This document shows positions 1 through 64,000 of a stretch of 64,000 nucleotides of DNA, piece by piece. Source of the DNA: Faecalibacterium sp. I4-1-79 (GTDB lineage Bacteria > Bacillota > Clostridia > Oscillospirales > Ruminococcaceae); contig NZ_CP094467.1 of assembly GCF_023347235.1 (NCBI RefSeq), forward strand, positions 1,860,001 to 1,924,000, in the 5' to 3' direction. The position numbers were made by a program, and so were the translations under genes. Each line of letters opens with the position of its first letter. Position 1 is the stretch's first letter. The notes beneath the pieces were generated by a model. It saw only the letters and a program-made list of their open reading frames with translations, was not told the origin of the DNA and did not search any database.

Positions 1-695
1 ATCCTTTTTATATGACCCAGCAGGCTGCAAACACGCTGGAAAGCGTTGACGCGATTTGTGGATACAAGGTCTATCTTGACCTCATCCGCAATGAATTTCC
101 CTGCGAGGAATACTATGCCACCGGCATGACGCAGGAGCTTGACCGCTGCCGCTGGGCACTGGAAAAGGCACGCACCGGCAAGCGGGTGGCGCTGGTCTGC
201 TCCGGCGATGCCGGGGTGTACGGCATGGCAAGCCCCCTGCTGGAACTTGCCCCGGACTACCCGGATGTTGCCGTGGAAGTTGTGCCCGGGCTGACCGCTG
301 CCCTCAGCGGCGGGGCAGTGCTGGGCGCACCGCTGGCGCACGATTTCTGCGTCATTTCCCTTTCCGATCGGCTGACCCCGTGGGAAATCATTGAGAAGCG
401 GCTGGCCTGCGCCGCTATGGGGGATTTCTGCGTTGCGCTGTATAATCCCTCCTCCAAGGGCAGACCGGACTATCTGGCAAAGGCGGTGCGCATTCTGCTG
501 AAAAACGGCAAAAGCGCCGATACCGTCTGCGGCATCGTGCGCAACATTGGCCGGGAGGGTCAGACCGCCCGCGTTCTGACCCTTGCCCAGCTGGAAAACA
601 CTGCGGTGGATATGTTTACCACCGTGTACATCGGCAACGCCGCCACAAAACAGCTGGGCGACAGAATGGTCACGCCACGGGGGTACCACAGATGA
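1..695 (+). CDS. cobJ: Precorrin-3B C17-methyltransferase (CobJ/CbiH), 5' end cut by window
   Basis: This class III SAM-dependent methyltransferase methylates C17 and drives ring contraction in corrin synthesis. The reading frame is open to the window edge: Pro-Phe-Tyr precede the first Met at base 12, and family members carry some 15-20 more residues with a Gly-rich start, so the N-terminus lies outside. The family motif GDAGVYGMA is present near residue 65 of the visible part, followed by the VVPGLTAA and ALYNPSSKGR segments typical of this methyltransferase fold. It is first in a run of cobalamin genes; its TGA overlaps the ATG of cobK by four bases, so the two are translationally coupled. 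CobJ and CbiH are the aerobic and anaerobic names of one family; the company of a CbiE-CbiT fusion and CbiC suggests the anaerobic, early-cobalt route. Confidence 0.93.
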   Translation, partial: PFYMTQQAANTLESVDAICGYKVYLDLIRNEFPCEEYYATGMTQELDRCRWALEKARTGKRVALVCSGDAGVYGMASPLLELAPDYPDVAVEVVPGLTAALSGGAVLGAPLAHDFCVISLSDRLTPWEIIEKRLACAAMGDFCVALYNPSSKGRPDYLAKAVRILLKNGKSADTVCGIVRNIGREGQTARVLTLAQLENTAVDMFTTVYIGNAATKQLGDRMVTPRGYHR

Positions 696-1429
696 AGGCG
701 GTGGTTTTCAGCGGCACGACCGAGGGGCGGGTGTTCTCCCGGCAGCTGGCGGCGCTGGGAGCGGAGGTTCTGGTCAGTGTCGCCACCCCGCTGGGTGCAG
801 AGGAACAGGGCGAAGCAGACGGCATTACAGTGCACTGCGGTCGGCTGACTACCGAGGAAATGACCGCCCTTTTGCAGGGCACTGCCCTGTGCGTGGACGC
901 CACCCACCCCTATGCGGTGGACGCCACTAAAAACATCCGGGCAGCGTGTGCCGCTGTCGGGGTGGAGTACCACCGGCTGCTGCGGGAAGAAAGCCCGCTG
1001 CCTGCCGGGAGCATGGTGTTTGCCACCGCCGCCCACGCCGCCGCGTTTCTGGCCGGATGCAGTGGCAATGTGCTGCTGACCACCGGTGCAAAAGAGCTTG
1101 CCGCTTTTGCAGCGCTCGGCCCGGAGCGGCTGTTTCCCCGGGTGCTGCCCACGCGGGAGGGCATTGCCGCCTGCGAGGCCGCCGGTATCCCGCATAAAAA
1201 CATCATTGCCATGCAGGGGCCATTCACCTATGCGCTGAACTGCGCTCTGATGAAGCAATTCTCCATCCGGTATCTGGTCACGAAGGACGGCGGTGCTGTG
1301 GGCGGCTTTGCCGAAAAGGCACAGGCCGCGCAGGACACCGGTGCACAGCTGATCGTGGTGCGCCGCCCGGCTGAAAACGGACAAACTGCTGCACAAATTC
1401 TGACACGCTGCAAGGAGGTTCTGGTATGA
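692..1429 (+). CDS. cobK: Precorrin-6A reductase (CobK/CbiJ)
   Basis: This NAD(P)H-dependent reductase reduces a double bond of precorrin-6A (or its cobalt form). The 245-residue length is normal. The N-terminus reads MKAVVFSGTTEGR, the usual CobK opening, and the DATHPYAV segment near residue 70 and the VTKDGG segment near residue 195 are family landmarks. The ATG overlaps the cobJ stop and its own TGA overlaps the ATG of the CbiE-CbiT gene, consistent with one polycistronic transcript. Nothing is unusual about it. Confidence 0.93.
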   Translation: MKAVVFSGTTEGRVFSRQLAALGAEVLVSVATPLGAEEQGEADGITVHCGRLTTEEMTALLQGTALCVDATHPYAVDATKNIRAACAAVGVEYHRLLREESPLPAGSMVFATAAHAAAFLAGCSGNVLLTTGAKELAAFAALGPERLFPRVLPTREGIAACEAAGIPHKNIIAMQGPFTYALNCALMKQFSIRYLVTKDGGAVGGFAEKAQAAQDTGAQLIVVRRPAENGQTAAQILTRCKEVLV

Positions 1430-2622
1430 TCTCTCTCATCGGAATGGGCTCTGGCTGCCCGGAAAGCCTGACCGTGCAAGGGCTGGACGCACTGCAAAGC
1501 GCAGGGCTGATTCTTGGAGCAAAGCGCCTGTTGGAGCATCTGCCGGCGGGGTGCACTGACAACTGCAAAGCCGTGTATAAGCCGGAGGAAATCCTTGTGT
1601 GTCTTGCCGCACAGCCGGACACCGACACCGCTGTTTTGTACAGCGGCGACACCGGGTTTTACTCCGGTGCGGCAAAGCTGCTGCCCCTGCTGCGGACCAT
1701 GGGATACTCTGTCCGGGTGCTGCCCGGGCTTTCCAGTGTGCAGCTTTTAGCCGCCGCTGTGGGACGCCCTTGGCAGGACTGGAAGCTGGTATCTGCCCAT
1801 GGCCGTGTCTGCGACCCGGCAGCCGAAGTTTTGTCGCATCCACAGGTATTTTTTCTTACCGGCGGCGGGGACTCCCCTGCCACCCTTTGCGCCAAACTGA
1901 CCGCCGCCGGGCTGGGCGCTGCTCACGCCCTTGTGGGTGAAAACCTTGGCACTCCGGCAGAAGCCATCCGCTTTGGCCTTGCCCGGGAACTGGCAGAGCA
2001 AACCTTTGCACCGCTGAGCGTCTTGCTCATCGAACGGGAGACTTTGCCGCCCCACCGCACCCCCGGCCTGCCGGACGATGCTTTCATCCGGGGCGCTGTG
2101 CCCATGACAAAGCAGGAGGTTCGCGCCGCCGCACTGGCAAAGCTGGCGGTCACCCCCACGGACACCCTATGGGACGTGGGCGCGGGCACCGGCAGCGTGA
2201 GCGTGGAGCTGGCGCTTGCCGCCCCTGCCGGGCAGATATACGCCATAGAGTGTGACCCGGAAGCCTGTGCGCTCATCCAGAAAAACCGGGAGAAATTTGC
2301 AGCTTATAATCTGACCCTGATCGAGGGCAAAGCCCCTGAAGCTTTGGACATGTTGCCTGCCCCGGATGCTGTATTCATCGGCGGCACAAAGGGCAATATG
2401 GACGCTGTTATAGACGCCGTGCTGCACAAAAATCCTGTTGCGCGGCTGTGCATTGCCGCCATTGCGCTGGAAACGCTCAGCACCGCCGTGGCTGCTCTGA
2501 CCGCTCACGGCCTTGCCGCAGAGGTGACACAGATCTCCGTCAGCCGCACAAAAGCGGCGGGCAGTCTGCATTTGCTGATGGCTAACAACCCGGTGTTTCT
2601 CATTACGGGGGCACGGACATGA
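1426..2622 (+). CDS. cobL: Precorrin-6B C5,15-methyltransferase, CbiE-CbiT fusion (CobL type)
   Basis: This bifunctional enzyme methylates C5 and C15 and decarboxylates the C12 acetate side chain. Residues 1 to about 200 form the CbiE class III methyltransferase domain (opening MISLIGMGSGCPESLT; GDTGFYSGA near residue 75). Residues from about 215 form the CbiT class I methyltransferase, with the SAM-binding motif DVGAGTGSVSVELA near residue 245. Length (398 aa) matches CobL fusions. Separate cbiE and cbiT genes occur in many clostridia, so the fusion is a point of note but is widespread. Four-base overlaps link it to cobK upstream and cbiA downstream. Confidence 0.93.
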   Translation: MISLIGMGSGCPESLTVQGLDALQSAGLILGAKRLLEHLPAGCTDNCKAVYKPEEILVCLAAQPDTDTAVLYSGDTGFYSGAAKLLPLLRTMGYSVRVLPGLSSVQLLAAAVGRPWQDWKLVSAHGRVCDPAAEVLSHPQVFFLTGGGDSPATLCAKLTAAGLGAAHALVGENLGTPAEAIRFGLARELAEQTFAPLSVLLIERETLPPHRTPGLPDDAFIRGAVPMTKQEVRAAALAKLAVTPTDTLWDVGAGTGSVSVELALAAPAGQIYAIECDPEACALIQKNREKFAAYNLTLIEGKAPEALDMLPAPDAVFIGGTKGNMDAVIDAVLHKNPVARLCIAAIALETLSTAVAALTAHGLAAEVTQISVSRTKAAGSLHLLMANNPVFLITGART

Positions 2623-3959
2623 TGCAGTTTCTCATCGCCGCGCCGCGTTCCGGCAGCGGTAAGACCACCGTTACCTGTGCAGTGCTTACCGCCTTGCAGC
2701 GGCGCGGGACTGACCCCTGCGCCTTCAAGTGCGGACCGGATTATATCGACCCTATGTTTCACCGCAGTGCGCTGGGGGTGGAAAGCCACAACTTAGACCT
2801 CTACCTCTCCGCCCCGGATACAGTGCGCACGCTTTACGCCCGGTATGCCGCCGGGCACGGCGCTGCCGTATGCGAGGGTGCCATGGGCTTTTACGACGGG
2901 CAGGGACTGACCACCCGCGCAAGCGCTTGGGAGCTGGCCGACACGCTGACGCTGCCGGTTCTGCTGGTGGTACAGCCCAAAGGTGCAAGCATCACCCTTG
3001 CCGCCGAGCTGCGGGGGCTTTTGCAGTTCCGCACACCCAGCCATATCGTTGGCATTCTGCTCAATGATTGCTCTGAGTTCTTATACAAAACGCTGCGCCC
3101 GATGCTGGAAGCCGAGACCGGTCTGCCGGTGGTGGGGTATCTACCCCATCTGCCGGGATGCGCTATTGAGAGCCGTCACCTCGGGCTGAAAACCGCCGGC
3201 GAGGTTGCGGACTTACAGCAAAAGCTGGGCAAGCTTGCCGATGCTCTTGTGCTGAACTGGGCACAGCTGGCAGCACTGACCGACCGCCCTGCCCCGGCTG
3301 CGCCGCCGCTTGCCGCGCCGTGCGCACCCGCCGTGCGCATTGCCGTGGCGCGGGACGAAGCCTTCTGCTTTGCCTATGCCGAAACACTGGACGCCTTGCG
3401 GGACGCGGGTGCAGAACTTGTGTTTTTCAGCCCGCTGCGGGATGCATCTCTGCCAGAAAATATCGGCGGGCTGTACCTACCCGGGGGCTACCCGGAGTTG
3501 TACGCCCGGCAGCTGAGTGAAAACCGCGCCCTGCGTGCCGCTGTCCGGGAGGCTGTTCAGAATGGTCTGCCCACTGCTGCCGAGTGCGGCGGCTTTTTGT
3601 ACTTAGGGCAGGCGCTGGAGGGCACAGACGGCAAGGCATACCCCATGGCAGGTGTGCTGCCGGGCAGCGGGCACAACACCGGGCGGCTGGTGCGCTTTGG
3701 CTATGCCGTCATGACGGCAAAGGCTGGCAGTATGCTTTTCTGCGCCGGAGAAGCGCTGCCCATCCATGAATTCCACCACTGGGATTCCTCCGAAAACGGT
3801 GCAGACTTTTCTGTGCGCAAAACCGAAAAAAGACAGTGGGAATGCAGCTTTGCAAACGCGCATTTGTATGCCGGTTTCCCGCATCTTTACTGGGCAGGCA
3901 CTGCCCTGCCCCGCCGCTTTGTACAGGCGGCGCGGCACTTTTTAAAACACAAAGGATGA
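2619..3959 (+). CDS. cbiA: Cobyrinic acid a,c-diamide synthase (CbiA/CobB)
   Basis: This ATP- and glutamine-dependent enzyme amidates the a and c carboxylates of cobyrinate. The N-terminal dethiobiotin-synthetase-like ATPase domain starts with the P-loop APRSGSGKTTVT (residues 7-18). The C-terminal class I glutamine amidotransferase domain has the nucleophilic Cys in AAECGGFLYLG and the EFHHWD segment near residue 385. Length (446 aa) is usual. Its TGA overlaps an ATG at 3956 in the cobT frame, but the better cobT start is nine bases later. Confidence 0.93.
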   Translation: MMQFLIAAPRSGSGKTTVTCAVLTALQRRGTDPCAFKCGPDYIDPMFHRSALGVESHNLDLYLSAPDTVRTLYARYAAGHGAAVCEGAMGFYDGQGLTTRASAWELADTLTLPVLLVVQPKGASITLAAELRGLLQFRTPSHIVGILLNDCSEFLYKTLRPMLEAETGLPVVGYLPHLPGCAIESRHLGLKTAGEVADLQQKLGKLADALVLNWAQLAALTDRPAPAAPPLAAPCAPAVRIAVARDEAFCFAYAETLDALRDAGAELVFFSPLRDASLPENIGGLYLPGGYPELYARQLSENRALRAAVREAVQNGLPTAAECGGFLYLGQALEGTDGKAYPMAGVLPGSGHNTGRLVRFGYAVMTAKAGSMLFCAGEALPIHEFHHWDSSENGADFSVRKTEKRQWECSFANAHLYAGFPHLYWAGTALPRRFVQAARHFLKHKG

Positions 3960-3964
3960 CGAAA

Positions 3965-5029
3965 ATGACCGAAGCTGAACTGATGCAGTTGCTTGCTGCC
4001 ATCACCCCGCCGGACGACGCTGCCCGTGCTGCCGCCCATGCCCACTGGGCAAGCCTTGCCAAGCCCTTGGGCGGGCTGGGCGCGTTGGAAACGCTGCTGG
4101 AAGATGCCGCCGCTTTGACCGGAACGGCGCAGTTTGATTTTTCCCGCCGGGCGGTGGCAGTGCTCTGCGCGGACAACGGCGTTGTGGCGCAGGGTGTAAG
4201 CCAGACCGATCAGAGCGTGACCCGCACCGTAGCCGAGAACCTTGCCGCGCGGCGCACCAGCGTCTGCCGGATGGCGCAGGCGGCGCACTGCGATGTGCTG
4301 CCGGTGGATATGGGCATCGCCAGTGCGCCGGTGCTCGGCGTGCTGGACCACCGCGTTGCCGCCGGAACTGCGGACTTTACCAAAGGCCCTGCCATGACCC
4401 GTGCCGAGGCAGTGGAGGCTATTGGGCGGGGCCTTGCCCTGACCCGGCAGCTTGCCGCCGAGGGTTACGGGCTGGTGGCTACCGGCGAGATGGGCATTGG
4501 CAACACCACCACCTCCAGCGCCGTGGCTGCCGTGCTGCTGGCACAGCCGGTGCAGACCATGACCGGGCGCGGCGCAGGGCTTTCCGATGCAGGGCTTGCC
4601 CGCAAGGTTGATGCCATCCGGCGGGGCATCGCTTGCAACAGCCCTGACCCCGATGATGCCTTGGACGTCCTGAGCAAGCTGGGCGGCTTTGATATCGCCG
4701 GGATGTGCGGGATGTTTCTGGGCGGGGCGCTGGCAGGCATACCCGTACTGATGGATGGGTTTATCAGCGGGGTGGCGGCGCTGTGTGCTGTGCGGCTGTG
4801 CCCGGCAGCATCCAAGGCCGTGTTTGCCAGTCACTGCTCCACCGAGCCTGCCGCCCGGCTAGTGCTGGAAGCACTGGGCAAAACACCCCTGCTTACCGCC
4901 GGACTGCATCTGGGCGAGGGCACGGGCGCGGTGGCCAGTATCCCTCTGTGGGACATGGCACTGGCAGTGTACAAGGGGTGCTATTCCTTTGCGGAGGGCG
5001 GCATTGCGCCGTATACGCCCCAATGCTGA
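3965..5029 (+). CDS. cobT: Nicotinate-nucleotide:dimethylbenzimidazole phosphoribosyltransferase (CobT)
   Basis: CobT makes alpha-ribazole phosphate from nicotinate mononucleotide and a lower-ligand base. Motifs seen are CADNGVVAQGVSQ, GEMGIGNTTTSSA (phosphate loop) and the HCSTEPAARL segment carrying the catalytic Glu. The start at 3965 is chosen because AAAGG at 3951-3955 lies nine bases upstream; the in-frame ATG at 3956 has no spacing, and a still earlier ATG at 3836 would run inside cbiA. The resulting protein is 354 aa, normal for CobT. No bluB or bza gene for lower-ligand synthesis is present in the window, so the base attached cannot be read from this sequence. Confidence 0.92.
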   Translation: MTEAELMQLLAAITPPDDAARAAAHAHWASLAKPLGGLGALETLLEDAAALTGTAQFDFSRRAVAVLCADNGVVAQGVSQTDQSVTRTVAENLAARRTSVCRMAQAAHCDVLPVDMGIASAPVLGVLDHRVAAGTADFTKGPAMTRAEAVEAIGRGLALTRQLAAEGYGLVATGEMGIGNTTTSSAVAAVLLAQPVQTMTGRGAGLSDAGLARKVDAIRRGIACNSPDPDDALDVLSKLGGFDIAGMCGMFLGGALAGIPVLMDGFISGVAALCAVRLCPAASKAVFASHCSTEPAARLVLEALGKTPLLTAGLHLGEGTGAVASIPLWDMALAVYKGCYSFAEGGIAPYTPQC

Positions 5030-5544
5030 CGCTGGTGCTGGGCGGCGCTGCCAGCGGCAAGAGCGAATACGCCGAAACCCTTGTGCTGCGCAGTGCTTTG
5101 CCGCGGTACTATCTGGCAACCATGCAGGTGTGGGATGCCGAGTGCGCCGCCCGGGTGGAAAAGCACCGCAAAATGCGCGCTGCGAAGCAGTTTGAGACCA
5201 TCGAGTGCCCGCTGTATCTGGATGCTGTGCGTCTGCCGCGTCGGGGCACTGCGCTACTGGAGGACTTGGGCAACCTGACCGCCAACGAGCTGTACGACCC
5301 CGCCGGGGCGGGCGATGCCGCCGCCGAGCACATTTTGCAAGGACTAGATGCCCTTGCAGCGCAGTGCGAAAATTTAGTTATTGTCTCTAACGAGGTTTTC
5401 AGTGGCGGCGCGGACTATGCCGGAGACACGGACCGCTATTTGCTGGCGCTGGCACAGGTGAACAACGCCCTTGCCGCCCGGGCAGATGCCGTGGTGCGGG
5501 TGGTGTGCGGCGTCCCTGTCTATTATAAAGGAGTGGAAAAATGA
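5023..5544 (+). CDS. cobU: Adenosylcobinamide kinase / adenosylcobinamide-phosphate guanylyltransferase (CobU)
   Basis: This enzyme phosphorylates adenosylcobinamide and transfers GMP to it in nucleotide-loop assembly. The 173-residue protein opens with the P-loop GGAASGKSEYAE (residues 7-18). The segment ARVEKHRKMRA holds a His at the place of the guanylylated His of characterised CobU enzymes, and VSNEVFSGG begins the conserved C-terminal half. The ATG at 5023 lies inside the end of cobT and is followed by cobS with a four-base overlap. A second, much shorter CobU-like gene lies two genes downstream. Confidence 0.93.
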   Translation: MLTLVLGGAASGKSEYAETLVLRSALPRYYLATMQVWDAECAARVEKHRKMRAAKQFETIECPLYLDAVRLPRRGTALLEDLGNLTANELYDPAGAGDAAAEHILQGLDALAAQCENLVIVSNEVFSGGADYAGDTDRYLLALAQVNNALAARADAVVRVVCGVPVYYKGVEK

Positions 5545-6293
5545 TCGTTTTGCAGACTATTGCGGTGGCCTTTGCCATGTTTTCGGCGGTGCCGGTGCCG
5601 CAGTTTGCGTGGAACGAAAAGAATATGCGGTACGCGCTGTGCGCCTTTCCGCTGGTGGGGCTTTTATGCGGGGCGCTGTGGTGCGTGTGCGGGGTGCTGC
5701 CGCTGCCTGCCCCGGCGCGGGCGGCAGGGTTCTGCCTTGTGCCGGTGTGGGTGACCGGCGGCATCCATCTGGATGGCTACGCCGACACCTGTGACGCCCT
5801 TGCCAGCTACGGCGACCGGGAAAAGAAGCTGGAAATTTTAAAAGACCCGCACTGCGGTGCCTTTGCCGTTATCCGGCTGTGCAGCTATTTTGCGGCTTAC
5901 CTCTGCCTTGCCGCCTGCGTGCAGTTCACGTCTCGGGTGGGTGCGCTTTGGACGCTGGCGCTGGTTTTGGAGCGAGCGCTTTCCGGCCTTGCGGTGGCGG
6001 CCTTTCCCATGGCGAAAAACACCGGCCTTGCCCACACCTTTGCCTGTGCCGCTGACCGCACCGCCGTGCGCAATGTGCTGGCAGTGCTGGCAATACTGCT
6101 TTGCGGGGCGCTGCTGGCTTTAGGCGGCGGGGCACTGGCGGCAGTTGCAATTTTGTTGTTTTTGTGGTATCACCATGTAGCTGTGCAGCAGCTGGGCGGC
6201 ATTACCGGCGATTTAGCCGGGTGGTTTTTGCAAAAGACTGAGCTGTGGATGCTGGCGGCGCTGTGCGCCTGCCAATGGGGAGGGCTGTTATGA
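5541..6293 (+). CDS. cobS: Adenosylcobinamide-GDP ribazoletransferase (cobalamin synthase, CobS)
   Basis: This integral membrane enzyme joins adenosylcobinamide-GDP with alpha-ribazole(-phosphate), the last assembly step. The metal-binding motif GGIHLDGYADTCDAL near residue 73 is the hallmark of the family. The remainder is hydrophobic with several predicted membrane spans (about residues 35-60, 105-125, 135-150, 170-205). Length 250 aa is usual. The ATG overlaps the cobU stop and its TGA overlaps the ATG of the short CobU-like gene. Confidence 0.93.
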   Translation: MIVLQTIAVAFAMFSAVPVPQFAWNEKNMRYALCAFPLVGLLCGALWCVCGVLPLPAPARAAGFCLVPVWVTGGIHLDGYADTCDALASYGDREKKLEILKDPHCGAFAVIRLCSYFAAYLCLAACVQFTSRVGALWTLALVLERALSGLAVAAFPMAKNTGLAHTFACAADRTAVRNVLAVLAILLCGALLALGGGALAAVAILLFLWYHHVAVQQLGGITGDLAGWFLQKTELWMLAALCACQWGGLL

Positions 6294-6616
6294 TCTTTAT
6301 CACCGGGCCGCTTTACAGCGGCAAGCGTACCTTTGCCCGCACCCTGACCGGCCGCTGCATCGCGGATGCGCAGCAGCTTGCCGCCGGGTGCAAAGACAAC
6401 GCTGAACTTGAGAAACTTGCGGACAAATTATCCGCTTATGATATCGTGCTGTCCACCGAGGTGGGCGGCGGTGTGGTGCCCATAGACCCGGCAGAGCGTG
6501 CCGCGCGGGAAAATGCCGGGCGGCTGGCCTGTATGCTGGCGGCGCGCGCTAAGTGCGTGGTGCAGATGTTTTGCGGCATCCCCACCGTTTTGAAAGGAGA
6601 ATTGCCGGAATGCTGA
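6290..6616 (+). CDS. Short CobU-like protein, probably not a functional bifunctional CobU
   Basis: This 108-residue protein aligns with both ends of CobU but lacks the middle. It starts MIFITGPLYSGKRTF, a P-loop-like sequence in which Gly-Lys is followed by Arg instead of Ser/Thr. It then goes straight to a CobU-like second half (STEVGGGVVPIDPAERAAR, residues about 55-73) and ends with FCGIPTVLKG, matching the CobU C-terminus (compare VCGVPVYYKG in the complete CobU at 5023-5544). The segment with the guanylylated His is absent. Start at 6290 overlaps the cobS stop, and its TGA overlaps the cobC start, so it is cleanly embedded in the operon and not an obvious relic. It could be a regulatory subunit or a kinase-only remnant; function is unknown. 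Confidence 0.8.
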   Translation: MIFITGPLYSGKRTFARTLTGRCIADAQQLAAGCKDNAELEKLADKLSAYDIVLSTEVGGGVVPIDPAERAARENAGRLACMLAARAKCVVQMFCGIPTVLKGELPEC

Positions 6617-7209
6617 TCTATTTATTGCGCCACGGGCTGACCGAATACAACGCCGAAAAGCGTTATCAGGGGCAGCGGGATATCCCGCTTTCTGCCGCCG
6701 GGCGCGCTATGCTATGCCGGGCGGACATCTCCCCCAAGACCGTGTACATCACTCCTCTTTGCCGCACCCGGCAGACCGCTGAGGTGCTGTTCCCGGGCGC
6801 AAGGCTTATAGAAATAGACGGGCTGAAGGAGATGTGTTTTGGCAGCTTTGAGGGGAGAAACTATATTGAAATGGAGCACGACCCGGACTACCTTGCATGG
6901 GTAGCCGCCAACTGCGAAAGCCCCTGCCCGGACGGCGAGACCAAGGCCGCTTTTTGTGAGCGTATCTGCGCGGCTTTTTCTGCACTGGTAGACAAAGCTC
7001 TTGCGGACGGCGAGGAGATGCTGGTCATCTTAGCCCACGGCGGCACCCAGATGGCTGCCATGGAACGCTATGCCCTGCCGCACAAGGATTATTACGAATG
7101 GTGCGCCCCCAACGCCGGCGGCTTTGTGCTGGATGCCAAGGATTGGGCGGCAAAGCGGGTGCTGCATCTGGTAAAGACCGTACAGTACACGAAGGAGGCA
7201 CGGGAATGA
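6610..7209 (+). CDS. cobC: Histidine phosphatase, probable alpha-ribazole phosphatase (CobC)
   Basis: Histidine phosphatase superfamily member of 199 aa. The catalytic motif LLRHGLTEYN (phospho-His in RHG, residues 5-14) is at the N-terminus, and ILAHGGTQMAAM near residue 140 supplies the second His. In this operon the likely substrate is alpha-ribazole 5'-phosphate or cobalamin 5'-phosphate, but phosphoglycerate-mutase-like phosphatases are hard to tell apart by sequence, so the assignment rests on context. The ATG at 6610 overlaps the preceding TGA and GAAAGGAG lies about 10 bases upstream. Its own TGA overlaps the cbiB start. Confidence 0.87.
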   Translation: MLIYLLRHGLTEYNAEKRYQGQRDIPLSAAGRAMLCRADISPKTVYITPLCRTRQTAEVLFPGARLIEIDGLKEMCFGSFEGRNYIEMEHDPDYLAWVAANCESPCPDGETKAAFCERICAAFSALVDKALADGEEMLVILAHGGTQMAAMERYALPHKDYYEWCAPNAGGFVLDAKDWAAKRVLHLVKTVQYTKEARE

Positions 7210-8156
7210 TCGGCTACGCGGTACTGGGCGGCTTTGTGCTGGATGCCGTTTTCGGCGACCCTGCGTGGCTTCCGCATCCGGTAGTGTACATGGGCAAGGC
7301 CATCTCTACGCTGGAAAAAGGGCTGCGTGCCCGCCTGCCCAAAACGCCGGAGGGCGAGCTTTGGGGCGGACGTATCTTAGCCTTTTGTCTGCCGGTGGGT
7401 ACCTTTGCGCTCACAAGCCTTGTCTGCATAGGAGCCGCCGCCCTGCACCCGCTGCTGGGGCTGGCAGTACAGATGTTCTGGTGCGGGCAGGCACTGGCGG
7501 CAAAGGGGCTTGTGCAGGAGAGTACGAACGTCTACCGGGAGCTGCTAAAACCCGACCTGCCTGCCGCCCGCACTGCCGTAAGCCGCATCGTGGGGCGGGA
7601 TACGCAGGCACTGACTGCGGAAGGCGTGACCAAAGCCGCTGTGGAGACCGTGGCGGAAAACGCCAGCGATGGCGTGATCGCGCCGCTGTTGTATATGCTG
7701 CTGGGCGGCGCTCCGCTGGCGCTCACCTACAAAGCCATCAACACCATGGACAGCATGGTGGGCTACAAAAACGAGCGATATCTGCACTTTGGGCGTGCGG
7801 CGGCAAAGCTGGATGATATTGCGAACTTTTTGCCCAGCCGCATTGCCGCCCTGCTGTGGGTAGCCGCTGCCGCCCTGACCGGCAACGATGCCCGCAATGC
7901 GTGGCGCATCTGGCGGCGGGACAGGCGCAACCACGCCAGCCCCAACAGCGCCCAGACCGAGAGCGCCTGCGCCGGTGCACTGAACGTGCAGCTGGCGGGG
8001 CCTGCCTACTATTTTGGTGAATACTACAAAAAGCCCACCATCGGCGATGCCGTGCGTCCCATTGAGCCGGAGGATATCCGCCGCGCGGACCGCATGATGT
8101 ACGCCGAAAGCCTGCTGGCGCTGGCGCTTGGGCTGGTGATACGAGGTATTTTATGA
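7206..8156 (+). CDS. cbiB: Adenosylcobinamide-phosphate synthase (CbiB)
   Basis: This membrane protein condenses adenosylcobyric acid with aminopropanol phosphate. The opening GGFVLDAVFGDPAWLPHPVV is a family signature, followed by VETVAENASDGVIAPL near residue 155 and the NTMDSMVGYKNERY segment near residue 180. Several hydrophobic spans are visible. Start at 7206 follows AAGGAGGCACGGGA and overlaps the cobC stop; length is 316 aa as expected. The substrate is presumably made with the help of CobD, the next gene. Confidence 0.93.
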   Translation: MIGYAVLGGFVLDAVFGDPAWLPHPVVYMGKAISTLEKGLRARLPKTPEGELWGGRILAFCLPVGTFALTSLVCIGAAALHPLLGLAVQMFWCGQALAAKGLVQESTNVYRELLKPDLPAARTAVSRIVGRDTQALTAEGVTKAAVETVAENASDGVIAPLLYMLLGGAPLALTYKAINTMDSMVGYKNERYLHFGRAAAKLDDIANFLPSRIAALLWVAAAALTGNDARNAWRIWRRDRRNHASPNSAQTESACAGALNVQLAGPAYYFGEYYKKPTIGDAVRPIEPEDIRRADRMMYAESLLALALGLVIRGIL

Positions 8157-9205
8157 TGCAGCTTGTACATGGCGGCGACTGGGCCGGTTACCGGGCGCAG
8201 TACGGACAGGACGCGCTGGACTTTTCGGCCAATGTCAGCCCGCTGGGGCTGCCGGAGGGGGTGGCAACGGCCATTACTGCCGCGCTTGCCACCGCCGACC
8301 GCTACCCCGACCCCCTTTGCCGTGCTTTGCGGGCAAAGCTGGCAGTGCACGAGAAGGTGCCCATGGAGCACATCCTCTGCGGCAACGGCGCGGCAGACCT
8401 CATCTTCCGGCTGGTGTGGGCGGCAAAGCCCCGCACCGCCCTGCTGCCCGCCCCTACCTTTGCGGAGTATGCCGCCGCGCTGGAAACGGCAGGCTGCACC
8501 GTCCGGCGGCATTTTCTGCAGGAAAAAGAAGATTTTGCGGTGACAGAAGCGTTTGTTTCCGCAGTGGACGAGGACACCGACATGGTATTCCTCTGCCAGC
8601 CCAATAACCCCACCGGGCAGCTGACGCCGCTAGCGCTGGTGGAGGCGCTGCTGCGTCGGTGCGAACGCTGTGGTGCACTGCTGGTGGTGGACGAGTGCTT
8701 TCTGGACTTTCTGCCGCAAAGTGAGGTGCTGTCTGCCAAAAAGCTTCTGGCAAGCCCGAACCTCATCATCCTGAAAGCCTTTACAAAGCTGTACGGCATG
8801 GCCGGGGTGCGGCTGGGCTACTGCCTGTGCAGCAACATCGCCCTGCTGGATAAGATGCAGGCCGCCGGGCAGCCGTGGGCAGTCTCCGGCCTTGCACAGG
8901 CGGCGGGTTTGGCAGCGCTGGACGAAGCTGCCTATGTGGCCCGGGTGCAGGCGCTTATTGCGCAGCAGCGTCCTGTTTTGCGGGACTGCCTGCGCACACT
9001 GGGGCTGCGGGTGCTGGATGGCAGCGCGAATTATCTGCTGTTTCAGGCACCGGAAACGCTGGGCGAAAGCTTGCGGCAGCGCGGCATCGTGCTGCGCAGC
9101 TGCGGCAACTACCCCGGGCTGGACAGCAGCTGGTACCGCACCGCCGTGCGCACTGCGCCGGAAAACCAGCAGCTTTTAAAAACCTTACAGGAGGTGCTTG
9201 CATGA
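8153..9205 (+). CDS. cobD: Threonine-phosphate decarboxylase (CobD), PLP-dependent
   Basis: Fold-type I aminotransferase-like enzyme predicted to decarboxylate L-threonine O-3-phosphate to aminopropanol phosphate, the linker of the nucleotide loop. Visible motifs are DFSANVSPLGLP near the N-terminus, CQPNNPTGQL near residue 145, and the PLP lysine in LKAFTKLYGMAGVRLGY near residue 208. The family is close to histidinol-phosphate aminotransferase (HisC); the operon position between cbiB and cbiP decides for CobD. 350 aa; four-base overlaps at both ends. Confidence 0.9.
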   Translation: MMQLVHGGDWAGYRAQYGQDALDFSANVSPLGLPEGVATAITAALATADRYPDPLCRALRAKLAVHEKVPMEHILCGNGAADLIFRLVWAAKPRTALLPAPTFAEYAAALETAGCTVRRHFLQEKEDFAVTEAFVSAVDEDTDMVFLCQPNNPTGQLTPLALVEALLRRCERCGALLVVDECFLDFLPQSEVLSAKKLLASPNLIILKAFTKLYGMAGVRLGYCLCSNIALLDKMQAAGQPWAVSGLAQAAGLAALDEAAYVARVQALIAQQRPVLRDCLRTLGLRVLDGSANYLLFQAPETLGESLRQRGIVLRSCGNYPGLDSSWYRTAVRTAPENQQLLKTLQEVLA

Positions 9206-10698
9206 GCCGGGCAAAATGCATTATGGTACAGGGCACGATGAGCGGGGCAGGCAAAAGCCTGCTGTGCACCGCGCTGTGCCGTATTTTTGCACAGGACGGT
9301 TACCGGGTAGCCCCCTTTAAAAGCCAGAACATGGCGCTGAACAGCTTTGTCACCCGGGACGGGCTGGAAATGGGCCGGGCACAGGTGGTGCAGGCACAAG
9401 CCGCCGGCATAGAACCGGATGTGCGCATGAATCCTATTCTGCTCAAACCCAGCAGCGATGTGGGCAGTCAGGTCATCGTGAACGGCGAGGTGCGCGGACA
9501 GATGCCCGCAGCCGCCTACTTCAAGCTGAAAAAGAGCCTGATCCCGGACATTTTAGCTGCATACAACAGTCTGGCGGAAGAGATGGATATCATTGTTATT
9601 GAGGGCGCAGGCAGCCCGGCAGAGATCAACTTAAAGACAGACGATATCGTCAATATGGGGCTGGCAGAGCTGGTGGATGCACCGGTGCTGCTGGCGGGAG
9701 ATATCGACCGGGGCGGCGTGTTTGCACAGCTGTACGGCACGGTAGAGCTGCTGGAGCCCGCCGAGCGGGCACGCATCAAGGGACTGGTCATCAACAAGTT
9801 CCGGGGCGATGCCGCCATCCTGAAGCCCGGCCTTACCATGCTGGAGGAAAAGACCCATCTGCCGGTGCTGGGCGTTGTGCCCTACCTGCGGGTGGATATC
9901 GAAGACGAGGACTCCCTCTCCTCCCGGCTGGAAAGCAGCACCGCCGTCAAGCCGCTGGATGCTGCCATTCTGCGGCTGCCGCATATCTCCAATTTTACGG
10001 ATTTTATGCCGCTGGAGCAGCACCCGCTGCTGAGCGTGCGGTATGTGCAAAGCCCCCGGCAGCTGGGCGCACCGGATGTGGTCATTCTGCCGGGCACTAA
10101 GAATACCATTGATGACCTGCTCTGGCTGCGTCAGTGCGGGCTGGAAAGTGCCGTGCAAAAGCTGGCAGCTGCCGGCACGCCGGTGCTGGGTGTATGCGGC
10201 GGCTATCAGATGCTGGGCGAGACCCTTGCCGACCCCGAGGGCACTGAGAGCGGACGCCCGCAGACCGTGCGCGGGCTGGGGCTGCTGCCCGTCCAGACTG
10301 TGTTTACGGACGCAAAGCACCGCACACAGGATACCGCCACCGTTACCGCGCCGCAGCTGGCGGGGGCAGTGCTGACCGGCTACCAGATCCATACCGGGCG
10401 CACCGCTGTGCAGGGCGTGCCCTTCTGCCGCCTTGCGGACGGCAGCGCCGAGGGCTGCGTGCAGGGCAATGTGGCGGGCACTTATCTGCACGGGCTGTTC
10501 GATACCGGGGAGCTGACCGAAAAGTTGGTGCAGCTGCTGTGCAGCCGCAAGGGCATCTCCCCTGCCAGTGCACCGCTGCTCTCCATGGCAGAGTACCGGC
10601 AGCAGCAGTTTGACCTGTTGGCCGACGGCGTGCGCCGGGCGCTGGACATGAACGCCCTGTACGCCGCCATGGGACTGGAAAGGAGGAGCACCGTATGA
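9202..10698 (+). CDS. cbiP: Cobyric acid synthase (CbiP/CobQ)
   Basis: Glutamine-dependent amidotransferase that amidates positions b, d, e and g of adenosylcobyrinate a,c-diamide. The N-terminal ATPase domain has MVQGTMSGAGKSLL (residues 8-21) and FKSQNMALNS. The C-terminal type I GATase domain has the nucleophile in VLGVCGGYQMLGE and the catalytic His in TYLHGLFDTGE. The start at 9202 is favoured by CAGGAGG eight bases upstream and overlap with the cobD stop. Length is 498 aa, typical. Confidence 0.94.
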   Translation: MSRAKCIMVQGTMSGAGKSLLCTALCRIFAQDGYRVAPFKSQNMALNSFVTRDGLEMGRAQVVQAQAAGIEPDVRMNPILLKPSSDVGSQVIVNGEVRGQMPAAAYFKLKKSLIPDILAAYNSLAEEMDIIVIEGAGSPAEINLKTDDIVNMGLAELVDAPVLLAGDIDRGGVFAQLYGTVELLEPAERARIKGLVINKFRGDAAILKPGLTMLEEKTHLPVLGVVPYLRVDIEDEDSLSSRLESSTAVKPLDAAILRLPHISNFTDFMPLEQHPLLSVRYVQSPRQLGAPDVVILPGTKNTIDDLLWLRQCGLESAVQKLAAAGTPVLGVCGGYQMLGETLADPEGTESGRPQTVRGLGLLPVQTVFTDAKHRTQDTATVTAPQLAGAVLTGYQIHTGRTAVQGVPFCRLADGSAEGCVQGNVAGTYLHGLFDTGELTEKLVQLLCSRKGISPASAPLLSMAEYRQQQFDLLADGVRRALDMNALYAAMGLERRSTV

Positions 10699-11369
10699 CC
10701 CCGCAGCATCATCTGCCCGCAGACATTGAACGAACGAGCCTTTCTATCATCACCGCGGAGCTGGAAGCACTGGGTCTGACCCCGCCGCCGGAGACTGCCG
10801 CCGTGGTCAAGCGGGTGATCCACACCACCGCAGATTTCGACTACGCCCGTAATCTGCGGTTTACCCCCGGCGCGGTAGCAGCGGGCGTGGCGGCGCTGCA
10901 AGCCGCTGCACCCATCGTTACCGACACCAACATGGCGCTTTCCGGCATTACAAAGCCGGGCCTTGCGCGGCTGGGCGGCACCGCGCTGTGCTACATGGCA
11001 GACCCGGAGGTAGCCGCGCTGGCAAAGGCCAACGGCACCACCCGGGCGGTGGCGTCCATGCAAAGAGCCGCCGCCGAGCATCCCGGTGCCATTCTTGCGG
11101 TGGGCAACGCACCCACAGCACTGCTGACCATTGCCGACCTGATTGAAACCGCCGGACTGCGCCCTGCGCTGGTCATCGGGGTGCCGGTGGGCTTTGTGAA
11201 CGTAGTGGAGAGCAAGGAGCGGCTGTTTGAGGTGTGCACCGCCCACGGCGTGCCCGCCATTGTTGCCATGGGGCGCAAGGGCGGCAGCAACGTTGCCGCT
11301 GCCATTTGCAACGCGCTGGTGTATTCCGCTGCCGGGATGCTGGACCCCACCGACCGGGGATGGAAATAA
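10695..11369 (+). CDS. cbiC: Cobalt-precorrin-8 methylmutase (CbiC)
   Basis: CbiC moves a methyl group from C11 to C12 to give cobyrinate. The catalytic His sits in RVIHTTADFDYARNLRF (near residue 45), and VTDTNMALSGI and ILAVGNAPTALL are family landmarks. The 224-residue length is slightly above CobH/CbiC norms because of a short N-terminal extension. This is the last gene of the operon: a strong intrinsic terminator starts 15 bases after its TAA. Gene order here does not follow pathway order, which is usual in clostridial cob operons. Confidence 0.92.
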   Translation: MTPQHHLPADIERTSLSIITAELEALGLTPPPETAAVVKRVIHTTADFDYARNLRFTPGAVAAGVAALQAAAPIVTDTNMALSGITKPGLARLGGTALCYMADPEVAALAKANGTTRAVASMQRAAAEHPGAILAVGNAPTALLTIADLIETAGLRPALVIGVPVGFVNVVESKERLFEVCTAHGVPAIVAMGRKGGSNVAAAICNALVYSAAGMLDPTDRGWK

Positions 11370-11383
11370 TATTTTTATTGTTC

Positions 11384-11423
11384 GCGTTTGAAGCGCTCTG
11401 CGGAACGCTTCAAACGCTTTTTT
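11384..11423 (+). terminator. Terminator of the cobalamin operon
   Basis: A perfect 12-bp stem (GCGTTTGAAGCG with CGCTTCAAACGC) with a 9-base loop is followed by a T6 run. It ends the operon after cbiC. Confidence 0.93.
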
Positions 11424-11469
11424 CAGCCAATTCTCCCCTAGATGGGTATACTTTCATTGGCTGGCATGG

Positions 11470-11475
11470 TATACT
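11470..11475 (+). promoter_or_regulatory. Possible extended -10 promoter for the small membrane protein
   Basis: TATACT preceded by TG (TGGTATACT) lies 40 bases before the ATG of the next gene. No convincing -35 is present; a second TATACT sits 23 bases upstream. Confidence 0.4.
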
Positions 11476-11515
11476 CGGCTTAGTTCAACAAATCGGAATT
11501 TAAGGAGGTTCTGTT

Positions 11516-11719
11516 ATGCGCACGGAGAAGAAATCCTACCGGTCTAGGATGGATCCTATTGTTGCTTTAGTTTTGATCTTCGCTGTACTAAAAGTAACAG
11601 GATTGATTTCGTGGTCATGGCTATGGGTACTCAGCCCGATTTGGATTACCCTTTTGATTTTCGCTGCTATTTTTTCTTTCATTTTGGTCGGTGGACGAAT
11701 CGTTAAAGGAAAATGGTAG
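11516..11719 (+). CDS. Small two-span membrane protein, unknown function
   Basis: A 67-residue protein with a basic N-terminus (MRTEKKSYRSR) and two hydrophobic stretches (about residues 13-30 and 34-60), ending GGRIVKGKW. A good ribosome binding site (AAGGAGG at 11502-11508) precedes the ATG, and a terminator follows, so it looks like a real single-gene unit. I do not recognise the family; small PspC- or PLDc-N-like membrane proteins are alternatives but no motif supports them. Confidence 0.75.
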   Translation: MRTEKKSYRSRMDPIVALVLIFAVLKVTGLISWSWLWVLSPIWITLLIFAAIFSFILVGGRIVKGKW

Positions 11720-11756
11720 CTTCCAGTTTGCCGCACTCATTATTTTTCTTTCTTGT

Positions 11757-11806
11757 AAAAACGGGATACCGGAGCGTCCACAGACGTTCCGGTATCCCGT
11801 TTTTAT
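11757..11806. terminator. Bidirectional terminator
   Basis: A long palindrome (AAAAACGGGATACCGGA... with its complement, 22 bp with one G-U pair, loop CACA) is flanked by A5 and T5, so it can end transcription both from the small membrane protein and from the rhomboid gene on the minus strand. The same core recurs near 39545. Confidence 0.85.
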
Positions 11807-11823
11807 CTATAATTCTTCTCTTT

Positions 11824-12375
11824 TTATTTACGGCTGCGCGCAGGGTGGCGGTGGAGGGCACAGTAATAGCCGAAGGCGGTACCGCACAAGCCGCCCACGA
11901 TGTGCATAAAGTTTGCTACGTTATCGTGCACAAAGATGATATCATACACCTGCTGGCCGAAATACAGCGCCGCCACCAGCAGCATGGTGACCGGGATGCC
12001 GCCGGAAAAGCCCGCCAGCGAGGACAGCATAATCAGCATGAACACGATGCCGGATGCACCCAACAGCCCCGTGTTGGGGAACAGGATGCATTGCAGCACG
12101 CCGGTGACCAGCGCGGTGAACAGAATGCCCTTGAGCAGCGGAATGCTGCCGTATTTTTCCTCCATGGGCGGGCCCACTACCAACAGCAGCAGCATATTGT
12201 TGAGAAAATGCTCCCAGTTGGCATGACCCAGCACATGGCCGAACAGTCGGATGTAGCCCAGCGGGTCTCGCCACGAGGAGCGGTACACGCAGAAGAGGTT
12301 CATGGTGCTCCAGCCGTCCGTCCAGCCGTCTGCCAGCAGCACCAGCATGGACAGCAGAAAAAAGGTAAGGATCAC
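11824..12375 (-). CDS. Rhomboid-family intramembrane serine protease (start uncertain)
   Basis: Six or so membrane spans with the rhomboid catalytic pair: Ser in LLGASGIVFML (GxSG motif, near residue 108) and His in FMHIVGGLCGTAFGY (near residue 157), plus HANWEHFLNNM in the second span region. It would cleave membrane protein substrates within the bilayer. The coordinates start at a GTG, but the same frame stays open upstream to base 12424 and encodes KSKLKLELQYNSPV, which looks like genuine coding sequence. No ATG exists in that frame; the nearest ATG (12430) is in another frame. The true start is thus either a CTG at 12426 or the gene has a frameshift in an A5 run (plus-strand T5 at 12413-12417). 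Confidence 0.85.
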   Translation of the reverse strand: MILTFFLLSMLVLLADGWTDGWSTMNLFCVYRSSWRDPLGYIRLFGHVLGHANWEHFLNNMLLLLVVGPPMEEKYGSIPLLKGILFTALVTGVLQCILFPNTGLLGASGIVFMLIMLSSLAGFSGGIPVTMLLVAALYFGQQVYDIIFVHDNVANFMHIVGGLCGTAFGYYCALHRHPARSRK

Positions 12376-12452
12376 CGGCGAGTTATACTGGAGTTCCAGT
12401 TTCAGCTTGCTCTTTTTCGTAAACAGTCATTCCCTTCACAGTATTGTTGGCG

Positions 12453-12941
12453 TTACCCTCTGGTTTGTGCCCAGTATGCGCCCATGCTCTGGCCGGGCTG
12501 ATTCGTTACTTCATTGTTGAGGTATGCCGCAAGGCCGCAGGTATCCGGCTGCCAGCGGAGCGCGGCTTCCACCGTGGGGTACTCCACCTCGGCGTACCAG
12601 AACGCTGTGGGCAAGTCCTCGTCCACATGGTTCACCTCCAGCACCGCGCCGTCCGGCAGGCGGTAGCTCCGGCGCACCTTTTTGATCAGCGGCTTGCCGA
12701 TGATCTTCTCCTCCAGCTGCACAAACAGATCTTTGTCGATGCTGCGCTCGATCTCCTCCCGTGCCAGGCCTCCGGCGGACTTGAAGCAGAGGATATAGTC
12801 GGTGCTGCCGCCGGTCAGCGCCTCCTCACGGATGCGCACCGTGGGCTGCACACTGATATAGCCCTGCCGCATGGTGAACTCTTCCTCAAGGGGCAGCCCC
12901 TCAGGCCAGCCGGTCACCATCCATTTGCGTTCGATCTCCAT
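12453..12941 (-). CDS. CYTH domain protein (triphosphate tunnel metalloenzyme family)
   Basis: A 162-residue protein starting MEIERKWMV, the ExExK motif that opens CYTH domains, with paired acidic and basic residues further on (TVRIREEALTG, YILCFKSAGG, KKVRRSYRLPDGAVLEV, WYAEVEYPTVEAA). Family members hydrolyse inorganic triphosphate or act on other organic triphosphates; bacterial class IV adenylate cyclases are related. The ATG at 12941 is chosen over the upstream TTG because GGAAGGAAG lies about 8 bases ahead of it. Substrate cannot be decided from sequence. Confidence 0.87.
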   Translation of the reverse strand: MEIERKWMVTGWPEGLPLEEEFTMRQGYISVQPTVRIREEALTGGSTDYILCFKSAGGLAREEIERSIDKDLFVQLEEKIIGKPLIKKVRRSYRLPDGAVLEVNHVDEDLPTAFWYAEVEYPTVEAALRWQPDTCGLAAYLNNEVTNQPGQSMGAYWAQTRG

Positions 12942-12974
12942 AGCGTTTTCTTCCTTCCGCAAAATTTTGTATTT

Positions 12975-13002
12975 ATTCTACCATATTTTTATGTTATGAT
13001 AA
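12975..13002 (-). promoter_or_regulatory. Promoter for the CYTH gene, overlapping a divergent region
   Basis: Read on the minus strand: -35 TTATCA (12997-13002), 16-base spacer, TG-extended -10 TAGAAT (12975-12980). A plus-strand TATGAT at 12995-13000 may serve the methyltransferase gene, so the two promoters would overlap. Confidence 0.5.
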
Positions 13003-13051
13003 AGAGCAGAACAAGCATCATTTTGCGCATTCTTAGTTGAAGGAGCATTTT

Positions 13052-14281
13052 ATGAAAAGCGAACGCACTTATCCTGTATATAAAGTCAACAAGCACGCCG
13101 AAGGTCTTTTGGTGGGCGGGCACCCCTGGGTGTACGAGAACGACATTCTGGAAGCCCCCGGCACTACGCCGGAAAACGGCACGCTGGTGGATGTGGTCAG
13201 CCCCAAGGGCGCCTATCTCGGCACCGGTTTTCTCTCGCTGCAAAGCAAAATCCGGGTGCGGCTGATTTCCCGCAACGCCAACGACACCTTTGACGCCGCT
13301 TTCTGGCGCCGCCGGGTGGAGTACGCATGGGCTTACCGCAAAACGGTGCTGGAACCCGCCGACCTTTCCGCCTGCCGTTTCATTTTTGGCGAGGCAGACC
13401 AGTTCCCCGGCCTGACGGTGGACCGTTTCAACAATGTTCTGGTCACCCAGACCCTGAGCGTAGGCATGGAAAAGCTGAAGCCGGTGCTCTTCCCGCTTTT
13501 GGCTGAGGTGCTGCGGGCAGACGGACAGACCATTGACGGCATCTATGAGCGCAACGATGAAGCCCTGCGCGCCAAGGAGGGGCTGGAACAAAACAAGGGC
13601 TGGTTCACCCTGCCCGGCGAGAGCCACCCGGAAACCACCCAGACCGAGATCTGTGAAAACGGCGTGTACTACCATGTGGACTTTGAAAACGGGCAAAAGA
13701 CCGGCTTTTTCCTTGACCAGAAATATAATCGTCGGGCGGTAGCACGCCTTGCCGCCGGGCATACCGTGCTGGACTGCTTTACTCACACCGGCAGCTTTGC
13801 CTTGAACGCTGCCAAGGGCGGGGCTGCCCGGGTGACTGCTGCCGACATCAGCGCCGAAGCCATTGCCATGGCAAAGCGCAACGCCGAACGCAACGGTCTC
13901 GACAATATGGATTTCCTCTGTGAGGACACCTTTGCCCTGCTGCCCCGGCTGGAAAAGGAGGGCAGCCCCTACGACTTCATCATTCTGGATCCCCCTGCCT
14001 TTACCAAGGCACGCCGCACGGTGGAGAATGCCATGCGCGGCTACAAGGAGATCAACTACCGCGCCATGAAGCTGCTGCCCCGGGGCGGGTATCTGGCTAC
14101 TGCCAGCTGCTCCCACTTTGCCACCGAGGAGTTGTTCATCAAGATGCTGCGCGCTGCCGCCAAGGACGCCCACCGGCAGCTGCGGCAGATCGAGGTAAAG
14201 CAGCAGGCACCGGATCACCCCATTCTGTGGGGCGTGCCGGAGACGAACTACCTCAAGTTTTTCCTGTTTCAGGTCATCTGA
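13052..14281 (+). CDS. rlmI: Class I SAM-dependent rRNA methyltransferase, RlmI/YccW family
   Basis: A 409-residue protein with an N-terminal PUA-like RNA-binding segment (VYKVNKHAEGLLVGGHPWVYENDI) and a C-terminal Rossmann methyltransferase: LDCFTHTGSFALNAAKGGA is the SAM motif (near residue 235), FIILDPPAFTK the catalytic loop, and ATASCSHF follows. RlmI of E. coli makes m5C1962 in 23S rRNA; the same target is inferred, not shown. The ATG at 13052 follows GAAGGAG by seven bases; an upstream TTG in frame is rejected. Confidence 0.88.
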   Translation: MKSERTYPVYKVNKHAEGLLVGGHPWVYENDILEAPGTTPENGTLVDVVSPKGAYLGTGFLSLQSKIRVRLISRNANDTFDAAFWRRRVEYAWAYRKTVLEPADLSACRFIFGEADQFPGLTVDRFNNVLVTQTLSVGMEKLKPVLFPLLAEVLRADGQTIDGIYERNDEALRAKEGLEQNKGWFTLPGESHPETTQTEICENGVYYHVDFENGQKTGFFLDQKYNRRAVARLAAGHTVLDCFTHTGSFALNAAKGGAARVTAADISAEAIAMAKRNAERNGLDNMDFLCEDTFALLPRLEKEGSPYDFIILDPPAFTKARRTVENAMRGYKEINYRAMKLLPRGGYLATASCSHFATEELFIKMLRAAAKDAHRQLRQIEVKQQAPDHPILWGVPETNYLKFFLFQVI

Positions 14282-14319
14282 TGCTTTTACAGTAAGAACA
14301 ATTGCCGCACGCTGCGCAC

Positions 14320-14356
14320 CTTTCAGCCGGAGAAAGCCGTTCTGAAAGCGGTTTTT
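14320..14356 (+). terminator. Probable terminator after rlmI
   Basis: CTTTCAG (14320-14326) pairs with CTGAAAG (14342-14348), followed by CGGTTTTT. An alternative stem (14327-14339 with 14349-14360) uses the T run itself, so two structures compete here. Confidence 0.6.
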
Positions 14357-14434
14357 CCGGTGTAAAAGTCATACCAATCGCGGTTATTCCAAAAATCCGA
14401 GATCGTGTTTGTGCAGAATCGTCAGTTTTGTCAA

Positions 14435-14463
14435 TTGCCTTTTTTGCCCGCAAAGACTATAAT
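14435..14463 (+). promoter_or_regulatory. Promoter of the GSIII (glnN) transcript
   Basis: -35 TTGCCT (14435-14440), 17-base spacer, perfect -10 TATAAT (14458-14463). Transcription should start near 14470, only about ten bases before the attenuator stem and roughly 140 bases before the GSIII ATG. Confidence 0.85.
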
Positions 14464-14474
14464 CTTAGCCATAG

Positions 14475-14523
14475 ACAGCAACGGCGCTGTGGGTCACCTC
14501 CTGACTCGCAGCGCCGTTTTTGT
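14475..14523 (+). promoter_or_regulatory. Leader attenuator with competing ANTAR-type hexaloop hairpin
   Basis: Terminator form: AACGGCGCTG (14480-14489) pairs with CAGCGCCGTT (14509-14518); the stem continues inward (GTCA/TGAC, loop CCTCC) and is followed by T5. Antiterminator form: ACAGC (14475-14479) pairs with GCTGT (14486-14490) around hexaloop AACGGC. The second form consumes the left arm of the first. The hexaloop has A at position 1 and G at position 4, the bases conserved in loops bound by ANTAR proteins. An ANTAR regulator is encoded at 18211-18789. Confidence 0.7.
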
Positions 14524-14537
14524 TAGGATGTAAGCAA

Positions 14538-14571
14538 GCTTTGGGTTTCTGCATTGCGGCAGACCCAAGGC
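14538..14571 (+). promoter_or_regulatory. Second hexaloop hairpin in the GSIII leader
   Basis: TCTGC pairs with GCAGA around hexaloop ATTGCG (14553-14558); after a two-base bulge the stem is extended by GCTTTGGG with CCCAAGGC. Again A is at loop position 1 and G at position 4. It lies between the attenuator and the ribosome binding site. Confidence 0.6.
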
Positions 14572-14608
14572 GAAAGAAAAAAGTAAGATCAAGTAAGGAG
14601 TAGGATTT

Positions 14609-16696
14609 ATGGCAGCAAATGTTATGGAGATCTACGGCAGCAAGGTCTTTAATGAGCACGTTATGAAGGAGCGCCTGCCCAGCGCTACCTACAAAAGCCT
14701 GAAGAACACCCTGCACAAGGGTGCTCCGCTGGACATTGAGGTGGCAAACGTTGTCGCCAGCGTGATGAAGCGCTGGGCTATGGAGCTGGGTGCCACCCAT
14801 TACACCCACTGGTTCCAGCCCCTGACCGGCATCACCAGCGAGAAGCACGATGGTTTCGTCAGCCCCGTGGGCGACGGCACCGCCATCATGGAGTTCTCCG
14901 GCAAGGAGCTGGTACGCGGCGAGCCCGACGCTTCCTCCTTCCCCTCCGGCGGTCTGCGCGCTACCTGCGAAGCACGCGGCTACACCGCATGGGACCCCAC
15001 CAGCTACGCCTTTGTGAAGGATGATGTGCTGTGCATCCCCACCGCATTCGTCAGCTACACCGGCGAGGCTTTGGATAAAAAGACTCCCCTGCTGCGTTCC
15101 ATGAACGCACTGTCCGGTCAGGCCGTCCGCATCCTGAAGCTGTTTGGCAAGGATGTGGACTACGTTTCCACCACCGTCGGCCCCGAGCAGGAATACTTCC
15201 TGGTCAAGAAGGAGGACTACGAGGCACGTCAGGATCTGATCCTCACCGGCCGCACCCTGTTCGGTGCTCCCTCTGCCAAGGGTCAGGAGCTGGAGGAGCA
15301 CTACTTCGGCGTCATCCGTCCCGAGGTTTCTGCGTTCATGAAGGAGCTGGACGAGGAGCTGTGGAAGCTGGGCGTGCCCGCCAAGACCAAGCACAACGAG
15401 GTTGCCCCCTGCCAGCACGAGCTTGCTCCCATCTTCGATACCACCAACGTAGCCATCGACCACAACCTGCTGACCATGGAAATGATGCGCAAGATCGCAC
15501 CCAAGTATGGTCTGGTCTGCCTGCAGCACGAGAAGCCCTTTGAAGGCGTGAACGGCAGCGGCAAGCACAACAACTGGTCCATGAGCACCACCCACGAGAA
15601 CCTGCTGGATCCCGGCGACACCCCCATGGAGAACCTGCAGTTCCTGATCTTCCTGGCCGCTGTTATCAAGGCTGTGGATGAGTACGCTGACCTGCTGCGC
15701 ACCTCTGTGGCCACCCCGGGCAACGATCACCGTCTGGGCGCTAACGAGGCACCTCCGGCCATCATCTCTATCTTCGTAGGCGAGGAGCTGGAAGCCGTCA
15801 TCGATGCGATCGCATCCGATTCTCCCTATGCCGGCCCCGTCAAGATGAAGATGGATCTGGGCGTGGACGTTCTGCCCAAGTTCAGCAAGGACACCACTGA
15901 CCGCAACCGTACCTCCCCCTTCGCTTTCACCGGCAACAAGTTCGAGTTCCGTATGCCCGGCTCTGCCGAGAACCTGAGCGACTGCAACACCATCCTGAAC
16001 ACCGCTGTCGCCAAGGAGCTGAAGGGCTACGCCGACGAGCTGGAGGGCGCTGAGGACTTTACCAGCGCAGCCATCGCTCTGATCAAGCGCACCATCCGCG
16101 ACCATCGCCGCGTTATCTTCAACGGCAACGGTTACACCGCCGAGTGGGAAGCCGAAGCAGCCAAGCGCGGCCTGCCCAACAAGAAGAATACCCCCGCTGC
16201 TCTGCCCGCACTGGTCGAGCCCAAGAACATCGCCCTGATGGAAGAGTTCGGCGTGCTGACCAAGGTGGAGATGGAAAGCCGCTACGAGGTTGAGATGGAG
16301 CACTACTCCAAGATCATCAACATCGAGGCTCTGACCATGCTGGAGATGGCTCGCAAGCAGCTGCTGCCCGCCATCAACGCCTACATGAGCGAGGTTGCCA
16401 ACACCGCCGCCTCCAAGCTGGCTGTCAGCGAGCACATCAGCGTGCGCAGCGAGACCAAGACTTTGGAAAAGCTTTCTTCTGACGCCGATGCCATGAGCGA
16501 TGCCATCGACACCCTGCAGGATGCCGTGAATGCCGCAAAGGCACTGCCCACCGAGAGCGAGAAGGCCGTTGCCTTCCACGATAACGTTCTCCCGGTGATG
16601 GATGCCCTGCGTGCCGCTGCCGACGATGCCGAGACTATCTGCGGCGAGGATTACTGGCCTCTGCCCAGCTACAGCAAGATGCTTTACTACGTCTGA
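14609..16696 (+). CDS. glnN: Glutamine synthetase type III
   Basis: ATP-dependent ammonium assimilation into glutamine. At 695 aa it has the length of GSIII, well above GSI. Landmarks are [10 protein letters not shown] (metal-binding Glu, near residue 190), [16 protein letters not shown] near residue 255, and [17 protein letters not shown] near residue 310 (ATP and glutamate site). AAGGAG precedes the ATG by nine bases. The gene is expressed from the promoter at 14435 through a conditional-looking terminator and is followed by a second glutamine synthetase of type I. Highly optimised codon use (few rare codons) fits strong expression. Confidence 0.95.
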
Positions 16697-16778
16697 TAAT
16701 CTCCTGACAACGTAAAAAATAAGCATCCGCCGGCTGCCGGATCAATTAGCCATTCTCCTTTTCCTATTTCTTACACCA

Positions 16779-16824
16779 GCCCAAAGACCTGCTCCCTTTT
16801 TGAGGGCAGGCCTTTGGGCGTTTT
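16779..16824 (+). terminator. Intercistronic terminator or attenuator just before GSI
   Basis: GCCCAAAG (16779-16786) pairs with CTTTGGGC (16812-16819), CCTGC with GCAGG inside, then GTTTT. It ends only 34 bases before the GSI ATG, too little room for a separate promoter plus ribosome binding site, so it likely controls read-through into GSI. Confidence 0.8.
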
Positions 16825-16857
16825 ATTTGAAATGCAGTTTTTGTAAGGGGGGTATTT

Positions 16858-18177
16858 ATGAGCTATTCCACCCAACAGGATATTCTGGATTTTGTGGAGG
16901 ATAACAACGTCAAATTTGTGCGCTTTGCCTTCTGTGATATTTTTGGCACCCAGAAGAACATTGCCGTGCTGGCCAGCAATCTGTCCAAGGCGCTGGAAGA
17001 GGGCGTGTGCTTTGACGGCAGTTCCATTGCGGGCTTTATGCACGTTGAGGAAAGCGACCTTGTACTGCGGCCGGATCTTTCCACCGTGACCATCCTGCCG
17101 TGGCGTCCCACCGAAGGGCGGGTGATGCAGTTCTTCTGCGATGTGGAAATGCCAGACGGCGCAGCCTTTAGCGGCAACTGCCGCGGCTTTTTGCGGGATA
17201 TGAACCGCAAATTCAAAAAGCTGGGACTTACCTGCAACGTGGGTACCGAGTGCGAGTTTTATCTGTTTGAAAAGGACGACCGTGGCCGCCCCACCTGCAT
17301 TCCCATTGACTTCGGTGGATATTTTGACGTTGCGCCGCTGGATGCGGGTGAAAACCTGCGCCGGGATATCTGCCTGACCATGGAGCAGATGGGTATGGCA
17401 CCCCAGCACAGCCACCACGAAAGCGGCAATGGCCAGAACGAGATCGACTGCCGCTACGCAGGACCGCTGAAAACCGCCGACAACGTGATGACCTTTAAGC
17501 AGATCGTCCGTGCCATTGCCATGCGCAACGGTCTCCACGCCAGCTTTCTGCCCAAGCCCCTGCCCCAGCAGGCCGGCAGCGGGCTGCACATCAACCTCTC
17601 GCTTTACATGGACGGCAAAAACCTGTTTGAGGGCGATATTGCCCCGGACAGCGTAGCAGGCAGCTTTATGGCCGGTGTACTGGCCCACAGCCGGGAACTG
17701 ACCGTGTTCACCAATCCCCTGCCCAACAGCTACCAGCGCTTTGGCTGTGACGAAGCGCCCCGCTATGTGAGCTGGAGCCGCCAGAACCGCAGCCAGCTGG
17801 TGCGCATTCCCATGGTCAAGGGTGACAGCTGCCGCATGGAGCTGCGCAGCCCAGACCCCGCCTGCAACCCGTATCTGGCCATTGGTCTGATTTTGGCTGC
17901 CGGACTGGACGGCATTGAGCAGCGCATGGTCTTGCAGCCGCCGGTGAACCGCAACCTGTTCGATGCCGCCGAGGCCGAGGGACTGGGTCTTGAGACCCTG
18001 CCCGCCACCCTTGAGGAGGCGGTGCAGGTAGCCGAGGAGAGCGAGTTTTTGCGCAAGGTGCTGCCGGAGGGGCTTTCTAAACGCTATTTCTCGGAGGAAC
18101 TCAAGCGCTGCGCCGCATTGCGGAGTGCGCCTGACCAGGCCGAGCACGAGCGCGTCTACTATTTTAACGCCATCTGA
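16858..18177 (+). CDS. glnA: Glutamine synthetase type I
   Basis: A 439-residue GSI. Seen motifs: DGSSIAGFMHVEESDLVLRP (beta-grasp end), GTECEFYLFE (metal Glu), HHESGNGQNEID, and NSYQRFGCDEAPRYVSWS (ATP and glutamate site). The length is that of the short GSI class without the adenylylation-loop extension, so control by adenylylation is unlikely. The start follows AAGGGGGG by six bases. It sits between GSIII and an ANTAR regulator gene, 33 bases from the latter, and a terminator lies just before it, which points to antitermination control of the pair. Confidence 0.94.
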   Translation: MSYSTQQDILDFVEDNNVKFVRFAFCDIFGTQKNIAVLASNLSKALEEGVCFDGSSIAGFMHVEESDLVLRPDLSTVTILPWRPTEGRVMQFFCDVEMPDGAAFSGNCRGFLRDMNRKFKKLGLTCNVGTECEFYLFEKDDRGRPTCIPIDFGGYFDVAPLDAGENLRRDICLTMEQMGMAPQHSHHESGNGQNEIDCRYAGPLKTADNVMTFKQIVRAIAMRNGLHASFLPKPLPQQAGSGLHINLSLYMDGKNLFEGDIAPDSVAGSFMAGVLAHSRELTVFTNPLPNSYQRFGCDEAPRYVSWSRQNRSQLVRIPMVKGDSCRMELRSPDPACNPYLAIGLILAAGLDGIEQRMVLQPPVNRNLFDAAEAEGLGLETLPATLEEAVQVAEESEFLRKVLPEGLSKRYFSEELKRCAALRSAPDQAEHERVYYFNAI

Positions 18178-18210
18178 TCCCTGCCTGCGCAGGAGAAAGG
18201 AGTGCGGAAA

Positions 18211-18789
18211 ATGGGACGCGCACTGATCGTAAGCGCCGGTGCCAACTCCAACGAGTATATCGCCGCGCGGCTGTCCGAGATGGGTTACAGCCGCCCGGTG
18301 ATCATTCCCAGCGGAGCCGAGGCGCGGCGCAGAATGTCGGAATCTGATTTTGAGTTGATCGTGGTCAACGCTCCCCTGCCCGATGAGTTCGGGCACGAAT
18401 TGTGCATCACCGCTGTGGAGCAGACCGATGCCGGTGTGGTCTTTTTGGTAAAGGCCGCACAGGCTGAACAATTGCTTGCCCCCCTGAACGAGCAGGGGGT
18501 GCTGCTGCTGAGCAAACCCTTCACCACCCCGTTGTTTTTGCAGGCCATGCACATGGCGGCTGCCGGCAACCACCGCTTGCAGCGTCTGCGGCAGGAGAAC
18601 GCCCGCCTGCAGGACAAGATCGGGCAGCTGCGGCTGGTCAGCCGGGCAAAGTGCTGTCTGGTAGAGCACGCCCACATGACCGAGGCCGAAGCGCACCGCT
18701 ACCTTGAAAAACAGGCTATGGACACCCGCCGCGACCGCGCCGAGGTGGCGCAGGAGGTACTGGAGGAGTACGCTGACAGAAGCGAATGA
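18211..18789 (+). CDS. ANTAR-domain RNA-binding regulator with pseudo-receiver (NitR-like)
   Basis: Residues 1 to about 115 have the shape of a response-regulator receiver, but the phospho-acceptor Asp is replaced by Asn (N53 in [12 protein letters not shown]), so ordinary phosphorylation is unlikely. A helical linker (about 118-140) leads to a C-terminal ANTAR domain ([18 protein letters not shown]..., about 143-190), which binds RNA hairpins and prevents termination. The ATG at 18211 follows GAAAGGAG by eight bases; an upstream GTG is rejected. Its place directly behind glnA matches clostridial NitR, known as an antiterminator of nitrogen genes. The GSIII leader hexaloops are the natural target. 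Confidence 0.85.
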
Positions 18790-18872
18790 GACGCACCCGC
18801 AGGGAAAGGGGTGCGCCGGAGCGAGCCTTTTATAGGAAAGTTTTATTTTACGACAAAGAAAGGTATATTTTT

Positions 18873-20504
18873 ATGGCAAAATTTATTTTTGTGACCGGCG
18901 GCGTGGTCTCCGGTCTGGGCAAGGGCATTACTGCTGCATCTCTGGGACGGCTTTTGAAGTGCCGCGGCCTGAAGGTGGCCAGCCAGAAGCTGGACCCCTA
19001 TGTGAACGTGGATCCGGGCACCATGAGCCCGCTGCAGCACGGCGAAGTGTTCGTGACCGATGACGGCACCGAGACTGATCTGGATCTGGGACACTACGAG
19101 CGTTTTATCGACGAAAACCTGAACAAGTACTCCAACCTGACCACCGGCAAGGTGTACTGGAACGTGCTGAACAAGGAGCGTCAGGGCGCTTATCTGGGAC
19201 AAACGGTGCAGATCATCCCTCACATCACCAACGAGATCAAGAGCTACATCTACAATCTGGCATCCTCTACCGAAGCCGATGTGGTCATTACCGAGATTGG
19301 CGGCACCACCGGCGATATCGAGAGCCAGCCCTTCCTGGAGGCCATCCGTCAGGTAGGTCTGGAGCAGGGACGGGAGAACTGCTGCTTCATCCATGTGGTG
19401 CTGGTGCCCTACATCTCCGGCTCGGACGAATACAAATCCAAGCCCGCCCAGCACTCGGTCAAGGAGCTGCAGGGCATGGGCGTAAGCCCCGATATCATCA
19501 TTCTGCGCGCAGACGGCAGCGTGGGCAGCGATATCCGCCGCAAGATCAGCACCTTCTGCAACGTCAAGCCGGAGTGCGTCATTGAGAACCTGACCATGCC
19601 GAGCCTCTACCAGTGCCCGCTGATGCTGCACACCAACGGTCTGGACGATGTGGTGGTGCATCAGCTGCACTTGGATGTTCCCCCAGCCGACCTGACCGAG
19701 TGGAAGCAGGTGGTCTCCCGCATTGCCACCCGCAGCAAGACCTGCACCATCGCACTGGTGGGCAAGTACGTCAAGCTGCACGATGCTTACCTTTCGGTGA
19801 TGGAAAGCCTGTACCATGCCGGGTTTGAGAACGACAGTCAGGTGGAGATCCGCTGGGTAGAAAGCGAGGATCTGACCGATCAGGCCGCCTGCAAAGAAGC
19901 CTTTGCAGACGTGGACGGCATCATCGTGCCCGGCGGCTTTGGCGACCGCGGCATCGAGGGCATGATCCAAGCCGCCCAGTATGCCCGCGAGAACCGTGTT
20001 CCCTGCTTTGGCATCTGCCTTGGTATGCAGATCATGGTCATTGAATTTGCCCGCAATGTGCTGGGCTACAAGGACGCTAATTCCAGCGAGTTCACCCCGG
20101 ACGGTGCCCACAACGTCATCTCCCTGATGCCGGACCAGCAGGGCAACATCCCCAAGGGCGGCACTATGCGTCTGGGCAAGTACCCCTGCACGGTGAAGCC
20201 CGGCACCAAGATGGCCGAGTGCTACGGCGAGAGCGAGATCTGGGAGCGCCACCGCCACCGCTATGAGTTCAACAACGACTTCCGGCAGGAGATGCAGGAC
20301 GCCGGGCTGGTCATCTCCGGCACAAGCCCGGACGGCCATCTGGTGGAGACCGTAGAGTTGCCCGGCCGCGACTTCCATCTGGGCGCACAGTTCCACCCGG
20401 AGTTCAAGAGCCGCCCCAACCGCGCACATCCCCTGTTCAAGGGCTTTATCGCCGCTGCGCTGCGCTACCGCGCTGCCGCCCAGCGGGATATGCTGCATCT
20501 GTAA
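18873..20504 (+). CDS. pyrG: CTP synthase
   Basis: Glutamine-dependent amination of UTP to CTP. The N-terminal synthetase domain opens [20 protein letters not shown] (residues 1-20) with [13 protein letters not shown] following; the C-terminal GATase domain has the nucleophile in [12 protein letters not shown] and the His-Glu pair in [11 protein letters not shown]. 543 aa is standard. The ATG at 18873 follows AAAGAAAGG; the frame is open further upstream but the sequence there is not CTP-synthase-like. It is separated from the ANTAR gene by 83 bases and ended by a strong terminator. Confidence 0.96.
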
Positions 20505-20519
20505 TAGCATAATATAACG

Positions 20520-20561
20520 GCAAGGCCGCAGCACAAAATACCGTGCTGCGGCCTTGCTTTA
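20520..20561. terminator. Bidirectional terminator between pyrG and the diguanylate cyclase gene
   Basis: GCAAGGCCGCAGCAC (20520-20534) pairs perfectly with GTGCTGCGGCCTTGC (20543-20557) around an 8-base loop. Confidence 0.88.
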
Positions 20562-20573
20562 TGTAAGACGATT

Positions 20574-22427
20574 TTAAATGTCTTCCGCGCCGTCCTGTCT
20601 GGCGTGGTTTGCCTGCTTATTCTCGTACATCCGCTGGTCAGCGATGCAGCGCACCTGTTGCACGTCCACGCTTTCGGCAGGGTACAAAGCGTAGCCGCAG
20701 CTGGCGCCCACGCTCACGGTATTGCCCTCGATCTCATAGGGCACGGCAATCATCTCACAGATCAGGTTCATCTTGCTGGCGCAAGCCTCCGGTCCCATCG
20801 GGCCGATCAGCAGCAGGGCGAACTCGTCACCACCCAGACGGAAGGCGTAGTCCCGGCTGCGGATGCAGCCCTGCAGCCGCTGGGAAACACCCTTCAGCAG
20901 TTCATCGCCCACATCATGGCCGTAGGTATCGTTGACAGGCTTGAAGCGGTCCAAGTCCATATAGAACAGCGCAAAGGGCTGGCTGTGCTGCTCCAGCACC
21001 GTCAGTACCCGGTCAAAATAGCGCTTGTTCAGCAGGCCGGTCAGGCCATCGGTGTTGGCAAGGCTTTGTAGCAGGTGCTGCTTGCCCATATCCTGCACGA
21101 TCATCATCACACGGGTCAGGCGGTCACCCTTCCACGCCATGGGAACCACCGTCATCATGAAAAATGCGCTTTTATCGCGGGCGGCGTATTCGAGCTTGAG
21201 GGAGTCGTTGTCCGTTTTGATCAGCCTGCGCAGGTTCTCCGGGGCCAGCATCTGGGGGATCTTGGCGTTTTCGCTGTCGGTCAGCACCACATACTTGCGC
21301 GATATCTGCTCCAGCATCTGCTGGTAAGAACCCTCCGGCGGGTACAGTGGCTCTCCGCGCCGCTCATAGTACTGGTAGCGGTCACGGTCCAGATCGCACA
21401 CTGCAAAACGCTCCACAACGCGCGCCATGCCCGCGAACATCATATCGCTCTTTTCCCGGCGGCGCTCCAGCTCCCGGCGGCGGTTGCGCTCCGCGTCACG
21501 CTGGATCTTTACCACGCCTGCCATGATCAGAAGCCCCAGCAGTGCGATGACTAAAATAGTAGCGTTTTGCACCCTGCGCATCCCGGCATCCACCACCCCG
21601 GTGGGCACGATACCGATGATGCTCCAATCCATGAGCCCCAGCGGCTGATAGATCAGGTAATATTTCTGCCGGTTCAACGTGTACAGCACGCAGCCCTCGC
21701 CGCCCTGCGGCAGGGTCTGCACCATGGTGTCAAAGTAAGGCTGATCCACGCTGGCGTTCTGCCGTAAGTAATCAAACAGGTTGGTCATCTGCTCGGTGAT
21801 CTCGGTCTTGACCTCGGTGGAAAGCACGATATCGCCGTTTGAGCGCACGATATAGCAATCGCTCTGTCCCTCATAGACCATGCTGCCCAGCAGCTTTTCC
21901 AGCACGGCGTTATCGTAGCTGACCGCCAGCGCTGTATAGGTGGTGTCACCCAGCTGCAAGGGCTGTTCCATAGGCATGGCAAATATGATCTTACGGATGC
22001 CCTGACTGGAGGTGTAGCTGGTGATCACCGGAGCATTTGCAGTATACAGCTCCTCAAAAGCGTCCTTCATGTGTTCTGCCGTGCCCTGCCGCCCGGCGGT
22101 GGTCCAGAACTCGCACTGCTCGTTGAACAGGTAAAAATCCGTGTACTGCCAGGTAGCCTTTTGGGCAATATACTCCTGCCACTGCCCCTCCTGCTCTCCC
22201 CGCTCCGCAAGGGCGCCCAGATAGCTGTCCCAGTCGGTCAGGATGTTCCAGTTGCGCTGCGCAAACATGGTAAAGGTCTTGGCAGACTGTCCATAGGTAG
22301 AAAGCAGATTTGCCGTGCTTTCCTGATAGACCTCCTTCTGGGTATAGGCACTGTAAGCAAGGATGCCGACCAGCAGCACCAGCAGCATCCCTGCTATGAG
22401 CAGTATATTTTTTTGTTTCTTCTTCAT
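20574..22427 (-). CDS. Membrane-bound sensor diguanylate cyclase (GGDEF)
   Basis: A 617-residue protein: N-terminal membrane span (about 6-27), an extracytoplasmic sensor region of dCACHE type (about 28-290), a second span (about 295-315), a linker with a coiled coil rich in Arg/Glu and a PAS-like section, and a C-terminal GGDEF domain. The active site is intact (RLGGDEFALL, GGDEF at residues 532-536) and the inhibitory I-site RxxD (RSRD) lies five residues before it, so c-di-GMP synthesis with product inhibition is expected. No EAL domain. The start at 22427 follows GGGGGAA; an upstream ATG 138 bases earlier would add unlikely sequence. The ligand is unknown. Confidence 0.9.
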   Translation of the reverse strand: MKKKQKNILLIAGMLLVLLVGILAYSAYTQKEVYQESTANLLSTYGQSAKTFTMFAQRNWNILTDWDSYLGALAERGEQEGQWQEYIAQKATWQYTDFYLFNEQCEFWTTAGRQGTAEHMKDAFEELYTANAPVITSYTSSQGIRKIIFAMPMEQPLQLGDTTYTALAVSYDNAVLEKLLGSMVYEGQSDCYIVRSNGDIVLSTEVKTEITEQMTNLFDYLRQNASVDQPYFDTMVQTLPQGGEGCVLYTLNRQKYYLIYQPLGLMDWSIIGIVPTGVVDAGMRRVQNATILVIALLGLLIMAGVVKIQRDAERNRRRELERRREKSDMMFAGMARVVERFAVCDLDRDRYQYYERRGEPLYPPEGSYQQMLEQISRKYVVLTDSENAKIPQMLAPENLRRLIKTDNDSLKLEYAARDKSAFFMMTVVPMAWKGDRLTRVMMIVQDMGKQHLLQSLANTDGLTGLLNKRYFDRVLTVLEQHSQPFALFYMDLDRFKPVNDTYGHDVGDELLKGVSQRLQGCIRSRDYAFRLGGDEFALLLIGPMGPEACASKMNLICEMIAVPYEIEGNTVSVGASCGYALYPAESVDVQQVRCIADQRMYENKQANHARQDGAEDI

Positions 22428-22684
22428 AAAGCTGTTCCCCCTGACTGCCCCGCAGCCAGACCTCTTCACAATACGTTCTCCCAAAGGCTTTATCCTGAAG
22501 CGCCATGCACAAAGTTCCGCAAAAGTGCACAAGCGCCGCGTGTCAGCTCCCATATAAACCGACACTATTCCTAATAATATTATACCATCCCGTAAAAAAG
22601 CCTGTCAACACATCCCCGGGGTGATTCGTGTCGTTTCAAGGGCGATTCACGCAGATTTGCCCTGTTTTTGCCGCTCAAAAGGAC

Positions 22685-22736
22685 AAAAAGACCCGCAGGC
22701 CGCGCCTGAATCTTCAGGGCTGCTGCGGGTCTTTTC
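22685..22736 (-). terminator. Terminator of the tRNA-Leu pair
   Basis: On the minus strand AAAGACCCGCAG pairs with CTGCGGGTCTTT with an inner CCTGAA/TTCAGG hairpin, then T5. Confidence 0.85.
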
Positions 22737-22738
22737 AT

Positions 22739-22821
22739 TGGTGCAGAAGAAGGGACTTGAACCCTCACTCACAAGGAACTGGTGCCTAAAACCAGCGTGT
22801 CTGCCATTCCACCACTTCTGC
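22739..22821 (-). tRNA. tRNA-Leu (anticodon UAG)
   Basis: Acceptor arm GCAGAAG with CTTCTGC, class II long variable arm, T-arm GGGTTCAAGTCCC, anticodon stem CTGGT/ACCAG with loop TTTAGGC giving anticodon TAG. The 3' CCA is encoded (plus-strand TGG at 22739). Confidence 0.95.
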
Positions 22822-22859
22822 TCATAGAAAAAAGGCAAGTCAAAAACCGACTTGCCTTC

Positions 22860-22943
22860 TGGTGCGAGGGAGGGGACTCGAACCCCCAAGGATAAACCAC
22901 ACGCACCTCAAACGTGCGCGTCTGCCAGTTCCGCCACCCTCGC
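22860..22943 (-). tRNA. tRNA-Leu (anticodon GAG)
   Basis: Acceptor GCGAGGG with CCCTCGC, long variable arm, T-arm GGGGGTTCGAGTCCCC, anticodon loop TTGAGGT on a CACGT/GCGTG stem, hence GAG. CCA is encoded. A different register of the stem would give TTG (Gln) but does not fit the class II body. Upstream partner of tRNA-Leu(UAG) in one transcript. Confidence 0.93.
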
Positions 22944-23005
22944 ATACCTGTTTTACAGTTCTCCGGTTTTTGAGGTAGAAAACCGTTGGTGCGGACTGCT
23001 TGCAT

Positions 23006-23034
23006 ATAGTAACACATTTCCGGCGTTTCGTCAA
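23006..23034 (-). promoter_or_regulatory. Promoter of the two tRNA-Leu genes
   Basis: Minus strand: -35 TTGACG (23029-23034), 17-base spacer, -10 TACTAT (23006-23011), about 60 bases upstream of the first tRNA. Confidence 0.75.
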
Positions 23035-23192
23035 GTGGTTTCTTTGTTTCTCATAAGTTTTTTTAAGTTTCATATCTATAATAGCAGCGCAACGCGCGCG
23101 CAAAGGCAGCCTTTCTGGCAATTACACAGGTCATTTGTGCGCAGAAAATCTGCCTGCGGCGCTGCGCCCAGAGCAAAGGAGGGGGTTCGTGT

Positions 23193-24044
23193 ATGAAACT
23201 TTTTGTGCGGCGCACCGGCGGGCGCATCGGACTATGGGGCGGGCTGCTGGCAACAGCGCTGGCAGCGTTTGCGGCGGGGTGGCTGGTACCGGTACACGCA
23301 CCGGTGGGCTGTAGGCTGAACGAGCTGACCGCCGCGCCGGACTTCAGCCCCTTTTCCCCTGCTGCGCCGGTGGTGGCTGCATCCGATGCCGGTACGCCCG
23401 CAGCATCTTCCCTGCCGGAAAAATGGGTCTGCCTGACCTTTGATGACGGCCCCAGCAAGACCACTCCGGCAGTGCTGGCTGCGCTGGATGCCGCCGGGGT
23501 GCACGGCACCTTTTTTGTGGTGGCCACCGGCTACAACGAGAAATATCTGCCCCTGCTCACGCAGGCTGCTGCCGCCGGGCATCAAATCGCGCTGCACTCT
23601 GCCTCCCACGAATACAGCGACATCTACCGCAGCAGCGCCGCCTACTGGAAGGATATCGCCCTGCTGAAGGAGCGCATTGCCCCCTATGTGGATGCCGAGA
23701 ACATCCGGTACCTGCGCTTTCCCGGCGGCAGCACCAACACCGTGAGCCGCCGTTACGGCGGCAAGGGGCTGATGCAACAGCTAAAAACCGAGGTAGAGCA
23801 GCGCGGCTGGCAGTGGGTGGACTGGAACGTCTGCGCCGAGGACGCCGTGGGTGGGCACCCCAGTGCGGATACCATCTACCGTAATGTGGTGCGGGAGACC
23901 GGCGAGCAGACCCATTGCGTGGTGCTGATGCACGACTCTGCCACTACCCGCACCACCGCCGAGGCGCTGCCGGATATCATCCGGTGGTATACAGACAACG
24001 GCTACACTTTTTTGACCGTAGCCGAGGCGCTGCCACTGGGGTAA
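23193..24044 (+). CDS. Polysaccharide deacetylase (NodB domain), probable peptidoglycan or chitooligosaccharide deacetylase
   Basis: A 283-residue protein with an N-terminal membrane anchor or signal (about residues 13-34), a short linker, and a NodB deacetylase domain. Motif 1 LTFDDGPSKT has the catalytic Asp and a metal Asp (residues 84-85); motif 2 HSASHEYSD provides the metal His pair (H135, H139); RFPGGSTN, VDWNVCAEDA and VVLMHDS are motifs 3 to 5. It probably acts outside the membrane on N-acetylated cell-wall sugars. AAAGGAGGGGG precedes the ATG. Convergent with a MerR-type gene. Confidence 0.9.
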   Translation: MKLFVRRTGGRIGLWGGLLATALAAFAAGWLVPVHAPVGCRLNELTAAPDFSPFSPAAPVVAASDAGTPAASSLPEKWVCLTFDDGPSKTTPAVLAALDAAGVHGTFFVVATGYNEKYLPLLTQAAAAGHQIALHSASHEYSDIYRSSAAYWKDIALLKERIAPYVDAENIRYLRFPGGSTNTVSRRYGGKGLMQQLKTEVEQRGWQWVDWNVCAEDAVGGHPSADTIYRNVVRETGEQTHCVVLMHDSATTRTTAEALPDIIRWYTDNGYTFLTVAEALPLG

Positions 24045-24050
24045 TGCGCC

Positions 24051-24896
24051 TTACAACCACCTTTCAAAGCAGCGCCCCAGCAGCACTCCGGCAGAGACCA
24101 GCACCGCCAGCCACAGCCAGCCTGCACCGCCGGTCACCACCCACCCTGCCGCCAGAATGGCAGCAAAGGTGCACACCGACGGCACAGCGAGGCGCAGGAT
24201 GCGCAGCAGTTTCTCCCGCCGGGGCGGCAGTCCTGCGTCCAGCTGCTCGGGGTGCATGGCATCGCAACAAATCTCATCGCGATACTTGCCCGGGTTGCGG
24301 TAGGCTTTATACGCGATGCCGTCCAGCGAAAACTCCGGGTACATTCCCTCTTTGGTCAGGGCGAATTGCATTCCCTTTTCCTCTGCATAAGCCTGCAACG
24401 CCGCTGTAAACTCCTGCGGGGTGTTGATGCTGCCCTGCGGGATAAAGAAAAAGTGCTTCTGGTGCTGCACCTGTGCCAGCGTGCAGTAATCCTGCAGCCA
24501 GCCGGAGAAGAACCCCTGCTGCGGGGCGGGGCTTTCCATACGGGTCAGGCAGGCGTCCACGTCCAGCGTGTCCGTCTGCGGAGCCTGCCGGGCAAGGTCG
24601 GCGCAGAACTGCATGGCTGCCGCCAGCTGCGCCGCCTGCTGCTCCAGCACGGTCTGCTGGGCTTGCAGCGCCTGTTGCAGGGGCTGTTCCCCGCGCAGTA
24701 CCGCCTTGATGGTAGGCAGCGGCACATCCAGCATCCGCAGCATACGGATAAGTTTAAGCGTGCGGACATCCCCGGCGGTGTAATCGCGGTAGTCATTGCC
24801 CTGCCTGCGTGCCGGTGTGAGAAGCCCTTCTTTTTCATAAAAGCGGATGTTCGGGGCGGACACGCCGCTTTGTTCGGAAGCCTGTTTGATGTTCAT
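24051..24896 (-). CDS. MerR-family transcriptional regulator with C-terminal membrane spans
   Basis: The N-terminal winged helix (MNIKQASEQSGVSAPNIRFYEKEGLL) and dimerisation coil (to about residue 110) are typical MerR. The rest is unusual: a middle section (about 115-210) resembling small-molecule or effector-binding regions, then two hydrophobic stretches near the C-terminus (about 235-255 and 258-275), which suggest membrane attachment. The ATG at 24896 follows GGAGGTGAAGCAA; an in-frame upstream extension is rejected. It ends six bases after the convergent deacetylase gene. The regulated genes are not evident. Confidence 0.82.
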   Translation of the reverse strand: MNIKQASEQSGVSAPNIRFYEKEGLLTPARRQGNDYRDYTAGDVRTLKLIRMLRMLDVPLPTIKAVLRGEQPLQQALQAQQTVLEQQAAQLAAAMQFCADLARQAPQTDTLDVDACLTRMESPAPQQGFFSGWLQDYCTLAQVQHQKHFFFIPQGSINTPQEFTAALQAYAEEKGMQFALTKEGMYPEFSLDGIAYKAYRNPGKYRDEICCDAMHPEQLDAGLPPRREKLLRILRLAVPSVCTFAAILAAGWVVTGGAGWLWLAVLVSAGVLLGRCFERWL

Positions 24897-24960
24897 TTGC
24901 TTCACCTCCGCCCTTACATTACACCTTAAAGCCGGTTGAAGGTCAAGGGTTTTGCGCAAA

Positions 24961-25004
24961 AAACAGAGCCGCCGCACAAAAATGTGCAGACGGCTCTGTA
25001 AAAA
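24961..25004 (-). terminator. Terminator after the M18 aminopeptidase gene
   Basis: ACAGAGCCG pairs with CGGCTCTGT and GCACA with TGTGC inside; on the minus strand it is followed by T6. Confidence 0.8.
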
Positions 25005-25051
25005 GGTGCTTTTATTGCGTGTATGCCGCAGGCTGCGGCGCGCGCATTTTT

Positions 25052-26455
25052 TTAGTCCGCAGACTGGCAGAACACAGAGAAGGCGCGGTATGCCATGTAC
25101 AGGTCGGTCTTATGGATGACCTCGAAGGGAGAGTGCATGGACAGCACAGGCACACCCATATCCAGCACCTTGATGCCGCGGTTTGCCACATATTTGGCAA
25201 TGGTGCCGCCGCCGCCCAGATCCAGACGGCCCATCTCGCCGATCTGCCATGCCACGTTGTTGGCATCCAGCATACGGGTGATGTCGCCCACCAGCTCGGC
25301 GTTGGCATCGCTGGCAGAGCTCTTGCCGCGGCTGCCGGTGTACTTGAAGATGGCAATGCCGCGGCCGGCGTAGGTGCCGTTCTGCTTCTCAAAGGCGCTT
25401 GCCCAAGAGGGGTCGTAGGCGGCAGTCACGTCCGCAGACAGGCACACGCTGTTGCGGAAGGCCAGAATGTCGTCCTGACCGGCAGCGCGGCAGAGCAGCT
25501 GCATAAAGTGGAACACATACATGCTCTGCATACCGGTCACACCGTCAGAGCCGATCTCTTCCTTATCGGTCAGCACGCAGATGGTGGTGTGCACGGGATC
25601 CTTGGTCTCGATCTCGGCCAGCAGCGCGGGGTAAGCATCCACGCGGTCATCGTGGCCGTAGGCACCGATCATGGAGCGGTCAAAGCCCACGTCGCGTGCC
25701 TTGGCAGCGGGCACCACCTCGATCTCGGCGCGGGTGAAGTCGCGCTCGGTAATGCCGTACTTCTGGTTCAGCAGGATGAGGGTGTTCAGCTTGACAGCCT
25801 CCTTGACGTCCTCTTCCTCCACGGTGTCAGAGCCGATGAGCACGTTCAGCTCCTCGCCCTTGATGCCCTCGCTGAGCTTGCGCTCGTTCTGCTCAGCACC
25901 CAGATGGGGCAGCAGGTCGGTGATGCAGAACACGGGATCGTTCTCGTCCTCACCGACGGCAAAGTTGACGCTGGAGCCGTCGGCGCGGGTGAATACGCCG
26001 TGGATGGCCAGCGGGATGGTAGCCCACTGGTACTTGCGCACGCCGCCGTAGTAGTGGGTGCGGAAGTAGCTCATGTGGTCAGACTCGTACAGGGGGTTGG
26101 GGCGCAGATCCAGACGGGGGCAATCGATGTGGGCAATGACCAGACGGAAGCCCTCCTCATAGGGCTTCTGGCCGATGGTAGCCGCCACAACAGCCTTGTT
26201 CTCCTGAATGAAGTAGACCTTCTCACCGGGGGCGTAGGCCTTTTTGGGCTCAAAAGCCTTGTAGCCGGCAGCCAGCAGCATCTGCTCGCTGACAACGGCA
26301 GCCTCGCGCTCGGTCTTAGCGCTGTCCATAAATTTCTTGTAGCCCTCGGCAAAGGCAGCAGCCTTTTCCTTTACATCTGCCTGCTTGTCGGCAGCGTATT
26401 CGGGGGTGTAGAGCAGCTTTTCGGCGTACTCTTTTGCAGTAAATTTCTCGCTCAT
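25052..26455 (-). CDS. M18-family metallo-aminopeptidase
   Basis: A 467-residue cytosolic zinc aminopeptidase of the aspartyl/M18 family. Metal ligands and catalytic residues are seen in LVIAHIDCPRLDLRPNP (His-x-Asp, near residue 95), LTDKEEIGSDGVTG (catalytic Glu pair, near residue 290) and VPVLSMHSPFEVIHKTD (C-terminal His). It probably trims N-terminal acidic or neutral residues of peptides. Last gene of a minus-strand cluster; 24 bases follow the transglycosylase stop. Confidence 0.9.
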   Translation of the reverse strand: MSEKFTAKEYAEKLLYTPEYAADKQADVKEKAAAFAEGYKKFMDSAKTEREAAVVSEQMLLAAGYKAFEPKKAYAPGEKVYFIQENKAVVAATIGQKPYEEGFRLVIAHIDCPRLDLRPNPLYESDHMSYFRTHYYGGVRKYQWATIPLAIHGVFTRADGSSVNFAVGEDENDPVFCITDLLPHLGAEQNERKLSEGIKGEELNVLIGSDTVEEEDVKEAVKLNTLILLNQKYGITERDFTRAEIEVVPAAKARDVGFDRSMIGAYGHDDRVDAYPALLAEIETKDPVHTTICVLTDKEEIGSDGVTGMQSMYVFHFMQLLCRAAGQDDILAFRNSVCLSADVTAAYDPSWASAFEKQNGTYAGRGIAIFKYTGSRGKSSASDANAELVGDITRMLDANNVAWQIGEMGRLDLGGGGTIAKYVANRGIKVLDMGVPVLSMHSPFEVIHKTDLYMAYRAFSVFCQSAD

Positions 26456-26479
26456 AATTTTACGCTCCTTAACTTTTTA

Positions 26480-27145
26480 TCATTGACCTGCGTACAGACG
26501 CTGATAGGTCTGGTAGCAGGCGGTGATCTTGTTGACGTAGTGGTGCATCTGGTTATAGGGGAAGCCCTGCAGCGTTTCCCCGTCTGCGGAGTGTTCCTCC
26601 ATTTGCAGCAGCTGATCCACCGTGCCCCAGCCGCTGTGGTAAGCCGCTGCCGCCGTGGATACATCCCCTTTGTAGCGCACCATACACAGGTGCAGATAAC
26701 AGCACCCGAACCGGATGGCGGTATCGGGGCTGTACAGGTCGGCAAAGGTCAGCGGCTCATTCGGGGCGATCTTGCTGCGCATCCAGAGAAAGGTCTCCTC
26801 AGTCATCTGCATCAGGCCCCGGGCATCCACGCTGGAGGTAGCCTGCGGGTCAAAGCCGCTTTCGGTGCGGATAAAGGCGTAGACCAGCAGGGGATCCAAC
26901 TCATAGGCTGCTGCCCATTTTTCCACCAGCTGCTCGTACTTGCGGGGGTACAAAAGCTGCTCTGCCCGGTTGCACAAAGGCGGCACCACGCACACCGTAA
27001 GCACCACTGCCAAACACAAAGCGACCAGCCGCCGCACCATCCGGCGGCGGCGCTGCTGTTTGCGGCGATGCAGTTTTTCCCGCGCGGCGCGGCGCTCCCG
27101 GGCGGCGATGGGGTTGTAGACTTTTTCATAATTTTGTTCGTTCAA
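26480..27145 (-). CDS. Lytic transglycosylase (SLT domain), membrane-anchored
   Basis: Residues 1-36 are very basic, followed by one membrane span (about 38-56) and an SLT lysozyme-like domain: catalytic Glu in FIRTESGFDPQA (E95), then ARGLMQMTEETFLWM and AAYHSGWGTVDQLL. It would cleave peptidoglycan glycan strands at the outer membrane face. The start is uncertain: I use a TTG at 27145 that overlaps the coaE stop (TTGA), but no well-placed ribosome binding site exists, and a Met at residue 36 or a GTG at 27187 are alternatives. Translation is probably coupled to coaE. Confidence 0.83.
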   Translation of the reverse strand: MNEQNYEKVYNPIAARERRAAREKLHRRKQQRRRRMVRRLVALCLAVVLTVCVVPPLCNRAEQLLYPRKYEQLVEKWAAAYELDPLLVYAFIRTESGFDPQATSSVDARGLMQMTEETFLWMRSKIAPNEPLTFADLYSPDTAIRFGCCYLHLCMVRYKGDVSTAAAAYHSGWGTVDQLLQMEEHSADGETLQGFPYNQMHHYVNKITACYQTYQRLYAGQ

Positions 27146-27759
27146 AGCGCTGCCGTCACGCCCCCTTCTGCCTGCAGCTGCACACACAGGCGGGCGGCTG
27201 CGGCTTGCAGCGCCTCCAACCCGGCGTCGTTGCGCAGGGTGTAGTCCGCCTGTGCGGTCAGGGTTTGTTCCGGGGTCTGGGCGTTCAGGCGGCGGGCAGC
27301 CATCTCCGGCGAGATGCCATCCCGCGCCACGATACGCGCCACACTGGTTTCAAAGGGTGCAGTGACCACGCACAGGCGGTCACATTCAGCCTGTGCCGCA
27401 GTACCCACGATGACCGCACCGTCCAGCACAAAAAGGGACGCTCCGGCGGCCTGTGCCGCCTGTTTTGCCGCACGGATGCGCGCCACGATGGCGGGGTGGG
27501 TCAGGCTGTCCAGTGCAGCCTTGCCCTCCGGGGTGGCAAAGGCGCGGTCAGCCAGCAGACGGCGGTCCAGCGTGCCGTCCGGGCGGAGGATCTCCCCGCC
27601 GAACCGCGCCGCAAGCTGCGGCAGCAGCGGCGAACCGGGCAACAAAATTTCCCGGCTGAGCTGGTCGGCGTCTGCCAGCGGCACGCCGTGGGCTGCAAAT
27701 ACCGCTGTGACCGTGGACTTGCCGCAGCCGCTGCGCCCCGTGATACCCAATGTGATCAT
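27142..27759 (-). CDS. coaE: Dephospho-CoA kinase
   Basis: Last step of coenzyme A synthesis. The P-loop GITGRSGCGKST is at residues 5-16, the VPLADADQLSREI segment near residue 28 and the LIHP-type region (LTHPAIVARI) near residue 86. 205 aa is normal. The ATG overlaps the TsaC stop and its own stop overlaps the transglycosylase start. Confidence 0.92.
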   Translation of the reverse strand: MITLGITGRSGCGKSTVTAVFAAHGVPLADADQLSREILLPGSPLLPQLAARFGGEILRPDGTLDRRLLADRAFATPEGKAALDSLTHPAIVARIRAAKQAAQAAGASLFVLDGAVIVGTAAQAECDRLCVVTAPFETSVARIVARDGISPEMAARRLNAQTPEQTLTAQADYTLRNDAGLEALQAAAARLCVQLQAEGGVTAAL

Positions 27760-28790
27760 AGGTCGATCACCCGGAAGGCGGCGGCGCGGATCAGGCGGTT
27801 GTACACCGCCATGGACAGGCCATCTTTCTGCGGGCAGCGGGCGTAGACTACGCCATCGCCCTGCTCATCCAGCGCCCGCAGGGAACGGAAGATGTGCTTT
27901 GCCTGATCTGCACCGTCCCCCTCGCGGCCGTATTCCACGCAGGGCACATCCAGCTTTGCGCTTTCGCCGGTAAAGCACAGGCAGCTGGGGTTCTCGTTTT
28001 TATGGGCGTCCACATAGGCCTTGAACTGCGCAAAGGTGCCGTTGAGCAGAGTCACATCGGCCTTGGGGGCGTAGTGCTTATACTTCATGCCCGGGCTGCG
28101 CACCACAGCACCCTCCGGCAGCTTTTCCAGAATGGCCTTGGACACCTCTACTTCTTCACCGAGGGCGCGTTCCAAGTCCTCCAGCGTGATGTGGCCGGGG
28201 CGGAACAGGGTGGGCTTTTCCCCCACCACCGACACCACGGTGCTCTCCACACCCACATCGCACTCGCCGCCGTCCAAGATCAGCGGCAGGCGGCCGTCCA
28301 TATCGGTGAACACATCCTGCGCGTTGGTGGGGCTGGGCTTGCCAGAAAGGTTGGCACTGGGGGCGGCAAAGGCGCAGCCGCTCTGCTGGATGACCGCCCG
28401 CGCTACCGGGTGGCTGGGCATACGGATACCCACAGTATCCAGTCCGGCGCAGCATTCATCTGCCACCTCCGGCCCGCGCGGCATGATGATGGTCAGTGGG
28501 CCGGGGCAGAAGGCTGCCATCAGCAGCTGGGCGCGCTCCGGCACCTCGCTGACAAGACCCGGCAGCATCTCCGGCCCGGTGACGTGAACGATAAGGGGGT
28601 TATCCTGCGGGCGTCCCTTGGCTATAAAGATATTGCGCACCGCCGCGCCGTTGCGGGCATCGGCGGCAATGCCGTAGACCGTCTCGGTGGGCAGGGCTAC
28701 AAGCTGCCCCTGCCGCAGCAGCTGCGCGGCCTCGGCTACGCCTGCTTCATCGGCAGGCAAAACTCTAGTTTTGATTTCCATACGAATCAT
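27756..28790 (-). CDS. tsaC: Threonylcarbamoyl-AMP synthase (TsaC/Sua5 type)
   Basis: Makes L-threonylcarbamoyladenylate for the t6A37 modification of tRNAs reading ANN codons. The N-terminal YrdC domain includes VALPTETVYGIAADA, IFIAKGRPQDNPLIVHV and APSANLSGKPSPT; a C-terminal Sua5 domain (about 235-344) makes it the long form. Start choice among three nearby ATGs (28826, 28790, 28781) is open; 28790 is used because GAAAGAA lies just before it. Operon member between prfA and coaE. Confidence 0.9.
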   Translation of the reverse strand: MIRMEIKTRVLPADEAGVAEAAQLLRQGQLVALPTETVYGIAADARNGAAVRNIFIAKGRPQDNPLIVHVTGPEMLPGLVSEVPERAQLLMAAFCPGPLTIIMPRGPEVADECCAGLDTVGIRMPSHPVARAVIQQSGCAFAAPSANLSGKPSPTNAQDVFTDMDGRLPLILDGGECDVGVESTVVSVVGEKPTLFRPGHITLEDLERALGEEVEVSKAILEKLPEGAVVRSPGMKYKHYAPKADVTLLNGTFAQFKAYVDAHKNENPSCLCFTGESAKLDVPCVEYGREGDGADQAKHIFRSLRALDEQGDGVVYARCPQKDGLSMAVYNRLIRAAAFRVIDL

Positions 28791-28861
28791 CGTTCTTTCT
28801 ATCTGTAAAGTATAGTTGCTTGTCATCCGTTCGAGTGGTTTTGCACCCGCAAAACCGGGTT

Positions 28862-29947
28862 TTACCCGCCCAGCCTTTGCAGCTTTTCGGTCTGCTCGCG
28901 GGTGGCAAGGGCGTCAATGACCTCGTCCAGATTGCCGTCCATGATCTTTTCCAGATTATGGACAGTCAGCCCGATGCGGTGGTCGGTGCAGCGGTCCTGC
29001 GGAAAGTTGTAGGTGCGTATCTTCTCGCTGCGGTCGCCGGTGCCCACCTGCCCCTGACGCTGGGCGTTGATGGCATCCTGCTGTTCCTTCTGTTTTTGCG
29101 CAAGCAACCGGCTGCGCAGGATCTCCAGCGCCTTATCCTTGTTCTGGAACTGACTGCGCTCGTTCTGGCACTCCACCACCGTACCCGTGGGGATATGGGT
29201 CACGCGGATGGCACTGGAGGTCTTGTTGATGTGCTGACCGCCCGCACCGGAGGAGCGGAAGGTATCGATGCGCAGGTCCTTCATATCCAGCGCAAAGTCC
29301 ACCTCCTCTGCCTGCGGCATCACCGCAACGGTGGCGGTGGAGGTGTGGATGCGGCCTTGCGTTTCGGTCTCCGGCACCCGCTGCACCCGGTGCACCCCGC
29401 TCTCATACTTGAGACGGTTATACGCACCCGCGCCGTCCACCGAGACGATGGCTTCCTTTACGCCGCCAAGTTCGGTCTCGTTCAGGTTGAGCACTTCCAG
29501 CGTCCAGCCGCGGTTCTGGGCGTACATGGTGTACATGCGCAGCAGACTGTGGGCAAACAGAGCAGCTTCCTCGCCGCCGGCACCGCTGCGGATCTCCATG
29601 ATGACGTTTTTGCCGTCGTTCACGTCCTTGGGCAGCAGCAAAATTTTGAGATTATTTTCCAGCTTTGCCACATCTTGACTTTTTTCGCTGATTTCCTGCT
29701 GTATCATCTGCTTGAAGTCCGGGTCCAGTGAACCGGGCTCCTCCAGCAGGGCTTTGGCCTGTGCCAGATGATCCAGCGCGGTCTGCCAGTCCCGGTAAGC
29801 CTCCACCACCGGCTCGGTGTCGTGGTACTCCCGCATCAGCTTGCGGAACAGTGCCGGGTCGGCGGCGGCATCGGGCTGGTTCAGCCGCATGGAAAGTTCC
29901 TCAAAGCGGCGGCAGACCGCATCCATCCGGGAAGAAATATCTTGCAT
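28862..29947 (-). CDS. prfA: Peptide chain release factor 1
   Basis: Stop-codon recognition at UAA/UAG. The GGQ catalytic motif is in SSGAGGQHINKTSSAIR near residue 233, the PxT-type anticodon region lies before it, and the N-terminal coiled domain is intact. 361 aa, start ATG at 29947 after AAGGAG. No hemK/prmC methyltransferase is adjacent, unlike in many firmicutes. Confidence 0.95.
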   Translation of the reverse strand: MQDISSRMDAVCRRFEELSMRLNQPDAAADPALFRKLMREYHDTEPVVEAYRDWQTALDHLAQAKALLEEPGSLDPDFKQMIQQEISEKSQDVAKLENNLKILLLPKDVNDGKNVIMEIRSGAGGEEAALFAHSLLRMYTMYAQNRGWTLEVLNLNETELGGVKEAIVSVDGAGAYNRLKYESGVHRVQRVPETETQGRIHTSTATVAVMPQAEEVDFALDMKDLRIDTFRSSGAGGQHINKTSSAIRVTHIPTGTVVECQNERSQFQNKDKALEILRSRLLAQKQKEQQDAINAQRQGQVGTGDRSEKIRTYNFPQDRCTDHRIGLTVHNLEKIMDGNLDEVIDALATREQTEKLQRLGG

Positions 29948-29997
29948 CCTTGCAGTTCTCCTTACAAATTCGTTCCGGTTCGGGTGCGTTGGCTGCG

Positions 29998-30189
29998 CTA
30001 CTGCGCGCTGCCGGGCTTTACCACCTTTTTGATGTTCTTTTCAATTTTGGCGCGGGGCAGCATAACCTCGCGTCCGCAGCCGGTGCAGCGGATCTTAAAA
30101 TCCATGCCCACCCGCAGCACCTCGAAGCTGGATGCTCCGCAGGGGTGCTTTTTGCGGGTGAGGATGGTATCTCCCACAGCGACGTCCAT
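29998..30189 (-). CDS. DUF951 protein, small zinc-ribbon-like
   Basis: A 63-residue protein with three conserved Cys (C17 in KHPCGAS, C35 and C38 in IRCTGCGR) and a basic C-terminus (KIEKNIKKVVKP). It matches DUF951, a family common next to translation or chromosome-maintenance genes in Firmicutes; molecular role unknown. The ATG at 30189 follows GGGAGAGG by about ten bases. It begins the prfA-tsaC-coaE cluster, 50 bases before prfA. Confidence 0.87.
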   Translation of the reverse strand: MDVAVGDTILTRKKHPCGASSFEVLRVGMDFKIRCTGCGREVMLPRAKIEKNIKKVVKPGSAQ

Positions 30190-30285
30190 ATTTATCCGAC
30201 CTCTCCCTTCTTTTCTGCCGCGCAGATGCCCGGCAGAGCCAGTGTGTGCCGCCGCCCGCCCAGCGGGTGCTGCGCATACAGATAT

Positions 30286-30314
30286 AGTATAATGCAAAGC
30301 CGCACAAAATGCAA
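30286..30314 (-). promoter_or_regulatory. Promoter of the DUF951-prfA cluster
   Basis: Minus strand: -35 TTGCAT (30309-30314), 17-base spacer, -10 TATACT (30286-30291). Confidence 0.7.
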
Positions 30315-30390
30315 ATATCTGCGCACAGTGCTGCATATCGTTGTAGCATCGCACAGAGACCCGAAAACCATATAGAAAGAGGAATGAAAC

Positions 30391-31326
30391 ATGATGCAAG
30401 CTTATCGTACCGAAAACAGTTATCGTTCTGCCGCCCGCCTTTCTCCTGCCGAGCTGCGGGCTGCCATGGCCAGCGGCGAAATTTTGCAGGCCACCGCCCT
30501 TGCCTTTGATACCCGGCGACAGCTGCGGTTTGAGCTGGGCGGCGTAAAAGCGGTGATGCCCTTTGCCCAGTGCGCAGACGGTGCCGAGACCGGTACCGTG
30601 CGGGATATTGCGGTGCTGACCCGGGTGGGACGCCCCACCTGTTTTGTCATCGAGGGGCTGGACACGGACGAGGACGGTACACCCTGCTACCGGCTTTCCC
30701 GCGCCGAGGCGCAGCGGCTGTGCAAGGCAGAGTATCTGGACACCCTTTCGCCCGGAGATATTCTGCCCTGTACGGTGACCCACATTGAGCCGTTTGGTGC
30801 GTTTTGTGACGTAGGCTGCGGCATCAGCGCCCTGCTGCCCATCGACTGTATGTCGGTAAGCCGCATCTCCTCCCCTGCCGACCGGGTCAGCGTAGGGCAG
30901 CAGATTTTGTGTGCCATCAAGAACCGGGACGCGCAGGGGCGTTTTGTGCTGACCATCCGGGAGCTGCTGGGCACATGGGCAGAGAACGCCGCCCGCTTCA
31001 CCGTGGGCGAAACGGTGGTGGGCATCGTGCGCAGCGTGGAGGAATACGGCACCTTTGTGGAGATCGCGCCGAACCTTGCGGGCCTTGCGGAGAGCTGCTC
31101 CGGCCTTGCGCCCGGGCAGGCGGTAAGCGTTTACATCAAAAACATTCTGCCGGAAAAGATGAAGATCAAGCTGGTCATCGTGAACCATGCCCTGAGCCAG
31201 CCCCACCGGTTTGAGCTGCGGTACTTCATCACTGAGGGGCATCTGGACAGGTGGGTGTACTCCACACCGGAATGTCCCAAGCGCATTGAGACAGATTTTG
31301 CCGTTGCGGCTTGCAATCCGGGTTGA
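30391..31326 (+). CDS. S1-domain RNA-binding protein (short ribosomal protein S1 homologue)
   Basis: A 311-residue protein with two clear S1 domains: about 123-190 (GDILPCTVTHIEPFGAFCDVG) and about 205-265 (GETVVGIVRSVEEYGTFVEI), and a degenerate N-terminal OB-like part. Genuine S1 has four to six repeats, so this is a shortened homologue; it may stand in for S1 on ribosomes or act on other RNAs. GAGGAATGAAAC precedes a double ATG. Divergent from DUF951. Confidence 0.85.
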   Translation: MMQAYRTENSYRSAARLSPAELRAAMASGEILQATALAFDTRRQLRFELGGVKAVMPFAQCADGAETGTVRDIAVLTRVGRPTCFVIEGLDTDEDGTPCYRLSRAEAQRLCKAEYLDTLSPGDILPCTVTHIEPFGAFCDVGCGISALLPIDCMSVSRISSPADRVSVGQQILCAIKNRDAQGRFVLTIRELLGTWAENAARFTVGETVVGIVRSVEEYGTFVEIAPNLAGLAESCSGLAPGQAVSVYIKNILPEKMKIKLVIVNHALSQPHRFELRYFITEGHLDRWVYSTPECPKRIETDFAVAACNPG

Positions 31327-31434
31327 AAGCCTTTATACTAATAGAAAGAGTTTTTGTCTGCCCGCTGCCCACGCTTTCCGTAGCGGCGCAGACCCTTGAT
31401 ACCATGTGAAAGTGCAAGGGGGATGTAAGGAACG

Positions 31435-31986
31435 ATGAGCGCCAATGATGCTTTTACCGCCGGTGTCCGTCCCGGCGGCCTGACCAGCAGCACCGAGATC
31501 CGGCTGCTGCTGTGCTATCTGGTGAAAAACGCCGGCCCCATTACCCGGCAGGAGATCGAGAACGCCCTGATGGAGGAAGCCCTTGTCAATTATTTTGAGA
31601 TCGGCTCCTGTCTGGACGATATCACAAAGCAGGAGCTGGTCACCCTAACCGGTGACAGCTACGCCATTACCGACAAGGGCCGCAAGGTGGCGCAGGAGCT
31701 GGCCTACGACCTGCCCCGCACCGTGCGGGAGCGGGCGGTGGCCGCCGTGCTGCGCTGCCAGACATGGGCCCGCAAGGAGGCCAAATACAGCGCCCGCATT
31801 ACTGAAAAGGCCGATGGTCACTGCACCGTGCGCTGCACCGTAAAGGGGCTGGACAGCGAACTGTTCTGTCTGGAACTGGGTGCGCCCGACCGGCTGAGCG
31901 CCGAGCTGGTGAAAAAACAGTTCATCCTGAAGGGCAACGAGATCTACCAGTTGCTGATCAACAAGCTGACCGAGGAAGAAAAATAA
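31435..31986 (+). CDS. DUF4364 family protein
   Basis: A 183-residue protein that starts with a winged-helix-like section (residues about 18-75, EIRLLLCYLVKNAGPITRQEIENAL) and continues with a beta-rich tail. It matches DUF4364, a clostridial family with a predicted DNA-binding fold and unknown targets. AAGGAACG precedes the ATG. A terminator directly follows. Confidence 0.83.
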   Translation: MSANDAFTAGVRPGGLTSSTEIRLLLCYLVKNAGPITRQEIENALMEEALVNYFEIGSCLDDITKQELVTLTGDSYAITDKGRKVAQELAYDLPRTVRERAVAAVLRCQTWARKEAKYSARITEKADGHCTVRCTVKGLDSELFCLELGAPDRLSAELVKKQFILKGNEIYQLLINKLTEEEK

Positions 31987-31996
31987 GACAGAACGA

Positions 31997-32041
31997 TCCC
32001 CGCCCGCTGTAAGCAAACCTTACGGCGGGCGGGGATTTTTT
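31997..32041. terminator. Terminator between DUF4364 and spoIVA
   Basis: ATCCCCGCCCGC pairs with GCGGGCGGGGAT, with an inner GTAAG/CTTAC stem, followed by T6 on the plus strand. Confidence 0.88.
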
Positions 32042-32051
32042 CAGATACACC

Positions 32052-33545
32052 CTAGATCAGGATACAGATCAGCCCAGTGCAGCCCTCGTTGATGACCCGC
32101 TCCAGCGTTTCCTGCAGGCGGGTGCGGGCTTCCTGCGGGATGTGGAGCAGCTTGTTCTGCAAGCCGTCGTTCACCAGCTCGTGCAGGCTTTTGCCGAAGA
32201 TGTTGGACTCCCACAGCTGCACCGGGTCGTCCGCAAAGTCGGCCAGCAGGCTCTGCACCAAGTCCTCGCTCTGCTTCTCGGTACCCACGATAGGGCTCAG
32301 TTCGGTGTGGATGGTGGCCTTCATCATCTGGATAGAGGGCGCGCAGGCTTGCAGCCGCACCCCGCAGCGCCCATCCTGATGCACGATCTCCGGCGGCTCC
32401 AGATGCAGCTCGTCGATGGAGGGCATCACGATGCCGTAGCCCGTAGCTTCCACCTGCTCCAAGGCGCTGCGCACCTTCTCGTAGGCGCGTTTTGCCCGGG
32501 CAAGTTCCATGATGCAGGGCATCAACCCCGCCTCGTCCCCGATATCCAGCCCGGTCTGCTCGCTAAGCACCTGATAAAAGATCTCCGGTTTCAACTCCAC
32601 ACTCACCCGCACACTGCCGGCGGCAAGGTCTGCCCCTGCCACTGCCGAGCGTTGCACGGCATCGCATTCCAGCGCAGGGGCGTCCGTTCCAGTGGGCAGA
32701 TCCTTCATGCGGGACACCCGCTCGGCCAGCTGCATGGCGGCTGCATACACCTGCGCTTGCAGCCAGTGCCCTGGCTCCAGCATAGTCACCCAGCGCGGCA
32801 GGGCATAATCCAGCTCCTGCACCGGGAACTCGTACAGCACCCGCCGCAGGATCTCCCCCAGCATGGCGGCATCCAAGTCCACACAGCTTACCGGCAGCAC
32901 GGTGCGGCGGTAGTCCCGCGCCATGCCCTCGGCCAGCTGCCGTGTCTCCGGCGCGTCCGGGTGGGTGCTGTTGAGCAGGATGATATAGGGCTTGCCCAGC
33001 GCTTCCAACTCGGTGACGACCCGCCTTTCGGCCTCTGCGTAGCCCGCCCGGGGGATATCGCTGACTGAGCCGTCGGTGGTGACCACCACCCCGATGGTGG
33101 AGTGCTCACAGATCACCTTGCGGGTGCCGGTCTCTGCGGCAAGATCAAAGGGCACCTCCTGCTCAAACCACGGGCTTTTGACCATGCGGGGCTTTGCGTC
33201 CTCCTCGTGCCCCATGGCACCCTCCACCATGTAGCCCACACAGTCGATCAGCCGCACCCGGCACGCCCCGCCGCCCTCCAGCTGCAGGGGCACGGCGGTC
33301 TCCGGGATGAATTTCGGCTCGGTGGTCATGATGGTGCGCCCCGCTGCCGACTGCGGCAGCTCGTCCCGGGCACGCTCCCGGGCGGCGGCAGAGCCGGACA
33401 TGGCGGGCAGCACTAGCTGCTCCATGAACTGCTTGATAAAGGTGGATTTGCCGCTGCGCACCGGCCCCACCACACCGATGTAGATATCCCCGCCGGTGCG
33501 TGCGCCGATCTCGCGACAGATGCTGTTCTGTTCCTGTTTCTCCAA
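32052..33545 (-). CDS. spoIVA: Stage IV sporulation protein A (SpoIVA)
   Basis: SpoIVA is the ATPase that forms the base layer of the spore coat on the forespore. The N-terminal P-loop domain has YIGVVGPVRSGKSTFIKQF (residues 22-40) and the DCVGYMVEGAMGHEED segment near residue 100; the C-terminus ends INEGCTGLICILI, close to known SpoIVA ends that insert in or bind the membrane. Full length at 497 aa with no frameshift. The lineage suggested by the rest of the window is not known to sporulate readily, which makes the intact gene notable. Confidence 0.93.
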   Translation of the reverse strand: MEKQEQNSICREIGARTGGDIYIGVVGPVRSGKSTFIKQFMEQLVLPAMSGSAAARERARDELPQSAAGRTIMTTEPKFIPETAVPLQLEGGGACRVRLIDCVGYMVEGAMGHEEDAKPRMVKSPWFEQEVPFDLAAETGTRKVICEHSTIGVVVTTDGSVSDIPRAGYAEAERRVVTELEALGKPYIILLNSTHPDAPETRQLAEGMARDYRRTVLPVSCVDLDAAMLGEILRRVLYEFPVQELDYALPRWVTMLEPGHWLQAQVYAAAMQLAERVSRMKDLPTGTDAPALECDAVQRSAVAGADLAAGSVRVSVELKPEIFYQVLSEQTGLDIGDEAGLMPCIMELARAKRAYEKVRSALEQVEATGYGIVMPSIDELHLEPPEIVHQDGRCGVRLQACAPSIQMMKATIHTELSPIVGTEKQSEDLVQSLLADFADDPVQLWESNIFGKSLHELVNDGLQNKLLHIPQEARTRLQETLERVINEGCTGLICILI

Positions 33546-33776
33546 GGTCCTTCTCCCCTTCCTGTTGCGCTGCGCACCGCGCCCGTAGGGGTTGGTGTGC
33601 TCGTTGTATCGTATGAAAAGGGAGCGCTTATTATGCCGGAACAGTTTTGAATGCCCGCCGCTTTGCTCTGGGCATCTTTAGCGGAAAATACTTTTATAAT
33701 TGCAATTCAGGAAAATCTGCGGATTTTCCTCAATTGCTTTTTTCACGGAGGGGGTCGTAAAGGGAAACAGCATTTG

Positions 33777-33809
33777 CAGCGCCACTTTCTTCGAAAGTGT
33801 GGCGCTGCG
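33777..33809. repeat. Hairpin GCAGCGCCAC...GTGGCGCTGC
   Basis: A 10-bp stem extended by TTTC/GAAA around a tiny loop. No T run follows on the plus strand; on the minus strand the sequence after it is not T-rich either, so it is not a good terminator. Confidence 0.55.
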
Positions 33810-33837
33810 GAAAAGGCTTTCCGTTTGCTTTTGGCGC

Positions 33838-34010
33838 GCCAAACCCTCTCAGGCTCACATTCGTTCGCCAGCTCCCCCGAGGGGGGAGCTTTTTTGCAGT
33901 AACGGCACAGTTTCCAGATAAAGTGCAAGCCTTGCGGATGCGCCAGAAGCTCCCCCTTTCGGGGGAGCTGGCAAATCCGAAGGATTTGACTGAGAGGGTG
34001 CACCCAACAA
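33838..34010. repeat. Pair of inverted dispersed elements
   Basis: One copy (about 33838-33896: ACCCTCTCAG, TTCG, GCCAGCTCCCCCGA, GGGGGAGC) and a second in opposite orientation (about 33949-34004: GCTCCCCCTTTCGGGGGAGC, TGGC, CTGAGAGGGTGC). Each ends in its own GGGGGAGCT hairpin. Elements with this AGGGGGAGCTGGC/ACTGAGAGGG pattern are dispersed in many clostridial genomes. Confidence 0.7.
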
Positions 34011-34061
34011 AAAGAGCTGCCGTGCGAAACACACAGCAGCTCTCAGAAAGGCTTTATGAAA

Positions 34062-35396
34062 TCACGGGGTCAGGCGGTTGGGGCCGCGGAACAGGAACTC
34101 GGCGTCCTTGATGCTCAGGCCGCACAGCAGCATGGTCAGGCGGTCGATGCCCAGGCCGAAGCCGCCGTGGGGCGGGCAGCCGTACTGGAAGAACTCCAGA
34201 TAGAACTTAACGTCCTCGGCCAGACCCTTCTCCTCGGCCTGCTTCTTCAGCACTTCGTAGCGGTGCTCACGCTGGGCACCGGTGGTGATCTCTACACCGC
34301 GCCAGATCAGGTCGTAGCCCTGCGGCACGCCGTTCTCATCGCGCATATGGTAGAAGGCGCGCTTCTCGGCAGAGTAATCGGTGATGAACAGGAACTCGTG
34401 ACCATAGTGCTTTTTGACCCAGTCGTAGCTCAGGCGCTCGGCCTCGGTGGTCAGATCGCCCTTCTCGCTCTCGTCCACGGTGTAGCCGAACTCTTCTTCC
34501 AGAGCCTTATACAGGTCTGCCAGCTTGACCACCGGGAACGGGGTGGTGGGCACGATGACTTCCAGTCCGAACAGTTCCTTGATCTGGTCGCCGTAGCTGT
34601 CCTTAACAGCCTGCAGACCTGCGGTCAGCAGCTCCTCTTCCATCTTCATCACGTCCTTAAAGGAGGTGATGTAGCTGAATTCCAGATCGAAGCCGGAGAA
34701 CTCGGTCGCGTGCTTATTGGTGTAGCTCTTCTCGGCGCGGAACACCGGGCCAGTTTCGAAGATGCGCTCAAAGCCGGCAGCCATGGCCATCTGCTTGTAG
34801 AACTGGGGGCTCTGTGCCAAATAAGCGTTGCTGTCGAAGTAGTCCACCTTGAACACCTCAGAGCCGCTCTCGCTGGCAGCAGCGATCAGCTTGGGGGTGT
34901 GGATCTCGATGAAGTTGCGGTCCAGCAGGAACTTGCGCATAGCATTGACGAAGCAGCTCTGTGCCTTGAACATCAGCTGGTTCTCGTCGGTGCGCAGGTC
35001 GATCCAGCGGTAATCGATGCGCTGGTCGATGCTGGAGCGCTCCACAGCCTTCTTTTTCTTGGTGGCTGCGATCTCCTTGCGGACGATGGGCAGTGCATTG
35101 GCGGTGCTCTCCACCTCGATGCTCTCGGGGATCATCTCCACGCCGCCCATCTTGACGTAGTCGTTCTCCATCACCTTGCCGGTGACGGTGATGACAGAGT
35201 CCGGGGTGAGCTGGTCGATGGTATCCACCAGCTCAGGGTGGTCGGCCTTTTCCACCGTGATCTGCAGCTTGCCGGTAATATCCTTCAGCACGATAAATGC
35301 CATATACTTGCTGTTGCGCAGGTTCTCGATAAACCCCTGCACCTTCACCGTGCCGCCGATGGCCTTTTGAGCCTCATTGATATAGGTGCGTTCCAT
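34062..35396 (-). CDS. aspS: Aspartate-tRNA ligase, archaeal-type (probably non-discriminating)
   Basis: Class II aminoacyl-tRNA synthetase of 444 aa: N-terminal OB anticodon-binding domain (VKVQGFIENLRNSKYMAFIVLKD), then motif 2 (FRAEKSYTNKHATEF) and motif 3 (GGFGLGIDRLTMLL). The short length without the bacterial GAD insertion and the end GPNRLTP mark the archaeal/eukaryotic type. In bacteria this form often charges both tRNA-Asp and tRNA-Asn, the latter repaired by GatCAB; that is inference here. The start at 35396 follows AAAGGAGGATTCCTGT. Confidence 0.88.
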   Translation of the reverse strand: MERTYINEAQKAIGGTVKVQGFIENLRNSKYMAFIVLKDITGKLQITVEKADHPELVDTIDQLTPDSVITVTGKVMENDYVKMGGVEMIPESIEVESTANALPIVRKEIAATKKKKAVERSSIDQRIDYRWIDLRTDENQLMFKAQSCFVNAMRKFLLDRNFIEIHTPKLIAAASESGSEVFKVDYFDSNAYLAQSPQFYKQMAMAAGFERIFETGPVFRAEKSYTNKHATEFSGFDLEFSYITSFKDVMKMEEELLTAGLQAVKDSYGDQIKELFGLEVIVPTTPFPVVKLADLYKALEEEFGYTVDESEKGDLTTEAERLSYDWVKKHYGHEFLFITDYSAEKRAFYHMRDENGVPQGYDLIWRGVEITTGAQREHRYEVLKKQAEEKGLAEDVKFYLEFFQYGCPPHGGFGLGIDRLTMLLCGLSIKDAEFLFRGPNRLTP

Positions 35397-35435
35397 AATA
35401 CAGGAATCCTCCTTTAACGTCTTGTGTACTGTTTT

Positions 35436-35463
35436 ATTATACGCTTTTCAGGGGATAAATCAA
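35436..35463 (-). promoter_or_regulatory. Promoter of aspS
   Basis: Minus strand: -35 TTGATT (35458-35463), 16-base spacer, perfect -10 TATAAT (35436-35441), 40 bases before the ATG. Confidence 0.82.
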
Positions 35464-35503
35464 GAGATATGCCAATTTCAGCCGGTCTGTGCTGTGCTTT
35501 CTG

Positions 35504-35548
35504 TAAAAATAGAGACACCGGAGCGTCGGCTAAGGCTCCGGTGTCTCC
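35504..35548 (-). terminator. Terminator of the sugar transferase gene
   Basis: GAGACACCGGAGC pairs perfectly with GCTCCGGTGTCTC around a 10-base loop; T5 follows on the minus strand. Confidence 0.88.
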
Positions 35549-35558
35549 ATATAATAGA

Positions 35559-36167
35559 TCATTTTTCATCATGCAGAGTGCCGGTGCCGCCCTCCACCAC
35601 GCCGTCATGCTTGAGTACGGCGGTAATGGTGCCAAAGAAGCACTTCACATCCAGCCCAAAGCTAATATGCTCCACATACCAGCCATCCAGCTTTGCCTTT
35701 TCGGCAATTTCCAGCTCGTCCCGGCCATGGATCTGCGCCCAGCCGGTCAGCCCCGGGCGCACATCGTTCGCGCCGTATTTATCCCGCTCGGCCAGCAGGT
35801 CGTACTGGTTCCACAGCGCCGGGCGCGGGCCGATGACCGCCATATCCCCCACAAGGATATTCCACAGCTGGGGCAGCTCGTCCAGACTGGTCTTGCGCAA
35901 AAAGCGCCCCATGCGGGTGATATACTGCTCCGGGTCGTGCAGCAGATGGGTGGGCATATCGTGGGGGGTGTCGATGCGCATGGTGCGGAACTTGAGGATC
36001 TGGAAATGCCGCTTGCCGATGCCCACACGCTTCTGCCGGAAAAATACCGGCCCGGGCGAGTCCAGCTTGATGGCAACAGCCAGAAGCAGCAGCAGCCACG
36101 AAAGGCACAGAATGCCACAGGCTGACAGAATAATATCCAACAGTCGTTTGATCCGATTTCGATACAT
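35559..36167 (-). CDS. Bacterial sugar transferase (undecaprenyl-phosphate glycosyl-1-phosphate transferase)
   Basis: A 202-residue short member of the PglC/WcaJ superfamily: one N-terminal re-entrant membrane helix (about 10-33, LLDIILSACGILCL), then DSPGPVFFRQKRVGI, LKFRTMR, LRKTSLDELPQLWNIL and GPRPAL, ending with VRPGLTGWAQIHGRDEL. It would load the first sugar phosphate of a cell-surface polysaccharide onto the lipid carrier. No other polysaccharide gene is near, so the product cannot be named. Confidence 0.92.
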   Translation of the reverse strand: MYRNRIKRLLDIILSACGILCLSWLLLLLAVAIKLDSPGPVFFRQKRVGIGKRHFQILKFRTMRIDTPHDMPTHLLHDPEQYITRMGRFLRKTSLDELPQLWNILVGDMAVIGPRPALWNQYDLLAERDKYGANDVRPGLTGWAQIHGRDELEIAEKAKLDGWYVEHISFGLDVKCFFGTITAVLKHDGVVEGGTGTLHDEK

Positions 36168-36206
36168 GAATAGAACTTCCTCCGTTTTCTACGGGTGTAC
36201 TGCCTT

Positions 36207-36235
36207 ATTATAGCAGTATGGGCAGCATTTTTCAA
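36207..36235 (-). promoter_or_regulatory. Promoter of the sugar transferase gene
   Basis: Minus strand: -35 TTGAAA (36230-36235), 17-base spacer, -10 TATAAT (36207-36212), 40 bases before the ATG. Confidence 0.83.
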
Positions 36236-36297
36236 TTGCAGGCTGCGACCGGCGGGCGATATTTGCCGCTTTTGGAGAGAATAGGGCGCTTTACCTC

Positions 36298-36326
36298 TTG
36301 TTTTTTACCTAATATCGCGCTATAAT
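36298..36326 (+). promoter_or_regulatory. Promoter of the MATE transporter gene
   Basis: -35 TTGTTT (36298-36303), 17-base spacer, -10 TATAAT (36321-36326), 50 bases before the ATG. Confidence 0.78.
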
Positions 36327-36375
36327 AGGCAATTGCTATGTTCGCACAAAGCTTATTATAGGAGGTAGATAATTC

Positions 36376-37737
36376 ATGGCTACGACCAGCCGTTCCGCAG
36401 ACCTGACCAGCGGCCCCATGCTGCAAAAGATCATCTTGTTTTCCGTGCCGCTGGCGGCATCCAGTATTCTGCAATTGCTGTTCAACGCCGCCGACGTTGT
36501 GGTGGTGGGGCGCTTTGCAGGCAGCACAGCACTGGCCGCCGTTGGCTCCAACGGCGCGTTGATCAACCTGCTGGTCAACCTGTTCGTCGGGCTTTCGCTG
36601 GGTGCCAACGTGGTGGCAGCCCGGTGCTTTGGCGCCCGGGACGAAAAGGGCGTGCAGGATACGGTGCACACCGCCGTAGCGCTGGGCTTAGTCAGCGGCG
36701 TACTGCTGGCGGTGGTGGGCTTTTGCGCCGCGCGCGGCCTGCTGGAGCTGATGAGCTGCCCGGAGGACGTGATCGGCCTTTCCACCCTGTACCTGAAGAT
36801 CTATTTTATCGGCATGCCCATGACCATGCTGTACAACTTCAGCAGTGCGCTGCTGCGGGCCGTGGGCGACACCAAACGCCCACTGTACTGTCTGGCCGCT
36901 GCCGGTGCCATCAACGTGGTGCTGAATCTGGTCTTTGTCATCGGCTTTTCCATGAGCGTGGCAGGCGTGGCACTGGCCACCATCATCAGCCAGACCGTGT
37001 CCGCGCTGCTGGTGACCGGAATGCTCGTCCGGGAGGAGGGCGCACTGCGGCTGGATCTGCGGCGGCTGGCCTTCCACGCCGGAACGCTGAAGCAGATTTT
37101 GCTCATCGGTCTGCCCGCCGGGCTGCAGAGCACGGTGTTCAGTCTTTCCAACGTGGTCATCCAGTCCTCCATCAACTCCTTCGGCTCCATGGTGGTGGCG
37201 GGCAACTCCGCCTCCTCCAATCTGGAGGGCTTTGTGTACACTGCCATGAACGCCTTTGCACAGGCCGCTGTCACCTTTACCAGCCAGAACATCGGCGCGC
37301 GCAAGTACCACAACCTTGACCGGGTGATCCGCAACTGCCTGCTGTGTGCGGTGGTCACCGGCCTTGTGCTGGGCGGCGGCGCAGCGCTGGCAGGACATCA
37401 GCTGCTGCGCTTCTATTCCTCGGACGCAGCGGTCATTGCCACCGGTGCCGAGCGGCTGCGCCTGATCTGCGGCTTTTACCTGCTATGCGGCATTATGGAC
37501 GTGCTGGCCAGCAGCCTGCGCGGGCTGGGCTACAGCATATTGCCCATGGTGGTAAGCCTTATCGGCGTGTGTGCGCTGCGGCTGGTTTGGATCGCAACGA
37601 TTTTCCAGCTGAACCGTACCCCCTTTATGCTGTACATCAGCTACCCCATCAGCTGGGCGCTGACCGCGCTGGTGCACCTGACCTGCCTGCTGGTGGTGCG
37701 GCGTAAGCTGCGCCAGAAGCAGCCGCAGACGATATAA
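36376..37737 (+). CDS. MATE-family efflux transporter
   Basis: A 453-residue protein with twelve hydrophobic spans and the internal duplication of MATE exporters: the first half begins ILFSVPLAASSILQLLFNAADVVVVGRF and the second ILLIGLPAGLQSTVFSLSNVVIQSSI. It probably exports cationic compounds or drugs by Na+ or H+ antiport; substrate unknown. AGGAGG precedes the ATG by about eight bases. Single-gene unit with its own promoter and terminator. Confidence 0.92.
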   Translation: MATTSRSADLTSGPMLQKIILFSVPLAASSILQLLFNAADVVVVGRFAGSTALAAVGSNGALINLLVNLFVGLSLGANVVAARCFGARDEKGVQDTVHTAVALGLVSGVLLAVVGFCAARGLLELMSCPEDVIGLSTLYLKIYFIGMPMTMLYNFSSALLRAVGDTKRPLYCLAAAGAINVVLNLVFVIGFSMSVAGVALATIISQTVSALLVTGMLVREEGALRLDLRRLAFHAGTLKQILLIGLPAGLQSTVFSLSNVVIQSSINSFGSMVVAGNSASSNLEGFVYTAMNAFAQAAVTFTSQNIGARKYHNLDRVIRNCLLCAVVTGLVLGGGAALAGHQLLRFYSSDAAVIATGAERLRLICGFYLLCGIMDVLASSLRGLGYSILPMVVSLIGVCALRLVWIATIFQLNRTPFMLYISYPISWALTALVHLTCLLVVRRKLRQKQPQTI

Positions 37738-37750
37738 ATCCTTTTTGCAT

Positions 37751-37796
37751 AAAAGCAATGCCGGGTAGGCCAAAAGGTCTGTCCGGCATTGCTTTT
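37751..37796. terminator. Bidirectional terminator between MATE and ZIP genes
   Basis: AAAAGCAATGCCGG pairs with CCGGCATTGCTTTT across an interior loop, with runs of A and T at the flanks. Confidence 0.85.
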
Positions 37797-37802
37797 ACTA
37801 TA

Positions 37803-38549
37803 TCATAGGGCCACATCCAGTGCCATCATCAGGGCAAAGCCCAGCACGATGCTGATGACACCGGCCACTTCATCCGGTTCCACCGCCTCAGGGATCATCT
37901 CCTGTGCGGTCACACACACCATACAGCCCGCTGCGGCGCTCATGAGCCATGGCAGCGCTGCGCCTACCCACTCGGCCAGCACAAAGGCCAGCACTGCGCC
38001 CAAGGGCTCCACCAGCCCGGAGGCCGCACCGGCGGCAAAGGACTGCCCCCGGGTGCGCCCGCTCTGGGTCAGCGGCAGACTGACCGCCGCACCCTCCGGG
38101 ATATTCTGCAAGCCGATGCCGAGGCTCAGCGCCAGCGCGCCGCTTACGGCATCCGCGTCCCCGTGCAGCGCCAGCGCCGCAGCCAGCCCCACCACCATGC
38201 CCTCCGGCAGGTTGTGCAGGGTGACCGCCAGCACCATGCGCCCGCAATGCCCGGGGCCGCCCGCAAGCAGCTGCCCGGCGGCGTCCTCCAGCCGCAAAAG
38301 CCCCACAGCGCCTAAAATAAGCCCCAGCGCCGGGGGCACCCACGCTGCCCTGCCCTGCGACCGGGCAATGGCCGGCAGCAGCAGGCTCCACACGCTGGCC
38401 GCCAGCATGATGCCCGCCGCCATACCGCACAAGATGCGCCGGGTAGCCGGTCTTGCCTGCCTGCGCAGCAAAAACACCCCTGCTGCTCCCAGCGCGGTAC
38501 ACGCCGCCGGGAACAGCCAGATCCCAAGTGTGAAAACGATCCGGTTCAA
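37803..38549 (-). CDS. ZIP-family metal transporter
   Basis: A 248-residue membrane protein with about eight spans. The metal site motifs are LAVTLHNLPEGMVVGLAA (HNxPEG, near residue 115) and LGIGLQNIPEGAAVSLPL (NxPEG, near residue 150). It probably imports Zn2+ or related divalent cations. The start is a TTG at 38549 with AAGGGGGA seven bases ahead; the more upstream Met lacks a ribosome binding site. A 54-residue acidic protein gene lies just upstream on the same strand. Confidence 0.88.
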   Translation of the reverse strand: MNRIVFTLGIWLFPAACTALGAAGVFLLRRQARPATRRILCGMAAGIMLAASVWSLLLPAIARSQGRAAWVPPALGLILGAVGLLRLEDAAGQLLAGGPGHCGRMVLAVTLHNLPEGMVVGLAAALALHGDADAVSGALALSLGIGLQNIPEGAAVSLPLTQSGRTRGQSFAAGAASGLVEPLGAVLAFVLAEWVGAALPWLMSAAAGCMVCVTAQEMIPEAVEPDEVAGVISIVLGFALMMALDVAL

Positions 38550-38602
38550 GCCGCATTCCCCCTTTGCCCGTTGTATGCACAAACGGGTAAAAAGGTGCGG
38601 AC

Positions 38603-38767
38603 TCAGAAATCGTCCTCAGTGCTGTCGCAGCTGTCTGCATCGCAGTCCGCGTCATCTGACGCAAAGCTGTCGGTGCTGTCCGTGCTGAAATTGTGCTCGA
38701 ATGCGGTCATGTACTGGGCATAGCCCTCGTCACCGGTGCCAAAGTAGCCAAAATCAAAATCTTTCAT
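38603..38767 (-). CDS. Small acidic Asp/Ser-rich protein, 54 aa, unknown
   Basis: Starts MKDFDFGYFGTGDEGYAQY and ends SCDSTEDDF. Over a quarter of residues are Asp or Glu; there are two Cys (C42, C47) in a DxDCDxDSCDS stretch. A very good ribosome binding site (GGAGG, eight bases before ATG) precedes it, and the ZIP metal transporter gene starts 53 bases downstream on the same strand, so the two may be co-transcribed. No signal peptide or membrane span. The Asp/Ser/Cys-rich tail could bind metal or be modified; no family recognised. Confidence 0.7.
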   Translation of the reverse strand: MKDFDFGYFGTGDEGYAQYMTAFEHNFSTDSTDSFASDDADCDADSCDSTEDDF

Positions 38768-39133
38768 CGTAGTATCCTCCACAAATGTTCTTGTCGTTCA
38801 GCCTTCCGGGGGATGTCCGTCCCCTGCTGTACCTCTATTATCTACATTTACAGTCCAATAAAAAGGATTTTATTAGCATTTTTTCAATTATTTCTATTAT
38901 TGTGCTTCTCACCCGGCGGTACAGGCTCTATCCCACGCTTTATTTTTACCAAAAAGTCTTTGACATCTGGCGAAAGTTTATGACAACTATGCAGATTCTT
39001 TACACGAATTATAACTTTCGGCCAAAATCCTCTTGATTTTTTTTCAAAAACGGACTAGAATATAGCATCGCAGTGAGGTGTTACCGAAAGCCCGCTGCTA
39101 AACATTTACAAGAAGACTAAGGAGATCATTGAT
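38768..39133. other. Gene-free AT-rich interval
   Basis: 366 bases between divergent small genes. It contains the promoter of the lipoprotein gene, and a GGGGA-CGGACA-TCCCC hairpin in the leader of the acidic protein gene (about 38802-38817). I see no gene. Confidence 0.65.
39033..39061 (+). promoter_or_regulatory. Promoter of the Ala/Ser/Glu lipoprotein gene
   Basis: -35 TTGATT (39033-39038), 17-base spacer, -10 TAGAAT (39056-39061); about 70 bases of leader follow. Confidence 0.78.
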
Positions 39134-39397
39134 ATGAAACTCAAGAATATTTGCATCGCTGTTGTTGCTCTGGCTCTGGCTGCTGGCATGACCGCCTGCG
39201 GTGGTACTTCTACCGCTTCTGCTTCCTCCACCTCTGAGGCTGCTTCCGCAAGCACCGCTGTTTCCGAGGCTGCTTCTTCTGAGGCTGCTTCCAGCGAGGC
39301 CGCTTCCTCTGAGGCTGCATCTTCCGAGGCTGCTTCCTCTGAGGCCGCTGTCAGCGAGGCTGCTTCTTCTGAGGCTGCTTCCACCACTGCCGCCTAA
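39134..39397 (+). CDS. Low-complexity lipoprotein with EAASS repeats
   Basis: An 87-residue protein: lipoprotein signal (MKLKNICIAVVALALAAGMTAC, lipobox AGMTAC-like with Cys at residue 22), then only Gly, Thr, Ser, Ala, Val and Glu. The pattern Ser-Ser-Glu-Ala-Ala repeats about ten times from residue 34 to the end, encoded by near-identical 12-15 base DNA units (39235-39385). After lipid attachment it would be a short, negatively charged, extended surface chain; no globular domain. It has its own promoter, AAGGAG ribosome site and terminator. Confidence 0.85.
   Translation: MKLKNICIAVVALALAAGMTACGGTSTASASSTSEAASASTAVSEAASSEAASSEAASSEAASSEAASSEAAVSEAASSEAASTTAA
39235..39385 (+). repeat. Tandem coding repeat (GAGGCTGCTTCYTCT units)
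   Basis: Degenerate tandem units of 12 and 15 bases encoding SEAA(S) within the lipoprotein gene. Confidence 0.8.
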
Positions 39398-39430
39398 GTT
39401 TAACGCGCACAGCGTACATAACAGGATAGC

Positions 39431-39470
39431 AAAAGGCCGCTGCACATTGATTTCGTGCAGCGGCCTTTTT
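39431..39470 (+). terminator. Terminator of the lipoprotein gene
   Basis: AAAAGGCCGCTGCAC pairs with GTGCAGCGGCCTTTT around a 9-base loop, then T. Confidence 0.9.
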
Positions 39471-39544
39471 GGTTGCGCAGAAAGATTTTAAATGCCCTCC
39501 GCGTGCGCTATGGGCATAACCAGCGGAATGATTTTTTCTTTTTC

Positions 39545-39585
39545 GGGATACCGGGGCGTCCGTGGACGCCCCGGTATCCCATTTT
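39545..39585. repeat. Perfect 17-bp palindrome (terminator-like)
   Basis: GGGATACCGGGGCGTCC and its exact complement separated by GT, followed by ATTTTAT on the plus side and preceded by TTTTTC. Shares its core with the terminator at 11757-11806. Confidence 0.75.
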
Positions 39586-39655
39586 ATGAAAAAAGACCGC
39601 CGCACAAAGCCATGTACAGCAGTCTCCTTACGTTTGAGAAGTAAGCTTCCCAGTA

Positions 39656-40189
39656 TCATTTTTCAAGAATCGCGCGGATCTGGGCAAGGTCGGCAGCAAA
39701 GGTGATATTCCGCTGCCGCGCCGAGGTGGAAAGCCCCATGGCGATCATCTGCTGCAAAAGCTGGTGCAGGGGCTGATAGTAGCCATTCAAATCGTAGAGG
39801 ATGCAGGGTGCGTCCAGCTGCCTCAGAGACAGCTTGCTAATGACCTCGGTGATCTCCTCCAGCGTGCCGGTGCCGCCGGGAAACGCGATAAAAGCATCTC
39901 CCAGCTCGATCATTTTGGTCTTGCGGGCGGGCATATCCTCGGTCACGATCAACTCGGTCAGGCCCTCGTGCTGCAGCTCTGCGTCCAGAAAGCATTTGGG
40001 CTCTACGCCGGTCACCCTGCCGCCTGCGGCCAGCACACTGTCGGCTAAAATGCCCATCAGGCCGCTTTTGCTGCCGCCGTACACCAGCGCGTTGCCGCTT
40101 TCGCCGATCCAGCGCCCCAGCTGCTGCACAGCCTGTGGCAGTGCAGGGTCGGTGCCAAGGTTTGCGCCCAGATACACGGTAATGTTCAT
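39656..40189 (-). CDS. LOG-family protein (nucleoside 5'-monophosphate phosphoribohydrolase)
   Basis: A 177-residue Rossmann protein with GGSKSGLMG (near residue 40) and the defining PGGTGTLEEITE motif (near residue 97), plus RKTKMIELGDAF. Family members split cytokinin-like or other nucleoside monophosphates to base and ribose 5-phosphate; lysine decarboxylase is an old misname. The start at 40189 is MNITVYLGAN; a GGATACTGCAA region precedes it. Neighbours do not indicate a specific substrate. Confidence 0.87.
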   Translation of the reverse strand: MNITVYLGANLGTDPALPQAVQQLGRWIGESGNALVYGGSKSGLMGILADSVLAAGGRVTGVEPKCFLDAELQHEGLTELIVTEDMPARKTKMIELGDAFIAFPGGTGTLEEITEVISKLSLRQLDAPCILYDLNGYYQPLHQLLQQMIAMGLSTSARQRNITFAADLAQIRAILEK

Positions 40190-40211
40190 TGCAGTATCCT
40201 TTCTTGCCGGG

Positions 40212-40784
40212 TCAGATGCTCCACAGCACCGCACCCAGCACCGCAGAAAGCAGGATCATCCCGATGGGGGACGGCGCTTTCTGCGTTTTCTTTTTATAGG
40301 CAAAATGTAAAATGCCCAGCAGGGCAAACACCGCCAGCGCACGCACATCCGGGGCAAAGCCGCCGGAAACAGTGGTAAAGCCACCCAGCGTGGAAAGCCC
40401 CATGGTGCAGGCGGTGGCTAAGATCATAGCCACCACGCAGGGGCGCACCCCAGCCAGAAAGGCGTTGACCCCGGCATACTTCATCAGGCTGTGCAGCGCC
40501 GCCGCGATGAGCAGAATGATGACAAAGGAGGGCAGCACCACCCCCACCGTTGCCGCAAGGGAGCCTGCCAGCCCCGCCTGCGAAGCGCCGATAAAGGTAG
40601 CCATGTTCACCGCCAGCGGACCGGGGGTGGACTCTGACACCGCGATAAAGCTGAGAAATTCGCTCTCGGTCAGCCAGCCGTGCCCCAGCACCGTTTCCCG
40701 CACCAGCGAGATCATGCCGTAGCCGCCGCCAAAGGACACCGCACCGATGACAAGGAAGTTCCAGAACAGCTCTAGCAGGATCAT
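40212..40784 (-). CDS. Chromate transporter, half-size (CHR family), copy 2
   Basis: A 190-residue membrane protein of the short CHR family. FGGGYGMISLVRETV near the N-terminus and SESTPGPLAVNMATFIG near residue 58 are the family motifs. Short-chain CHR proteins work as heteropairs, and here a second half gene lies directly upstream with a four-base overlap. Native substrate in anaerobes is unclear; sulphate or organic anions are possible. Confidence 0.9.
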   Translation of the reverse strand: MILLELFWNFLVIGAVSFGGGYGMISLVRETVLGHGWLTESEFLSFIAVSESTPGPLAVNMATFIGASQAGLAGSLAATVGVVLPSFVIILLIAAALHSLMKYAGVNAFLAGVRPCVVAMILATACTMGLSTLGGFTTVSGGFAPDVRALAVFALLGILHFAYKKKTQKAPSPIGMILLSAVLGAVLWSI

Positions 40785-41356
40785 TTTGTACCGCCTTTCT
40801 TCCCCTGCCCTACCGCGTAGGTCAGCACCCCGGCTGCGCCGCAAAACAGGATGCAGCAGATGGAGGAAAACTTTACCGCCAGCACAGAGCAGCCCACCAT
40901 GGCCGCCAGCACCACCGCCACCACTGCCGTGTTGAAGGGGGTGCGCTGCAGATTTTTGAGCATCTTGACCCCCGCGGATAGGATCAGGTAGATGACGCAG
41001 GCCTGTATGCCTTTAAAGGCATTCGCTACCACTGTCAGCTGCAAAAAACGGTCAAAAAACAGCGAAATAAGGTAAATGACTGCAAAGGACGGCAGGCACA
41101 CCGCCAAGGTGGAGGCCGCCGCACCGGCTACCCCTGCCAGCTTATAGCCGATGTAGGTGGCGCTGTTTACCGCCACAGGGCCGGGGGTGGACTCGGCAAT
41201 GGCGACCATATCCAGAAACTCCTCCCGGGTGAGCCAGCGTTTTTCCTCCACAAATTCGTGCTCCAGCAGCGCCACCATGGCGTAGCCGCCGCCAAAGGTA
41301 AAGGCACCGATCTTAAAAAAGGTGCAAAAAAGTTCCTTGGTCTTGGACATAGGCAT
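40781..41356 (-). CDS. Chromate transporter, half-size (CHR family), copy 1
   Basis: A 191-residue partner of the following gene. FGGGYAMVALLEHEFV and AESTPGPVAVNSATYIG are the counterpart motifs. Start at 41356 follows GGAGGAAAA; a second ATG six bases later is possible. Both halves are intact and overlap, so a heterodimer is expected. Confidence 0.9.
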   Translation of the reverse strand: MPMSKTKELFCTFFKIGAFTFGGGYAMVALLEHEFVEEKRWLTREEFLDMVAIAESTPGPVAVNSATYIGYKLAGVAGAAASTLAVCLPSFAVIYLISLFFDRFLQLTVVANAFKGIQACVIYLILSAGVKMLKNLQRTPFNTAVVAVVLAAMVGCSVLAVKFSSICCILFCGAAGVLTYAVGQGKKGGTK

Positions 41357-41371
41357 TTTTCCTCCGGGCAC

Positions 41372-42109
41372 TTACTGTTTGACCGGCTCCAGTTCCAGAT
41401 AGCACTCGAAAGCCGTTTTGTCCGCGCGCTTGGCAATAAAGTACCAGCCATCATCCGAAGGCGTGTAGAACACCTCCACCTGCTGCCCCATGGGGACTTC
41501 GCGGTGATAGTTGATGGAAGCGAACTTCACAACATGATCGCGCATGATCTCCAGCGGCAGCGCGTCACAGACGATGTCCAGATAAAAAGCGTTGTTGATG
41601 TGGTAGTGCAAATCGCACTGGGAGTAGCGCGCCGTAAACAGGCCGGCGCTGGTCAGACTGTCCCGGCGCTTATGCAGCAAAAGGGGCAGCTCCTCTTCCA
41701 CCGTCTCGTTCCAGTATCCCTCTACCGTCCAGCCTGGCTGGCGCAGGATGTGCCCATTCTCAAGGCTGGACATGATCCAGCGGCTGTCCACCATGGCTAC
41801 TTCCTGCCCGGCTTCGTCCGTAAGGGTGGTGACGCGCTTGATAGAGCCGCGAATGCTCTTCTCTGAGCGGGAGCAAAGGGTCAAAGTCTCGCCACGGCGG
41901 GGCACGCGGCTGAACCGCAGCGCCTGCTTGCCCACCAGAAACGCTACGCCGTGATCCTCAAAGAACTTATCGTCCATGCCAAAGTGGCGGGCGTGCATGG
42001 TGGAGATCTGCTCCACATAGCGCAGCAAGGCGCTGGCCTTGAGCAGGCTGTGGCAGTCTGCATCGGCATTTTCTACCACGGCGGTGCCTTCATAATAAAA
42101 CGGTTCCAT
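41372..42109 (-). CDS. Acyl-ACP thioesterase (FatA/FatB type)
   Basis: A 245-residue double hot-dog protein. The catalytic segment SQCDLHYHINNAFYLD (Asp, Asn and His near residue 170) and the N-terminal LLKASALLRYVEQISTMHARHFG are typical of bacterial acyl-ACP thioesterases, which release free fatty acids from ACP. GGAGGGAAAGACT precedes the ATG. It lies upstream of the chromate transporter pair on the same strand, 15 bases apart. Confidence 0.88.
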   Translation of the reverse strand: MEPFYYEGTAVVENADADCHSLLKASALLRYVEQISTMHARHFGMDDKFFEDHGVAFLVGKQALRFSRVPRRGETLTLCSRSEKSIRGSIKRVTTLTDEAGQEVAMVDSRWIMSSLENGHILRQPGWTVEGYWNETVEEELPLLLHKRRDSLTSAGLFTARYSQCDLHYHINNAFYLDIVCDALPLEIMRDHVVKFASINYHREVPMGQQVEVFYTPSDDGWYFIAKRADKTAFECYLELEPVKQ

Positions 42110-42126
42110 AGTCTTTCCCTCCTATC

Positions 42127-42166
42127 GGAAAAAGGCCGCCGCACCACGTCCGGGACGGCAGCCTTG
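42127..42166 (-). terminator. Terminator of the pot operon
   Basis: AAGGC(T)GCCG...CGGC(G)GCCTT hairpin followed by T5 on the minus strand, just after potD. Confidence 0.75.
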
Positions 42167-42176
42167 GTTGAAACGA

Positions 42177-43412
42177 TCAATACTGATTGCGGGTCTTTCT
42201 GCGCACTTTGCGCCAGATATTAAAGCAGGCAAGTGCCAGCATAGCCAGCAGCAGCAGCAAAAACAGGTAGCTGCCGCCGCCCTCGTCGTAGCTCTTCATC
42301 TCGCTCCACTTCAGATCCAGCTCGCTGTTCACCTCGTCGCTCAGGGCAGTGAACACCTTCTCGCGGGCGGCGTCCTCCTCAGGCGGATAGGCGATCTCGC
42401 TGGTTTTCAGATCCTCGTCCAGTACCTCCCATACATCGTGCATGGGGGTGGTGTAGCCGATATACTCGCTGTTGGCCTTGCCGATGTCGGTCTCGCACAT
42501 GAAGTTGATGAACATCTCGGCGGCTTCCTTGTGCTCGCTGGCAGCGGGCACAGCCATGCAGTCCACCGAAAGCACACTGCCCTCCTCCGGGAACACCCAA
42601 GCCAAGTCCGGGTTATCATCGATCATGGTAATGGCATCGCCGGAGTAGTACACGCCGATGGCAGCCTCGCCGCCGATCATCTTATCAAAGATCTCGTCCA
42701 TGACGTAGGCCTGCACCAGCGGCTTCTGTGCCTTGAGCTCCTCTACCACCTCGTCTACCTCTTCCGGTGTGGCAGGGTTGATGCTGTGGCCGCTCTTGAA
42801 CGCAGCGATAGCGTAGGCATCGCGGCTGTTGTTGAACATCAGAATGTTGCCCGCATACTGTTCGTCCCACAGGTCTGCCCAACAGGTGGGGGCTTCGTCT
42901 ACCATGGTAGTGTTGTAGATGATGCCGGTGGTGCACAGCATATAGGGCACAGTGTAGGCGTTCTGCGGGTCGTAATCCGGGTTGCGGTAGCCTGCATCGA
43001 TCTTTTGGAAATTGGGGATATTGTCGTAGTCAAGGGGTGCAAGCATCCCCTCGTTGATCATCTTTGCCACCATGTAGTCGGAGGGGATGATCACATCGTA
43101 GTTGGCTGCGCCGGACTTGAGCTTGGCGTACAGGGACTCGTTGGAGTCGAAGGTAGTGTAGTTCACCTTGATGCCGGTCAGCTTTTCAAAGGCGGCCACC
43201 ACGTCCACACTGTCATCCGAGCCATTGGAGATGTACTCGCCCCAGTTGTAGACGTTCAGGGTGACGTTCTGCCCCTTGAAGCGGGTCCAGTCGTAAGTAT
43301 CCGACACCGAGACGTCCTCGGTGACCTCGATGGTACCGGCGGCAAACACCGGCAGTGCGGCGCACAGCGCCACGGCCAGCGTCAGCAGCAATGCAACAAT
43401 GCGTTTCATCAT
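42177..43412 (-). CDS. potD: Spermidine/putrescine-binding protein PotD with C-terminal membrane anchor
   Basis: A 411-residue extracytoplasmic solute-binding protein. Residues 1-25 form a Sec signal with a likely cleavage after VFA; there is no lipobox. The binding domain begins LNVYNWGEYIS and includes VIIPSDYMVAKMI and the polyamine-site acidic residues. The last 31 residues form one membrane span (about 382-400, SYLFLLLLLAMLALACF) and a basic tail (RKVRRKTRNQY). So it is held by a C-terminal helix instead of a lipid, an unusual design. ATG overlaps the potC stop. Confidence 0.93.
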   Translation of the reverse strand: MMKRIVALLLTLAVALCAALPVFAAGTIEVTEDVSVSDTYDWTRFKGQNVTLNVYNWGEYISNGSDDSVDVVAAFEKLTGIKVNYTTFDSNESLYAKLKSGAANYDVIIPSDYMVAKMINEGMLAPLDYDNIPNFQKIDAGYRNPDYDPQNAYTVPYMLCTTGIIYNTTMVDEAPTCWADLWDEQYAGNILMFNNSRDAYAIAAFKSGHSINPATPEEVDEVVEELKAQKPLVQAYVMDEIFDKMIGGEAAIGVYYSGDAITMIDDNPDLAWVFPEEGSVLSVDCMAVPAASEHKEAAEMFINFMCETDIGKANSEYIGYTTPMHDVWEVLDEDLKTSEIAYPPEEDAAREKVFTALSDEVNSELDLKWSEMKSYDEGGGSYLFLLLLLAMLALACFNIWRKVRRKTRNQY

Positions 43413-44254
43413 GCGCCCTCCTCTCGCAGCGTTTTCTGATCCTTGCGGTAGCTGCGGCTCTCCATGGCGTTGGACACCAGAATGACGCTGAGGATGACCA
43501 CAAACATGATGGTGGACAGCGCGTAGATCTCCGGGCTGACCTTTTTGCGGGTCATGGAATAGATGGCAATGGGCAGGGTCTCCACCGTACCGCAGTTGAA
43601 GTAGGAGATCATGAAATCGTCGATGGAATAGGTCAGGCAGATGAGGAACGCCGACAGGATAGCGGGACTGATCTCCGGCAGGATGACCTTGAAGAAAGCC
43701 TGTCGGGGGTCACAGCCAAGATCCAGCGCTGCTTCGTACAGCTTGATATCCAGCTGCTTGAGCTTTGGGCTCACGTTAAAGATAACGTAGGGCACGTTGA
43801 ACGCGATATGCGCAATAAGCAGCGTGGGCAGACCCATGATGTTGTCCGGCAGCCACGCGGACTGCGCAGCGAAGCGCTGGTAAGCCACGAACAGCAGCAT
43901 CAGGGAGATGCCGGTGATGATCTCCGGGTTGACCACCGGGATATAGGTGATGTTGGTCACCAGCAGACGGCTTTTGCGGCTCATGGAGGCAATGCCAAGG
44001 CTGGCTGCCGTGCCCAGCACCGTGGCAATGATGGCGGACAGCACTGCCACCTCAACGGACACCCACAGCGCATGGAGGATGGACGCATTCGTGAACAGGC
44101 TGCGGTACCACTTGAGGGTGAAGCCGGTGAACAGCGAGTAGCCCTTGCTTTGGTTGAAGCTGAACACGATCATGTAGGCAATGGGCAGATACATGAAGCA
44201 GAAGAACAGGATGATGTAGACCCGCTGCATCAGGCGCAGATGTTTTGTTTTCAT
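43409..44254 (-). CDS. potC: Polyamine ABC transporter permease PotC
   Basis: A 281-residue permease with six spans. The EAA loop that docks the ATPase is EAALDLGCDPRQAFFKVILPEI (near residue 185). It pairs with PotB. The ATG overlaps the potB stop (TGATG) and its stop overlaps potD. Confidence 0.93.
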   Translation of the reverse strand: MKTKHLRLMQRVYIILFFCFMYLPIAYMIVFSFNQSKGYSLFTGFTLKWYRSLFTNASILHALWVSVEVAVLSAIIATVLGTAASLGIASMSRKSRLLVTNITYIPVVNPEIITGISLMLLFVAYQRFAAQSAWLPDNIMGLPTLLIAHIAFNVPYVIFNVSPKLKQLDIKLYEAALDLGCDPRQAFFKVILPEISPAILSAFLICLTYSIDDFMISYFNCGTVETLPIAIYSMTRKKVSPEIYALSTIMFVVILSVILVSNAMESRSYRKDQKTLREEGA

Positions 44255-45069
44255 CAGGATACGCCCTCCATTTCATCCTCGTCAAAGCTGGATGTAAAGC
44301 TCATGCACAGCAGCACAATGATCATGAGCACAAGACTCATGGCAGAGCCGACGTTCAGGTTGTAGCTGTTGCCCAAGAACTGCATCTCGATCAAATCGCC
44401 GATCAGCAGGTTAGAGCCGCCGCCCAGCATACGGCTGATGACAAAGGTAGACACTGCCGGCACGAACACCATGGTGATGCCGGTGCTGATGCCCGGCACG
44501 CTCATGGGGATGAGCACCCGCACAAGGGTCTTGGTGGTGTTGGCGCCAAGATCCTGCGCAGCCTCCACAAGGCTCTGGTCGATCTTGGTCATGCTGGTGT
44601 ACAGCGGCAGGATCATGTAGGGCACATAGTTATACACCATGCCCAGCACCACCGCACCGGAGGTGTTGAGCATGGTATAGGGGCCAAGGCCGATAAAGCC
44701 CAGCAGGGTGTTCACCGGGCCGTTGACGCTGAGCAGACCCATCCAAGCGTAGGTGCGCAGCAAAAAGTTCATCCACATGGGCAGCATGACCAGCATAAGC
44801 ATGATGTGCTGCTTGTTCACCCGCAAACGGGACAGAAAATAGCCCACCGGGAAGGCGATGACCAGACAGATAACGGTTGCAATAAGCGCCAGCAGCAGGC
44901 TGCGGGCAAACACCGAGCCGTAGCCGCTGATGGAGGTAAGGTTATTCAGGGTAAAGTTACCCTCGGCGTCCGTCATGGCGTAGTACACCACAATGAACAG
45001 AGGCACAACGGTAAACAGCACCATCCATACAAAGTACGGATAGGCCAGCTTTTTATCATAGATCTTCAT
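44254..45069 (-). CDS. potB: Polyamine ABC transporter permease PotB
   Basis: A 271-residue permease with six spans; the EAA loop is VEAAQDLGANTTKTLVRVLIPM near residue 165. Seven bases separate it from potA. Confidence 0.93.
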   Translation of the reverse strand: MKIYDKKLAYPYFVWMVLFTVVPLFIVVYYAMTDAEGNFTLNNLTSISGYGSVFARSLLLALIATVICLVIAFPVGYFLSRLRVNKQHIMLMLVMLPMWMNFLLRTYAWMGLLSVNGPVNTLLGFIGLGPYTMLNTSGAVVLGMVYNYVPYMILPLYTSMTKIDQSLVEAAQDLGANTTKTLVRVLIPMSVPGISTGITMVFVPAVSTFVISRMLGGGSNLLIGDLIEMQFLGNSYNLNVGSAMSLVLMIIVLLCMSFTSSFDEDEMEGVS

Positions 45070-45075
45070 GGCACA

Positions 45076-46122
45076 TCACCCCTCGCTCCGCGCCATAATA
45101 TGGATCTCGTTGGGGCCGATGCGCATACCGATGGTCTCGCCGGGGGTGCAGGCGCGGGTGGAGTGGATCAGCCACTCGCGGCCCTCGCACTCCACGTGCA
45201 TCTCAAAGTGCACGCCCTTGAAGATGACATCGTTCACCACGCCCACAAGCTGGCCCTCCACGGGGGATACCACCTCGATATCCTCCGGGCGCACCACCAC
45301 CTGCACGCTCTGCTCCCGGGCAAAGCCGCGGTCCACGCAGGGGAAATCCACGCCGGAGAAGGACACCAGAAAGTCCTTGTGCATCACGCCGTCCACGATG
45401 TTGGAATCGCCGATAAAGTCCGCCACAAAGGCGTTTTTCGGCTCGTTGTAGATATCCTCCGGGGTGCCGATCTGCTGCACCTTGCCGCCGTTCATGACCA
45501 CGACGGTATCGGACATGGTAAGCGCTTCCTCCTGATCGTGGGTAACGTAGATAAAGGTAATGTTCATCTCACGCTGCAACCGCTTGAGTTCCAGTTGCAT
45601 CTCCTTGCGCAGCTTCAGGTCCAGCGCGCCCAGCGGCTCGTCCAGCAGCAAAATCTCCGGCTCGTTGACCAGACTGCGGGCAATGGCCACGCGCTGCTGC
45701 TGACCGCCGGACATCTGGCTGATGCTGCGGCGCTCGAAGCCCTTTAAGCCCACGACCTCCAGCATATCGCGCACCTTGCGGCGGATGGTGTCCTCGTCCA
45801 GCTTTTTGAGCCGCAGACCAAAGGCCACGTTCTCGAACACATTCAGGTGCGGGAACAGCGCGTATTTCTGGAATACGGTATTCACCGGGCGCTTGTAGGG
45901 CGGCACACCGGTAATGTCCTTCCCTTTCAGCAGCACCTTACCGGCGTTCGGCTCCAGAAAACCTGCGATCAGGCGCAGGGTGGTGGTTTTGCCGCAGCCG
46001 GAGGAACCGAGCAGCGTTACAAACTCCTTATCATGGATATCCAGATTCAGCCCATCCAGAATGCGCTGTCCATCAAATTCCACTACGATATCCCGCAGTG
46101 AAACGACCACCGAGTTGTCCAT
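45076..46122 (-). CDS. potA: Polyamine ABC transporter ATPase PotA
   Basis: A 348-residue ATPase: Walker A GSSGCGKTTTLR (near residue 37), signature MSGGQQQRVAIARSL, Walker B LLLDEPLGALD, and a C-terminal TOBE domain (about 270-348). The start at 46122 reads MDNSVVVSL and follows AAGGAGG by 12 bases; the open frame further upstream covers the leader. First gene of the potABCD operon. Confidence 0.93.
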   Translation of the reverse strand: MDNSVVVSLRDIVVEFDGQRILDGLNLDIHDKEFVTLLGSSGCGKTTTLRLIAGFLEPNAGKVLLKGKDITGVPPYKRPVNTVFQKYALFPHLNVFENVAFGLRLKKLDEDTIRRKVRDMLEVVGLKGFERRSISQMSGGQQQRVAIARSLVNEPEILLLDEPLGALDLKLRKEMQLELKRLQREMNITFIYVTHDQEEALTMSDTVVVMNGGKVQQIGTPEDIYNEPKNAFVADFIGDSNIVDGVMHKDFLVSFSGVDFPCVDRGFAREQSVQVVVRPEDIEVVSPVEGQLVGVVNDVIFKGVHFEMHVECEGREWLIHSTRACTPGETIGMRIGPNEIHIMARSEG

Positions 46123-46249
46123 TTTATATGTTATCCTCCTTGTTCTCAGATACGAAAAAAGACAGGGAACCTGCCCCATCTTTTTTGCGTATAAGGGATG
46201 CTCCGCCCCGCGCAGCAGCATGATCTTGCGCGGCGGACTTACCCTGTCA
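46123..46249 (-). promoter_or_regulatory. Structured leader of potABCD with internal terminator
   Basis: From the predicted start near 46249: GACAGGG (46248-46242); a TCCGCC-GCGCA...TGCGC-GG-GGCGGA stem (about 46236-46205); then a terminator (AAAAAAGATGGGG, loop CAGGTT, CCCTGTCTTTTTT, 46186-46155). The 5' GACAGGG is complementary to CCCTGTC of the terminator's right arm, so leader pairing and termination exclude each other. I do not recognise a known riboswitch class. Confidence 0.65.
46155..46186 (-). terminator. Leader terminator of potABCD
   Basis: A 13-bp stem with two G-U pairs and T6 tail lies 33 bases upstream of the potA ATG, on the same strand and downstream of the promoter. Confidence 0.8.
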
Positions 46250-46255
46250 CGGTTT

Positions 46256-46284
46256 ATAATAAACAATCACAGTCGGATTGTCAA
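46256..46284 (-). promoter_or_regulatory. Promoter of potABCD
   Basis: Minus strand: -35 TTGACA (46279-46284, perfect), 17-base spacer, -10 TATTAT (46256-46261). Confidence 0.88.
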
Positions 46285-46324
46285 TCACTCTGCCGATGTT
46301 TGCCGCAACTTTATAAAAAGCTGC

Positions 46325-46364
46325 AAAAAAATATACGCTGCACCTTGGTTTTGGTGCAGCGTAT
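46325..46364 (-). terminator. Terminator of the Gld-type ABC operon
   Basis: ATACGCTGCACC pairs with GGTGCAGCGTAT around an 8-base loop; T7 on the minus strand (after one A-T pair). Confidence 0.88.
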
Positions 46365-46372
46365 TAAAGCAA

Positions 46373-47341
46373 TTATTCCTGCGCCAGCAGGTCGTTTTCC
46401 GTCAGCAGAAGCGCCTGCACAGTGCTGGTGTCCACCGTGTATACCGAAGGTTCCCCTTCCACCTGCAGATACCACCCGTCCGTGCCGCAGGCGTAGGCCA
46501 GTTGCACGGTGGAGCCGTCCTCGCTGGTGACTACAGCGGTGAATACCGGTGCATCAAAACCGCAGGCAGAAAGGTCTGCGTCCGTGGCTTGGGCGGTGGC
46601 ATAGGTGCACAAGGCCGACAACAGGCTTTGCACCTTATCCTGCGCAAGGCTGGCGGCGGGGTCAGAGGCCAGCCGCCACACCGTCTCGTAGGCAGCGGAA
46701 GAAGCACTTTCGGTCGGTTCGCTGACGGCGTTCAGGGTGACGGAGGTGCCGTCTGCCAGCGTGTAGGCTACCTGTGTAATGGTCGAGGCTGTGAGCCCAG
46801 TGGGGCAGAAGCTGCCGAAGAGCCCGGCCTTATCCAGCTGGAAACAGGCGGCTTTGTTGCCGCTGACGGTATAAATGGCATCGTCCCCGGCTTTTTGCAC
46901 ATAGAGATCCCCGGTGACCGGGTTCTCTGCCCCGAAGGTCAGAGTGGTGCTCTGCCCTGCCGCCGTTACCGTAACGGTGAGCTGCGGGCTGTCCAGCCCG
47001 TAGTCCTCCCCTGCCTGCGGTGTCAGGCTGCGCTTGGCATTCAGTGCCATCAGGGCGGTGCGCATAGTGTTGCAGGCGCTTTCGTCCAGATGATAGGCGG
47101 GGTCCTGTGCCAGCTGCCAGCTGCCGCCGGAATATTGCAGGGTGTAGGTCTCACCGTTGAAGGTGTACTCGATCTGCTCCAAGTCCTCGGCGGCAAAGCT
47201 GGAAAGCGGGATGCTGCCCTCGGCGGCGGCGCTGGCGGCCTGCTCGGCCTTGGCGTTGCTGCGGGTCACCGCCCACAGTGCCGCGCCCAGCAGCACTGCC
47301 GCTGCCAGCAGCGCCAGCAGGACACGCTGTTTTGTTTTCAT
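46373..47341 (-). CDS. DUF4340 domain protein, membrane-anchored
   Basis: A 322-residue protein with one N-terminal span (about 5-25, VLLALLAAAVLLGAALWAV) and an extracytoplasmic beta-rich region matching DUF4340 (IPLSSFAAEDLEQIEYTFNGETYTLQ). DUF4340 proteins are regular partners of GldG-like proteins and this ABC type. Start at 47341 follows AAGGAGACCACC. Last gene of the operon. Confidence 0.85.
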   Translation of the reverse strand: MKTKQRVLLALLAAAVLLGAALWAVTRSNAKAEQAASAAAEGSIPLSSFAAEDLEQIEYTFNGETYTLQYSGGSWQLAQDPAYHLDESACNTMRTALMALNAKRSLTPQAGEDYGLDSPQLTVTVTAAGQSTTLTFGAENPVTGDLYVQKAGDDAIYTVSGNKAACFQLDKAGLFGSFCPTGLTASTITQVAYTLADGTSVTLNAVSEPTESASSAAYETVWRLASDPAASLAQDKVQSLLSALCTYATAQATDADLSACGFDAPVFTAVVTSEDGSTVQLAYACGTDGWYLQVEGEPSVYTVDTSTVQALLLTENDLLAQE

Positions 47342-47351
47342 GGTGGTCTCC

Positions 47352-48785
47352 TTATCTGCGGCGGCGCAGCAGCACCACCACTGCCCCGGCAATGAGCACC
47401 GCCGCCGGGAGCACGAACACAAAGGTCAGTCCCAGTGCAGCGGCGGTAGAGCCTGCCACCGTGATAGGCTCGGCTTCCAGCGCCTTGGTGTCCACAAGGA
47501 TATCCTGCCCCACCAGCGAGGCGGCGCAGCCCTGCAAAAAGGTCAGATTGCCGGGCATGGACTGATAAAGCTGCTCGTTATCCATGTTGGGACAGCCGAT
47601 CCAGAGGACCTCGGCGCCGGTGTCTTCGTTCCGTGCCCAGACAGCCAGCGCAAAGGGGCCATCTGCGTCCCCGTCCTCCCGCTCCATGGTGGTAAGGTCG
47701 TCGATGTCGGCCTTGGCATAGGCAGAGGAGGAGCTGTTCAGCAGCGGCTCGGCGGTGACATCCTCGGTCTCAGTGACCGTGATGCCCTGCGCCACCGACA
47801 GCATGACATGGGTGCTGGTATTCACGCCGTTCAGCGCGGTGCTCTCGGTGGGCGTGCCGTAGTCCGGCAGCAGCGACCATGCAGAGTTATACAGTGCCTT
47901 GCTGCTGTCGCCCTCCACCACCATGCCCTCTGCGCGGGCAAGGCCAAACTGCGCCAGCACGGCGTCCAGCTGCGGGGTCTGGGCGTAGACGCTGCTGGTC
48001 AGCAGCAGCTTGCCGCCCGCCGCAAGATAATCTTGCAGCTGGCTGATCTCATCCACAAGGCCGTCCCCTGCGGAAAAATCGGTGGTGGGTGCGTTGATGA
48101 TAAGCAGGTCGCAGTCCTCCGGGATGGTGCTTGTGAGCAGATCCAGCGGCTGGGCGTCGATATTCTGGGCGTCCAGCGCATCGGTCAGGGAGTCGGTCAG
48201 GGTCTGCTCGCCGTGGTTGGTGGTATAGTAGGCATGGCTCTGCCCCGCTGCGGTGAGCTTATAAATGGCAGAGGTGATCTGCTTTTCGCCGCCAAAGGTC
48301 ACGCTGGCGGAGCCGGTGGTGTAGTAGTCGGAATAGTCGTACTCGTACAGGTCGGCGGCATCCAGTACGGTGCTGTTCTCCCCGCAGGTGACAATCAGAC
48401 TGCCGGAGGAAACATTCTCCGCACCGTACTTGGCGGCAAAGGTGGGGTACAGGGTGGGGTCCTTCTGTTCCCAGCTCAGGTGCCCGCTCTCGGCGGCGTA
48501 GTGATCCAGCAGCTTTGTGATGATGGCATCCTCGCTGCCGGTCTCACACAGATAATAGATGTGCACATCCTTTTCCAGCCCCTCCACCAGCGCTTTGGTG
48601 CTGTCGCTCAGGGTGTACATTTTGGCCTCGGAGAGGTCGAACTCGGTATATTTTGCAGGGATGGCCCGCACCAGCAGGTTGAGCAGCACCGCCAGCACCA
48701 GCACTGCCGCCAGCATGGCGGTGGACAGCAGCCCGCTGCGGAATACTCTGCCTTTTTGAGAGGCTGCGTTCTTGTTCCATTTCAT
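47352..48785 (-). CDS. GldG-like ABC transporter auxiliary protein
   Basis: A 477-residue protein: N-terminal span (about 18-42), a large extracytoplasmic domain of the GldG/DUF7088-type (KMYTLSDSTKALVEGLEKDVHIYYL; later DCDLLIINAPTTDFSAGDGLVDEI), and a C-terminal span (about 447-470) ending in RRRR. GldG was named in gliding bacteria, but the family is widespread and here serves an exporter of unknown cargo. Ribosome site GAGAGGAGG precedes the ATG. Confidence 0.87.
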   Translation of the reverse strand: MKWNKNAASQKGRVFRSGLLSTAMLAAVLVLAVLLNLLVRAIPAKYTEFDLSEAKMYTLSDSTKALVEGLEKDVHIYYLCETGSEDAIITKLLDHYAAESGHLSWEQKDPTLYPTFAAKYGAENVSSGSLIVTCGENSTVLDAADLYEYDYSDYYTTGSASVTFGGEKQITSAIYKLTAAGQSHAYYTTNHGEQTLTDSLTDALDAQNIDAQPLDLLTSTIPEDCDLLIINAPTTDFSAGDGLVDEISQLQDYLAAGGKLLLTSSVYAQTPQLDAVLAQFGLARAEGMVVEGDSSKALYNSAWSLLPDYGTPTESTALNGVNTSTHVMLSVAQGITVTETEDVTAEPLLNSSSSAYAKADIDDLTTMEREDGDADGPFALAVWARNEDTGAEVLWIGCPNMDNEQLYQSMPGNLTFLQGCAASLVGQDILVDTKALEAEPITVAGSTAAALGLTFVFVLPAAVLIAGAVVVLLRRRR

Positions 48786-48800
48786 CGTTATGGCCTCCTC

Positions 48801-49673
48801 TCAGTCCCAGCGGCGTTTTTCCAGCCCCTGTGCGGTAAAAAACAGGAACACCGCCGCCACGGTCAGGTAGTAGACCAGCGTGGGAATGGAAAAGCTGCTG
48901 TTGACAAATTCTTCAAAGGGGGTAAACAGGCACAGGGCGCTGAGCACTGCGCTGAAAGCTTCGGTCAGCCAGCTGCTCTTGAGCAGAAACAGCGCCGTAA
49001 GCGCCACGCAGCACCCCGCAAAGGAAAGACAGCCCAGCGTAAAGCTTTTGCTGCGCAGCCCCGCCACCACGCTGAGCACGGCGGCAATGGCTGTGAACAA
49101 TGCCAGCGCCACCGCACTGCCGGTGGTGAACATAGTGCGTAGGCTGGGCATCATATAGGCCAGCAGCAGCACCGCCACACCGGACACGGCGGCAATGATT
49201 TGGTTTTCGGTCAGGCCGGAAAGGAACACCCCGATAGCAATGGCGGCGCAGCCCATGAGGTAATAGCACAGCAGCGCGGAAAAATTGGCCAGCGTGCTGG
49301 TGCCGGTAGCGCCCAGCACCTTCAGCACAAGGATCATGCCTGCATCCACAAGGCAGGGCAGCGCAAAAATGACGCAAAGGGCAAAGTATTTGCCCAGCAC
49401 GATGCCGCCCACTGACACCGGGCTTGTGAGCAGCAGTTGGTCGGTGCGGCTGTGGCGTTCCTCCGCAAAGGAACGCATGGTGAGCACCGGAATGTAGAGC
49501 AGCAGCACAAAAATAGTGCGGTTCAGCGTGTAGTAGCCAAAATCCGGCAGACCATAACCCAGATTCAGCGCCACAAAATAGATAGCCGTAGCCGCCAGCA
49601 TAAAGGCAGTAAGCACCGCACCGATCATGCCGTGAAAGCAGCTGCGGAGCTCTCGTTTAAAGATAGCAGCCAT
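48801..49673 (-). CDS. ABC-2 type permease (GldF-like)
   Basis: A 290-residue permease with six to seven spans; opens MAAIFKRELRSCFHGMIGAVLTAF and has FAEERHSRTDQLLLTSPVSV near residue 68, the typical ABC-2 cytoplasmic segment. Two bases separate it from the ATPase gene. A hydrophobic section at about 245-285 ends with LEKRRWD. Confidence 0.9.
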   Translation of the reverse strand: MAAIFKRELRSCFHGMIGAVLTAFMLAATAIYFVALNLGYGLPDFGYYTLNRTIFVLLLYIPVLTMRSFAEERHSRTDQLLLTSPVSVGGIVLGKYFALCVIFALPCLVDAGMILVLKVLGATGTSTLANFSALLCYYLMGCAAIAIGVFLSGLTENQIIAAVSGVAVLLLAYMMPSLRTMFTTGSAVALALFTAIAAVLSVVAGLRSKSFTLGCLSFAGCCVALTALFLLKSSWLTEAFSAVLSALCLFTPFEEFVNSSFSIPTLVYYLTVAAVFLFFTAQGLEKRRWD

Positions 49674-49674
49674 C

Positions 49675-50643
49675 TCAGTTCTCCTCCCCTTCTGCCGGGG
49701 TGTTCTGCTCCGGCGTTTTTTCGGTCAGCGCTAGGAATACCTCCTCAAGGCTGCGGTTCTCGGCGGCAAGTGCCAGCACGGTGCAGCCGGCCTCGGTCAA
49801 CGCACGGGACACGGCAGCGCGGCGGTCGGCGGCGTCCTCGCTCTCGGCGGTAAAGGTGACCTGACCGTCTGCGGTGCTTTCCAGTTTTACCCGGCAGATG
49901 CCCGGCACATTGCGCACAGCGGCCAGCACGGTGTCGGGCTCGCCCTGCGCGGTAGCGCGCAGACGACTGCCGGGATTCAGAGTCTCGCCCAGCTCCTCCG
50001 GGCTGCCCACAGCCACCAGATGCCCTTTAGACAGGATGAGCACCTGCTGACACACGGCCTGCACCTCGCTGAGGATATGGCTGGACAGAATGACCGTGTG
50101 CGCCTTGCCCAGCTCCCGGATAAGGTTGCGGATCTCGATAACCTGCGCGGGGTCCAGCCCTACGGTGGGCTCGTCCAGAATGATGAGCTGCGGGCTGCCC
50201 AGCAGCGCCTGCGCAATGCCAACCCGCTGACGGTAGCCCTTGGACAGGCTGCGGATGACCCGGGGCAGCACTTCCTCCAACCCGGTGCGGCGGGCGGCGG
50301 CCAGCACCTGCTGTTTGCGCTGCGCACGCTTGACCCCCTTAAGCTCTGCCACAAAGTCCAGATACTCCTGCACGGTCATTTCCGGGTAGAGCGGCGGCTG
50401 CTCCGGCAGGTAGCCCACACAGGCCTTGGCCTGCTGCGCCTGCTCCGGCAGACGGAACCCGGCCACCTTCACCTCGCCCTGAGTGGGGGCAAGATAGCCG
50501 GTAAGGATATTCATAATGGTGGATTTGCCCGCGCCGTTGGGGCCAAGCAGGCCATAGATCTGGCCGTCCGGCACCGTAAACGAGAGATCCTGCACGGCAG
50601 GGCGGCTGCCGTAGGACTTGCTCAGGTGAGAAACTTCGATCAC
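49675..50643 (-). CDS. ABC transporter ATP-binding protein (GldA/CcmA-like)
   Basis: A 322-residue ATPase: Walker A GPNGAGKSTIMN (near residue 36), signature SLSKGYRQRVGIAQALL, Walker B LIILDEPTVGLDP, H-loop LSSHILSEV; a C-terminal 80-residue extension follows. Start is a GTG at 50643 with AAAGGAG eight bases upstream. It heads the four-gene operon with permease, GldG-like and DUF4340 proteins. Confidence 0.92.
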   Translation of the reverse strand: MIEVSHLSKSYGSRPAVQDLSFTVPDGQIYGLLGPNGAGKSTIMNILTGYLAPTQGEVKVAGFRLPEQAQQAKACVGYLPEQPPLYPEMTVQEYLDFVAELKGVKRAQRKQQVLAAARRTGLEEVLPRVIRSLSKGYRQRVGIAQALLGSPQLIILDEPTVGLDPAQVIEIRNLIRELGKAHTVILSSHILSEVQAVCQQVLILSKGHLVAVGSPEELGETLNPGSRLRATAQGEPDTVLAAVRNVPGICRVKLESTADGQVTFTAESEDAADRRAAVSRALTEAGCTVLALAAENRSLEEVFLALTEKTPEQNTPAEGEEN

Positions 50644-50792
50644 AGCAAACTCTCCTTTGTTTCAGAAGCTGTTTTGCGGAAAGCAGCGTAGAGCCAATGC
50701 TTTCCGGTTTGGAACTGCTATAGTTTAGACGGAAAATGTGTTTAAATTAAGACAATCCTGTGTGGGAAAACGAAATATTTGCCCATGCAAAA

Positions 50793-50825
50793 AGCAAAAA
50801 TGCCGCCTCCCGAAGGAAGCGGCAT
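50793..50825 (-). terminator. Terminator of rpmE
   Basis: ATGCCGC(T)TCC, loop TTCG, GGGAGGCGGCAT on the minus strand, then T5. Confidence 0.85.
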
Positions 50826-50839
50826 GAGATAGCCTATAA

Positions 50840-51040
50840 TTACTTACGGCCGAAACGCTTATTGAAGCGCTCAACACGTCCGCCGGTGTCAACCAGCTTC
50901 TGCTTGCCAGTGTAGAAAGGATGGCACTTGGAGCAAACTTCGACGTGGATCTCGGGCTTGGTGGAACGAGTTTTGATGACATTACCGCAAGCGCAGGTAA
51001 TGGTGCAGTCAACGTAGTTCGGATGGATACCCTGTTTCAT
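50840..51040 (-). CDS. rpmE: 50S ribosomal protein L31 (zinc-binding form)
   Basis: A 66-residue L31 with the four zinc Cys (C16 and C18 in ITCACGN, C36 and C39 in EVCSKCHPF), i.e. the C+ type expressed under zinc-replete conditions. The start at 51040 (MKQGIHPNY) follows GAGGTG by six bases; a GTG nine bases upstream is less likely. Confidence 0.95.
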
Positions 51041-51155
51041 TCTTTTCACCTCAATTCTGGTTCTGACGTATTGGGGCCATATTTAATGTATGTGCCCATC
51101 ACAACCTTCAATATCGGCTACCCCGTCGAGCGGCCTTGGAAACGATTGCCTTACT

Positions 51156-51183
51156 ATTATAGCACGAATTGGCCAGAATGCAA
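51156..51183 (-). promoter_or_regulatory. Promoter of rpmE
   Basis: Minus strand: -35 TTGCAT (51178-51183), 16-base spacer, -10 TATAAT (51156-51161). About 108 bases of leader follow; an autoregulatory L31 leader is known in Firmicutes and could be here. Confidence 0.8.
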
Positions 51184-51200
51184 GAGGGAAATTTAAGTTT

Positions 51201-51488
51201 TTACAGCTTTTGCAGCGTCCAGCCCTTTTTTTCGGCCAGCTGCTCCAGCTCCCGGTAAGAAAGCCGCAGCTGCGCGATGTTAAAGCCCGGCAGCTCCGCA
51301 AGGCAGCTGCCGTCCTGTGCCCGGTGCAGCAGCTTGTGCACCTGCAGTTCCTGCTCGCCGTCCAGCGTATCCAGCCCGGTCACATATTCTCCGCACCGGG
51401 GCAGCGGCTGCTGCCAGTCGATGGTTTTGCAGACCCTTGCAAGCGTAAGGTGTTTGCAGGATACTGTCTGCCGGAATTCCAGTTTCAT
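51201..51488 (-). CDS. Hypothetical 95-residue protein next to an Xre regulator
   Basis: Starts MKLEFRQTVSCKHLTLARV and ends LEQLAEKKGWTLQKL. No signal peptide or span; three Cys (C11, C20, C32) and a C-terminal helical part. GGGGAGAACATC precedes the ATG. Divergent from an Xre-type repressor gene with paired palindromes between them, so probably its regulated target. I do not recognise the family. Confidence 0.7.
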   Translation of the reverse strand: MKLEFRQTVSCKHLTLARVCKTIDWQQPLPRCGEYVTGLDTLDGEQELQVHKLLHRAQDGSCLAELPGFNIAQLRLSYRELEQLAEKKGWTLQKL

Positions 51489-51545
51489 GATGTTCTCCCC
51501 TTTTGCGCCGGATATTCATAGTTGTGCCCGGCACGACACCATGAT

Positions 51546-51585
51546 ATAACATTTTGTTTTATATGTCAATATAACATTTCGTTAT
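51546..51585. promoter_or_regulatory. Two Xre operators and divergent promoter region
   Basis: Perfect palindrome ATAAC-ATTTC-GTTAT (51571-51585) and a near copy ATAAC-ATTTT-GTTTT (from 51546), centres 25 bases apart. A minus-strand promoter (TTGACA at 51564-51569, 17-base spacer, TATCAT at 51541-51546) overlaps the first copy. Confidence 0.75.
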
Positions 51586-51626
51586 GCCTATACTTTACCT
51601 TAAATAAAGCCTTTGAGGTAAACACC

Positions 51627-51851
51627 ATGTATCAACGTATCCGGGATCTGCGGGAGGATCGTGATCTGCTGCAAAAGGATGTTGCGGCGTATCTGAAATG
51701 CACCCAGGTCTGCTACTCCAATTACGAGACCGGCAAGCGGGATATCCCCACCGAGGTGCTGATCCAGCTTGCTCACCTTTACCATACCAGTACCGATTAT
51801 ATCCTTGGTCTGACGGACAACAGCGCCCCGCCCGTTCCCCGCAAAGCATAA
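51627..51851 (+). CDS. Xre-family helix-turn-helix regulator
   Basis: A 74-residue protein that is nearly all HTH domain: IRDLREDRDLLQKDVAAYL then CTQVCYSNYETGKRDIPTEVLIQLA (helices 2-3 with recognition helix) and YHTSTDYILGLTD. The ATG at 51627 follows TTTGAGG by nine bases; the upstream open frame is non-coding. The palindromes in the divergent promoter suggest autoregulation and repression of the 95-residue gene. Confidence 0.9.
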   Translation: MYQRIRDLREDRDLLQKDVAAYLKCTQVCYSNYETGKRDIPTEVLIQLAHLYHTSTDYILGLTDNSAPPVPRKA

Positions 51852-51852
51852 A

Positions 51853-51898
51853 AGAAAAAGCCCAGAATCATTCGGATCAACGAACGATTCTGGGCTTT
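51853..51898. terminator. Bidirectional terminator between the Xre gene and tRNA-Leu(UAA)
   Basis: AAAGCCCAGAATC with GATTCTGGGCTTT (13 bp), plus TTCG/CGAA inside. Confidence 0.9.
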
Positions 51899-51902
51899 CA
51901 CA

Positions 51903-51986
51903 TGCCGCCGACGGGGGTCGAACCCGTACTCTGTCTCCAGAAAGGGATTTTAAGTCCCTCGTGTCTGCCAATTTCACCACAGCGGC
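51903..51986 (-). tRNA. tRNA-Leu (anticodon UAA)
   Basis: Acceptor GCCGCTG with CGGCGGC, long variable arm, T-arm CGGGTTCGACCCCCG, anticodon stem AGGGA/TCCCT with loop CTTAAAA, so TAA. CCA is not encoded, unlike the two tRNA-Leu genes near 22.8 kb. Confidence 0.95.
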
Positions 51987-52179
51987 GCAACCCCGGCTTA
52001 CAAAGCCCTGCTGCCCTCTGGCTTGAGAGGGAGCCGGGAATAACAGGTGTGAGGAAAAATTATTACAACCACACTGCTATTCGCAATCTGGTGGTATTAA
52101 CATTTTTATTAAAATCAGCGGCTTTTATGATACAATAGTTTCCCTGTTTTGTCAAGAAAAACCGCTTATTCGGTGCCGC

Positions 52180-53697
52180 TTACACCTTGCCTCCGTGCAG
52201 ATCGGCGTACATCCGGGAGCGGCACTCGGCCACTGCGGGGGTCATGTTGACGTAGTGTTTGTGGGGGCACTCCAGACGCAGCTCGCTCTCCCAAGTCTCC
52301 TCGGTGAGCTGCTTTGCAATATAGGCCTTCTTTTCTGCAATAGAGGGCAGGTCAATGGCCAGCTCGCCACACAGAATATGCGGCACCAACAGCGGGCGCA
52401 CAGCGGTGGGGGTAAAGGTGATGGTGCGCTCGATGGCGTCCGAGTCCAGATTGACCATGGTGACAGGCTTACCAGCCTCGATGACCTCGCCGTCCATGGC
52501 AATCAGGTCGCACTGTGCCTGACCGTTTTCATCGTACAGACGCCACGGCATCTTCTTGCCCGGGATGATGGCCTTGCTGGCGGAGTCCGAGCACTTCATC
52601 TTGGGGGTGTAGCCGCCGTCCGGCTTCTTCACTGCCACCAACTTGTATACGCCGCCGAACACGGGGTCGGAGGCAGAAGTGATGAGGTTTTCGCCCACGC
52701 CGTAGGAGTCGAAGTGTGCGTGCTCGTACAGTTCCATGTTGGCGATTTTCTTCTCGTCCAGACCGTTGGAGGCTACCAGCTTGATGTAGGGCTTACCGGC
52801 GGCATCCAGTGCCTTGCGCAGCCGCTTGGAGCCGCGGGCAAGGTCGCCGGAGTCGATGCGGGCGCTCTTGACACGACGGTTGGGATCGTTGGGGTATTTC
52901 TCAATGAGATAATCGTCCAGCTTGATCAGGTTGGGCAGACCGCTTTCCATAATATTATAGGTATCCAGTAGCAGGCTGACCGAATCCGGGTAGGTATCGG
53001 CAAAGGCCTTGAAGGCATCGAACTCGGTGGGGAAAAACTCGATAAAGCTGTGTGCCACGGTGCCCACGGCCTTGACCTCTGCACCGAACTTCATCTCGGC
53101 CAGACAGTTGGCCGTGCCGATGCAGCCGCCCAGCACTGCTGCGTAAGCGCCATCGTTACCGGCGCTCTCTCCCTGTGCGCGGCGGGTGCCGAACTCCATG
53201 ACGCTGCGGGGGGTGTGGGTGTTCAGACCGGTAACGCGGGTGGCCTTGGTGGCGATCAGGCTATGGAAGTTCATGGTCTGCAGCAGGTAGGTCTCGATCA
53301 GGATCGCGCCCACCAGATCGCACTCGATACGCACCATCTGCACATGGGGGTAGCAGACCGTGCCCTCGGGCAGGGCGTACATATCACCCTTCCACTTGTA
53401 GGTGCGCAGATACTCGCAGAACTCCTCGCTCATGCCCTTGGTGCGCAGCCAGTGGATATCCTGCTCATTGAAGTGATAGTCCAGCAAAAAGCGGGTCAGC
53501 TTGCGCTGGCCTGCGCTGATGGAATAGCCCTGATTGTCCGGGTTTTTGCGGAAGAACATATCAAACACCAGCGTGGTATCCTTAAAACCATGCAGGAACA
53601 GGCAGTTTGCCATGGTGAATTCGTAAAAGTCCACCACCATCGCGGGGTTATCGTAGTCCTCGTCAGGGATATAAGGCTCGACCTTGATCTCGTTCAT
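52180..53697 (-). CDS. pncB: Nicotinate phosphoribosyltransferase
   Basis: Converts nicotinate and PRPP to nicotinate mononucleotide in NAD salvage. 505 aa. Landmarks: VVDFYEFTMANCLFLHGF near residue 22, FGTRRAQGES near residue 170 (phosphate site), VGTVAHSFIEFF with the catalytic His near residue 215, and DSGDLARGSKRLRKAL. AGAGAGG precedes the ATG. Own promoter at 53808. Confidence 0.94.
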   Translation of the reverse strand: MNEIKVEPYIPDEDYDNPAMVVDFYEFTMANCLFLHGFKDTTLVFDMFFRKNPDNQGYSISAGQRKLTRFLLDYHFNEQDIHWLRTKGMSEEFCEYLRTYKWKGDMYALPEGTVCYPHVQMVRIECDLVGAILIETYLLQTMNFHSLIATKATRVTGLNTHTPRSVMEFGTRRAQGESAGNDGAYAAVLGGCIGTANCLAEMKFGAEVKAVGTVAHSFIEFFPTEFDAFKAFADTYPDSVSLLLDTYNIMESGLPNLIKLDDYLIEKYPNDPNRRVKSARIDSGDLARGSKRLRKALDAAGKPYIKLVASNGLDEKKIANMELYEHAHFDSYGVGENLITSASDPVFGGVYKLVAVKKPDGGYTPKMKCSDSASKAIIPGKKMPWRLYDENGQAQCDLIAMDGEVIEAGKPVTMVNLDSDAIERTITFTPTAVRPLLVPHILCGELAIDLPSIAEKKAYIAKQLTEETWESELRLECPHKHYVNMTPAVAECRSRMYADLHGGKV

Positions 53698-53801
53698 GAA
53701 CGTTTTCCTCTCTATTTATGCCCAGCGCGGGGGTCTTCCCCGCTGCGCCGCCTGCCGCTTGCCCGGCAGGGGGATCTGCCGCCCTGTCAAGACAGAGCGT
53801 T
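53698..53801 (-). other. GC-rich structured leader of pncB
   Basis: About 100 bases between the predicted start and the ATG with successive hairpins: CTGT-CTTG-ACAG, CGGCAG-ATCCCC-CTGCCG and CAGCGGGG-AAGA-CCCCCGCGCTG. No T run follows. It may be a regulatory leader, but I recognise no class. Confidence 0.4.
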
Positions 53802-53807
53802 TCTACC

Positions 53808-53836
53808 ATGATAGCACGATTTCCCTGCCTGTGCAA
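53808..53836 (-). promoter_or_regulatory. Promoter of pncB
   Basis: Minus strand: -35 TTGCAC (53831-53836), 17-base spacer, -10 TATCAT (53808-53813). Confidence 0.72.
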
Positions 53837-53845
53837 GTATTTTTG

Positions 53846-53889
53846 TGCAAAAAGAGACCGCTGCACAAACGCTGTGCAGCGGTCTCTTT
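53846..53889 (-). terminator. Terminator of guaB
   Basis: AGAGACCGCTGCACA with TGTGCAGCGGTCTCT (15 bp) then T5 on the minus strand. Confidence 0.9.
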
Positions 53890-53919
53890 GTTCAAAGTAA
53901 TCGCTTGCTCAGAACAGGC

Positions 53920-55434
53920 TTAGCCGTTCATGATGCTGGGGGTGGCGTTCTTCAGCACAACGTCGTGGCTGCCGCCCTCCACGATGGAGGTAGAGGAAAC
54001 AACGGTCAGCTTGGCCTTCTGCTGCAGCTCGGGGATGGACAGAGCGCCGCAGTTGCACATGGTGCTCTTCACCTTGTACAGGGTGGTCTGCACGCCGTCC
54101 GCCAGAGGACCGGCGTAAGGCACATAGCTGTCCACGCCCTCCTCAAAGCTCAGCTTGGTGGAGCCGCCCAGATCGTAGCGCTGCCAGTTGCGGGCACGGT
54201 TGGAGCCTTCGCCCCAGTACTCCTTCATATACTGGCCATTGATGCGCACCTTGTTCGTGGGGCTCTCGTCAAAGCGGGCAAAGTAACGGCCCAGCATCAC
54301 AAAGTCTGCGCCCATAGCCAGCGCGAGGGTGATGTGGTAGTCGTGGACGATGCCGCCGTCGGAGCAGATGGGCACATAGATGCCGGTCTCCTTGTAGTAC
54401 TCGTCACGAGCCTTGGCGACCTCGATGACAGCGGTAGCCTGACCACGGCCGATGCCCTTGGTCTCACGGGTGATGCAGATGGAGCCGCCGCCGATGCCGA
54501 TCTTTACGAAGTCTGCACCAGCCTCAGCGAGGAAGCGGAAGCCCTCGGCGTCCACCACGTTGCCGGCACCCACCTTGACGGTGTCGCCGTAGTGCTCGCG
54601 GATCCAGCCGATGGTGCGGCTCTGCCACTCGGAGTAGCCCTCGGAGGAGTCGATGCACAGCACATCCACACCGGCCTCTACCAGTGCGGGCACGCGCTGG
54701 GCGTAGTCGCGGGTATTGATACCGGCACCTACAACGTAGCTCTTGTTCTTGTCCAGCAGCTCGTTGACGTTTGCCTTGTGGGAATCGTAGTCCTTGCGGA
54801 ATACCATATACACCAGATTGCCCTCGGCATCCACCAGCGGCAGGGTGTTGATCTTGTTGTCCCAGATGATGTTGTTGCAGTCGTGCAGAGAGGTGTTGGC
54901 CGGAGCGGTGACCAGCTTTTCAACGGGGGTCATAAAAGTGGTAACGCAGGCATCGTCCGGGGTGTGGTTGATGCGGTAATCGCGGGAGGCCACGATGCCC
55001 AGCAGCTTGCCGTTAGGAGTTCCGTCGGCAGTGATGGCGATGGTGGAGTGGCCGGTGCGTGCCTTCAGCTCCAGCACATCATGCAGGGTGGCGGTGGGAG
55101 CCAGATTGGAATCGGACACCACATAACCGGCCTTGAAGCTCTTGACGCGGCGCACCATGGCAGCCTCGTTCTCGATGCTCTGAGAGCCATAGATAAAGGA
55201 AACGCCGCCCTGACGAGCCAGTGCAATGGCCAGCTTATCGCCGGAGACCGACTGCATGATGGCGCTGATCATGGGGATATTCATCTGCAGCGGGCACTCC
55301 TCCTGCCCCTTGCGGTACTTGACCAGCGGGGTCTTCAGGCTGACCGCCGTGGGCACATTCTCCGCAGAGGAATAGCCGGGGACCAGCAGGTACTCGCCAA
55401 AGGTGCGGGAAGGTTCTTCGTAGAAATAAGCCAT
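53920..55434 (-). CDS. guaB: IMP dehydrogenase
   Basis: Rate-limiting step of GMP synthesis: IMP + NAD+ to XMP. 504 aa with the TIM barrel, catalytic Cys in [19 protein letters not shown], and a tandem CBS pair inserted after about residue 100 ([22 protein letters not shown]...). The flap part is [18 protein letters not shown]. The start at 55434 reads MAYFYEEPS and follows AAAAGGAG; a TTG six bases upstream is rejected. Confidence 0.93.
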
Positions 55435-55512
55435 AATCAAACTCCTTTTCTCTTAACGCATCCGATACAAATCAGCATCAAAATCATTCATGTTTGCTGC
55501 CTATAAATTGAT

Positions 55513-55540
55513 TGTATATACTTTACCACAAAGCCCGCAA
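55513..55540 (-). promoter_or_regulatory. Possible guaB promoter
   Basis: Minus strand: -35 TTGCGG (55535-55540), 16-base spacer, -10 TATACA (55513-55518). Confidence 0.5.
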
Positions 55541-55678
55541 GAATACAAACCCCTGCCGCGCCAAACTTTATAATTGTCCTTTGCGGAAAAACAGACAAAT
55601 TGCCAAGCGTTTTCAGGCATTGGTCATACTTTGATTTTTGAAGTATCACTTTTGCGGGCAAAGCAGGGCTTACAGAAT

Positions 55679-55717
55679 GCAAAAAAGCTCGTCCAGAATA
55701 CCGGACGAGCCCTTTTG
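55679..55717 (-). terminator. Terminator of the candidate ncRNA
   Basis: GCTCGTCC with GGACGAGC around an 8-base loop and T6 on the minus strand; no protein gene on this strand ends here. Confidence 0.82.
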
Positions 55718-55860
55718 CACACGAAGCGGGACACTGCCTGTGCGGCGCATGGATCATAGCTGTGAAGGAGAACAGCCGGAGGAGGAGGATCCGCGCCCAG
55801 TATCCCAAAAACAAGAAGAAAAAGATTTCACACACAGCCTTGGGGCTTTGCCCTTGCTGT
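55679..55860 (-). ncRNA. Candidate structured non-coding RNA, about 180 nt
   Basis: A promoter (55867-55895) and a strong terminator (55679-55717) on the same strand bracket about 180 bases with no credible gene. The body folds strongly: minus-strand GGGATACTG (55806-55798) pairs with CAGTGTCCC (55736-55728), then GGCGC and GATCC pair with their partners inside (55797-55788 with 55755-55744, AT bulge), and GCTGT/ACAGC closes the tip (55776-55759). A large pyrimidine-rich bubble lies outside. Size and shape resemble 6S RNA, but no sequence signature proves this; an extended guaB leader is the alternative. Confidence 0.6.
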
Positions 55861-55866
55861 AACCAT

Positions 55867-55895
55867 ATTGTAACTCTTTTGAAACCATTTTGCAA
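55867..55895 (-). promoter_or_regulatory. Promoter of the candidate ncRNA
   Basis: Minus strand: -35 TTGCAA (55890-55895), 17-base spacer, -10 TACAAT (55867-55872). Confidence 0.75.
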
Positions 55896-55995
55896 TAGGG
55901 TTTTGTAATTTTTTTGTAATTTATTTTGTTAACTTTTTATGTCCTGCCCCGCCGGGCTGCCGCAAACATCATTTTCCTTTTTGTACCCGATATGG

Positions 55996-56001
55996 TATAC
56001 T
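55996..56001 (+). promoter_or_regulatory. Extended -10 element before the NadX-like gene
   Basis: TGGTATACT about 50 bases upstream of the ATG; the -35 is weak. Confidence 0.5.
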
Positions 56002-56050
56002 GGCTATGAATATGCTGCCACAGGCAGAAAAAAGGAGTTTAGGATACGGT

Positions 56051-56851
56051 ATGAAAACAAAATTGGGTATTGTGGGCTGCGGTTTTCTGGGCAACATCGT
56101 GGCTGACGCGTGGAAAAAGGGTCTGCTGCCGGACTACGAGCTGGTGGGCGTGACCAGCCGCACCCGCGCCTCGGCCGAAAAGACCGCCGCCAATGTCGGC
56201 TGCACCGTCTGCGAGGACGTGGACGCACTGCTGGCACTTGAGCCGGAGTACATCGTGGAGGCTGCCTCGGTGGAGTCGGTGCGCGCCATGGCCATCTCCG
56301 TGCTGAAGCGGGGCGTCAATCTGGTCATTCTATCCATCGGTGCCTTTGCGGATCTGGATTTCTACGCACAGGTCAAGGCTGCCGCCGTGGAGGGCGGTGC
56401 CAAGGTGCATCTGGCCAGCGGTGCCATCGGCGGCTTTGATGTACTGCAGACTGTCACCCTGATGGCGCAGGCGCAGGGCCTGCCGGAGACTGCCGGCATC
56501 GAGACCCATACCGGTGCAAAAGGCTTCCGCAACACCCCGGTGTGGGCAGAGCATTTGCTGACCGACACCAAAAAGACCACCGTGTTCACCGGCAACGCAA
56601 AGCAGGCCATTGCCACCTTCCCCCGCCGGGTGAACGTGGCTGTGGCTACCTCTCTGGCCACCACCGGCCCCGAGATCACCGGCGTGACCATGCACTCCGT
56701 GCCCGGCTGGGTGGGCGACGACCACTGCATCACCGCCGAGATCGAGGGCGTGAAGGCTGTGGTGGATATCTGCTCTTCCACCAGCGCCATTGCGGGCTGG
56801 AGCGCCGTCTCCCTGCTGCGCAATCTGGCCTCGCCCGTTTGCTTCTATTAA
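56051..56851 (+). CDS. Aspartate dehydrogenase-like protein (NadX/DUF108 family)
   Basis: A 266-residue Rossmann oxidoreductase: KLGIVGCGFLGNIVADAW (NAD site, residues 4-21), VEAASVESVRAM near residue 76, and the family hallmark HLASGAIGGFDVLQTV near residue 125. NadX oxidises L-aspartate to iminoaspartate for NAD synthesis, but no nadA or nadC is adjacent and the partner gene is a degenerate dehydrogenase, so another substrate is possible. The ATG at 56051 has AGGA seven bases ahead; an earlier in-frame ATG at 56006 lies next to the -10 element. Confidence 0.83.
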   Translation: MKTKLGIVGCGFLGNIVADAWKKGLLPDYELVGVTSRTRASAEKTAANVGCTVCEDVDALLALEPEYIVEAASVESVRAMAISVLKRGVNLVILSIGAFADLDFYAQVKAAAVEGGAKVHLASGAIGGFDVLQTVTLMAQAQGLPETAGIETHTGAKGFRNTPVWAEHLLTDTKKTTVFTGNAKQAIATFPRRVNVAVATSLATTGPEITGVTMHSVPGWVGDDHCITAEIEGVKAVVDICSSTSAIAGWSAVSLLRNLASPVCFY

Positions 56852-56869
56852 TATAAGGAGGAGTCTGCC

Positions 56870-57766
56870 ATGTTTGAAAAGCTTGTTGCCATTGAGCCTG
56901 TCAGCCTGATTCCCTCTGCCGAGGAAGAGCTGCACCGCTACGCCAAAGAGGTGGTGCTGTACCGGGACGTGCCCGGCAGTGACGCCGAAATGGTGCGCCG
57001 TATCGGAGACGCCGATGCCGTGCTGCTGAGTTATACCTCCCGCATGGGCAAGGAAGTCATTGCGCAGTGCCCCAACATCCGCTATATCGGCATGTGCTGC
57101 AGCCTGTACTCTGAGGAGAGTGCCAATGTGGATATCGCCTACGCACGCACCCGGGGCATCCAGGTGTTGGGCATCCGGGATTACGGCGACCGCGGCGTTG
57201 TGGAGTACGTTCTGCACGAGCTGACCGGCCTGCTGCACGGCTTTGGGATGCCCATGCTGCGGGACGAGCCGGTGGAGATCACCGGTCTGAAGGTTGGCAT
57301 CGTGGGTCTGGGCGTTTCCGGTCGGATGATCGCCGATGCGCTGCAATTTATGGGCGCAGAGATCAGCTACTTTGCCCGCAGCGCAAAGCCGGACGCCGAG
57401 GCTGCCGGTATGACCTTCAAGCCCCTGCCCCAGCTGCTGGCGGACAGCGAGGTAGTGTTCACCTGCCTGAACAAGAACGTACTGCTGCTGGGCGAAACCG
57501 AGTTTGCCCAGCTGGGTGCAGGTAAGGTGCTGTTCAACACCTCCATCGGCCCCGGCTTTGACTCCGCTGCACTGGAAAAGTGGCTCGATCTGCCCGGCAC
57601 CCGCTTCTTCTGCGACACCCGCGCCGCGGCAGGCCCCGTGGCAGAGGACTTCTTTGCCCGGGAAAACGTGCGCTGCGCTAATGTGTCCGCAGGCCGCACC
57701 AAGCAGGCCTTCGTGCTGCTGAGCAAAAAGGTGCTGGATAACATCCGCACCGCACTGAGCGAGTAA
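56870..57766 (+). CDS. D-2-hydroxyacid dehydrogenase homologue lacking the catalytic triad
   Basis: A 298-residue protein with both domains of the family and an intact NAD-binding loop (VGIVGLGVSGRMIADAL, near residue 145). The three catalytic positions are changed: Arg of NTARG is Ile (NTSIGPGFD, near residue 225), the Glu region DVFEQEP reads CDTRAAAGP, and the His of TPHIAG is Ser (ANVSAGRT). A normal hydride transfer on 2-hydroxyacids is therefore unlikely. AAGGAGG precedes the ATG, 18 bases after the NadX-like gene; the two form an operon. It may be a sensor, a subunit of the NadX-like protein or a new enzyme. Confidence 0.85.
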   Translation: MFEKLVAIEPVSLIPSAEEELHRYAKEVVLYRDVPGSDAEMVRRIGDADAVLLSYTSRMGKEVIAQCPNIRYIGMCCSLYSEESANVDIAYARTRGIQVLGIRDYGDRGVVEYVLHELTGLLHGFGMPMLRDEPVEITGLKVGIVGLGVSGRMIADALQFMGAEISYFARSAKPDAEAAGMTFKPLPQLLADSEVVFTCLNKNVLLLGETEFAQLGAGKVLFNTSIGPGFDSAALEKWLDLPGTRFFCDTRAAAGPVAEDFFARENVRCANVSAGRTKQAFVLLSKKVLDNIRTALSE

Positions 57767-57794
57767 GCGGTGCATTTTGCGCAGCCTGTTTTTC

Positions 57795-57823
57795 TTGCAT
57801 CTTTTCCCCGATTGTGGTATGCT
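57795..57823 (+). promoter_or_regulatory. Promoter of the thiD-tenA operon
   Basis: -35 TTGCAT (57795-57800), 17-base spacer, TG-extended -10 TATGCT (57818-57823). Transcription would start near 57830, just before the riboswitch. Confidence 0.7.
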
Positions 57824-57836
57824 TTCTATTATAAAA

Positions 57837-57920
57837 AGGGAGCCCGCGCAAAGCGGGCTGAGAGTGGGCTGTACTGCCCTGACCTGTGACCTGATTTGGA
57901 TCATGCCAACGTAGGGAGAT
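57837..57920 (+). promoter_or_regulatory. TPP riboswitch (THI element)
   Basis: Conserved parts are present in order: GGGAGCCC, GCGGGCTGAGAG, GCCCTGACC, ACCTGATTTGGATCATGCC, AACGTAGGGAG. The CTGAGA and CTGAT-TGGAT-ATGCCA-CGTAGGG blocks are diagnostic. It precedes thiD and tenA. Confidence 0.96.
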
Positions 57921-57934
57921 AGCGCTTTTATCTG

Positions 57935-57969
57935 CGGATATGTCTTTGCGGGCATATCCGCATTTTTGC
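57935..57969 (+). terminator. Riboswitch-controlled terminator
   Basis: GCGGATATG pairs with CATATCCGC (loop TCTTTGCGGG), then ATTTTTG, just downstream of the aptamer and 20 bases before thiD. TPP binding should favour it. Confidence 0.88.
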
Positions 57970-57989
57970 TGTAAAGGAGCATTTTATCC

Positions 57990-58790
57990 ATGAAAACTGC
58001 ATTGACCATTGCCGGCAGTGATTCCAGCGGCGGCGCCGGGATCCAGGCCGATATCAAGACCATGACCGCCAACGGCGTGTTTGCCATGAGCGCCATTACC
58101 GCCTTGACGGCACAGAACACCACCGGTGTGACCGCCATTTTTGACACCACGCCGCAGTTTCTGGCACAGCAGCTCGATGCCGTGTTCACCGATATCTACC
58201 CCGATGCGGTAAAGATCGGCATGGTATCCTCTGCCCCGCTCATCGACACCATCGCCGAGCGGCTGCACTTCTACGGCGCAAAGCACATCGTGGTAGACCC
58301 TGTGATGGTGGCCACCTCCGGCGCAAAGCTGCTGCAGGACGATGCCGTGCAGGCGCTGACCGCAAAGCTGCTGCCGCTGGCTGAGGTGCTTACCCCCAAC
58401 ATCCCGGAGGCTGAGATCTTGTCCGGCATGAGCATTGCAAACGCTGCCGACATGGAAGCTGCTGCCCGCACCATCAGCGAGCGCTACGGCTGCGCCGTGC
58501 TGTGCAAAGGCGGTCACCAGATCAACGACGCTGACGATCTGCTGTGGCGCGGTGGCACCGGCAAGTGGTTCAAGGGCAAGCGCATTGCAAACCCCAACAC
58601 CCACGGCACCGGCTGCACCCTGTCCAGCGCCATCGCCTCCAATCTTGCCAAGGGCTACGACCTTGACACCGCCGTGGAGCGCGCCAAGGCCTACATTTCC
58701 GGCTGTCTGTCTGCCATGCTGGATTTAGGACACGGCTCCGGGCCCATGGATCACACCTTCAACCTGAAGGGAGATTTTGTCCGTGACTGA
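57990..58790 (+). CDS. thiD: Hydroxymethylpyrimidine / phosphomethylpyrimidine kinase
   Basis: Ribokinase-fold enzyme that phosphorylates HMP and HMP-P in thiamine synthesis. 266 aa. Opening ALTIAGSDSSGGAGIQADIKT and VVDPVMVATSGAKLL are family motifs, with the catalytic NTHGTGCTLSSAIA near residue 208. AAAGGAG precedes the ATG by about 11 bases. Under TPP riboswitch control. Confidence 0.95.
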   Translation: MKTALTIAGSDSSGGAGIQADIKTMTANGVFAMSAITALTAQNTTGVTAIFDTTPQFLAQQLDAVFTDIYPDAVKIGMVSSAPLIDTIAERLHFYGAKHIVVDPVMVATSGAKLLQDDAVQALTAKLLPLAEVLTPNIPEAEILSGMSIANAADMEAAARTISERYGCAVLCKGGHQINDADDLLWRGGTGKWFKGKRIANPNTHGTGCTLSSAIASNLAKGYDLDTAVERAKAYISGCLSAMLDLGHGSGPMDHTFNLKGDFVRD

Positions 58791-59460
58791 CCTGCCCTTT
58801 GTTTCGGCGCTGGTACAGGCCGACCTGCCTGTGTGGGAACAGTGTTTGCAGACCGAGTTTTTGCAAAAGATGGAGAACGGCACCCTGAGCAAGGACTGCT
58901 TTAAAAGCTACCTTGTGGAGGACAGCCTGTATCTGCGGGAGTACGCCAAAATTTTTGCGTGGGGCATGACCAAGGCCACCACCATGGCTGCCATGCGTAC
59001 CTACTATTCCCTGCTGTCCTTTGTGCAGGAGAACGAGGACCTGACCCGGCTGCGATATCTGGAAGAGTACGGTCTGCGCGAGGCGGATATCCAAGCCCTG
59101 CCCCTGCGCCCGGAAAGCCGCGCCTATCTGGACTGCATGATCGACGCTGCCCGCAACGGCGAGGGCGAAGCCGAGTGCCTGATGGCCTGCCTGCCCTGTA
59201 TGCTGAGCTACGGCTGGCTGTTCCAGAAGCTTTTGCAGCGTTCCCCCGCCGTAAAGGACACCTACTACGGCCCGCTGGTGCTGGACTACGCCGGCCCCGG
59301 CTACGATGCCGCCTGCCGCGCATGGGCAGAGAGAGCCGAGGTAGCCTGCACCGGCCTTTCGCCGGAGCGCGCCGCCCGCTGCCGCGCAATCTTCCGCGCC
59401 TGCTCGGAGCACGAGCTGCACTTCTGGGAAATGTGCGCCACACCCCGGACGGATATTTAA
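58783..59460 (+). CDS. tenA: Thiaminase II / aminopyrimidine aminohydrolase (TenA)
   Basis: A 225-residue TenA: the all-helical fold is shown by LVEDSLYLREYAKIFAWGM, CLPCMLSYGWLFQKLL (active-site Cys region) and the C-terminal SEHELHFWEMC (catalytic Glu). It salvages HMP from degraded thiamine, feeding ThiD. The GTG at 58783 is chosen, nine bases after GGGAG; it overlaps the thiD stop. A TTG at 58777 is too close to the ribosome site. Confidence 0.92.
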   Translation: MTDLPFVSALVQADLPVWEQCLQTEFLQKMENGTLSKDCFKSYLVEDSLYLREYAKIFAWGMTKATTMAAMRTYYSLLSFVQENEDLTRLRYLEEYGLREADIQALPLRPESRAYLDCMIDAARNGEGEAECLMACLPCMLSYGWLFQKLLQRSPAVKDTYYGPLVLDYAGPGYDAACRAWAERAEVACTGLSPERAARCRAIFRACSEHELHFWEMCATPRTDI

Positions 59461-59476
59461 GAATAAATATAGAGAA

Positions 59477-59514
59477 CCCGGAAGGTCCGCAGACCTTCCG
59501 GGTTCTCTTCTTAT
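59477..59514. terminator. Terminator after tenA (bidirectional)
   Basis: GAGAACCCGGAAGGTC pairs with GACCTTCCGGGTTCTC around CGCA, then TTC TTAT. Confidence 0.85.
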
Positions 59515-59521
59515 AAAATCT

Positions 59522-60940
59522 TTATCGCAGCACCGAGATTTCCTCGATGCCGTAGCGCTGCATCAGGGCGATGGCCGCCGGGGTGATCTCCTCGCCGCTG
59601 ACCGCCACGGGGATGGCGGGCGGACAGGATACCGTAGGCATAGCACACACCCGTCCCAGTGCCTTGTGCACCGGGACGCGCACCTGTGCGCCCAGCACCG
59701 CCTGCCGGATGGTGCAGCGCTGCACCGCCTGCTGCTGCAAGGCGGCAAACTCTCCTGCCCGGTTCTCGGGGCGGGGCAGTCCGGCGGGCACGGCAGTCAG
59801 AAGCTGTTCCAGCGCCGTTTGCAGGCGTTCAAAGTCCTGCGGCGGGTTTTCCGGGGTGAACATCAGCACCACATAGCGGGGGTCGGCGTACTCGCACTCC
59901 AGCTGTGCGCGGCGCAAGGATTCCGCCAGCGCTGTGCCGGTGCAGCCAAGGGCGGCGGCATCCAGTGTGAGCTTCATCGGCTCCTGCTGTGCCCCGGCAA
60001 CTGCCAGTGGCACCGGGCACTGCCGCGCCGCTGCGGCCTTATTCAGGCTGCGGCGCAGACCTTCCAGCGCGGCGCAGCACTGTGACAGCCGCTGAGGGTA
60101 GTCCCCTGCCAGCACCGCGTTGCAGGCATCCAGCGATTGCAGAATCAGGTAGGAAGGGCTGGTGGAACCGAACAGTGCCAGCGCCCCCCGCACGGCCGCT
60201 TCGTCCTGCACAGGGGCATCGTGCGCCAGATGCAGATACGCGCCGCCGGTGACCGCCGGCAGAGTCTTGTGGGCAGAGTCGCAGCACATGGCCGCGCCCT
60301 GCGCGATGGGGTGGCAGTTTTGCGGTAGAAAGCGCAGATAGGCTCCGTGGGCGTTATCCACCAGCAGGGGCACGCCCTGCGCCCGGCAGACAGCGGCCAG
60401 CGCCGGGATGTCCTGCATCCCGCCCAGATAATCCGGGCTGGTGACGTACACACCAAAGGGGCTTATCCCCTGCTGCGCCAGCGCGTGCAAAGCCCCGGTC
60501 AGCGCTTCGGCTGTGACAGGGCAGCTGCACAGCGTACCCTCTGCCTGCGCAGACGGCCAAAGCCAGCAGATGTCAAAATCCAGCAGCGCCGCCGCGTAGA
60601 GCAGCGCTTTGTGGGCGTTGCGGGCAGCCAGCAGCACCGGGCGCTCGCCGTTTTGCGGTGCGCCTTGCAGCGCCAGAAACAGCATGGCGCGGATGCACTG
60701 GGACGAGCCCTCGGTGCTGTAATAGCTGTGCACCGTGCCAAACAGCCGGGTGGCGTTGGCTTCGCTTTCGGCAATAATGCCCTCCGGCGCGTAAAGTTCG
60801 TCTGCACCGCAGATCTCGGTGATATCCAGCGGCTCAAAGCCTAAAAGGCTCTGCCCCTTGTGGCCGGGCATGTGCAGCCGGGCGGTGCCGGACTGTGCAT
60901 AGCTGCGCACAAAATCCACGATGGGGGTGGTCATGCTCAT
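59522..60940 (-). CDS. Orn/Lys/Arg decarboxylase-family PLP enzyme
   Basis: A 472-residue short-form decarboxylase: the substrate motif ARLHMPGHKG (near residue 25), ICGADELYAPEG, YYSTEGSSQ (near residue 75), LLVDNAHGAYLRF and the PLP lysine in DSAHKTLPAVTGGAYL (near residue 225), then a C-terminal domain (about 355-472). Such proteins act as arginine, lysine or ornithine decarboxylases in polyamine synthesis; the substrate cannot be told. Its ATG overlaps the SCIFF maturase stop, so it is co-transcribed with it, a link worth noting. Confidence 0.9.
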   Translation of the reverse strand: MSMTTPIVDFVRSYAQSGTARLHMPGHKGQSLLGFEPLDITEICGADELYAPEGIIAESEANATRLFGTVHSYYSTEGSSQCIRAMLFLALQGAPQNGERPVLLAARNAHKALLYAAALLDFDICWLWPSAQAEGTLCSCPVTAEALTGALHALAQQGISPFGVYVTSPDYLGGMQDIPALAAVCRAQGVPLLVDNAHGAYLRFLPQNCHPIAQGAAMCCDSAHKTLPAVTGGAYLHLAHDAPVQDEAAVRGALALFGSTSPSYLILQSLDACNAVLAGDYPQRLSQCCAALEGLRRSLNKAAAARQCPVPLAVAGAQQEPMKLTLDAAALGCTGTALAESLRRAQLECEYADPRYVVLMFTPENPPQDFERLQTALEQLLTAVPAGLPRPENRAGEFAALQQQAVQRCTIRQAVLGAQVRVPVHKALGRVCAMPTVSCPPAIPVAVSGEEITPAAIALMQRYGIEEISVLR

Positions 60941-62388
60941 TCGCAGGCTTCGCCGTCAGCACAGGCGTTGCAGGTAGAGCCCAGCTCAATGGGCACCTCA
61001 ATGCCCTTGGCTGCCAGCTCCTGATTCTCGGCGACCTTGATCATGATGGCGCACTCCATGCGCTTTTTGAACAGCTCGCAGCCATACTCGTACACGCCGG
61101 TAATGCTGCCGGTGGCATGGTAGGAGTTGGCAGCGCAGCCGCCGGAGCAGTACAGCTTTGCCCAGCAGTCCTGACACTCCTTGCGGGCGTAGGCGTTGCA
61201 GTGCTTGAACTCATCCCGCACGGCGGTGTTGGTGACACCCTTCCAGATATCGCCCAGCAGGTACTTGGGGTCGCCCACGAACTGGTGGCAGGGGTACAGA
61301 TCGCCCCACGGGGTAACCGCCATGTATTCGGTGCCGGAGCCGCAGCCGGAGATGCGCTTATAGATGCAGGGGCCGCCGGTCAGGTCGATCATGTAGTGGT
61401 AGAAGGTAAAGCCTCTGCCTTCGCGGTCGCGCTTGATCATCTCCTTGGCAAGGATCTCGTACTGCTCCTTCAGGATGGGCAGGTCGGCCTCAGTCAGGGC
61501 GCTGGGGTCGCTGGGGTCGCAGACCACCGGCTCCATGCTCAGCTCGGTAAAGCCGAGGTCTGCCATGTGGAAGATATCGTTGGTAAAGTCGGTGTTATAG
61601 TGGGTATAGGTGCCGCGCATATAGTAGTTCTTGTCGCCGCGCTTCTTGACGAACTCCTGGAACTTGGGCACGATGCGGTCGTAGCTGCCGTTGCCTGCAC
61701 AGTCCACGCGGAAACGGTCGTTGACCTCCTTGCGGCCGTCCAGACTCAGCACTACGTTGTGGCACTCCTTGTTGCAGAAATCGATGACGTCATCATCGAT
61801 CAGCACGCCGTTGGTGGTCATGGTAAAGCGGAAGTTTTTGTTATGGATCTTCTCCTGCTCGCGGCAGTAGGCCACCAGCTTTTTGACCATCTCAAAGTTC
61901 ATCAGCGGCTCACCGCCAAAGAAGTCCACTTCCAGATTGCGGCGGGTGCCGCTGTTCTCGATGAGGAAGTCCATGGCGCGCTTGCCCACCTCAAAGCTCA
62001 TCAGAGCGCGGTCGCCGTGGTAGCGTCCCTGCGAGGCAAAGCAGTAAGAGCAGCTCAGGTTGCAGCTATGGGCAACGTGCAGGCACAGCGCCTTTACCAC
62101 AGTGTTGCGGTTTTTGAAGTCGAAGGCCATGTCCTTATAGACATCCGGGCTCCACAGCTTGCCGTTTTCCTTCAGGCTGGTCACATCGTCGATGCACTGG
62201 CGCAGATCCTCCTCGGTCACATCCGGGCGGCTGCCGTACTTTGCCAGCATGGCGGCAACGATCTCGTCTGCGGTATGCTCCGGGTACATGGCGATGACAT
62301 CGTAAGCCACCTCGTCCACAACGTGCACCGAGCCGCTGCAGGTGTCCAGCACGATGTTATAACCGTTTAATTGATACTGATGTACCAT
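60937..62388 (-). CDS. scfB: SCIFF peptide radical-SAM maturase
   Basis: A 483-residue radical-SAM SPASM enzyme that installs Cys-to-residue thioether bonds in the SCIFF peptide. An N-terminal RiPP-recognition section (about 1-85, VHQYQLNGYNIVLDTCSGSVH) precedes the cluster motif HSCNLSCSYCFASQG (CxxxCxxC, near residue 101), FFGGEPLMNFE follows. Two SPASM auxiliary clusters are supported by GCGSGTEYMAVTPWGDLYPC, CQDCWAKLYCSGGC and the C-terminal CNACADGEACE. Start at 62388 follows GGAG by six bases; the earlier ATG at 62400 is rejected. Confidence 0.95.
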   Translation of the reverse strand: MVHQYQLNGYNIVLDTCSGSVHVVDEVAYDVIAMYPEHTADEIVAAMLAKYGSRPDVTEEDLRQCIDDVTSLKENGKLWSPDVYKDMAFDFKNRNTVVKALCLHVAHSCNLSCSYCFASQGRYHGDRALMSFEVGKRAMDFLIENSGTRRNLEVDFFGGEPLMNFEMVKKLVAYCREQEKIHNKNFRFTMTTNGVLIDDDVIDFCNKECHNVVLSLDGRKEVNDRFRVDCAGNGSYDRIVPKFQEFVKKRGDKNYYMRGTYTHYNTDFTNDIFHMADLGFTELSMEPVVCDPSDPSALTEADLPILKEQYEILAKEMIKRDREGRGFTFYHYMIDLTGGPCIYKRISGCGSGTEYMAVTPWGDLYPCHQFVGDPKYLLGDIWKGVTNTAVRDEFKHCNAYARKECQDCWAKLYCSGGCAANSYHATGSITGVYEYGCELFKKRMECAIMIKVAENQELAAKGIEVPIELGSTCNACADGEACE

Positions 62389-62411
62389 TTTACACTCCAT
62401 TCCAGATTACA

Positions 62412-62446
62412 CAAAAAAATGCCGCCCGGCAAAGGCGGCATAGGGT
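62412..62446 (-). terminator. Terminator between scfA and scfB
   Basis: Minus strand: ATGCCGCC, loop TTTGCCG, GGCGGCAT, then T6. Read-through would give less maturase than peptide. Confidence 0.85.
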
Positions 62447-62455
62447 TTGCAGAAA

Positions 62456-62602
62456 TTACTTGTTGCTGTTCTCGCACTGCTGGTTAGCCACGCCGCAGGA
62501 AGTCTTGCAGGCGGACTGGCAGGAAGTCTGGCACTCGCCGCAGCCACCGGTCTTAACGCTCTTGGTCAGGTCACGAGTAGCAATAGTCTTGATACGCTCC
62601 AT
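62456..62602 (-). CDS. scfA: SCIFF ranthipeptide precursor
   Basis: A 48-residue peptide: leader MERIKTIATRDLTKSVKTGG, core with six Cys at 21, 24, 28, 32, 36 and 43 (CGECQTSCQSACKTSC, then QQC). This is the six-cysteine SCIFF signature, one of the most conserved RiPP precursors in Clostridia. GAGAGG precedes the ATG at 62602; a longer in-frame extension is not SCIFF-like. A terminator and then the maturase gene follow. The product's role is unsettled in the field. Confidence 0.95.
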   Translation of the reverse strand: MERIKTIATRDLTKSVKTGGCGECQTSCQSACKTSCGVANQQCENSNK

Positions 62603-62722
62603 GATAGAAACCTCTCTAACTCTCAAAAATTTATCGCGCCGGACATAGTTCCGGTACGCTTTTATCTTGTAATAGGATATCACGCAGCGCGCCTTTTGTC
62701 AAGATTTTTTCGCTAAGCCTTT

Positions 62723-63010
62723 TCACCCGCCCATGGGCTGGTAGCGGGTAAGCACCGTATGCAGCCCCAGTTCCCGGGCGCGCGCCAGTAAGTACCGGTA
62801 GCGGCACAGCAGCGCCTGCCGCTCGTAGATGCGCTGCTCGATCAGGTCGGTATCCACCTCCATATCAAACATCATCTCGTTGCGCTTTAAACAGAACAGG
62901 CATTCCTTCAGCTCCTCCTCCAGTTCCGGGTGGTAGCGCTCGTGCTCGGTGTCCCGCGGGACGCGGGGTGAAAGCAGGGTCTGGGCGTTTTGTGTGGTTC
63001 GTTCCGGCAT
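62723..63010 (-). CDS. DUF2508-family small protein
   Basis: A 95-residue protein, strongly helical and charged: YHPELEEELKECLFCLKRNEMMFDMEVDTDLIEQRIYERQALLCRYRYLLARARELG (spans shown in part). It fits DUF2508/YaaL-type proteins of Firmicutes, function unknown. The ATG at 63010 is six bases after GGAGG; the ATG directly behind GGAGG is too close. Stands upstream of scfA. Confidence 0.75.
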   Translation of the reverse strand: MPERTTQNAQTLLSPRVPRDTEHERYHPELEEELKECLFCLKRNEMMFDMEVDTDLIEQRIYERQALLCRYRYLLARARELGLHTVLTRYQPMGG

Positions 63011-63148
63011 AGGCATCCTCCTTCTGGTACTTTGCAAGGTTTTGTACCTTCCAGTATAGGCGGTGCAGTGCGCAGAATGTGCCGAAGCGTGGGCAGGCAT
63101 AAAAAGTCGCCCCGCCGGACAGGCCGGGGAGCGGCTATAAGAAAGCGC

Positions 63149-64000
63149 TTAGAAAATGCGATTTGCGCGGTTCATGTACTCAATTTCACGTTTTGCGCAG
63201 GCATTTACATAAAGGTTCAGGTCAGAAGTTGTTTGCAGTCTTTCAATGCGGGCATTCAGCTCTGCGCCTTGTGCCTGAATACCGTTCAGCTGGTTGGACA
63301 TATAATTGCAGTTGCGAATGATTTGGTCTGCCTTTCGATTTGCATCTTGAATCGAATCGTACAGCATTTCCTGATTCAGTTTGATTTCTTCTAAGCTTGC
63401 TAAGATTTGATCGTTCTGCGTGATGATCCGGTTCAGGCGCAGTTCACTTTCCAAAATGTTATATGCCCCTTCATGGCCTTCCAGCGTTGTACAGCGGCCA
63501 GAAGCAAAGTACTCATACAGTGTACATACACATGCATAGTTACGATATTTAGAATACAGAACATCTTTAGCATAGAGTTGCTGCAAGCATCTTCTCGATT
63601 TTTTGTTTGCTTCGCTTAGCGTGTTCATATTTGATTGAAGCACTGCTTTTTTTATTCTCTCCGCGTCTACACGTTTTGCATCGTTAAGTATTTCTACTTT
63701 ATATTGTTCAGCCTTTTTGTTATAGTTTCTAACAGCTTTTTTGTAGTCTTCGTCATATATTATCCTTCCGAAAAACCAGCATCCACCACCAATAAGCAAT
63801 GCCAAAACGCCACTGATGAGAAAAAAGTCTGAACTGATAGGCAATGCAATTACGATTGAAATCCCACCGGTAACTGCAAGGATCATTCCCCAAAACATTG
63901 TGTTTATACCGTTTTCATTAACCGTCTTACCAGGTGCGGTCGGTTCATTGATTATTCTATAGTTTCCCAACAGGGAAATGTTGTATCGAAGTTGTGCAAT
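63149..64000 (-). CDS. Membrane-anchored coiled-coil protein, 5' end beyond window
   Basis: The frame is open to the window edge, so the N-terminus is probably missing (visible start ...IAQLRYNISLLGNYR). Two adjacent spans (about visible residues 34-52 and 57-78) are followed by about 200 residues of charged helix and coiled coil, with a Cys-containing middle (YACVCTLYEYFASGRC). No catalytic motif. Base composition is clearly more AT-rich than all neighbours, suggesting recent transfer or an accessory region beginning here. Function unknown. Confidence 0.7.
   Translation of the reverse strand: MAQLRYNISLLGNYRIINEPTAPGKTVNENGINTMFWGMILAVTGGISIVIALPISSDFFLISGVLALLIGGGCWFFGRIIYDEDYKKAVRNYNKKAEQYKVEILNDAKRVDAERIKKAVLQSNMNTLSEANKKSRRCLQQLYAKDVLYSKYRNYACVCTLYEYFASGRCTTLEGHEGAYNILESELRLNRIITQNDQILASLEEIKLNQEMLYDSIQDANRKADQIIRNCNYMSNQLNGIQAQGAELNARIERLQTTSDLNLYVNACAKREIEYMNRANRIF

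Follow-up and report, generated by a model that had tools for sequence, protein, structure and literature searches.

The leader of glnN, which encodes the type III glutamine synthetase (GSIII) of Faecalibacterium sp. I4-1-79, very probably represents a P1-less form of ANTAR antitermination, in which a single hexaloop hairpin at the 5′ end of the RNA controls an intrinsic terminator and serves a glutamine/ammonia regulon. We establish the anatomy of this unit, its conservation and covariation, its near-constant distance from the promoter, its co-occurrence with ANTAR proteins and its recurrence before nitrogen genes.

In the window, i.e., the whole stretch of 64,000 nucleotides that we analyzed, the glnN promoter combines a -35 element TTGCCT (14435-14440) with a -10 element TATAAT (14458-14463) across a 17-nt spacer, all on the plus strand. 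It has 10 of 12 consensus matches, one such site being found as compared to a mean of 0.4 in shuffles, and predicts a transcription start at about 14470-14471. Separated from the end of the -10 element by 11 nt is the single ANTAR-type hairpin, the putative antiterminator ACAGC-AACGGC-GCTGT (14475-14490; -6.6 kcal/mol), whose arms occupy 14475-14479 and 14486-14490 and whose loop AACGGC (14480-14485) lies 16 nt from that element. The terminator (14480-14524) comprises a 17-bp stem, 14480-14496 with 14502-14518, and a T-rich tail reaching 14524 (-30.4 kcal/mol, z -7.1). Its left arm opens with the loop and the right arm of the 5′ hairpin, rendering the two structures mutually exclusive, and given their respective energies termination is to be expected as long as nothing keeps the hairpin in place. 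The sequence and fold agree with the earlier note, which had placed the promoter about ten bases before an in-leader terminator and had drawn the same alternative fold for the terminator's left arm. The number of terminator-like patterns in the leader region (1) is no higher than in shuffles (mean 0.9), and the model CM R1 scores the terminator region at 61.8 bits, the window sequence itself being included in that model. As the hairpin lies about 5 nt past the predicted start, a P1 hairpin like that preceding it in the ANTAR leaders described so far would find no space. The further claim that no first hairpin stands 5′ of the terminator hairpin also holds, the transcript being predicted to begin at about 14470. 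The Shine-Dalgarno sequence of glnN, AAGGAG, can be read at 14595-14600. At the other end of the leader, a block AAAATCGT..TTTGTC.ATTGC (14414-14440), which includes the -35 TTGCCT, recurs over or upstream of the -35 element in many genus glnN leaders (by eye, uncounted) and is a possible UP element or activator site.

Within the genus, we compared 30 glnN leaders from 29 genomes. The scan recovered the unit in 25 of 27 ANTAR-positive genomes, and its two misses have it by eye: L021, with one stem mismatch, and L005 (genome G003), in which a 162-nt insertion has moved it upstream. This insertion, at about 1254-1415 of L005 between the glnN terminator and the gene, has inverted ends and is MITE-like. 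The genomes G019 (79% complete) and G027 (99%) have no ANTAR match, and no unit is present in their leaders. The genus loops (AACGGC, ATCGGC, ATGGGC, AAAGGC, AACGAC and AGCGGC) are invariant in A1, G4 and C6. Among 35 order leaders, the hairpin-terminator unit is found with other stems, namely AAGGC/GTCTT, GAAGC/GCTTC and GAAAC/GTTTC; in the GSI (type I glutamine synthetase) leaders of the order (n = 15), the scan detects a convincing unit in L104 only, with CM R1 adding one in L105.

A further 190 GSIII leaders comprised 110 from class genomes and 80 named ones; two of the genes, L125 and L130, also belong to the order set, while L231 and L232 come from Faecalibacterium MAGs. MAGs of this genus also supply the closest named relatives of the window's GSIII. 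Here the scan demanded the overlap of hexaloop and terminator alone, and 80 of the 91 terminator-overlapping hexaloop hairpins have both A1 and G4, with at least one such unit in 73 of the 190 leaders (37/110 class and 36/80 named). Among the carriers with names are Ruminococcus sp. YE71, Claveliimonas monacensis and Neglectibacter sp. X58, along with MAGs labelled Blautia, Holdemanella, Treponema and Spirochaetales. As background, both strands of the 80 named loci (845,631 bases) contain 304 hexaloop-terminator overlaps, 91 of which show A1 and G4, whereas any other of the 15 remaining base combinations accounts for 9-25; when a promoter lies 12-18 nt upstream, the A1 and G4 version accounts for 48 of 54 overlaps. 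In a set of 94 distinct units for which A1 and G4 were required by selection, while the closing pair, A2 and a position-5 purine were not demanded, the closing pair is C-G in 94, A2 is present in 91 and position 5 is a purine in 94. The constancy of the closing pair is in line with Ramesh 2012 (PMC3369931), which reports that the sequence of the hexaloop closing pair is important.

From a covariance model that encoded no pairs other than those of the terminator, we obtained an alignment of 46 matches in the named loci, of which 8 are on the reverse strand, five of them as mirror images of plus-strand terminators; all were kept in the counts. The 5-bp hairpin has 93.1% of its cells paired across these 46 matches, as against 24.9-55.3% when slid. 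The earlier note had staked its proposal on covariation of the hexaloop stems among relatives, and this is what we observe: 49 hairpin cells display a both-sided change compared to 20.8 in shuffles, and the covariation score is 0.564 versus 0.270. Three of five hairpin covariation measures exceed all 500 shuffles, whereas both-side-changed pairs (4 versus 3.8) and further pair types (10 versus 9.1) do not rise above them. Restricting the count to the 38 plus-strand matches leaves 177 of 188 cells paired and A1 and G4 in 36 loops. The terminator stem is variable and 96.9% paired in this alignment, which was fitted to that stem, and since the right arm of the hairpin lies within the terminator left arm, both structures share alignment columns.

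Across 255 leaders, we collected 106 distinct units, 96 of which rank first in their leader, and 93 of these have a promoter call. The -10 end to loop distance is 12-17 nt in 70 of the 93 leaders and 12-28 nt in 81, with 23 lying outside the 12-17 nt spacing. In those 70, only a few bases would separate the predicted start from the stem, too few to accommodate a P1. In 93 of 96 leaders, window included, the interval from the -10 element to the unit contains no A1/G4 hairpin whose stem is 4 or longer; the exceptions are L034 and L247, with another hexaloop about 65 nt upstream (furnished with its own terminator in L034), and L129, with another 37 nt upstream, which is possibly a true dual. The glnN leader of the window has the general ANTAR-attenuator features for which we tested but lacks what defines a canonical dual-hexaloop target, a P1 shortly before P2. 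As a positive control for dual units, a strict scan of 20 EutP loci returned none with a terminator and a looser one returned pairs in 6/20, among which L322 alone was judged a convincing dual hexaloop, a thin control given that most of the EutP genes found may not be ANTAR-controlled.

Downstream of the leader, glnN itself (14609-16696; Pfam GSIII_N, 5.4e-79) is followed on the plus strand by a glnA-like GSI (16858-18177; Pfam and alignment), an ANTAR regulator with a pseudo-receiver (18202-18789; Pfam ANTAR, 4.6e-14) and, as the last gene of the apparent operon, pyrG, coding for CTP synthase (18873-20504; Pfam). The regulator is the sole ANTAR match in the genome and scores above the Pfam cut-off. 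This sits well with the core of the earlier note, an attenuator in which a terminator competes with an ANTAR-type hexaloop and in which the downstream ANTAR protein is the likely partner. A GSI homolog lies directly upstream of the ANTAR gene in 15 of 18 order loci, and pyrG comes right after it in 4 of the 18, for which the sequence reaches only a few hundred bases beyond ANTAR.

To compare the regulators, we aligned 46 distinct ANTAR proteins, including that of the window, and transferred the EutV numbering by alignment. The phospho-Asp position is Asn in 35 of the 46 (window included) and Asp in 5, and the receiver match of the window regulator scores 25.3 bits, below the cut-off of 30.2. 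Among the EutV RNA contacts described in Walshe 2022 (PMC8934654), Tyr164, which stacks on G4, corresponds to His in 44/46 ANTARs, again including that of the window, while the equivalents of K149, E160 and M172 are conserved in 46, 46 and 45 of 46. The contacts have otherwise mostly changed: Arg142 mostly gives way to hydrophobic residues, Arg168 to Glu/Gln and Asn173 mostly to Asp, and Arg177 is variable. In our alignment AmiR too has His at the Tyr164 position. In the class, several ANTARs have high Pfam-model scores and may be EutV-type. For AmiR and NasT, control lies with a ligand-sensing partner (AmiC-AmiR, NasS-NasT), and these regulators are not known to be switched by phosphorylation. 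By analogy, a partner instead of phosphorylation may control the glnN-operon regulator, with the adjoining GSI as the candidate sensor. A version of this idea in which GSI is an inactive sensor was unsupported, its catalytic motifs being largely kept by eye relative to solved enzymes.

Over 136 genomes, units are present in 68/100 ANTAR-positive as compared to 3/36 ANTAR-negative genomes (genus 25/27 versus 0/2, order 12/17 versus 0/10 and class 31/56 versus 3/24; order and class alone 43/73 versus 3/34), an association whose p-values overstate the case because the genomes share ancestry and some are incomplete. The table leaves out genomes lacking a GSIII leader, some second GSIII copies and the class genomes G069, G071, G085, G134, G152, G198 and G200. 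Inspection by eye reveals a unit in at least two (L037, L050) of the 30/73 ANTAR-positive order and class genomes in which the scan recovered none.

Beyond GSIII, we searched 26 genus genomes with the covariance model. Among the further matches inspected, six precede an ammonium transporter gene, amt (L353, L358, L360, L361, L363, L364), and 3/3 checked unit-linked transporters contain a fused C-terminal PII domain (L361:669-2405; L363; L364). The amt hairpins have short stems of 3-4 bp, with the amt unit of the window's own genome having an unbroken stem of 3 bp; no amt adjoins the match in L354. Two matches precede a glnQ-like ABC ATPase (L359, by eye; L368, under curated cut-offs), and in G002 one stands directly before the GSI (L365) of a GSI-ANTAR pair. 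Of 60 named-locus units, 32 precede GSIII, 9 a class II glutamine amidotransferase-like gene, and 3 each amt, pyrG, a large-subunit-type glutamate synthase, asnA and asnB, with carA, guaA, nadE and purA represented once each; these units were hand-picked, are mostly promoter-linked and omit roughly one third, or more, of the 91 A1G4 overlaps. Apart from GSIII, amt and pyrG, there are 22 unit genes; of the 14 compared with NCBIfam or Pfam, 13 had the matching family, and the amidotransferase-like protein of L305 had none at the cut-off used. Most of the unit-linked proteins function in the synthesis, transport or use of glutamine, ammonia or amide nitrogen. In L242, L244 and L256 (about 1050-1520), amt and a glutamate synthase gene are divergent, each with its own hexaloop unit. 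We also observed an orphan promoter-hexaloop-terminator unit in the window's own genome, on the minus strand at G000:C1:3098791-3098840 within L362 (G000:C1:3096500-3099400), and another in L367. No glnQ-like gene is found downstream of the former, toward which an open frame on the opposite strand seems to run convergently; in G025 (L366), the unit is followed by just a fragment resembling the start of glnQ. The differences between the L362 and L367 terminator stems are compensatory, so the orphan might be a kept small RNA, a sponge or a fossil.

We accordingly picture the following scheme, conditional as it must be. By default, the nascent RNA would fold the long terminator, ending transcription at a length of about 55 nt. 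The ANTAR protein encoded in the operon, once activated (presumably when nitrogen or glutamine is limiting), would capture the 5′ hairpin via the A1/G4 loop and the C-G closing pair, thereby withholding the terminator left arm so that the polymerase would continue into glnN-glnA-ANTAR-pyrG. The predicted transcript would have no P1 recruitment hairpin, and comparable units would likewise serve amt and further ammonia/glutamine genes. The EutV precedent speaks against this scheme, since by it a one-hairpin unit should not work. In the eut leaders, P1 precedes P2 by a 5-12 nt linker; P1 deletion impairs and a linker change drastically reduces EutV-dependent induction (Ramesh 2012, PMC3369931), and both hexaloops are needed, with lengthening of the linker by 20 nt abolishing antitermination (Walshe 2022, PMC8934654). 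The latter work also describes one hexaloop as the minimal binding site, two being kept for antitermination, expects single-hexaloop sites where the transcribing polymerase sets no time limit, and leaves the extent of their importance for bioinformatic work; the published EutV crystal structure has one hexaloop per ANTAR site.

One rival reading is that the leader is a dual-hexaloop one of unusual order, the first hairpin being partnered by a second one around ATTGCG, as the earlier note had proposed. We consider this highly improbable and place the second hairpin (14543-14566), a clade-specific element downstream of the terminator, outside the system. Both window loops do carry A1 and G4, as the earlier note had seen; moreover, ten leaders have by scan two complete units in tandem, though each with its own terminator, and two genus leaders (L010, L017) have unrelated A1/G4 hexaloops past the terminator. 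Yet, although the bases at 14548-14563 allow a hairpin TCTGC-ATTGCG-GCAGA, folding 14543-14566 at minimum energy gives a three-base loop rather than a hexaloop. Further, a TCTGC-ATTGCG hairpin is found 3′ of the terminator in just 4/28 scanned genus leaders (L002-L005, L002 being the window), the other 2 of the 30 having no terminator; in L005, the 162-nt insertion separates it from the first hairpin. It would also still be untranscribed when the terminator decision is taken. The pairing with ATTGCG is therefore rejected.

A different possibility is that an attenuator of this anatomy answers to a non-ANTAR factor recognizing the A1/G4 loop, such as another RNA-binding protein, a ligand or transcription-translation coupling. 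The association with ANTAR is indeed imperfect, with 30/73 ANTAR-positive order and class genomes being without a scanned unit, several of the EutV RNA-contact residues are changed, and three ANTAR-negative genomes carry the unit; related genomes are furthermore not independent. Nevertheless, we regard such a factor as unlikely: the overlap of an A1/G4 hexaloop with a terminator is the signature of ANTAR control in the literature (Ramesh 2012, PMC3369931), and ANTAR and unit are missing together from G019, G027 and 10 ANTAR-negative order genomes (G019 and others being incomplete), the best model match anywhere in G019 having an E-value of only 0.235. Moreover, the glnN leader contains no Rfam element at gathering score, its weaker matches being unrelated and far below theirs. 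Alternatively, the ANTAR protein might bind the 5′ hairpin and act mainly on promoter escape or 5′-end stability, or the roughly 55-nt RNAs produced by termination might act as sponges titrating this protein. This would be consonant with the near-constant promoter-to-hairpin distance, with the orphan unit at G000:C1:3098791-3098840 that has no glnQ downstream, and with EutX/rli55, which Walshe 2022 (PMC8934654) names as ANTAR-sequestering RNAs. We deem it quite unlikely, in that the terminator overlap, the paired, variable stem and the T-tract are kept across units and would be needless for control of escape or stability.

ANTAR antitermination is likewise the mode of action of the AmiR, NasR and NasT leaders, and the NasT leader is likewise described as two-hairpin. 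The leaders of AmiR and NasR share a pair of stem-loops (PMC3369931), and in contrast to all of these two-hairpin systems, it is a glutamine synthetase rather than AmiC or NasS that adjoins the regulator here. With the EutV/EutW eut leaders of Enterococcus faecalis (PMC3369931, PMC8934654), the glnN unit shares the A1/G4 hexaloop, the conserved closing pair, a hairpin exclusive with the terminator, the ANTAR domain and nitrogen-related targets; it differs from what is described of them in lacking P1, in its hairpin at the predicted 5′ end and in the near-constant promoter distance, and its regulator differs from EutV in having Asn for the phospho-Asp and His for Tyr164. Clostridial ammonia-assimilation genes have been tied to ANTAR-type regulators before, in the form of the nitR antiterminator of Clostridium acetobutylicum and Clo1313_2030 of C. 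thermocellum (PMC4676874), the available text of which describes no hexaloop RNA element. The actinobacterial ANTAR RNAs (PMC8164766) also have A1/G4 hexaloops, but there dual stems with a 2-25 nt linker are required and translational control is proposed. Dual-motif searches (Ramesh 2012, PMC3369931; PMC8164766) would probably have missed the present units because they demand two hairpins. Our own searches, which mostly left aside subscription papers, preprints and the supplementary tables of Ramesh 2012, found no published description of one-hairpin 5′-terminal units.

A broader reading, on which we are evenly divided, is that a pseudo-receiver ANTAR clade, often beside a GSI that might be its glutamine-sensing holder, runs a glutamine/ammonia regulon through a single 5′-terminal hexaloop, with no requirement for P1. 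This regulon would embrace glutamine synthetase, amt, the glnQ-like transporter, glutamate synthase, asnA/B, carA, pyrG, guaA, nadE and purA, across the Clostridia and, by MAG labels, some Spirochaetes. If true, the P1 hairpin would not be a requirement of ANTAR antitermination, and we propose a nitrogen-control circuit for gut Clostridia. The large natural set of one-hairpin 5′-terminal attenuators makes P1-free competition with a terminator directly testable and bears directly on the single-hexaloop question raised in Walshe 2022 (PMC8934654). Elsewhere in the window, two structured RNAs lie above their Rfam gathering scores: an IMPDH RNA at 55704-55811 on the minus strand and a TPP riboswitch at 57826-57934 on the plus strand.
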